DNA from: a virus | Direction: 5' to 3' (one strand) | Length of the DNA: 23,285 bases | Virus record (IMG/VR): IMGVR_UViG_3300021962_000677 | Coordinates: 1 to 23,285 of that record | Part shown: one piece after another, positions 1-23,285 of the stretch | Numbering within the stretch: the first letter of the stretch is position 1 | Layout of the letters: each line of letters starts with the position of its first letter | Notes under the pieces: generated by a model | What the model was told of the DNA's origin: nothing | Databases searched by the model: none | The model's input: only the letters and a program-made list of their open reading frames with translations | Program-made: the position numbers and the translations under genes

Positions 1-48
1 GGAAACAACCAATACTTCAGAAAGTTAGCTGTTTCAAACATTCTGTAA
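1..48 (+). CDS. 3' end of an upstream CDS (possibly major capsid protein gp23)
   Basis: Frame 1 is open from the first base to TAA at 46-48 and gives a 15-residue tail with aromatic and basic residues (QYFRKLAV). A strong terminator follows 20 bases later, so this is the last gene of a transcription unit. In marine T4-like phages uvsY and uvsW usually lie shortly after the major capsid gene, so this could be the gp23 C-terminus. That identity is inference from position; 15 residues cannot establish it. Confidence 0.5.
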   Translation, partial: GNNQYFRKLAVSNIL

Positions 49-67
49 GAATCTTACGATTCAAACT

Positions 68-97
68 AAAGGGGATCTTTTTAGATCCCCTTTTTTT
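68..97 (+). terminator. Rho-independent terminator
   Basis: Perfect 8-bp stem GGGGATCT (71-78) and AGATCCCC (83-90) with a TTTT loop, preceded by AAA and followed by seven T. It ends the upstream gene's unit. An ACTAAATA late-promoter-like box follows only a few bases later, making a terminator-promoter boundary like the one at 19138-19172. Confidence 0.9.
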
Positions 98-101
98 ATG
101 T

Positions 102-109
102 ACTAAATA
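102..109 (+). promoter_or_regulatory. Variant T4-type late promoter (ACTAAATA) with 5' stem-loop
   Basis: ACTAAATA differs from the T4 late consensus TATAAATA at the first two positions. With T4 geometry (box at -13 to -6), +1 falls at 115. A perfect inverted repeat TGTATC(114-119)-ATAA-GATACA(124-129) begins there, and a well-spaced Shine-Dalgarno and gene follow. The same variant box occurs at 22961. The hairpin at the predicted +1, repeated at other late boxes, is the main support. Confidence 0.5.
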
Positions 110-161
110 TATTTGTATCATAAGATACAGACATTAACACACATACACACAGGAGAAAAAA

Positions 162-377
162 ATGTCAACTCAAAAATCAGGGTTCGAAATCAGAGCCGAC
201 TTACTACAACAAGCACAAGGATTACTAGAAGGTAATATCTATCGTAATAACGAAGCAGTTGTTCAACACAACAATAACTTCCCAAACGATAAGAAAACTT
301 ATGGTGACCAATTTGTGTCTACAGAGCAAGTTATTTCAGTTGCAAGACAGTTAAACGAATTTGTAAACGAAAAATAA
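162..377 (+). CDS. Small conserved-looking phage protein, unknown function (71 aa)
   Basis: A 71-residue hydrophilic protein starting at an ATG with a clear Shine-Dalgarno (AGGAG at 151-155). It has no signal peptide, membrane segment or recognisable motif; the N-terminal half looks helical and Gln/Asn-rich. It lies alone between the ACTAAATA box at 102 and the CATAAATA late promoter that begins right at its stop codon (375-377), so it is probably a late, single-gene unit. I do not recognise the family. The position next to the presumed capsid gene would suit a small structural or assembly protein, but nothing in the sequence proves this. Confidence 0.8.
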   Translation: MSTQKSGFEIRADLLQQAQGLLEGNIYRNNEAVVQHNNNFPNDKKTYGDQFVSTEQVISVARQLNEFVNEK

Positions 378-385
378 CATAAATA
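378..385 (+). promoter_or_regulatory. T4-type late promoter (CATAAATA) with 5' stem-loop
   Basis: CATAAATA directly follows the stop of the preceding gene. Predicted +1 is 391. A perfect 8-bp hairpin GGGGTAGA(393-400)-TTTT-TCTACCCC(405-412) starts two bases later and is not followed by a T-run, so it looks like a 5' leader structure rather than a terminator. The Shine-Dalgarno of the next gene (GAGGAA at 420-425) lies after the hairpin. Confidence 0.75.
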
Positions 386-430
386 GTATTGTGGGGTAGA
401 TTTTTCTACCCCCAATTTAGAGGAAAAATC

Positions 431-649
431 ATGTCAGAATATGCAAAAAATGTGAAAGTGTTAGAAGGGCCATGGGAGAAGAATGCTTTTCCAGATGGTG
501 TAGAAACTACAAATGTAGTAAGTAGAACAGTGATCACACGATATGTTAAAGATGGTTATCTTTGCGAAGATGTCGTAACTAGAGAATACAAAAATGGTGA
601 TTACTTTGATGCAACTACAAACAAAAGGTTAATAAAACTTGGCAACTAA
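431..649 (+). CDS. Small protein of unknown function (72 aa)
   Basis: The open frame extends up to a GTG at 389, but that would begin inside the leader hairpin. The ATG at 431 has GAGGAA six bases upstream and is taken as the start. The product is a small soluble protein rich in Val, Thr and charged residues, without membrane segments or known motifs. Its predicted beta-rich character and linkage to a tail-tube-fold gene, with the two frames overlapping by 11 bases, make a virion or assembly role possible. The family is not recognised. It is first in the transcript from the late promoter at 378. Confidence 0.75.
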   Translation: MSEYAKNVKVLEGPWEKNAFPDGVETTNVVSRTVITRYVKDGYLCEDVVTREYKNGDYFDATTNKRLIKLGN

Positions 650-1178
650 TATCAATAAATCTATTCTCAATAAGAACAACTTTAAACTTCTTATTGACAA
701 AGTTCCTACAGTAGAATACTATGTTCAAACTGTTACAATACCAGGTATGCAATTTACTGAAACAGTTCAATCTGCAGGTATTGGTTTAGATGCTTATTTT
801 CCAGGCGATAAAATTTCATTTGAAACATTGTCTGTAAAATTTTTAATAGATGAAGATTTAGAAAACTATAAAGAGATTTATAATTGGATAAATTCTATAG
901 TTCCTATTTCTAATCCTGCTGATTATAAAAACTATACTGATACAGTTACTACTGATAGTGGTCAATTCAGTTCGATAGACAATAATCTAAATCAGTATTC
1001 AGACATCACACTAGTGTTAAACACAAACAAAAATATACCTAATAGATACTTTAGATTCTATGATTGTTTTCCACTTTCATTGGGTGGTTTAGAGTTACAA
1101 TCTGGTGGAGAGAATGAACCAGTGTCTTGTGAAGTGACTTTTAGATTCTCATATTACGATATAAATACCTCTAGTTAA
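639..1178 (+). CDS. Tail tube-like protein (T4 gp19 fold family)
   Basis: This 179-aa protein uses a TTG start at 639 inside the end of the previous gene, with AAAGG upstream; there is no usable ATG near the N-terminus. The layout follows T4 gp19 as I remember it: an N-terminal beta strand (FKLLIDKVP), a 'TIPGM' turn, a 'GDKISFETLSVKFLIDEDLENY' block resembling the gp19 'GDRTFDDWTVTV' region, a helix ending in WINSI, then a C-terminal 'FPLSLGGLEL' turn and a final strand EVTFRFSYYD. gp19-fold proteins form the inner tail tube or its baseplate and terminator caps. It may be gp19 itself or a relative such as gp54. Late expression from 378 suits a virion protein. Confidence 0.6.
   Translation: MATNINKSILNKNNFKLLIDKVPTVEYYVQTVTIPGMQFTETVQSAGIGLDAYFPGDKISFETLSVKFLIDEDLENYKEIYNWINSIVPISNPADYKNYTDTVTTDSGQFSSIDNNLNQYSDITLVLNTNKNIPNRYFRFYDCFPLSLGGLELQSGGENEPVSCEVTFRFSYYDINTSS
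1160..1167 (+). promoter_or_regulatory. T4-type late promoter (TATAAATA) upstream of uvsY
   Basis: An exact TATAAATA lies in the last codons of the tail-tube-like gene, with predicted +1 at 1173. A 5-bp inverted repeat AACAC(1180-1184)/GTGTT(1191-1195) follows in the leader. It would drive uvsY and downstream genes late. A separate TATAAT at 1195 could serve early transcription. Confidence 0.6.
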
Positions 1179-1194
1179 AAACACATTTTCGTGT

Positions 1195-1200
1195 TATAAT
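1195..1200 (+). promoter_or_regulatory. Possible -10 box (TATAAT) placing +1 on the uvsY start
   Basis: A perfect TATAAT ends six bases before the uvsY ATG. The -35 region is weak (TAGTTA at 1172, 17-base spacer). If used, the RNA would begin at or next to the ATG at 1207 and be leaderless. The -10-to-ATG spacing equals that of the three TTGACA promoters at 11264, 11560 and 14198. Confidence 0.4.
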
Positions 1201-1206
1201 TATAGT

Positions 1207-1650
1207 ATGAACTTGGATCAAATCAAAGAAATGTGGAAAGAAGATTGTGAGATAGATGATATCGAACTTGATAAATCTTCTTTAGAAGTACCTAAACTAC
1301 ATGCAAAATACTCAGAGTTGTTAACAGATAAAACTGTAGCATTAAAAAATTTACAGTTTAAGTACAACATATTACTAAGAGATAAGTGGTTGTGGTACAA
1401 TGCGAAGTTAGATGAAGAGACTATTAGAAAGTATGGTTGGAAAGATGATCCTTTTGATGGTGTTAAAGTGATGAAAAACGATATGTCTTATTTCTTCAAT
1501 TCAGACGAAGACTTACAAAAAATTTCTGCACAAGTTGAATATCATAAAATCACCATAGATTTTCTCAAAGAATGTATGCAGAACATTACTTGGAGACATC
1601 AAACAATTAAGAATACAATAGATTGGCGAAAATTCATGTCAGGTGTATAA
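1207..1650 (+). CDS. uvsY: UvsY recombination mediator
   Basis: A 147-aa protein close in size to T4 UvsY (137 aa). It shares the family layout: an acidic N-terminus (MNLDQIKEMWKEDCEID), a central basic/aromatic region (LRDKWLWYNAKLDEE), and a C-terminal helix ending in a basic IDWRKF segment. UvsY loads the UvsX recombinase onto gp32-coated single-stranded DNA, displacing gp32, in recombination-dependent replication. The position immediately before uvsW matches the neighbourhood seen in T4-like phages. No Shine-Dalgarno is visible before the ATG, and a TATAAT ends six bases upstream, so a leaderless message is possible. Its stop overlaps the next start as TAATG, implying coupled translation. 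Confidence 0.85.
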   Translation: MNLDQIKEMWKEDCEIDDIELDKSSLEVPKLHAKYSELLTDKTVALKNLQFKYNILLRDKWLWYNAKLDEETIRKYGWKDDPFDGVKVMKNDMSYFFNSDEDLQKISAQVEYHKITIDFLKECMQNITWRHQTIKNTIDWRKFMSGV

Positions 1651-2312
1651 TGATATTAGAAAAGTATATTTGGGCATTACCAAATGCCTTTAGTGAAATT
1701 GAAGTGCAAGAGATCGAAAGACTTGCCTTAAAAAATGAAATACAAGATGCACTAATTGGTGACAATCAAGTTACAGAACATGGAGAAAGACACGAAGGAA
1801 AATCAAATAGTGAAATTCGTACTTCTTCTCTTAGATGGTTAGAAAATCTATCACAACCTTTAGAAGACAAGGTAGCCGATCTTGTCAATCAATGTTATTC
1901 TGAAACAGGTTGGTATTGGAATATACTACAACACCAAACATGGCAATATACAGTTTACAACGAACAACCTAATCGAAAAAAGGGCGACTTCTATACATGG
2001 CATACAGATGCTGGTCCAAACACATATCCTGATGGTACAATTAGAAAATTAAGTTGCACTATTCAATTGTCTGATCCAGATGATTATGAGGGCGGACACT
2101 TTCAGTGGTTAGATGCAACTGCAGAATTTGATAGAATGCAAGATTCTCCTATCATCAATATGACAAATTCAATACAAACTATACCTTTTAGTATGAAACA
2201 AAAAGGTACTATCATATTGTTTCCGTCTTTTTTACATCATCAAGTAACACCAGTATCGAGGGGTCAAAGAAAATCATTAGTATCATGGTTTGTAGGTCCT
2301 CCTTATGCCTAA
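1650..2312 (+). CDS. 2-oxoglutarate/Fe(II)-dependent oxygenase (prolyl 4-hydroxylase-like)
   Basis: A 220-aa protein. The frame extends upstream to 1623, but the ATG at 1650 overlapping the uvsY stop (TAATG) is chosen. The family's catalytic set is visible in order: the HxD iron pair in WHTDAGPN (H118, D120), a GGHFQW strand near 148-153, the distal iron-binding His in FLHHQVTPV (H197), and the 2-oxoglutarate-binding Arg in RGQRKSLVSWF (R207). Such enzymes hydroxylate protein side chains, nucleobases or small molecules; the substrate cannot be read from sequence. Its insertion between uvsY and uvsW is not the T4 arrangement. Two further genes (10174, 10800) have the same or a similar fold. 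Confidence 0.88.
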   Translation: MILEKYIWALPNAFSEIEVQEIERLALKNEIQDALIGDNQVTEHGERHEGKSNSEIRTSSLRWLENLSQPLEDKVADLVNQCYSETGWYWNILQHQTWQYTVYNEQPNRKKGDFYTWHTDAGPNTYPDGTIRKLSCTIQLSDPDDYEGGHFQWLDATAEFDRMQDSPIINMTNSIQTIPFSMKQKGTIILFPSFLHHQVTPVSRGQRKSLVSWFVGPPYA

Positions 2313-3744
2313 TTCTATTAAAATCACGCCTGTAGATGAGGTGTTTTTGCAAGTACATTGTGATGATGGTCTTGCAAGAGATTTATACGAATTCTTTTCT
2401 TTCACTGTACCCAATGCAAAGTTTATGCCTTCCTATAAAAATAAATTTTGGGATGGTAAAGTTAGACTCTTTTCTTTAAAAACTAAAAAGATTTACATAG
2501 GTCTATTGCCTTATGTAGATGAATTTTGTAAGGAAAGAGGATTTACCTTAGACGGTATTAATCTGGTCTTAGGCGACAAGGAGAGACTCTCAGACGAAGA
2601 TATAGACTACTTTGTCAAGTCACTTGACTTGCCATTTGAACCGAGAGATTATCAACTGGAAGCATTCAAAACCGTAGCACAATATGGAAGACAACTGCTT
2701 TTATCGCCAACTGCAAGTGGTAAATCATTAATCATATATCTTATTCTTAGATGGTTTGAAGGAGAAATGCGATTCACTAACTCTTGTAAATCTATTGTTA
2801 TCGTACCTACAACTTCACTTGTAGAACAAATGGCGAAAGACTTTGTAGATTATGGTTACAAAGATAAAGTCTGCAAGATATATCATGGTCAAGAAGTCTT
2901 TGATGCACCTATCACAATCACTACATGGCAATCATTCAGTAAAGCACCAAAAGAAGTACTTCAATCATTTGATGTTGTGATTGGTGACGAAGCACATTTA
3001 TTCAAAGCACAAACTCTAAAAGGCATATTAGAGAAGATGAAACACACTTCTGTAAGAGTGGGTACGACAGGTACGCTTGATGGTACAGAAGTACATAGAC
3101 TACAACTTGAAGGTCTTTTTGGGCCTGTTAAAAGAGTTACCACTTCTGCACAACTTATAGAAGAGGGAACAATAGCTGCGATTGATATACAATGTATCAT
3201 ACTTCGTCATACCAAACAATCTAAGATGAGTTACCAAGAAGAAATGGATTATCTTGTCTCTAATGAAAAACGAAATCAGTTTATAGTTAATCTTGTATCG
3301 TCTCTGAAAGGCAATACCCTAGTGTTATTTCAATATGTAGAGAAACACGGTGAAGTTTTGTACCCTATGTTGAATAATAGAGTGAAAGATTTACATTATG
3401 TTTATGGTGGTACTGATACAGATGATAGAGAAAAGGTCAGAGAGATTGTAGAGAAGTCTAAAGAAAGTGTTATACTAGCGTCATACGGTACATTCTCTAC
3501 AGGTGTTAACATCAAAAGAATCAATAACATTGTTTTCGCATCGCCATCAAAGTCTCGCATAAGAAATTTACAGTCTATAGGTCGTGGTCTTAGAAAGTCA
3601 GAAGACAAAGACAATATGAGATTATTTGATATTGCAGATGATCTACAGACAGACAATTATACTTTAAGTCATCTAAAAGAAAGGATAAATATCTATAACG
3701 AAGAAAGTTTTCCTTATGAAATACAACAATTTGATTTAAAGTAA
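2305..3744 (+). CDS. uvsW: UvsW-type DNA helicase/ATPase
   Basis: A 479-aa superfamily 2 helicase. Residues 1-110 match the small N-terminal domain typical of UvsW (YKNKFWDGKVRLF, shared with other phage-type helicases). The motor core shows Walker A SPTASGKS (134-141), DEAH (228-231), the motif III-like TGTL (255-258) and motif VI QSIGRGLRK (423-431). UvsW unwinds branched DNA and R-loops, which in T4 shuts off origin-dependent initiation and shifts the phage to recombination-driven replication. The ATG overlaps the preceding stop by 8 bases and its stop overlaps the next gene as TAATG, so uvsY, oxygenase, uvsW and the Sm-like gene form one translationally coupled set. Confidence 0.92.
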   Translation: MPNSIKITPVDEVFLQVHCDDGLARDLYEFFSFTVPNAKFMPSYKNKFWDGKVRLFSLKTKKIYIGLLPYVDEFCKERGFTLDGINLVLGDKERLSDEDIDYFVKSLDLPFEPRDYQLEAFKTVAQYGRQLLLSPTASGKSLIIYLILRWFEGEMRFTNSCKSIVIVPTTSLVEQMAKDFVDYGYKDKVCKIYHGQEVFDAPITITTWQSFSKAPKEVLQSFDVVIGDEAHLFKAQTLKGILEKMKHTSVRVGTTGTLDGTEVHRLQLEGLFGPVKRVTTSAQLIEEGTIAAIDIQCIILRHTKQSKMSYQEEMDYLVSNEKRNQFIVNLVSSLKGNTLVLFQYVEKHGEVLYPMLNNRVKDLHYVYGGTDTDDREKVREIVEKSKESVILASYGTFSTGVNIKRINNIVFASPSKSRIRNLQSIGRGLRKSEDKDNMRLFDIADDLQTDNYTLSHLKERINIYNEESFPYEIQQFDLK

Positions 3745-4238
3745 TGGCAACAACAATAGACTTATTACCTACAAGATACGAAGTTCTCAGATTAAGAAAC
3801 GGTGTTGAAATCTGCGGAATGACCAGAGACACAGGTACAAAAATTGTAATTACTTTACCTATGATCTGTAGACTTTCTGCACCATCTACAAAAGAAACTC
3901 TAGCAACTTTCTATCCATATGCACCTTTAACTTCTGATCATAATATAGAGTTTCCTCTTGATTATATTGTTCATAGAAACATTATGAACACACAATACAT
4001 TCCTTTTTATGATGAAGCATCTTCTCAATGGATGACAATGATTGAAAATAATAGTATACCATTAATCGATCCAAAAGAATTCACAAAAGCAAAAGATTAT
4101 ATGGATGATGTTTTGCAAACAGTGATTGATGATATGAGAAAACACCGTTTTGAAGATGAAGAGTATGATCTCTATGAAGATCGTTACGAAGAGTTCGCAA
4201 GATCAAAAACTCCTAAAGATAAGAAAAAGATACATTAG
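3744..4238 (+). CDS. Sm-like (LSm fold) phage protein
   Basis: A 164-aa protein. Residues 10-75 look like a compact Sm barrel: VLRLRNGVEICGMTRD followed by a strand (TKIVITLPMICRL), the 'G-E-I-x-G' pattern of small phage Sm-like proteins. The C-terminal half is a charged tail, acidic (FEDEEYDLYEDRYEE) then basic (KTPKDKKKIH). Related phage proteins are usually placed near uvsW or other replication genes, and a role in RNA or DNA binding is likely but unproven. It starts at the uvsW stop (TAATG) and ends about 12 bases before the next late promoter, so it is last in its operon. The family assignment rests on pattern recognition only. Confidence 0.6.
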   Translation: MATTIDLLPTRYEVLRLRNGVEICGMTRDTGTKIVITLPMICRLSAPSTKETLATFYPYAPLTSDHNIEFPLDYIVHRNIMNTQYIPFYDEASSQWMTMIENNSIPLIDPKEFTKAKDYMDDVLQTVIDDMRKHRFEDEEYDLYEDRYEEFARSKTPKDKKKIH

Positions 4239-4250
4239 GATTGTTTCCTT

Positions 4251-4258
4251 TATAAATA
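4251..4258 (+). promoter_or_regulatory. T4-type late promoter (TATAAATA) with 5' stem-loop
   Basis: A perfect TATAAATA followed by AT. Predicted +1 is 4264. A perfect 7-bp inverted repeat GTATAAC(4265-4271)-ACACC-GTTATAC(4277-4283) begins one base later. The hairpin is followed by the three tiny membrane-protein genes. Confidence 0.85.
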
Positions 4259-4311
4259 ATCGCCGTATAACACACCGTTATACTAATTCATAAATGGAGT
4301 TTATAATAGAA

Positions 4312-4455
4312 ATGACTGAATTGGTCGCAAAATTATCAAAGTTAAATAGAAAAAGAAAACAAGTCACACAAGCAGATGTTGTTGAAGGCTTAGAAGTAAT
4401 GTTATTAATTACTATATTCGTTTCATGCACATACGCTGTTGCACCTATAGTATAA
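4312..4455 (+). CDS. Tiny membrane protein 1 (47 aa)
   Basis: A 47-codon ORF with a basic N-terminal half (KLSKLNRKRKQ) and a C-terminal hydrophobic helix (VMLLITIFVSCTYAVAPIV), so a single-pass membrane protein with its basic side probably cytoplasmic. An in-frame ATG lies at 4294, but GGAG at 4297-4300 favours the ATG at 4312. It is first behind the late promoter at 4251. Its stop overlaps the next ATG as TAATG. I do not recognise the family. Coding is supported by the unbroken chain of three overlapping small frames and by the strong promoter. Confidence 0.65.
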   Translation: MTELVAKLSKLNRKRKQVTQADVVEGLEVMLLITIFVSCTYAVAPIV

Positions 4456-4565
4456 TGAAAAAGTTAGAAACATGGGAAAAAGAGAATCTTCTTATGGCAG
4501 CTACTCTACTTATTCTAATGAATACATTCTTAGTAGGGTTCTTTCATTTTGCTAACATAGCATGA
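4455..4565 (+). CDS. Tiny membrane protein 2 (36 aa)
   Basis: A 36-codon ORF starting at the preceding stop (TAATG) and ending in ATGA with the next gene. A charged N-terminus (MKKLETWEKEN) is followed by one hydrophobic helix (LLMAATLLILMNTFLVGFF). The overlaps on both sides and the clean charged-then-hydrophobic layout make it a likely real gene although it is very short. Function unknown; such proteins may modify the host membrane or act as holin or antiholin accessories. Confidence 0.55.
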   Translation: MKKLETWEKENLLMAATLLILMNTFLVGFFHFANIA

Positions 4566-4750
4566 GTGATCTAAATACTAATAAGATATTGCAAGCAATC
4601 AATTTATCTCCGCCTCTAAACGAAAACTTTTTTGATAAGTTAGAGAAGATGCACCCAATGAGACAAATTGTTTATGCTACTGTATTACAGATCGTTGTAT
4701 TTGGGTCTATGATGGTATCATTCTATCTACTACATCTATTATTTGGATAG
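4562..4750 (+). CDS. Small membrane protein 3 (62 aa)
   Basis: A 62-aa protein starting within the previous stop (ATGA). Residues 1-33 are polar with a short Pro-Pro turn (INLSPPLNENFFDKL) and residues 34-61 form one long hydrophobic helix (IVYATVLQIVVFGSMMVSF then YLLHLLFG). It is the last of three coupled small membrane-protein genes behind the late promoter at 4251. No homologue is recognised. The three proteins are not obvious paralogues, but each has a polar N-terminus and one C-terminal helix, so they may work as a membrane complex. Confidence 0.7.
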   Translation: MSDLNTNKILQAINLSPPLNENFFDKLEKMHPMRQIVYATVLQIVVFGSMMVSFYLLHLLFG

Positions 4751-4762
4751 CTTCTTAACCGC

Positions 4763-4798
4763 AACATAGTTATGTTAACATACGAATCTTAATTCGTA
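4763..4798 (+). terminator. Two adjacent palindromes, possible weak terminator
   Basis: AACATA-GT-TATGTT (4763-4776) is followed by TACGAAT-CTTA-ATTCGTA (4781-4798), a perfect 7-bp hairpin. A six-T run appears only some seven bases after the second stem, so termination would be inefficient. The palindromes could also be protein-binding sites. They end the tiny membrane-protein operon. Confidence 0.35.
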
Positions 4799-4826
4799 AA
4801 CCCATTTTTTATAAAAAAGTCAAATC

Positions 4827-4834
4827 AATAAATA
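4827..4834 (+). promoter_or_regulatory. T4-type late promoter (AATAAATA) with 5' stem-loop
   Basis: AATAAATA gives a predicted +1 at 4840. An inverted repeat of AAAACCC-C-TT (4839-4848) with AAGGGTTTT (4857-4865), with one bulged C, begins there. It could also act as a weak terminator for upstream transcription. It would give late transcription of gp55, gp47 and gp46. Confidence 0.55.
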
Positions 4835-4869
4835 CCTAAAAACCCCTTGTAGAAATAAGGGTTTTGGTG

Positions 4870-4875
4870 TATTAT
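4870..4875 (+). promoter_or_regulatory. Possible -10 box (TATTAT) placing +1 on the gp55 start
   Basis: TATTAT (five of six consensus bases) ends six bases before the gp55 ATG, with TTGTAG at 4847 as a weak -35 (17-base spacer). The -10-to-ATG spacing is identical to that of the TTGACA promoters at 11264, 11560 and 14198. It would give a leaderless early or middle message for the late sigma factor, which must be made before late promoters can work. Confidence 0.45.
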
Positions 4876-4881
4876 CCATAC

Positions 4882-5436
4882 ATGACTACAAAAAAACAAA
4901 ATGAACATTATGTAAACAACAAAGAGTTTACAGAAGCAGTCGCCGAGTATTCTGAGGCAGTCAAAATTGCAGAGACTAAAGGTGAAGATTTACCAAGAAT
5001 GTCTGAGTACATAGGAGAGTGTATCTATAAGATTGCAACTCGTTTATCTACTCGTCCTAATTTTATCAATTATACCTATAGAGACGAAATGATCTGCGAT
5101 GCAATTGAAAACTGCATTCAATACATTGGTAACTTTAACAGAGAAAAGTCAGATAATGCATTCGCATATATTACTCAGATTTGTTATTATGCCTTTCTAA
5201 GACGAATACAAAAAGAAAAGAAACAAGTTTACATCAAACAAAAATCTATAGAAGAGTCAGGTATTACAATGGATGCCTTCGATACCTTTGATGGAACTCA
5301 TGATCCTAATCTTATCAATACTAATATTGAATGGATGCAAGATAACATGACTCGTGTTGAGTATGAACCTAGAAAGTCAAAAAGACAAAAGAAACAATCA
5401 AAACTTAATTTAGAAAACTTTACAGACGAAGAATGA
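4882..5436 (+). CDS. 55: Late-transcription sigma factor gp55
   Basis: A 184-aa protein, the size of T4 gp55 (185 aa). The frame opens with a TTG at 4864, but the ATG at 4882 gives the family N-terminus with YVNNKEF. The core matches gp55: RPNFINYTYRDEMICDAIE, then an NFNREKSDNAFAYITQ segment and a helix FLRRIQKEKK like a sigma region 2. gp55 directs host RNA polymerase to TATAAATA-type late promoters and is activated by the sliding clamp gp45, also present here. No Shine-Dalgarno is visible. The stop overlaps gp47 as ATGA. The late boxes found throughout this window are its expected targets. Confidence 0.92.
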   Translation: MTTKKQNEHYVNNKEFTEAVAEYSEAVKIAETKGEDLPRMSEYIGECIYKIATRLSTRPNFINYTYRDEMICDAIENCIQYIGNFNREKSDNAFAYITQICYYAFLRRIQKEKKQVYIKQKSIEESGITMDAFDTFDGTHDPNLINTNIEWMQDNMTRVEYEPRKSKRQKKQSKLNLENFTDEE

Positions 5437-6500
5437 TAATAGCCATATTGAACGACACACATTGTGGAGTTCGTGGAGATATGATAGAAATGGCCAAATA
5501 TCAAGGCCGATTCTATAATGAAATTTTCTTTCCATATCTAGACGAACATAACATCAAACATATAATACATCTAGGTGATTACTTTGATCGTAGAAAGTTT
5601 ATAAACTTTGCATCTATGAAAGCAAACATTCAACACTTCATAGAACCTATGACAGAAAGAGGCATCACTATGGACCTTATCATAGGAAATCACGACACTT
5701 ACTATAAGAACACTAATGATGTGAATGCACCTGAGTTGTTATTATATAATCAACCTAATGTAAATGTTATCGCAGAGTGCGAAGTCAAAGAGTATGATGG
5801 TTTTAATATTGCACTTGTGCCTTGGATTAATAATGAAAACTATGCAGATTCAGTAGAGTTCTTACAGTCTGCAAATGCATCATGGTGTATGGGTCACTTT
5901 GAGTTTGAAGGTGCAATTATGCAACCTGGTATGACCTGTCAACACGGTTTAGATCATTCATATGTAAAGAGATTCGATAAAGTACTCAGTGGTCATTTTC
6001 ATCATAAGTCAGAGTTTGCAAATGTCAGATATCTAGGATCACAAATGCAATTCACATGGTCAGACTATGGCGATAACAAATACTTTCACATCTTTAATAC
6101 AGAAACACAAGAGATTACACCAGTTCTAAATCCACTTACAATGTTTGAAAAGGTGTTCTATGATGATACAAATGAAACTTTTGAAACTATTAGTAATAAA
6201 GATTATTCAAATGTAACAGGAAAGTTTACTAAGATTATTGTAGTTAATAAAGATAATCCATACTGGTTTGATACATTCTTAGATAAAGTACATGGTAATA
6301 CTCCACTTCATGTATCAGTGGTAGATGATAACAAACACATGGATTGGTTGAATGACGAAGATATGGGTGAAGTTGAAGACACACTTACTATTTTAACCAA
6401 GTACATTGATGGTTTAGATATACAAGGAAAGAAAAAACCACTTTCAGAATTAATGACTTCGTTGTACCATGAAGCTCTTGATGAACACAATTACTTATGA
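5433..6500 (+). CDS. 47: Recombination endonuclease subunit gp47 (Mre11/SbcD-like)
   Basis: A 355-aa metallophosphoesterase (T4 gp47 is 339 aa). The metal-binding motifs appear in order: NDTH (7-10), GDYFDRR (48-54), GNHD (85-88), then MGHFEFEG and SGHFHHKSEF toward the middle. With gp46 it forms the phage Mre11-Rad50 complex that resects double-strand DNA ends for recombination-dependent replication and host DNA breakdown. It overlaps gp55 and gp46 by 4 bases each (ATGA), so the three proteins are translated as a coupled set. All expected catalytic residues are present; it looks fully functional. Confidence 0.95.
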   Translation: MIIAILNDTHCGVRGDMIEMAKYQGRFYNEIFFPYLDEHNIKHIIHLGDYFDRRKFINFASMKANIQHFIEPMTERGITMDLIIGNHDTYYKNTNDVNAPELLLYNQPNVNVIAECEVKEYDGFNIALVPWINNENYADSVEFLQSANASWCMGHFEFEGAIMQPGMTCQHGLDHSYVKRFDKVLSGHFHHKSEFANVRYLGSQMQFTWSDYGDNKYFHIFNTETQEITPVLNPLTMFEKVFYDDTNETFETISNKDYSNVTGKFTKIIVVNKDNPYWFDTFLDKVHGNTPLHVSVVDDNKHMDWLNDEDMGEVEDTLTILTKYIDGLDIQGKKKPLSELMTSLYHEALDEHNYL

Positions 6501-8215
6501 TAATTTTTAAAAAGGTTAGATATAAAAATCTATTATCTTCTGGTAATAAATTTACAGAGATACAACTAGACAAACATCAAACAACCTTAATTTTAGGTGA
6601 GAATGGTGCAGGCAAGTCCACATTACTAGATGCAATGTGTTTCGCACTTTATGGTAAAGGGTTTCGTAATCTTAAAAAAGAACTACTCATTAATTCAATC
6701 AATCAAAAAGAACTTCTAGTAGAACTAGAGTTTTCTATTGGCAAAAAAACTTACAAGGTTATTCGTGGTGCAAAACCAAATAGATTTGAGTTATACCTGA
6801 ATAATACTTTAATCAACCAAGATGCAACTATGAGAGACTATCAGGAACATTTAGAGAAGAACATTCTCAAAATGAGTTATAGATCGTTTACTCAGATTGC
6901 TATTTTGGGTTCTGCAAACTTTACACCTTTCATGCAACTTCGTGCTGTAGAAAGAAGAAGACTTGTAGAAGACTTACTAGATATCTCTATCTTTAGTACA
7001 ATGGGAGACATTCTAAAGAAAAGAATTTCTAGTCATAACATTGAAGTGAAAGAAACTAATCATGAAATCGATATTCTGGAAGAAAGAATCAGCGGTCTTA
7101 ATGAACAACTTAATGCACTCCGTGAGAATCGTGAACAGAAACTTAAAAAGTTTGAAGGGACTGTTGATGAAACAAATAAAAACATTGACTCACTCATGGA
7201 GAGAATAAATGAAAAGACGAAAGATGTGGTGGAGAAAAAATCCACTATCAAGGATATCGATCCTCAAAAAGATCGACTTAAACAAGCAGTGGAGTTGGAG
7301 AGAAAACTCTCGGAAAATTATTCTAAAGCACGGAAACAAATAGAGTTTTACCAAACGAATGACGAATGTCCAACATGTAAACAAGGTTTAGATGAAGAAC
7401 ATAAGAAATCTCATATCAAAGAGATTGATGAAAAAGCAATTGAGTTTCAACATGCCATGGAACAAATATCAGAAACGATAAATGAGTCAAGAAGAAGATT
7501 GGAAGAAATTCAACAAGTACAGGATGAAATTGATACAATACAAAAGAAAATTGGTATACTTCAAACTGAGATTGTATCTAATCAAAAGTTCATTCAAAAG
7601 ATTCAGAAAGAAATAGAAGACTTGAAGAATGAACAAAGTGGCAACTCTAATGTACAAGAGAGAATAGATGATAGTGAAGATAAGTTGGATATCTTACATA
7701 AAAAGAAAAAAAACTTAGTTGAACAAGGACACTATTTCGAAATAGGTCAGATGTTACTAAGAGACCAAGGTGTAAAACAAAAGATCATCAAGCAATATGT
7801 TCCTATTATGAATAAGTTGATCAATAAGTATCTTGCATCTTTAGAGTTCTATGTTGGGTTTGAGTTGAATGAAGCATTCGAAGAGACTATCAAATCCAGA
7901 TTCAGAGACGAATTCAAATACGATAACTTCTCACAAGGTGAAAAGATGAGAATCGATCTTGCACTTCTATTCACATGGAGAGCAGTTGCAAGAATGAAGA
8001 ATTCGGTGAATACTAATCTATTGATATTAGACGAAGTGTTTGATTCATCACTTGACACACAAGGTACAGATGACTTCCTAAAACTATTAAACACCTTGAC
8101 AGAAAAAACAAATGCATTTATAATAAGTCATAAAGGAGATGCTCTATATGACAAATTCAATGACACCATCAGATTTGAGAAGTATAAAAACTTTTCTAGG
8201 GTCGCAGAGACATAA
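6497..8215 (+). CDS. 46: Recombination endonuclease ATPase subunit gp46 (Rad50/SbcC-like)
   Basis: A 572-aa SMC-type ATPase (T4 gp46 is about 560 aa). It has Walker A GENGAGKST (34-42), a long charged coiled coil on both sides of the zinc-hook CPTC (291-294), the ABC signature FSQGEK (478-483), Walker B LLILDE (508-513) and an H-loop His near 545 (IISHKGD). It partners gp47 in DNA end processing. The coiled coil is short, as in other phage Rad50 proteins. The stop codon at 8213-8215 lies inside the CATAAATA late promoter of the next unit, so the gp46 gene end doubles as a promoter. Confidence 0.95.
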   Translation: MIIFKKVRYKNLLSSGNKFTEIQLDKHQTTLILGENGAGKSTLLDAMCFALYGKGFRNLKKELLINSINQKELLVELEFSIGKKTYKVIRGAKPNRFELYLNNTLINQDATMRDYQEHLEKNILKMSYRSFTQIAILGSANFTPFMQLRAVERRRLVEDLLDISIFSTMGDILKKRISSHNIEVKETNHEIDILEERISGLNEQLNALRENREQKLKKFEGTVDETNKNIDSLMERINEKTKDVVEKKSTIKDIDPQKDRLKQAVELERKLSENYSKARKQIEFYQTNDECPTCKQGLDEEHKKSHIKEIDEKAIEFQHAMEQISETINESRRRLEEIQQVQDEIDTIQKKIGILQTEIVSNQKFIQKIQKEIEDLKNEQSGNSNVQERIDDSEDKLDILHKKKKNLVEQGHYFEIGQMLLRDQGVKQKIIKQYVPIMNKLINKYLASLEFYVGFELNEAFEETIKSRFRDEFKYDNFSQGEKMRIDLALLFTWRAVARMKNSVNTNLLILDEVFDSSLDTQGTDDFLKLLNTLTEKTNAFIISHKGDALYDKFNDTIRFEKYKNFSRVAET

Positions 8216-8218
8216 ATA
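8211..8218 (+). promoter_or_regulatory. T4-type late promoter (CATAAATA), +1 at the next ATG
   Basis: CATAAATA contains the gp46 stop codon. Using T4 geometry the +1 is 8224, the A of the next gene's ATG, so the late RNA would be leaderless. No Shine-Dalgarno precedes that ATG. Confidence 0.75.
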
Positions 8219-8223
8219 GTACC

Positions 8224-9609
8224 ATGAAAAGTTTTTCAGAGTTCCATAGTATACCAACTAAGTTAGACTTACCAAAGGTTCAACTTCGTGAGCTAACAGT
8301 ATCTCCATACTACACACAAAGAGGTCAAGCAAATCCATACTATGACCTAGATATTAAATTAGATGTAGTACAACAAACAGTAGGTAAAGGTGAGATCAGA
8401 TTCAGAAATGTTGAGAACCCTAGTGGCCAAGAACTCCTATCAATCGGTAATGGAAAGTATTTCTTTCAAATAGAACTAGACGGAAAAGAAACGCCTTACT
8501 ATGTCAGAACAACCAAGTCTGCAGTTAAAAGTCATTTTGGTATGAAACAAAGAAAAAATTCTACTGCCTCATCAAATGTCAACGAACTACTAACTGTATA
8601 CTTTCTCTTGCATACAAATGAATTAAAAATGGATTCTAAAGAATGGGAATTGACAGTTACTAAAAAGAGTGGTGATACAGGTGTTCTACTTGGTGATGGT
8701 GGTAAACTTAGTTATGATCAATTAATATCTTTACTAGATGAAGATGACACTGCTGAAAGAGATATAAAAATTGGTATGTCAAATGCAGTTGCTGTAATAA
8801 AGGATCTTCAAGGTAGTTCTATAAAGAATGTTTATTGGACGCCTAGAGGAAAACCAGGCGGTATAAGTAAGAACAATCCTTCAGATGTAATCGTAGAAAC
8901 TGATGCAGGTTTCATAGGTTATTCTAATAAGATATCTGCTGGAAAAGATATGACTCCTAAAATGAATGCATCTATCGTTGCTCAGTTTGAGAAACTAGGA
9001 GACAGTAGACAAGTTAAAACAATTCAGAAGTTTATAGATGACTCTATAGACTTTGCTATATCTACCATCAAAGACAAGACAGTTAAAAAAGAAGTTGTTG
9101 TCAAGTTTCAATCTGCTTTACATAGAGACAAATACACTGAAGGCGGTTCTAAGAAAAACTTTCATGCACTAGGAATATTGTTTACTAAAAACAATCTTAA
9201 TTTTTATGCAGATGATTTTTACTATCCTTTCAGAAACAATCTCATTTCTCTAGTATCTAATCATTTTAAAACATCTTCGAACTTATTGTACATGTTAAAC
9301 ACAATGGGATACTATACATATCCAGATGCAAACGCTACGCCATGTCCATACAAATTATTAATAGGTTCTGAAAGCAGTTCAACAATCAAAGATGTTGGTT
9401 CAAACGAAGAACTAAAAGCATTGTTTTTAAATAAAGATGCCAGAAAATTGACAGGTATTAAAGTTGACTATACACAAGGTCAACAATCGTTTAGAGTTTC
9501 ATTTACATTCAATAGAAAAAGTTATACATTGCCCATAACACTAAGAACAAGAAGTGCTGGTGGTTGGGCAGGAAAAGCACTATACATGTCATCATCAGGA
9601 ATAATATAA
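8224..9609 (+). CDS. Unknown protein with possible PD-(D/E)XK nuclease-like core (461 aa)
   Basis: A 461-aa soluble protein. A helix with an acidic residue (SSNVNELLTVYFLL, E121) precedes NPSDVIVE (218-225) and, after a turn, GYSNK (232-236). This E...D...(x)...S-x-K order resembles the restriction-endonuclease fold found in several phage proteins, with D221 and K236 as candidate catalytic residues. The remaining parts (N-terminal beta region 20-100, C-terminal region with SFTFNRKSYTLPITLR) are not recognised. The N-terminus (MKSFSEFHSIP) resembles the MKSF-type starts common in T4-like structural genes. It is first behind the late promoter at 8211 and is followed by peptide deformylase, starting at its stop (TAATG). 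Nuclease activity is inference. Confidence 0.55.
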   Translation: MKSFSEFHSIPTKLDLPKVQLRELTVSPYYTQRGQANPYYDLDIKLDVVQQTVGKGEIRFRNVENPSGQELLSIGNGKYFFQIELDGKETPYYVRTTKSAVKSHFGMKQRKNSTASSNVNELLTVYFLLHTNELKMDSKEWELTVTKKSGDTGVLLGDGGKLSYDQLISLLDEDDTAERDIKIGMSNAVAVIKDLQGSSIKNVYWTPRGKPGGISKNNPSDVIVETDAGFIGYSNKISAGKDMTPKMNASIVAQFEKLGDSRQVKTIQKFIDDSIDFAISTIKDKTVKKEVVVKFQSALHRDKYTEGGSKKNFHALGILFTKNNLNFYADDFYYPFRNNLISLVSNHFKTSSNLLYMLNTMGYYTYPDANATPCPYKLLIGSESSSTIKDVGSNEELKALFLNKDARKLTGIKVDYTQGQQSFRVSFTFNRKSYTLPITLRTRSAGGWAGKALYMSSSGII

Positions 9610-10238
9610 TGTATCAATTGGTAGAAGAAGCAAGTAAAGTATTACGAACACCACCAGAGTTATTTGACTTTGAGAAAAACGGAGACAAGGCACAAGAGAT
9701 TGCCGATAAGATGTCTGAGGCAATGATCAAGTTTGGTGGCATAGGATTGTCTGCAAATCAGGTGGGTCTGAATGCAAGAATGTTTGTTATGAAAACAGAA
9801 GATAAAGGTATTGTACCTTTCTTTAATCCTGAACTTACTAAAGTCTCACAAGATACAGACATGATGAAAGAAGGATGTCTGTCATTTCCAGATATCTATC
9901 TAATGATAAAGAGATCAAAAGTGGTAGAACTTAGATACCAAGATGTTGAAGGCAACGAACAAACAATCATGTTAGAAGGACTTGCCGCTAGATGTGTTCA
10001 ACACGAAATTGATCATCTAAATGGCGTCTTGTTTCTACAAAGAGCATCAAGACTTAAATTAGAGAGAGCATTAAAGTCAAGACCAAAAGAACAAAAGAAA
10101 AGACTTGAATTTGAAAAAAGAATGGCGATTGTCAGATATCTCAAAAAGATAGAAGATGAGAAGGCACAAAAGAATGAATCAGAAAGTGAAATTCCAGATC
10201 CTGTCAGTGAAACAAGCACTGAGTCTACAGGAAGCTAA
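9609..10238 (+). CDS. def: Peptide deformylase
   Basis: A 209-aa metalloenzyme. The frame is open from 9564, but the ATG at 9609 overlaps the previous stop (TAATG) and has AGGAA seven bases upstream. All three deformylase motifs are present: GIGLSANQVG (44-53), EGCLS (88-92, with the metal-binding Cys90) and QHEIDHLNG (131-139, with H132, E133 and H136). It removes the formyl group from nascent N-terminal methionines. Phage-borne deformylases are known from marine T4-like phages, where they are thought to keep protein maturation going late in infection. A C-terminal charged extension of about 50 residues (Lys/Glu-rich, then Ser/Glu-rich) is longer than the bacterial core. The next gene begins inside its 3' end. 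Confidence 0.95.
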   Translation: MYQLVEEASKVLRTPPELFDFEKNGDKAQEIADKMSEAMIKFGGIGLSANQVGLNARMFVMKTEDKGIVPFFNPELTKVSQDTDMMKEGCLSFPDIYLMIKRSKVVELRYQDVEGNEQTIMLEGLAARCVQHEIDHLNGVLFLQRASRLKLERALKSRPKEQKKRLEFEKRMAIVRYLKKIEDEKAQKNESESEIPDPVSETSTESTGS

Positions 10239-10803
10239 ATCTGTAATAGATTACCATATTGCAAATAAACATCTTAGATCGATAGGTGACGGTTCGGATT
10301 ATCGTGCAATCAACAAAATTCATATAAAGAAACCTTACATTAGAGACACACTTAACCGATTAGAACAGATCGCAATCGGTGAAATTAAAAAACATACAGA
10401 CGATACAGTATTCACCGAAATGTGTAATATAACTGAATGGTCTATCGGCGGTGTTCAAGAACCACATACAGATTTATATTCATCACATGAACTAAGAAAT
10501 GAGGTCGAAAATGACGGTTCTCGAGCATGGACAGCAATTGTCTATCTCAATACTAATTATCGTGGAGGTAGAACATACTTTCCAAAATCTCAATACAATC
10601 CAGTAGAATACATACATAATCCACAACCACAGGAAATGATTCTCTTTGAAGGCATACATCATTTACACGGTGTAGAAAAAGTTCGTGGCAACAGTCGTCA
10701 TACTATTGCAATCTGGTTCACCAAAAATCCTAAAAAGATAATGACTGATTTGATTACAGAGGATTTAAGTTTAGATCAAATTTCATTAAGATATCCTAAA
10801 TGA
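10174..10803 (+). CDS. 2-oxoglutarate/Fe(II)-dependent oxygenase (prolyl 4-hydroxylase-like)
   Basis: A 209-aa protein with the oxygenase set: EPHTD (H98, D100), a strand RAWTAIVYLN, GGRTYFP (131-137), then HHLHGVEKVRGNSRHTIAIWF-type ending with H165 and R175. The start is uncertain: the ATG at 10174 overlaps the deformylase gene by 65 bases and has GAAGG about ten bases upstream, while a GTG at 10207 would shorten the protein by 11 residues. The frame opens at 10156. It lies between deformylase and a cupin-like gene in a late operon. The substrate is unknown; hydroxylation of a virion or host protein is one possibility. It is only distantly similar to the oxygenase at 1650. Confidence 0.85.
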   Translation: MNQKVKFQILSVKQALSLQEAKSVIDYHIANKHLRSIGDGSDYRAINKIHIKKPYIRDTLNRLEQIAIGEIKKHTDDTVFTEMCNITEWSIGGVQEPHTDLYSSHELRNEVENDGSRAWTAIVYLNTNYRGGRTYFPKSQYNPVEYIHNPQPQEMILFEGIHHLHGVEKVRGNSRHTIAIWFTKNPKKIMTDLITEDLSLDQISLRYPK

Positions 10804-11234
10804 TAGATTTTTATGATGGCAATATCAACTCATTGCTCGAATGGATAAAAACAGACAAATATAAAACAGAACATGCGCCTGAACCATATTGGTCTTGGGT
10901 CTATGAAAGGTTGCCTGTAAAGTCAAACATTTCACATGGTTTAGGAAAAATGAATGAACAATCTCCATATTTTGGTGATTGGTCTATACCATATCCACAT
11001 GTACATACACGAAGTATGAAGTGGGATCCAAAAGTTTTCACCATTCTCACATATCTTGTTGCACCAGAAAAGGGTGGTGAATTTGCATTAGGCGGTTTAA
11101 GTCCTAATGATCCATATCAAGATATCACAATCAAACCTGGACTTACCATAGGTTCTTATGCAAATATATGGCATGGGGTAAGACCAGTTCTCAAAGGCGA
11201 AAGAATCGTACTATTTACGATAGGTCATCCCTAA
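10800..11234 (+). CDS. Cupin / 2OG-oxygenase-like beta-barrel protein
   Basis: A 144-aa protein beginning in the previous stop (ATGA). The sequence reads as a double-stranded beta-helix: PYPHVHTRS (H67, H69), FTILTYLVAPEKGGEFALGG (80-99), then IGSYANIWHGVRPVLKGER (H125, R135) and a final strand RIVLFTIG. The last part matches the distal-His/Arg ending of Fe(II)/2OG enzymes, but the HxD pair is replaced by HxHT, so catalysis may be altered or lost. It could be a small oxygenase, an inactive paralogue, or a cupin with different chemistry. A weak terminator begins at its stop codon. Confidence 0.65.
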   Translation: MIDFYDGNINSLLEWIKTDKYKTEHAPEPYWSWVYERLPVKSNISHGLGKMNEQSPYFGDWSIPYPHVHTRSMKWDPKVFTILTYLVAPEKGGEFALGGLSPNDPYQDITIKPGLTIGSYANIWHGVRPVLKGERIVLFTIGHP

Positions 11235-11258
11235 ACCATTGATCCTATAAGGTTTTTT
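11233..11258 (+). terminator. Probable Rho-independent terminator
   Basis: The stem AAACC(11233-11237)/GGTTT(11251-11255), with one bulged A and two extra A-T pairs, is followed by T residues to 11258. It lies at the end of the oxygenase operon and directly before the TTGACA promoter at 11264. Confidence 0.55.
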
Positions 11259-11263
11259 AGGGG

Positions 11264-11293
11264 TTGACAATAGACCTCTTTTTTTGTTATCCT
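11264..11293 (+). promoter_or_regulatory. Sigma70-type promoter, copy 1 of a 3-copy module
   Basis: TTGACA (11264-11269), 18-base spacer with a seven-T run, TATCCT (11288-11293). The +1 is expected near 11300, which is an ATG. The spacer ATAGACC-N3-TTTTTTTG is shared with copies at 11560 and 14198. It follows a terminator, so it starts a new unit. Confidence 0.75.
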
Positions 11294-11299
11294 ATACAC

Positions 11300-11332
11300 A
11301 TGATAAGAAATAAAAAAGGAGATAAATTATGA
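11300..11332 (+). CDS. Leaderless leader micro-ORF (10 aa)
   Basis: ATG at the predicted transcription start opens a 10-codon frame, MIRNKKGDKL. Its TGA (11330-11332) overlaps the next ATG (11329) as ATGA. It contains the Shine-Dalgarno GGAG of the next gene. The same arrangement occurs at 14234. It may be a true leader peptide coupling translation, or a by-product of a duplicated promoter-leader cassette. Confidence 0.4.
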   Translation: MIRNKKGDKL

Positions 11333-11556
11333 GTCATTTTTCAAACGATTTAATTGCCGATAGAGCAATGTCAGATGCAATCGATCTAGTCGATACATTT
11401 TCAAACATGAAAGTCAGACAAGTTTTACATCTAAACTTTGGTATGATGATACCAATGTGGAAACAAGACTTGTCAAAAGAAAGAGATTGGTTGATCGATA
11501 AATTAGCAAATCAATTCTTTGCAGAAGCAATGGAAAGACCTGGTCCTCACGGCTAG
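11329..11556 (+). CDS. Small protein of unknown function (75 aa)
   Basis: A 75-aa soluble, mostly helical protein with Met- and Trp-containing segments (HLNFGMMIPMWKQDLSKERD) and a Pro/Gly end. It has a strong Shine-Dalgarno (AAAAAAGGAG, seven bases before the ATG) and its start overlaps the leader micro-ORF stop. It lies alone between two copies of the TTGACA promoter, so it is probably an abundant early protein. The family is not recognised. Early, small, well-translated phage proteins often inhibit or redirect host functions, but that is only a general expectation. Confidence 0.8.
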   Translation: MSHFSNDLIADRAMSDAIDLVDTFSNMKVRQVLHLNFGMMIPMWKQDLSKERDWLIDKLANQFFAEAMERPGPHG

Positions 11557-11559
11557 GGG

Positions 11560-11589
11560 TTGACAATAGACCACATTTTTTGATACCAT
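11560..11589 (+). promoter_or_regulatory. Sigma70-type promoter, copy 2, placing +1 on the next start codon
   Basis: TTGACA (11560-11565), 18-base spacer, TACCAT (11584-11589). The first 13 spacer-region bases from TTGACA match copy 1. The +1 falls on the ATG at 11596, and no Shine-Dalgarno is present, so the CobT-like gene would have a leaderless mRNA. Confidence 0.7.
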
Positions 11590-11595
11590 TATATT

Positions 11596-13920
11596 ATGAA
11601 TGAAAATCTAAGAACACAAAAAGACAATCTTGCCAAATTAATGGCAACCGAAAATTTAACAATCGTGCATAGGAAAGTTCCTACTGCATACTTTGATATT
11701 AAGAATAGGGTACTTTGTTGTCCAATCCTCAAAGATGACCTTTCTCCTTATCTCTATGATTTATTCATGGGTCATGAGGTTGGACACGCCCTACACACTC
11801 CATTAGAAGGACTTCACTCCACTATTAAAGAAAACAGAACACTTAAAGGTTATCTTAATGTTATAGAAGATGTTAGAATTGAAAGAAAGATTAGAGACAA
11901 ATTTTCAGGTCTTAGAAAGTCTTTCTTTAAGGCATACAATGAACTTATGGATATTGACTTCTTTGGAATTAAAAAAAGAAACATACAAGAACTGTCTCTT
12001 ATCGATAAGATCAACCTGATCACAAAAGTTGGTTCTAGAGTTAACATCAAATTAACAGACGAAGAACAAGTCTTCTTAGATAAGGCACTTGCTGTTGATA
12101 CATGGGAAGATGTAGTATCAGTTGCACAAGAAATTTATGAGTGGTCAAAAGAGAATGAGACCAGAGACGAAAATGATGAATCAATCAAAACTTTGATGGA
12201 CAATTTAGAGATCGAAGAAGACGAAGAACTCGACTCTTTTGAAGAAGACTATAGTGAAACAGATGGAACAGATTCAGACGAAGATTACGAAGATGATGAA
12301 GATGTAGAAGACTACTTTAACGATCCTGATGATACTCTTCCAGATTTAGATGAAGAATTAAAAGAAACTGGTTCAACTCAAAACGATAGAAGTGGTGGTA
12401 GATATGATGATGAAGATGGCGCTAGAGAGTCATTAACAGAACATAATGCTCATAACAATGAAGATATGTTCCAATCAGAAGACAATCACATTAGAGTTCA
12501 AAAAGATTTAAGAGAATTTTTCAACTCAGACTTCATGAAAAATAATGAATTTGTTGTCTCTTATAAAACTCTTTTAAAAGACCTTGATGAGTGGTTTGCG
12601 GAAAAAGAAAACAGAACTTACAATTACTCTTACAATATGAAAGACATTCAGAGATTAGCGCTTGTTACTGCCAAAAAATTAGAAAACAGAAACAAAAAGT
12701 TAGTCATGCATATGGCAAAAGAATTTGAAATGAGACAGACTGCCTTGAGAAGTGCCAAGGCACTTACTGGTAAAACGGGTCAACTTAATATGAATAAACT
12801 TGCCAAGTATCAGATTGTTGATGATGTATTTAAAAGGGTTACTTATCTTCCAGATGGTAAGAATCATGGTGTCAATGTTTTAGTTGACTGGTCTGGTTCA
12901 ATATCAAGGGAAGTTTGTGATCTCTTAGAACAAGCTATCATTCTTACAATGTTCTGTAGAAAAACAAATATACCACACAGAGTTTATCTTTTCTCAGATC
13001 AGTATTTAAAAGGTTTTGATGATTGGGGAAGAGGTTCAGAATGTTTAGTAGAATTGTTCTCAGATAAACAATCAAACAAAGACTTCTACAGTGTGTTAAA
13101 ACTTGTTTCTCATATCTGGAACAATTTTAGATTCGACAATGCTTCTTGGAGAGGCATTGATAAATTCTTAGATCAATGGAAAACTTGGTACAACGAAGAC
13201 TTCAAAGGTTATGAGGACGATAGATGGTTACAAATTCCATTTAATTATACTTTGCCTAATCGTTTAAGTCTTGGTGGTACACCTCTTAACGGCGCTTTGA
13301 TCTACATGAGAAAACTCCTTACAGAGTTCAACAAAAACTACAGCATTGAGAAGTCAATTTTGACAGTGATTACTGATGGTGAAAGTCATCAAACTCCAAT
13401 ACTGAAAAATACAGACGAAGAAACTAAACAAATTAACGAACAAATAGATCCAAATGATGAGTATTCTTATAGAACTAGAGAGAAAAGCGAACTTATTGAT
13501 CCATATAACAGAAGAGTTTATCTAGTATCTAGTAATGGGTTTTACAATTTTGACAGAACACAAAACCTATTAGAGTGGATTTCTGATTCATGTAATACAA
13601 TCAATACAGGTTATTTCATAATTAGTAAAAAACATGAAGCATTAGACATACTAGAAAAATCAGGTGTGCCTGGCAATTACAGAATTCATGAGGACGATTG
13701 GGCAGATATTAGAAAGTTTGGTAAAGTTTACTCAGTCAAGGGTTATAACAAACTGTTTATCACCACTTCAAACAATTTATCAGTGCAAGATAATGATGAA
13801 TTAGACAACGATCTAATTGATGCCACAAAGGCAAAAATAAGAGGCGCTTTTCTGAAAAATCAGAGAGGCAAAGTAAGTTCAAGATTTTTAACTAATGAGT
13901 TTATTAAGGAGATAGCATAA
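11596..13920 (+). CDS. CobT-like VWA-domain protein with HExxH metal-binding motif
   Basis: A 774-aa protein. The N-terminal domain carries HEVGH (60-64) followed by NVIEDVRIE (88-96), the layout of a zinc-metalloprotease-like site. Residues about 190-300 are highly acidic (Asp/Glu runs) and probably disordered. The C-terminal part is a von Willebrand A domain with the MIDAS motif DWSGS (431-435) and a distal VITDGES (D594). With the AAA ATPase at 14269 it forms a pair of the MoxR/CobS-VWA type. Such pairs are often annotated cobaltochelatase, but no CobN is seen; a protein-remodelling machine is a better inference. Start at 11596 gives a plausible N-terminus (NLAKLMATENLTIVHRK) but lacks a Shine-Dalgarno. 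Confidence 0.85.
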   Translation: MNENLRTQKDNLAKLMATENLTIVHRKVPTAYFDIKNRVLCCPILKDDLSPYLYDLFMGHEVGHALHTPLEGLHSTIKENRTLKGYLNVIEDVRIERKIRDKFSGLRKSFFKAYNELMDIDFFGIKKRNIQELSLIDKINLITKVGSRVNIKLTDEEQVFLDKALAVDTWEDVVSVAQEIYEWSKENETRDENDESIKTLMDNLEIEEDEELDSFEEDYSETDGTDSDEDYEDDEDVEDYFNDPDDTLPDLDEELKETGSTQNDRSGGRYDDEDGARESLTEHNAHNNEDMFQSEDNHIRVQKDLREFFNSDFMKNNEFVVSYKTLLKDLDEWFAEKENRTYNYSYNMKDIQRLALVTAKKLENRNKKLVMHMAKEFEMRQTALRSAKALTGKTGQLNMNKLAKYQIVDDVFKRVTYLPDGKNHGVNVLVDWSGSISREVCDLLEQAIILTMFCRKTNIPHRVYLFSDQYLKGFDDWGRGSECLVELFSDKQSNKDFYSVLKLVSHIWNNFRFDNASWRGIDKFLDQWKTWYNEDFKGYEDDRWLQIPFNYTLPNRLSLGGTPLNGALIYMRKLLTEFNKNYSIEKSILTVITDGESHQTPILKNTDEETKQINEQIDPNDEYSYRTREKSELIDPYNRRVYLVSSNGFYNFDRTQNLLEWISDSCNTINTGYFIISKKHEALDILEKSGVPGNYRIHEDDWADIRKFGKVYSVKGYNKLFITTSNNLSVQDNDELDNDLIDATKAKIRGAFLKNQRGKVSSRFLTNEFIKEIA

Positions 13921-14192
13921 TGGAAACATTAAAAGTAGATATGGATTATCATTGGGGAGGCCCAAATGAGTATAGTAAATTTGCAGATGCAATTGCTGAA
14001 ATAGGTCCAAGTCCGTGTATGAAGTTCGATTGCGAAAGAAAAACAGCATGTGCGGAAGAAGGAGTTGAATGCAAGGCATTCAGATTTTGGGTCAATAATG
14101 GATCATTGTCAACGATAAGAAAGGTCAATGGTAAGAAAACCGAAGTATCCATTGAAGAGGATTGCACAAGAATTTTGAGAATTTGTGAATAA
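13920..14192 (+). CDS. Cys-rich small protein (90 aa), probably metal-binding
   Basis: A 90-aa protein starting at the preceding stop (TAATG) with AAGGAG eight bases upstream. Six cysteines are grouped as PSPCMKFDCERKTACAEEGVEC, with two more near the C-terminus (DCTRILRIC). This suggests a zinc-binding or redox module, like small Cys-rich proteins found next to CobT-like genes in T4-like phages. It sits between the VWA and AAA partners, so it may be an adaptor of that system. An antisense frame of 94 aa overlaps it but has no promoter or ribosome site and is rejected. Confidence 0.78.
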   Translation: METLKVDMDYHWGGPNEYSKFADAIAEIGPSPCMKFDCERKTACAEEGVECKAFRFWVNNGSLSTIRKVNGKKTEVSIEEDCTRILRICE

Positions 14193-14197
14193 AAAGG

Positions 14198-14227
14198 TTG
14201 ACAGTAGGTACACTTTTTTGATAGGAT
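14198..14227 (+). promoter_or_regulatory. Sigma70-type promoter, copy 3 of the 3-copy module
   Basis: TTGACA (14198-14203), 18-base spacer ending in TTTTTTGA, TAGGAT (14222-14227). The +1 is expected at 14234, an ATG. The leader after it resembles the leader of copy 1 (CACATGAT, A-rich run, GGAG). Confidence 0.72.
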
Positions 14228-14233
14228 GGACAC

Positions 14234-14272
14234 ATGATGAGATATAAGAAAAATAAAGGAGGCTGCTTATGA
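14234..14272 (+). CDS. Leaderless leader micro-ORF (12 aa)
   Basis: ATG at the predicted +1 opens MMRYKKNKGGCL; TGA (14270-14272) overlaps the AAA gene's ATG (14269) as ATGA. AAAGGAGG, the AAA gene's Shine-Dalgarno, lies inside it. It shares start position, basic composition and stop overlap with the micro-ORF at 11300. Confidence 0.4.
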   Translation: MMRYKKNKGGCL

Positions 14273-15513
14273 CTTTATCCGTAGGTGATACTGTGACTAT
14301 TAATGGTCAGAATATCAAACTTCAAGCCAACAAGATTCAGTTTTTACAAGAACTATCTGAGGCATATCCAGACCAAACGGTCTTTTCAAAGGAAGAACTA
14401 GATAATTTTGGTTCTACTCCTTATTGGGTTTACTCTAAAAAATATCCTTTTAGAGCAAACGATGATGCAACCATTTTTGATTTAACACCACTCATGTCTA
14501 GTGGTTATAAATCAGTGCCAGTTCCAAAGGCAAAAATGTCTGTTGTAATTCCTGCAAAAAAACCCTCGAATATGCCAGTCGCTGCTCAGACTCAGACACT
14601 TAATGTCTTAGAAGACAATGTTAAAATTGTTCCAGAAAAGATGTCTAACTATGTTCCGTTTGGTCACTTCAAAGATGTGGAGAATATCATCAGTTCTAAG
14701 ATATTCTTTCCAGTTTTTGTGACTGGTCTTTCAGGTAACGGTAAGACACTTATGATCGAACAAGTGTGTGCTAAGTTGAAGAGAGAACTCTATAGAGTTA
14801 ACATCACTATTGAGACAGATGAAGACGATCTAATGGGTGGTCATACTCTAGTCAATGGCAACATTGAGTTCAGAGAAGGACCTGTTCTCAAAGCAATGAG
14901 AAAAGGCGCTGTTCTTCTCTTAGATGAGGTTGATCTTGGTTCAAACAAATTGATGTGTTTACAATCTGTCTTAGAAGGCAAAGGTTACTTGATCAAAAAA
15001 ACTGGTGAGTGGGTAACACCTGCTGAAGGTTTCACAGTTCTTGCTACTGCAAACACCAAAGGTCAAGGTTCAGAAGACGGTAAGTTTATCGGTACTCAGA
15101 TTATGAATGAGGCGATGCTTGAGAGATTTGCAATCACTATGCAACAAGAATATCCACCAGTAAACATTGAGAGAAAAATTCTCTCTAAAGAAATGGAGTT
15201 GACTGGCGATGTTGATGTAGAATTCGTTGAGAAACTTGTTGATTGGGCAGATATCATTAGAAAGACTTACTACGAAGGCGCTATTGATGATGTTATCACA
15301 ACAAGAAGACTTGTTCACATTGTCAATGCATTCAGAATGTTTGGTGACAAACTCAAGTCTATTCAAATGTGTATCTCAAGGTTTGACGAAGAAACCAGAA
15401 ATGCAGTTCTAGACCTCTATTCTAAAATAGATTCTGGAGTTGATCTAAATGCAGAAAACCCTGTTGACGAAAACTCTGATTCAGACTATAATGATCAAGA
15501 TGAGTATATTTAA
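14269..15513 (+). CDS. CobS-like MoxR-family AAA ATPase
   Basis: A 414-aa protein with a strong Shine-Dalgarno (AAAGGAGG). After an N-terminal region of about 120 residues ending in a Pro/Lys linker, the AAA core has Walker A GLSGNGKT (153-160), the CobS/MoxR feature DEDDLMGGHTLVNG with FREGP (184-205), Walker B LLLDEVD (216-222), and a sensor Asn in ATANTKGQG (N262). It is the ATPase partner of the VWA/HExxH protein at 11596. In bacteria such pairs insert cofactors or remodel protein complexes. The C-terminus is acidic (DENSDSDYNDQDE). It has its own copy of the TTGACA promoter, so the two partners may be expressed at matched times. A 61-aa frame inside it at 15227 is rejected as a shadow. 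Confidence 0.9.
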   Translation: MTLSVGDTVTINGQNIKLQANKIQFLQELSEAYPDQTVFSKEELDNFGSTPYWVYSKKYPFRANDDATIFDLTPLMSSGYKSVPVPKAKMSVVIPAKKPSNMPVAAQTQTLNVLEDNVKIVPEKMSNYVPFGHFKDVENIISSKIFFPVFVTGLSGNGKTLMIEQVCAKLKRELYRVNITIETDEDDLMGGHTLVNGNIEFREGPVLKAMRKGAVLLLDEVDLGSNKLMCLQSVLEGKGYLIKKTGEWVTPAEGFTVLATANTKGQGSEDGKFIGTQIMNEAMLERFAITMQQEYPPVNIERKILSKEMELTGDVDVEFVEKLVDWADIIRKTYYEGAIDDVITTRRLVHIVNAFRMFGDKLKSIQMCISRFDEETRNAVLDLYSKIDSGVDLNAENPVDENSDSDYNDQDEYI

Positions 15514-15793
15514 GAAAAAAATCGACTACAAATATAATGAGGACAATCTTTTGAAAGAATTGTCCTCTTATATTGATCGAACTTATGATCAACATTACTC
15601 ATTAAACAAATACCAGTCCACTGAATTTATTATTGACAGTGGTCATGGAGAAGGATTTTGTATCGGAAACATAATGAAATATGCACAACGATACGGAAAG
15701 AAAGGCGGCAAGAATAGGGCAGACTTATTAAAAGTTTTGCACTATGCTTTGTTTATGTTACATGTTCATGATAAACAGGAGGCTGAAAAGTGA
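15500..15793 (+). CDS. DUF3310-type (SaV-like) small protein
   Basis: A 97-aa protein starting at the ATG at 15500, overlapping the AAA gene by 14 bases; the frame opens earlier at 15449, but that would cover the AAA C-terminus. The pattern YQSTEFIIDSG, FCIGNIMKYAQRYGKKGG and RADLLKVLHYALF fits DUF3310 (GN-hydrophobic-KY-x-x-R...K...DL-x-K...Y), a family found in phages and suggested to bind nucleotides. It ends at the gp45 start (TGATG) and supplies GGAGG for it, so it is coupled to clamp synthesis. Confidence 0.75.
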   Translation: MSIFKKKIDYKYNEDNLLKELSSYIDRTYDQHYSLNKYQSTEFIIDSGHGEGFCIGNIMKYAQRYGKKGGKNRADLLKVLHYALFMLHVHDKQEAEK

Positions 15794-16458
15794 TGAAAAT
15801 TAGTAACGATACTAGAAATATCCTAAAGAACTTTTCCACTATTAATAGTGGAATCAAAGTGAAAGAGGGTAATAAGTTAGAGACAATCTCTAACATGAAA
15901 AATATACTTGCAGTTGCAACTGTAAGTGAAGACTTCCCAAAGGAGTTTTCAATTTATAACCTACCAGAATTTTTGGGTGCGACATCTTTGATGGAAGATC
16001 CAGATTTTCAATTTGGTGATGCAAGTCTGACTATTGCAGATAACAGTTCTGCTATGTCTTACTTCTATGCAAGTGATGGAATGGTAACTTCACCTGAAAA
16101 GATGGTGACAATGCCAGACTCAGAGGTCAAAATTGATATCTCATCACAGCTGCTATCTGATCTAAATAAAGCAGCTAGTGTTCTAAGCGTAAATGATCTA
16201 GTCTTAGAAAGTGATGGTACTAAAATGACACTCACTGTAAAAGATAAGAAGAATGCTACATCTAATACATTCTCTAGGATTGTAGGTGAAGGAAATGGTG
16301 TGAAATTCACATTCAATTTCAAAATTGAAAATCTAAAAATCTTAGATGGTAACTATGAAGTATTTGTTTCTTCAAAAGGAATCTCAAACTTCAAAAACAA
16401 AGATGTAGATTTAGAGTATTTTATTGCACTGGAACCAGATTCAAAATACAATGTGTAA
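15793..16458 (+). CDS. 45: Sliding clamp gp45
   Basis: A 221-aa protein (T4 gp45 is 228 aa). The frame opens with a GTG at 15790; the ATG at 15793, overlapping the preceding stop and with GGAGG ten bases upstream, is chosen. The N-terminus (ISNDTRNILKNFSTINSGI) is nearly that of T4 gp45 (ISKDTTALLKNFATINSGI, as recalled), and the C-terminal FIALEPDSKYN matches too. The trimeric ring tethers polymerase to DNA and, with gp55 and gp33, activates late promoters. It is the first of the gp45-gp44-gp62-regA order conserved in T4-like phages. Confidence 0.95.
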   Translation: MKISNDTRNILKNFSTINSGIKVKEGNKLETISNMKNILAVATVSEDFPKEFSIYNLPEFLGATSLMEDPDFQFGDASLTIADNSSAMSYFYASDGMVTSPEKMVTMPDSEVKIDISSQLLSDLNKAASVLSVNDLVLESDGTKMTLTVKDKKNATSNTFSRIVGEGNGVKFTFNFKIENLKILDGNYEVFVSSKGISNFKNKDVDLEYFIALEPDSKYNV

Positions 16459-16468
16459 CATATATATT
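16440..16468 (+). promoter_or_regulatory. Possible promoter for the gp44 leader
   Basis: TTCAAA (16440-16445), 17-base spacer and TATATT (16463-16468) would give an RNA starting near 16475, just past the gp45 stop. It would account for the unusually long leader before gp44. It is weak evidence in such AT-rich DNA. Confidence 0.3.
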
Positions 16469-16569
16469 AGTGTGAGTAAAGTTCCAGTCTCTGCTCTACT
16501 CTCGGGAGTGACTCAATCTCATCATCTTAGGGTGTGTCACACTCAGAACTCGGTGGGGAGTTCTGTCTT
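16459..16569 (+). promoter_or_regulatory. Structured leader of gp44 with sequestered ribosome binding site
   Basis: These 111 bases are richer in G and C than their surroundings and contain no gene. A hairpin ACTC-TCGG-GAGT lies at 16498-16509. A perfect 8-bp hairpin CAGAACTC(16544-16551)-GGTGGG-GAGTTCTG(16558-16565) holds the only Shine-Dalgarno (GGGGAG, 16555-16560) nine bases before the ATG. GTGTGTCACAC at 16532-16542 offers an alternative fold. This is a likely translational operator; RegA, encoded downstream, is the obvious candidate regulator because T4 RegA represses gp44 and gp45. Confidence 0.55.
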
Positions 16570-17517
16570 ATGAAAAACGAATTTTTATTCGTAGAAAAGT
16601 ATCGTCCTCAAACAATTGAGGACACGATACTTCCTAAACCAATCAAAGAGACTTTCAAAGAATTTGTAAAACAGGGTGAGATACCTAACTTACTATTATG
16701 TGGTTCTGCAGGTGTCGGTAAAACAACAATCGCAAAGGCACTTTGTAATGAGTTAGGTGCAGACTTCATTGTGATCAATGGTTCAGATGAAGGCAGACTC
16801 ATAGACACACTCAGAACAAAGATCAAAAACTTTGCATCAACTGTTTCTCTTAGTGGCGGTCCGAAAGTAGTTATACTTGACGAAGCAGATTACATATCTG
16901 CTGACTCAGTACAACCTGCACTCAGAGGATTTATCGAAGAGTTTAGTTCTAACTGTAGATTTATCTTCACTTGTAATTACAAGAATAGAATTATTGAACC
17001 TCTACATTCACGAACAACTGTTGTCGATTTCTCATTAACACCAAAAGACAAACAACTACTTGCAGGACAGTTTCTTACAAGACTCATATATATCTGTAAA
17101 GAAGAGAACATCAAGTACGATCATAAAGTTCTTGCTGAACTTATACTCAAGTTTTTTCCAGATTTTCGTAGATGTTTAAATGAAGTTCAAAGATATGGTG
17201 CAAGTGGTGTAATTGATAGTGGTTTATTATCTACACTAACAGAAGAAAAACTAACACCACTTATCGATATGATAAAAGATAAAAACTGGTCAGGCATGAG
17301 AAAGTGGGTTGCACAAAACTCAGACAATGATTTCAATACACTTTATCGTAAAGTGTTTGATGCACTTGAAAGTAGATTAGAACCTAGTTCTATACCTGCT
17401 TCCGTTTTACTGATCGCAGACTATCAACACAAGGCTGCATTTGCAATGGATTCTGAAATAAACTTTGTTGCTTGTTTGACAGAGATTATGTCAGAATGTA
17501 AATTTAAAGGAGACTGA
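16570..17517 (+). CDS. 44: Clamp loader large subunit gp44
   Basis: A 315-aa AAA+ ATPase (T4 gp44 is 319 aa). The frame opens at 16534, but the earlier start would lie inside the leader hairpin; the ATG at 16570 gives the family N-terminus (FVEKYRPQTIEDTILP). It has Walker A GSAGVGKT (45-52), Walker B LDEAD (103-107) and an arginine-finger box with SRT (147-149) in place of the usual SRC. Four gp44 and one gp62 form the loader that places gp45 on primer ends. It ends two bases before the next ATG. Confidence 0.95.
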   Translation: MKNEFLFVEKYRPQTIEDTILPKPIKETFKEFVKQGEIPNLLLCGSAGVGKTTIAKALCNELGADFIVINGSDEGRLIDTLRTKIKNFASTVSLSGGPKVVILDEADYISADSVQPALRGFIEEFSSNCRFIFTCNYKNRIIEPLHSRTTVVDFSLTPKDKQLLAGQFLTRLIYICKEENIKYDHKVLAELILKFFPDFRRCLNEVQRYGASGVIDSGLLSTLTEEKLTPLIDMIKDKNWSGMRKWVAQNSDNDFNTLYRKVFDALESRLEPSSIPASVLLIADYQHKAAFAMDSEINFVACLTEIMSECKFKGD

Positions 17518-17518
17518 T

Positions 17519-17818
17519 ATGGGACAATATGATGATAAAGTGGAGAGACAGAGACTTCTCTTACAAGCAGAGAAGTGGGCAAAAGAAGTTGATGGCATTC
17601 ATGCACATTCTCTTAGTAGCATGTGGTACGACACAAGACCACAAGACACAGAAGATGGTAAAAGTGTTATTGATGTTCAATACAATAGTGGTCTTATCAA
17701 AAGAACTTGTAATGATGGTGCAGTCGTTTACTTTGGGGAAGAACTCAAAGGTGACGAACTTGTGTCAGAGTATGTCAGAAGAAAGGCACCAACAAGAACA
17801 CAACAAATTCTTAGTTAA
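17519..17818 (+). CDS. Unknown small protein between gp44 and gp62 (99 aa)
   Basis: A 99-aa soluble protein with AAAGGAG before its ATG; its stop overlaps the gp62 start as TAATG. It begins MGQYDDKVERQRLLLQAEKW and ends in a basic segment (RRKAPTRTQQ). A 98-aa frame in another register over the same bases lacks a ribosome site and the neat junctions, so this frame is preferred. In T4 gp44 and gp62 are adjacent, so this is an added gene inside a tightly coupled operon. No family is recognised. The position suggests a role connected with the clamp loader, which is inference. Confidence 0.75.
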   Translation: MGQYDDKVERQRLLLQAEKWAKEVDGIHAHSLSSMWYDTRPQDTEDGKSVIDVQYNSGLIKRTCNDGAVVYFGEELKGDELVSEYVRRKAPTRTQQILS

Positions 17819-18207
17819 TGTCTAAAAGAAATCCCTTTGACTTTGTAAAGTCAGTTTCTTATGACAAAAAAGATATCATGGTTGATGATATCGAAGAAAA
17901 ATCATATCAACCATTTTTAACAAACAAAGCATTATCTTACCACCAAGATTCGATCTTTTTCGCAAATGAAATGAATGTTAGGCATGGTCTGGACAATCGT
18001 CTTCAATACTCTTTTTATCTAAATACCCTTAGAAAAAGGCAAAGATTTTCTACATGGAATAAACCATATATTAGTAAAAAACTTGATGCCATACGAGAGT
18101 ATTATCAGATAAGCACCAGAGAAGCTAAAGATTATGAAAATTTATTATCTGATAAACAGTATCGTGAATTGAAAAAAAGAATGAATACTGGTGGAAGTAA
18201 TGAATGA
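17818..18207 (+). CDS. 62: Clamp loader small subunit gp62
   Basis: A 129-aa protein. NPFDFVKSVS at the N-terminus, KSYQPFLTNKALSYHQDS and FFANEMNVRHGLDNRLQYSFY match the short gp62 of marine T4-like phages. T4 gp62 itself is longer (187 aa), so this is a trimmed version, as usual outside close T4 relatives. It bridges the open gp44 ring. It starts at the preceding stop and overlaps the regA start by 8 bases. It is in the expected place between gp44 and regA. Confidence 0.85.
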   Translation: MSKRNPFDFVKSVSYDKKDIMVDDIEEKSYQPFLTNKALSYHQDSIFFANEMNVRHGLDNRLQYSFYLNTLRKRQRFSTWNKPYISKKLDAIREYYQISTREAKDYENLLSDKQYRELKKRMNTGGSNE

Positions 18208-18610
18208 AATAGAATCACAAGTCGCAGATTTAGTAGAAATCACCTTTGAAAAGGAAGATGATTTTCTAAAGATCAGAGAAACCCTATCCAGAATAGGCGT
18301 CGCTTCAAGAAAAGAACAAGAATTATATCAATCGTGTCACATATTGCACAAGCGTGGAAAATACTACATTGTGCATTTCAAAGAACTCTTTAAGTTGGAT
18401 GGTAAACCCACCAACATTGATGAAAACGATATTGCAAGAAGAAATACGATAGTATCCCTTTTAGAGCAATGGAGTTTAGTTAAAGTGGTAGACTCTTCTA
18501 AGATAGTGGAACCAAAAGCACCATTATCTCAGATTAAAATTATACCACATAAAGAGAAGAATCAATGGAATTTAATCACTAAATACTCCATTGGTACAAA
18601 TAAACCATAA
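18200..18610 (+). CDS. regA: Translational repressor RegA
   Basis: A 136-aa protein (T4 RegA is 122 aa). The frame opens with GTG at 18191; the ATG at 18200 has GGTGGAAG upstream. After about 16 extra residues the family sequence begins: ITFEKEDDFLKIRETLSRIG, then LYQSCHILHKRGKYYIVHFKE, nearly identical to T4 in that block, with WNLITKYSIG at the end. RegA binds ribosome-binding regions of phage early mRNAs, including those for gp44 and gp45, and blocks their translation. The structured leader at 16459-16569 is a plausible target. In T4 the DNA polymerase gene gp43 follows; here it does not. Confidence 0.95.
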   Translation: MNEIESQVADLVEITFEKEDDFLKIRETLSRIGVASRKEQELYQSCHILHKRGKYYIVHFKELFKLDGKPTNIDENDIARRNTIVSLLEQWSLVKVVDSSKIVEPKAPLSQIKIIPHKEKNQWNLITKYSIGTNKP

Positions 18611-18622
18611 TTACTTGGTTTT
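18602..18622 (+). terminator. Possible weak terminator after regA
   Basis: AAACCA(18602-18607)/TGGTTT(18616-18621) forms a 6-bp stem overlapping the regA stop, followed by a single extra T and an A-rich Shine-Dalgarno. Short stem and short T-run, so only partial termination or RNA processing is likely. Confidence 0.3.
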
Positions 18623-18639
18623 AAAAAAGGAGGAAAATT

Positions 18640-18846
18640 ATGTTTCAAGGCATAATCGACTTCGTTATGGGAATCTGGAATTTATTAATGATAGTTCCAG
18701 TTGTTATATCAATTTGTAGTGTTATTGTCGCTATGACACCAACACCACATGATGATAAACTATGGGCTAAAGTCTATAAGTGGTTGGAAGTTTTAGCACT
18801 TGCAATCGGTAAAGCGAAAGACAAGAACCCATTGTTAGATAAATAA
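18640..18846 (+). CDS. Small membrane protein, holin-like in layout (68 aa)
   Basis: A 68-aa protein with a strong Shine-Dalgarno (AAGGAGG). Residues 5-33 are hydrophobic (a helix IIDFVMGIWNLLMIVPVVIS continuing to VIVAM), then TPTPHDDKLWAKVYKWLEVLALAIGKAKDK, an amphipathic helix with a basic end. Small proteins with a hydrophobic segment followed by this 'TPTP-DD' step recur in phages beside lysis or structural genes, but I cannot name the family. A holin or membrane-scaffold role is inference. It has no late box immediately upstream and may be read through from regA. Confidence 0.75.
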   Translation: MFQGIIDFVMGIWNLLMIVPVVISICSVIVAMTPTPHDDKLWAKVYKWLEVLALAIGKAKDKNPLLDK

Positions 18847-18869
18847 CTTATAAAAGTTAGGAGTAAAAT

Positions 18870-19118
18870 ATGGACTTTGTAATATTTGTTGTTATTGTTG
18901 CTGTGATCGCCTTCTTTGTTTGGAAAAAGGACAAAGAACCAAAGAGTTCTATTACTGTATCAGTCGATAGAAATAATAACTCAGTAGTTTCAAAGACTGA
19001 ACTTAAGAAATTAACTAAAGTTCAGTTACTAGAAATGGCGGATAAACAGAACCTGAATGTTAAAAGATCAGGTTCTAAAGCAGAGGTGATTAACGAAATC
19101 CATTCTCAGCTTAAGTAA
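18870..19118 (+). CDS. Membrane-anchored SAP/Rho-N (helix-extended-helix) protein (82 aa)
   Basis: An 82-aa protein with TAGGAG before the ATG. Residues 2-18 form a hydrophobic anchor (DFVIFVVIVAVIAFFVW) followed by basic residues (KKDKEPK), so the C-terminus faces the cytoplasm. Residues 46-80 (LKKLTKVQLLEMADKQNLNV...SKAEVINEI) match the helix-extended-helix pattern of SAP and Rho N-terminal domains, which bind nucleic acid. This combination would tether DNA or RNA to the inner membrane. It lies just before the terminator at 19138. Confidence 0.7.
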   Translation: MDFVIFVVIVAVIAFFVWKKDKEPKSSITVSVDRNNNSVVSKTELKKLTKVQLLEMADKQNLNVKRSGSKAEVINEIHSQLK

Positions 19119-19137
19119 CTAACAACTAACTTGACCT

Positions 19138-19165
19138 AAAAGGGGACTTTATGTCCCCTTTTTTT
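19138..19165 (+). terminator. Rho-independent terminator
   Basis: AAAAGGGGAC(19138-19147)-TTTAT-GTCCCCTTTT(19153-19162), a 10-bp perfect stem, with the T-run continuing to 19165. It separates the regA-side genes from the late holin/curli unit and runs directly into a TATAAATA late promoter. Confidence 0.92.
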
Positions 19166-19172
19166 ATAAATA
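19165..19172 (+). promoter_or_regulatory. T4-type late promoter (TATAAATA) of the holin/curli unit
   Basis: A perfect TATAAATA abuts the terminator T-run. Predicted +1 is 19178, two bases before the ATG at 19180, so the transcript would be essentially leaderless. No terminator is evident between here and the window end, so it can drive every gene from 19180 onward. Confidence 0.85.
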
Positions 19173-19179
19173 GTAGTGT

Positions 19180-19476
19180 ATGGAATTTGTATTTGAATTG
19201 ATAACTGAATTGGGGTTTCCAATTGCAATAGCGATGGTCATGGGTTTCTTCATATTCACTATCATTAAACAAATCTTACAAGGTATAGTTGACAACATTC
19301 AGACGCTTACCATGTTCTGTAAGTCATTAGAAAATCGTGCAAGAACTATGTCAAACGAAATGATAAAGATTGACATGTTGGTATCATCTGCATTGGAGTT
19401 GAGACCTGATATCGAAAGAGTTGCTCGAGCAGAGAACTTTATCGAAGACGGTAAACTAGATGTGAGAAGAGATTAA
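19180..19476 (+). CDS. YvrJ/holin-like membrane protein, copy 1 (98 aa)
   Basis: A 98-aa protein with one N-terminal transmembrane helix carrying GFPIAIAMVMGFFIF (residues 12-26), followed by a long helical, coiled-coil-like tail (IVDNIQTLTMFCKSLENRA...). The 'GFPI-x-x-A' box resembles the YvrJ family of small phage/Bacillus membrane proteins, and a holin or holin-partner role is the usual guess. It is the first gene behind the late promoter at 19165. Its stop overlaps the second copy (TAATG). Confidence 0.7.
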   Translation: MEFVFELITELGFPIAIAMVMGFFIFTIIKQILQGIVDNIQTLTMFCKSLENRARTMSNEMIKIDMLVSSALELRPDIERVARAENFIEDGKLDVRRD

Positions 19477-19760
19477 TGGAAGAATTAGATATTGTATCTC
19501 TGGTCTCACAATATGGATTTCCAATTGTTATGGCAGTTGGTCTAGGATACTTTATATACTATGTGTGGTGGTTCATTGGTGAACACATAGAGCCCGAAAT
19601 TGAAAAGATGCATTTTGCATTGATAAGAGTTATAGATCAAACAAGAATGTTAGACCAAGACCTTATCAGACTACAACAAAAAGTAAATGTAGTCCTTGAA
19701 TATAGAGAAAATCAAAAAAAGATGGGCGGTAAAAAAACCAATGAAAAACTTCAAACTTAG
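19476..19760 (+). CDS. YvrJ/holin-like membrane protein, copy 2 (94 aa)
   Basis: A 94-aa protein with the same plan as its upstream neighbour: an N-terminal box YGFPIVMAVGLGYFIYYVWW, then a helical tail (MLDQDLIRLQQKVNVVLEYREN). The shared GFPI box, size and coupled position make it a diverged tandem paralogue. The basic C-terminus (KKMGGKKTNEK) would be cytoplasmic. Its 3' end overlaps csgF by 20 bases, linking the holin-like pair to the curli genes. Confidence 0.7.
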   Translation: MEELDIVSLVSQYGFPIVMAVGLGYFIYYVWWFIGEHIEPEIEKMHFALIRVIDQTRMLDQDLIRLQQKVNVVLEYRENQKKMGGKKTNEKLQT

Positions 19761-20229
19761 TATATTATTATTAGTCGGAACATTACAAGCATCTCCCTTA
19801 GTACACGATTTCAAAAATCCATCCTTTAGTGGAATTGGAACAGGTGCTCACTATCTAACCATTGAGAACCAAGAGTTCTCTCGCAAGAAACAAATTGAAG
19901 ATGCTCTTGAGTCTGCAAGAAAGGCTGCTGAAAGAGAAGAAGAAAATACAACTCTTGCAAAATTTATTCGTAACTTAGAAAGTAGAATCTATGCTCAGTT
20001 TGCAAAACAACTTGTCGAGTCAATGTTTGCAAATGACAACCCAGCAGGATTTGGTTCGTTTGTTTTAGAAGGCAATACAGTTACATGGGAAGTTGTAACA
20101 AGTGAAGATGGTTCAGAATGGATCAAACTTACTGTAGTTGCAGAAGACGGAACATCTACTGAAATAACAATACCTGTTGGTACAGGTAACTTCTCACAAG
20201 ATCCTGATTTGGGTGGCGATGGTGGTTAG
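19741..20229 (+). CDS. csgF: CsgF-like curli assembly factor
   Basis: A 162-aa secreted protein (E. coli CsgF is 138 aa). The frame opens at 19696; the ATG at 19741 gives a good signal peptide (KNFKLSILLLVGTLQAS) with cleavage near residue 18. The mature N-terminus has VHDFKNPSFSG (21-31), matching CsgF's conserved FQFRNPNFGG, the segment that inserts into the CsgG pore. A helical region and a C-terminal beta region (VTWEVVTSEDG...STEITIPVG) follow, as in CsgF. In curli, CsgF couples CsgG to nucleation of fibres outside the cell. It ends inside csgG, giving coupled translation. Confidence 0.85.
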   Translation: MKNFKLSILLLVGTLQASPLVHDFKNPSFSGIGTGAHYLTIENQEFSRKKQIEDALESARKAAEREEENTTLAKFIRNLESRIYAQFAKQLVESMFANDNPAGFGSFVLEGNTVTWEVVTSEDGSEWIKLTVVAEDGTSTEITIPVGTGNFSQDPDLGGDGG

Positions 20230-21133
20230 ATTACTATTAGCACTCACTATATTGATTAGTGGGTGTGCATCAATACCTAGATTCACAAACGATCCACAAG
20301 AATGCAATCCTGCAACTTGGGGACCAGAGTACGACCACGACTTATTAAATTATGCTCGTGCTGCTGGTAGAACATTTGAAAGAGCAATGCCTTTCATATG
20401 TGTAGAGGATCCAGAGGTTGTAAAATTACCAAGTTACATTAATCTTTTACAATTGCCAGCTGCAAAAGAAAAACCGATAGTTGCAGTCTATCAATTTTTA
20501 GATAAGACAGGTCAGAGACAACCTTCAGATAACATTGCAACATTTTCTACTGCAGTTACACAAGGTGGTTCAGAAATGGTTATTGATGCATTGAAAACTG
20601 CTGGTCAAGGTTCTTGGTTTAGAGTAGTTGAAAGAACAGGCATAGACAATCTTGTTAGAGAGAGACAAATCATTCGATCTGCAAGACAAGAATATGCAGA
20701 ATCAACAGGAGAAAATCCGCAAGGTTTACAACCCTTATTGTTCGCAGGTATGATCATAGAGGGTGGTATAATTGGTTATGATGCCAATGTGCAAACAGGT
20801 GGACGAGGCGCACGGACACTTGGTATTGGTATGGCGAGACAGTATAGACAAGATGTTGTTACTGTCAGTATGAGAGCCGTTTCGGTTCTAACAGGTGAAG
20901 TATTATTAAATGTCCAGACACGAAAGACTATATTGAGTTACGGAGGCGGTGGAGATATTTTTAGATTTATCGAAGACGGAACTCAACTTATAGAATTCGA
21001 AGATGGTGTGACAAATAATGAATCGGTGACTTTCGCAGTACGAACTGCCATTGAGGCAGCCGTGCTAGAATTAATCTACCAAGGGCACGATAGAGGCTTT
21101 TGGGTTATAGAGGGGTATAACGAAAATGAATAA
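20219..21133 (+). CDS. csgG: CsgG-like curli secretion channel lipoprotein
   Basis: A 304-aa lipoprotein (E. coli CsgG is 277 aa). Frame opens at 20177, but the ATG at 20219 gives the lipoprotein signal LLLALTILISGC with Cys16 as lipid site. Conserved blocks are clear: VAVYQFLDKTGQ, FSTAVTQGG, WFRVVERTGIDNLVRERQII, IIEGGIIGYDANVQTGG, GARTLGIG, RKTILSYGG, IFRFIEDG and DRGFWV. CsgG forms a nonameric outer-membrane channel that exports curlin. The region between Cys16 and residue 75 is longer than in E. coli and contains C29 and C61, possibly a disulfide. The constriction loop is altered (see finding). It overlaps the curlin-like gene by 8 bases. Confidence 0.95.
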   Translation: MVVRLLLALTILISGCASIPRFTNDPQECNPATWGPEYDHDLLNYARAAGRTFERAMPFICVEDPEVVKLPSYINLLQLPAAKEKPIVAVYQFLDKTGQRQPSDNIATFSTAVTQGGSEMVIDALKTAGQGSWFRVVERTGIDNLVRERQIIRSARQEYAESTGENPQGLQPLLFAGMIIEGGIIGYDANVQTGGRGARTLGIGMARQYRQDVVTVSMRAVSVLTGEVLLNVQTRKTILSYGGGGDIFRFIEDGTQLIEFEDGVTNNESVTFAVRTAIEAAVLELIYQGHDRGFWVIEGYNENE

Positions 21134-21863
21134 ACTAATTAGTTTAATTATATTATTAATGTCGACATCTTTTGTTTTCGCACAAGCCACCGATGATAAC
21201 GAAATAAAGATCACTCAAACTGGTGATACTCTTGCTTTGTACATAGACCAAATAGGTTTTGGAAACAAAGTGGGTGGTAACGATGGTTCTTCTGGAACTT
21301 TGTCTTCAATGACAATCACTGGTGCAAGTTTAAATTTTAATTTAGACTTTTTGGGTGACCAAAACATTTTGTTTGGACCTGTAGTCGCAGATAGTTCAAC
21401 TTATCTAATAGACATAACAGGAGACTCAAACGAGATCGATTGGAACATTGGTTACATCGGATCAGCAGATAGTTCAGATATTAACTTTGATATCACAGGT
21501 GATTCAAACACCTTTGATTTAGATCAAGGTTATGTCGCTAGTGCTGAGAGATTAGATGCAGACTTGATTCTAATCGGTAGTTCAAATATTTTTGACATTG
21601 ATTGGGAAGCAGATGATATAGTTTGGAACTTTGATATAACAGGTGGTTCAAACAATATTAATACGCTTCAAAATGACGGTGCAGGAAGTATCACTTTCAC
21701 ACTTGATGGAGATAGTGCTGATATAGATATCACACAGATATCTGGTACATGTAGTCCTTCAAATGCTTCATGTGCATCACCTAACGGTATCATTGTTTTA
21801 GATGTAACTTCAGATAATGCAGTCATTCAACTTACACAAAAAGATTCGACTAACGATTCTTAA
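21126..21863 (+). CDS. Secreted curlin-like repeat protein
   Basis: A 245-aa protein with GAGGGG upstream and a signal peptide ending FVFA (residue 19), mature start QATDDNEIKITQTGD. About eight imperfect repeats of 22-27 residues follow; the clearest are I/L-x-G-x-S-N steps at ITGDSN (97-102), ITGDSN (123-128), IGSSN (150-154) and ITGGSN (171-176), each followed by alternating hydrophobic residues. This is the stacked beta-solenoid pattern of curlin, but with Asp/Ser richer and Gln/Asn poorer than E. coli CsgA. Position right after csgG supports a secreted CsgA/CsgB-like fibre subunit. Two cysteines (209, 216) near the C-terminus are unusual. Confidence 0.72.
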   Translation: MNKLISLIILLMSTSFVFAQATDDNEIKITQTGDTLALYIDQIGFGNKVGGNDGSSGTLSSMTITGASLNFNLDFLGDQNILFGPVVADSSTYLIDITGDSNEIDWNIGYIGSADSSDINFDITGDSNTFDLDQGYVASAERLDADLILIGSSNIFDIDWEADDIVWNFDITGGSNNINTLQNDGAGSITFTLDGDSADIDITQISGTCSPSNASCASPNGIIVLDVTSDNAVIQLTQKDSTNDS

Positions 21864-22965
21864 TATTTTGTTGATCGGTGGGGTTGTTTATGGCAACCCC
21901 ATTGGTGACATTGTAGAATCTACTGGCATTGGAACTATCACTCGAAATGCAGAGAATGTGGGTAACAATGTCGGTCTAGATATACTTCTCAATGACGAAG
22001 CGAGAACTGGCGCAGGCCGAATGAAAATCGTCTTCTTAGATAATGAAGTACTTGACATGACAGAAAATACATACGCTTATATTGACGAAGCGTATTACGA
22101 TCCTAATCCAGACTTATCAAAAATGTCAATACGAATGGTGCAAGGAACAGCACGATTCACCTCAGGTGCAGGTTTACGAATCAACAAAGCAAATGTAGAT
22201 GTATCGACACCTACTGCTAACATTACTATCAAGGGAACCGATTTCACAACAACTATAGATGAAATAGGAAGATCACTCATCATACTTCTGCCAGATGCAA
22301 ATGGAGAATCATCAGGAATAATTGAAGTAAATAATAATGGTGGCACAATCACACTAGATCAAGCATATCAGGCAACCATGGTATCATCATTTGATACACC
22401 ACCAACTGTACCAGTTACAGTAAACAATATAACACCTTCTATGATTGACAACATGTTCATTGTCAACCCACCTTCAGAAGTGAGACAGGCAATAGAAGAT
22501 CAAGCAAGAAACGATTTAGATTCAGATCAAGGCATACTTGATGTTGACTTCTTAGAGTTCAACGAACTAGAACAAGATGCACTTGCAGATTCGGAAGAAA
22601 ATTTAGAGTTCTCAGAACTAGACATAGACATGTTAGGTGTTGATTTTCTTACAGACTTATTAGATGTAGTAGAAGAACTTACGAAGACTACAGTGACACT
22701 AGGAGACACTCAGAGTGGTGCAGGCAATGTAGGAACAGTTACCCTTGAAGGTGCATCAATAGGGTTCAACCAAGACTCTCAGTATAACATATTTGTACAA
22801 GATGGTGATTTGTACTTCTATAGAAACATCAATGGTGTTATTGAAATCATCATTACAGGAGACAGTTCAGGTTCATTATCAACAAATGTCGAGGGTTATT
22901 CAGGTATCATTAAGTTCGGTACTGGCGACCCCACAATCAATATAGTAATCAATCAATCTAACTAA
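21817..22965 (+). CDS. Secreted FecR-domain protein
   Basis: A 382-aa protein whose start overlaps the curlin-like gene by 47 bases; the ATG at 21817 gives a full signal peptide (HKKIRLTILNILLIGGVVYG, cleavage near 26). Residues 45-155 fit the FecR domain: a TGAG step (64-67), LDNEVLDM, a VQGTARF strand, and TPTANITIKGTDF (131-143). The middle (200-280) is acidic and helical, and the last 90 residues are beta-rich with Gly/Ser. Classical FecR is an inner-membrane signal protein; here the domain is secreted with no membrane anchor. It may be a fibre cap, scaffold or surface ligand. It is not part of the E. coli curli set. Confidence 0.75.
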   Translation: MQSFNLHKKIRLTILNILLIGGVVYGNPIGDIVESTGIGTITRNAENVGNNVGLDILLNDEARTGAGRMKIVFLDNEVLDMTENTYAYIDEAYYDPNPDLSKMSIRMVQGTARFTSGAGLRINKANVDVSTPTANITIKGTDFTTTIDEIGRSLIILLPDANGESSGIIEVNNNGGTITLDQAYQATMVSSFDTPPTVPVTVNNITPSMIDNMFIVNPPSEVRQAIEDQARNDLDSDQGILDVDFLEFNELEQDALADSEENLEFSELDIDMLGVDFLTDLLDVVEELTKTTVTLGDTQSGAGNVGTVTLEGASIGFNQDSQYNIFVQDGDLYFYRNINGVIEIIITGDSSGSLSTNVEGYSGIIKFGTGDPTINIVINQSN

Positions 22966-22968
22966 ATA
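22961..22968 (+). promoter_or_regulatory. Variant late promoter (ACTAAATA) within the FecR gene stop
   Basis: The same ACTAAATA variant as at 102. Predicted +1 is 22974, leaving a 13-base leader that begins at the GGAGG Shine-Dalgarno of the next gene. No hairpin follows. It would give the second curlin-like gene an extra late supply. Confidence 0.35.
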
Positions 22969-22986
22969 CCACATGGAGGTAATTTT

Positions 22987-23133
22987 ATGAATTATTTACA
23001 CAAACTCATTGATTGGCATCGAGGCAAACTATACAACTTTGAAAAAAGTTTGGGTCTTGATTCTTATCATATGATGTGGTTGGCATTCTTAGAGGGTGTC
23101 GTTTTAGTATTATTACTTCAATGGATTTTTTAA
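22987..23133 (+). CDS. Small membrane protein in the curli cassette (48 aa)
   Basis: A 48-codon ORF with GGAGG seven bases before the ATG. A polar N-terminus (NYLHKLIDWHRGKLYNFEKS) is followed by one transmembrane helix (MMWLAFLEGVVLVLLLQWIF). It lies between the FecR-domain gene and the second curlin-like gene and overlaps the latter by 13 bases. It may help curlin cross or cluster at the inner membrane, but there is no direct evidence. The family is not recognised. Confidence 0.7.
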   Translation: MNYLHKLIDWHRGKLYNFEKSLGLDSYHMMWLAFLEGVVLVLLLQWIF

Positions 23134-23285
23134 ATAAAAAATCAAACAAAGATAGTCCACTCTTATTAATAGGGTGGGCTATCCTCTTATCTTATTGTGG
23201 TCTTGTTTTTGCAGACGACAATGTAATCAACATTCAAACACCAACTGCATCTGATAATCTAGACCTTACAGTTGAACAACAGGGG
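23121..23285 (+). CDS. Second curlin-like secreted protein (5' part only)
   Basis: An ATG at 23121, inside the end of the previous gene, opens a frame that runs off the window (55 codons). An N-terminal polar stretch (DFLNKKSNKDSP) leads to a signal peptide (LLLIGWAILLSYCGLVFA) and a mature start DDNVINIQTPTASDNLDLTV followed by EQQG. The VINIQ / LTVEQQG spacing looks like the alternating hydrophobic and Gln/Asn steps of curlin repeats, and closer to classical CsgA/CsgB than the gene at 21126. It is cut off by the window end, so the assignment is tentative. Confidence 0.6.
   Translation, partial: MDFLNKKSNKDSPLLLIGWAILLSYCGLVFADDNVINIQTPTASDNLDLTVEQQG

Follow-up and report, generated by a model that had tools for sequence, protein, structure and literature searches.

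The window analysed here is the whole of a 23,285-nt fragment of a marine virus (IMG/VR record IMGVR_UViG_3300021962_000677, positions 1-23,285), and it encodes a tail tube protein, a UvsW-like helicase, the late sigma factor gp55, a gp46/gp47-like nuclease, the clamp gp45, a clamp loader and RegA, a gene content which bears out the T4-like genome proposed in a first-pass annotation. Downstream of RegA a run of overlapping genes occupies positions 19165-23285 (Table 1), and the gene positions given in that annotation were all confirmed, except that the CsgG start was corrected to the ATG at 20219 as the most likely initiation codon. Judged from sequence comparison, this block is very probably a phage-borne curli-type (type VIII) export operon of the alphaproteobacterial kind, expressed late from one T4-type promoter.

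Table 1. Features of the curli block in the window
Feature	Position	Strand	Basis and remarks
Intrinsic-terminator-like hairpin and T-run	19142..19164	+	GGGGACTTTATGTCCCC followed by a T-run; closes the upstream genes and runs into the promoter
T4-type late promoter TATAAATA	19165..19172	+	7 nt before the start codon
TM1, 98 aa, one N-terminal membrane segment	19180..19476	+	phrog_18771 1.7e-25; conserved first gene of the block
TM2, 94-aa paralogue of TM1	19476..19760	+	phrog_18771 2.1e-26
CsgF, signal-peptide-like start followed by FKNPSFSG segment	19741..20229	+	Pfam CsgF 1.5e-11; family alignment
CsgG outer-membrane lipoprotein pore	20219..21133	+	Pfam 3.6e-53; aligned to E. coli CsgG 4uv2
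Cur1, secreted curlin-repeat protein, 245 aa	21126..21863	+	Pfam Curlin_rpt 7e-5
Secreted FecR-domain protein, 382 aa, without anti-sigma domain	21817..22965	+	Pfam FecR 8.1e-8
sTM3, 48 aa, one membrane segment	22987..23133	+	found in 35 loci, less than half of relatives
Cur2, start of second secreted curlin-like gene	23121..23285	+	cut by contig end; position conserved in relatives

Components of the curli block

Profile searches uphold the first-pass assignment of csgF and csgG (Table 1). CsgF scores 45 bits against a Pfam cut-off of 25.8 and possesses the N-terminal CsgG-binding segment of a curli system; the FKNPSFSG segment that follows its signal peptide is kept in nearly all relatives in the family alignment, and the match to the solved E. 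coli CsgF is weak (E 0.3) and confined to the N-terminal end. CsgG aligns with E. coli CsgG (4uv2) over 68-299 with an E value of 2.8e-50, a stretch which, with the membrane hairpins placed where we take them to lie in the E. coli protein, spans both barrel hairpins. The phage protein combines the lipobox (LISGC) and both barrel hairpins of a curli pore with approximately 50 extra N-terminal residues. Its likeness to the holdfast anchoring protein HfaB, a CsgG relative, is weak (HfaB-type profile NF037935, 4.7e-8, far below the curated cut-off), and CsgG represents the better match. A CsgG match labelled 'Salmonella phage' was set aside as this is a 1.5-kb unannotated assembly fragment. For the gate protein CsgE, which the first-pass annotation had recommended looking for, no match over cut-off was obtained in six large related phage records. 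A gateless pore in SAR11 hosts, which live on scarce nutrients, could be pictured as a route for nutrient or cofactor uptake during infection, as suggested in PMC7029224 and by Wittmers et al. (PMC9599517); however, the late promoter, the conserved set of secreted substrates and the lack of a transporter in the operon stand against such a function, which we consider very improbable.

The two curlin-like proteins recognised in the first-pass annotation also withstood comparison with their families. The score of Cur1 is marginal (23.1 bits against a Pfam Curlin_rpt cut-off of 20.7), curlin repeats match in 33 of 33 relatives, and the score for three of its seven internal repeat units was reached by none of 1000 shuffles. 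The AlphaFold model of Cur1 is mostly beta with a pLDDT of 73 and gave no significant match to solved structures (best E 0.2), and can be taken neither to prove nor to refute a curlin fold. For Cur2, curlin repeats are present in 15 of the 20 complete relatives and the family profile matches the E. coli CsgA structure 8enq (E=0.001); secreted subunits with curlin repeats are thus represented both by Cur1, above the Pfam cut-off, and by the Cur2 family. Variation is greater in Cur2 than in the other genes of the block, a possible sign that it binds diverse surfaces.

The secreted FecR-domain protein, likewise noted at the outset, retains the FecR periplasmic domain and opens with a signal-peptide-like segment shortly before it; in fold comparison it matched FecR/PupR periplasmic domains together with an anti-sigma factor (E about 3e-4), the next match being a cell-surface anchoring domain. 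Neither an N-terminal cytoplasmic anti-sigma domain nor a central transmembrane segment was found by Pfam search, and the label of a classical FecR iron regulator was rejected owing to the signal-peptide-like start and the absence of the anti-sigma half. In relatives the block is followed by a gene for a CHASE2-type adenylate/guanylate cyclase, which is present in 41 of the 42 loci with 1 kb or more of sequence past Cur2. A secreted FecR-domain protein also adjoins a CHASE2 sensor in a Burkholderia biofilm operon (PMC5192318), and of 17 FecR neighbourhoods examined in Alphaproteobacteria 6 contain a CHASE2-cyclase-like gene, none with CsgG or CsgF; both observations support FecR and CHASE2 as a recurring pair, and the two may be functionally coupled. 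In Alphaproteobacteria other than Hyphomonadaceae FecR-domain relatives often lie within long open frames of up to ~6900 aa. In approximately 30 loci the 3' end of the cyclase gene is shared with a further conserved frame that has a signal-peptide-like start (DUF5658-like; L016:11266-11871) and represents a candidate gene.

Across the genomes examined the TM1/TM2 position is occupied by phrog_18771-type proteins of about 83-115 aa. No kinase (HisKA, HATPase_c) or other domain was found among 30 members of this family, and the 'histidine kinase' label for the genes preceding csgF was rejected for these proteins of 94-98 aa, a correction that covers the myovirus-type sequences examined here, the podovirus sequences of Wittmers et al. 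being outside the comparison. Where the first-pass annotation had placed two holin-like proteins, two small paralogous membrane proteins are indeed encoded, with the holin designation proving weak (phrog_4898 matches 17 residues of TM2 at E 0.0019 and TM1 at E 0.16; YvrJ below cut-off in the family). A radical SAM gene lies between TM2 and CsgF in seven loci (L007, L009, L010, L011, L012, L059 and L060; e.g. L007:4730-5572).

Conservation among phages and a bacterial counterpart

A scan of IMG/VR identified 357 stretches encoding relatives of the phage CsgG, and in all of the best 80 of these 357, which were analysed, the order TM1-TM2-CsgF-CsgG-Cur1-FecR-(48-aa gene)-Cur2 is observed, being broken only at contig ends, and neither curlin gene is missing where the contig is long enough to include it. 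Comparison with close relatives gave dN/dS values of 0.03-0.25 for TM1, TM2, CsgF, CsgG, Cur1 and FecR, indicative of purifying selection; Cur2, incomplete in the window, lies outside this set. The substrate Cur1 (0.09-0.14) is as constrained as the CsgG pore (0.07-0.15), which argues against a pore-only role. In approximately 20 loci phage genes for IscU-like and IscA-like iron-sulphur proteins are located just upstream or downstream of the block (e.g. L052:1297-2023).

Contrary to the suggestion in the first-pass annotation, the complete cassette had already been described. Wittmers et al. 2022 (PMC9599517) describe a curli/T8SS cassette, HK-CsgF-CsgG-CsgA/B-FecR-CsgA/B-cyclase, in pelagiphages of two families (podovirus and myovirus), report its expression in ocean metatranscriptomes and liken it to alphaproteobacterial curli modules without CsgE. 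Earlier reports of csgF and csgG in such phages exist (PMC7029224; PMC9004378), and the GenBank record of Methylophilales phage Melnitz (MZ577097) annotates the block. The Wittmers cassette and the window have their gene order in common (one or two small genes, CsgF, CsgG, CsgA/B, FecR, CsgA/B and cyclase); however, its 'histidine kinase' sits at the position of TM1/TM2, here without a kinase domain, its 'iron-dependent FecR regulator' sits where a secreted protein without the anti-sigma half stands here, and the late promoter and the 48-aa gene are features absent from the account of the cassette in the passages of that paper considered here. What is new is therefore the correction of labels, the bacterial counterpart, and the promoter and leaderless details. 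Beyond the metatranscriptomes of Wittmers et al., no wet-lab timing, virion proteome or transcript data on the operon were found in the literature searched, and Pelagibacter phage HTVC008M does not figure in a pelagiphage transcriptome paper of 2025.

Both Melnitz and HTVC008M (KC465899) carry the whole block, including the two TM genes, the curlins, FecR and the CHASE2-cyclase; their CsgG is ~50% identical to that of the window and their Cur2 is longer, that of HTVC008M having a PA14 domain ahead of the curlin repeats (L082:10462-11787). With the E. coli curli system (csgBAC-csgDEFG) the phage block shares the CsgG pore, CsgF and secreted curlin-repeat proteins, and it differs in that no CsgE was found, in the additional FecR-domain protein and CHASE2-cyclase, and in a CsgF that is only weakly similar outside the N-terminus.

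The bacterial counterpart is a chromosomal operon of Hyphomonas sp. TMED17 (L093), in which CsgF-CsgG-curlin-FecR-CHASE2-cyclase follow the phage order, but which lacks TM1/TM2 and specifies one curlin-like protein of 504 aa. It is located on a 705-kb contig of a metagenome-assembled genome, and the flanking genes are metabolic-looking. The Hyphomonas CsgG groups within the phage CsgG clade (support 100/99) on a long branch, in a tree that gives no direction of transfer, and a close FecR-type gene was present in 1 of 105 Hyphomonadaceae genomes, indicating that the bacterial operon is rare in this family. Contigs with the phage-type block, TM1/TM2 included, have also been binned as Planctomycetaceae, Synechococcus, Sphingobacteriales, Rhodobacteraceae and others (L085-L091, L092, L094 and L111), and these probably represent viral contamination of assemblies.

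Buchholz et al. (PMC9004378) put forward a lysis role for Melnitz, and it may be envisaged that CsgG-CsgF act as a pinholin- or secretin-like device which, as infection ends, opens the outer membrane or depolarises the cell, TM1/TM2 acting in the inner membrane and the secreted proteins being passengers. TM1 and TM2 would suit this role, being short single-TM proteins with a weakly holin-like N-terminus that occur in nearly every phage locus and not in the Hyphomonas operon, as would the absence of a detectable CsgE in the six large records and the T4-type lysozyme gene that in 26 loci precedes TM1 by 0.4-2.2 kb (e.g. L047:3750-4187), although no lysozyme is nearby in the window or in most other loci. 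The Melnitz paper, moreover, stated the curlins to be missing (PMC9004378), contrary to its own GenBank record, which annotates two. The two curlin genes and FecR are retained throughout, with Cur1 and FecR under strong purifying selection, and since kept substrates under such selection speak against a pore for lysis or uptake alone, we regard a lysis device as unlikely.

The late promoter and translation start

In the window TATAAATA occurs three times against an expected 2.45, which is not above chance alone, and the late promoter placed at 19165 in the first-pass annotation was substantiated by comparison, not by the motif alone. NATAAATA is present in 44 of 59 distinct upstream regions of relatives, with a modal gap of exactly 5 nt to the start codon, as compared to 1.6% of random 70-mers from the same loci, and it is this recurrence at a fixed short spacing that renders TATAAATA at 19165 convincing. 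As with T4 late promoters, the motif lies upstream of a gene, with gp55 and gp45 encoded on the same contig. The hairpin preceding it was read directly from the sequence and was not listed by a generic terminator scan, and a similar terminator-like hairpin is found upstream of the block in many relatives. In most promoter-less loci the end of another gene directly precedes TM1, and this gene often follows a T4-type lysozyme. Late expression would also suit curlin-like and FecR proteins that belong to the virion or tail and are produced together with the late structural proteins, and the HTVC008M block has tail and baseplate genes as neighbours; the signal peptides, and an export pore dedicated to the outer membrane, nevertheless point outward from the cell, and the Hyphomonas counterpart resides in a chromosome among metabolic-looking genes, leaving a virion role quite unlikely, more so than a lysis device.

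The 8-bp late box of T4 occupies the -10 position, roughly one turn of the helix ahead of where transcription begins (PMC2988020), and with a gap of 5 nt the mRNA would thereby begin at the start codon or immediately beside it; the gap at 19165 in the window is 7 nt. In six large related records of pelagimyophage type (L082, L083, L067, L050, L046 and L065) a 5-nt gap was observed in 42 of 111 ATAAATA-N(2-14)-ATG matches (p ~6e-19 against even spacing), as compared to 7 of 48 in T4 and three cyanophages. ATAAATA-to-ATG sites in the window lie at 19165-19180 and 8211-8224. The fixed promoter-to-start spacing suggests that the curli operon mRNA is probably leaderless, and this spacing is testable by a single transcript-mapping experiment. 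bS21 is encoded in five of the six large records and in none of the four comparison phages. As a speculative and, in our view, doubtful extension, these phages may begin late genes, the curli operon included, from leaderless mRNAs to which bS21 may tune host ribosomes, and the operon would then constitute a surface circuit driven by the phage, with FecR and the CHASE2-cyclase sensing the export of fibres.

Probable export of curlin-like proteins before lysis

The explanation we favour is that infection makes the cell export curlin-like proteins before it lyses, to which, as a whole and on sequence grounds, we assign a probability of roughly 0.65. Late in infection CsgG and CsgF would form an outer-membrane channel by which Cur1 and Cur2 would reach the cell surface, there to make up curli-like material; more tentatively, the FecR-domain protein, in the periplasm or at the surface, might act as an anchor or gauge of export, and the CHASE2 domain might sense this gauge and raise cAMP. 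This export reading draws on the domain matches, the CsgG alignment, the fixed gene order, the kept curlins, the conserved promoter and the Hyphomonas counterpart. Genuine export of the curlin-like proteins is probable, their assembly into amyloid fibres has somewhat less than an even chance, and any one named benefit is at best a doubtful proposition; the benefit would most likely lie outside the still-intact cell, with neighbouring hosts held close or other phages kept off.

Against export are the lack of a CsgE match in the six records, the best structural match of Cur1 at E 0.2, its marginal curlin score and the lack of clumping in Melnitz cultures reported by Buchholz et al. (PMC9004378), and late timing would leave little time before lysis. 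As regards the interpretation of the first-pass annotation, there is good support for a late co-transcribed curli-type cassette that comprises a pore, a chaperone and two curlin-repeat proteins, both secreted; its novelty did not hold, and the holin label is weak.

SAR11 and OM43 are abundant marine bacteria, and those studied as hosts, to our knowledge, lack a curli system; with SAR11 lacking such a system, the compatibility of the phage proteins with its Sec/Lol export is assumed, a further point against the export reading. Correction of the 'kinase' and 'iron regulator' labels alters which experiments make sense, and the Hyphomonas operon provides a bacterial counterpart for studying the module. 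If these hosts do export virus-made curli-like material, infected cells would gain a new surface property.
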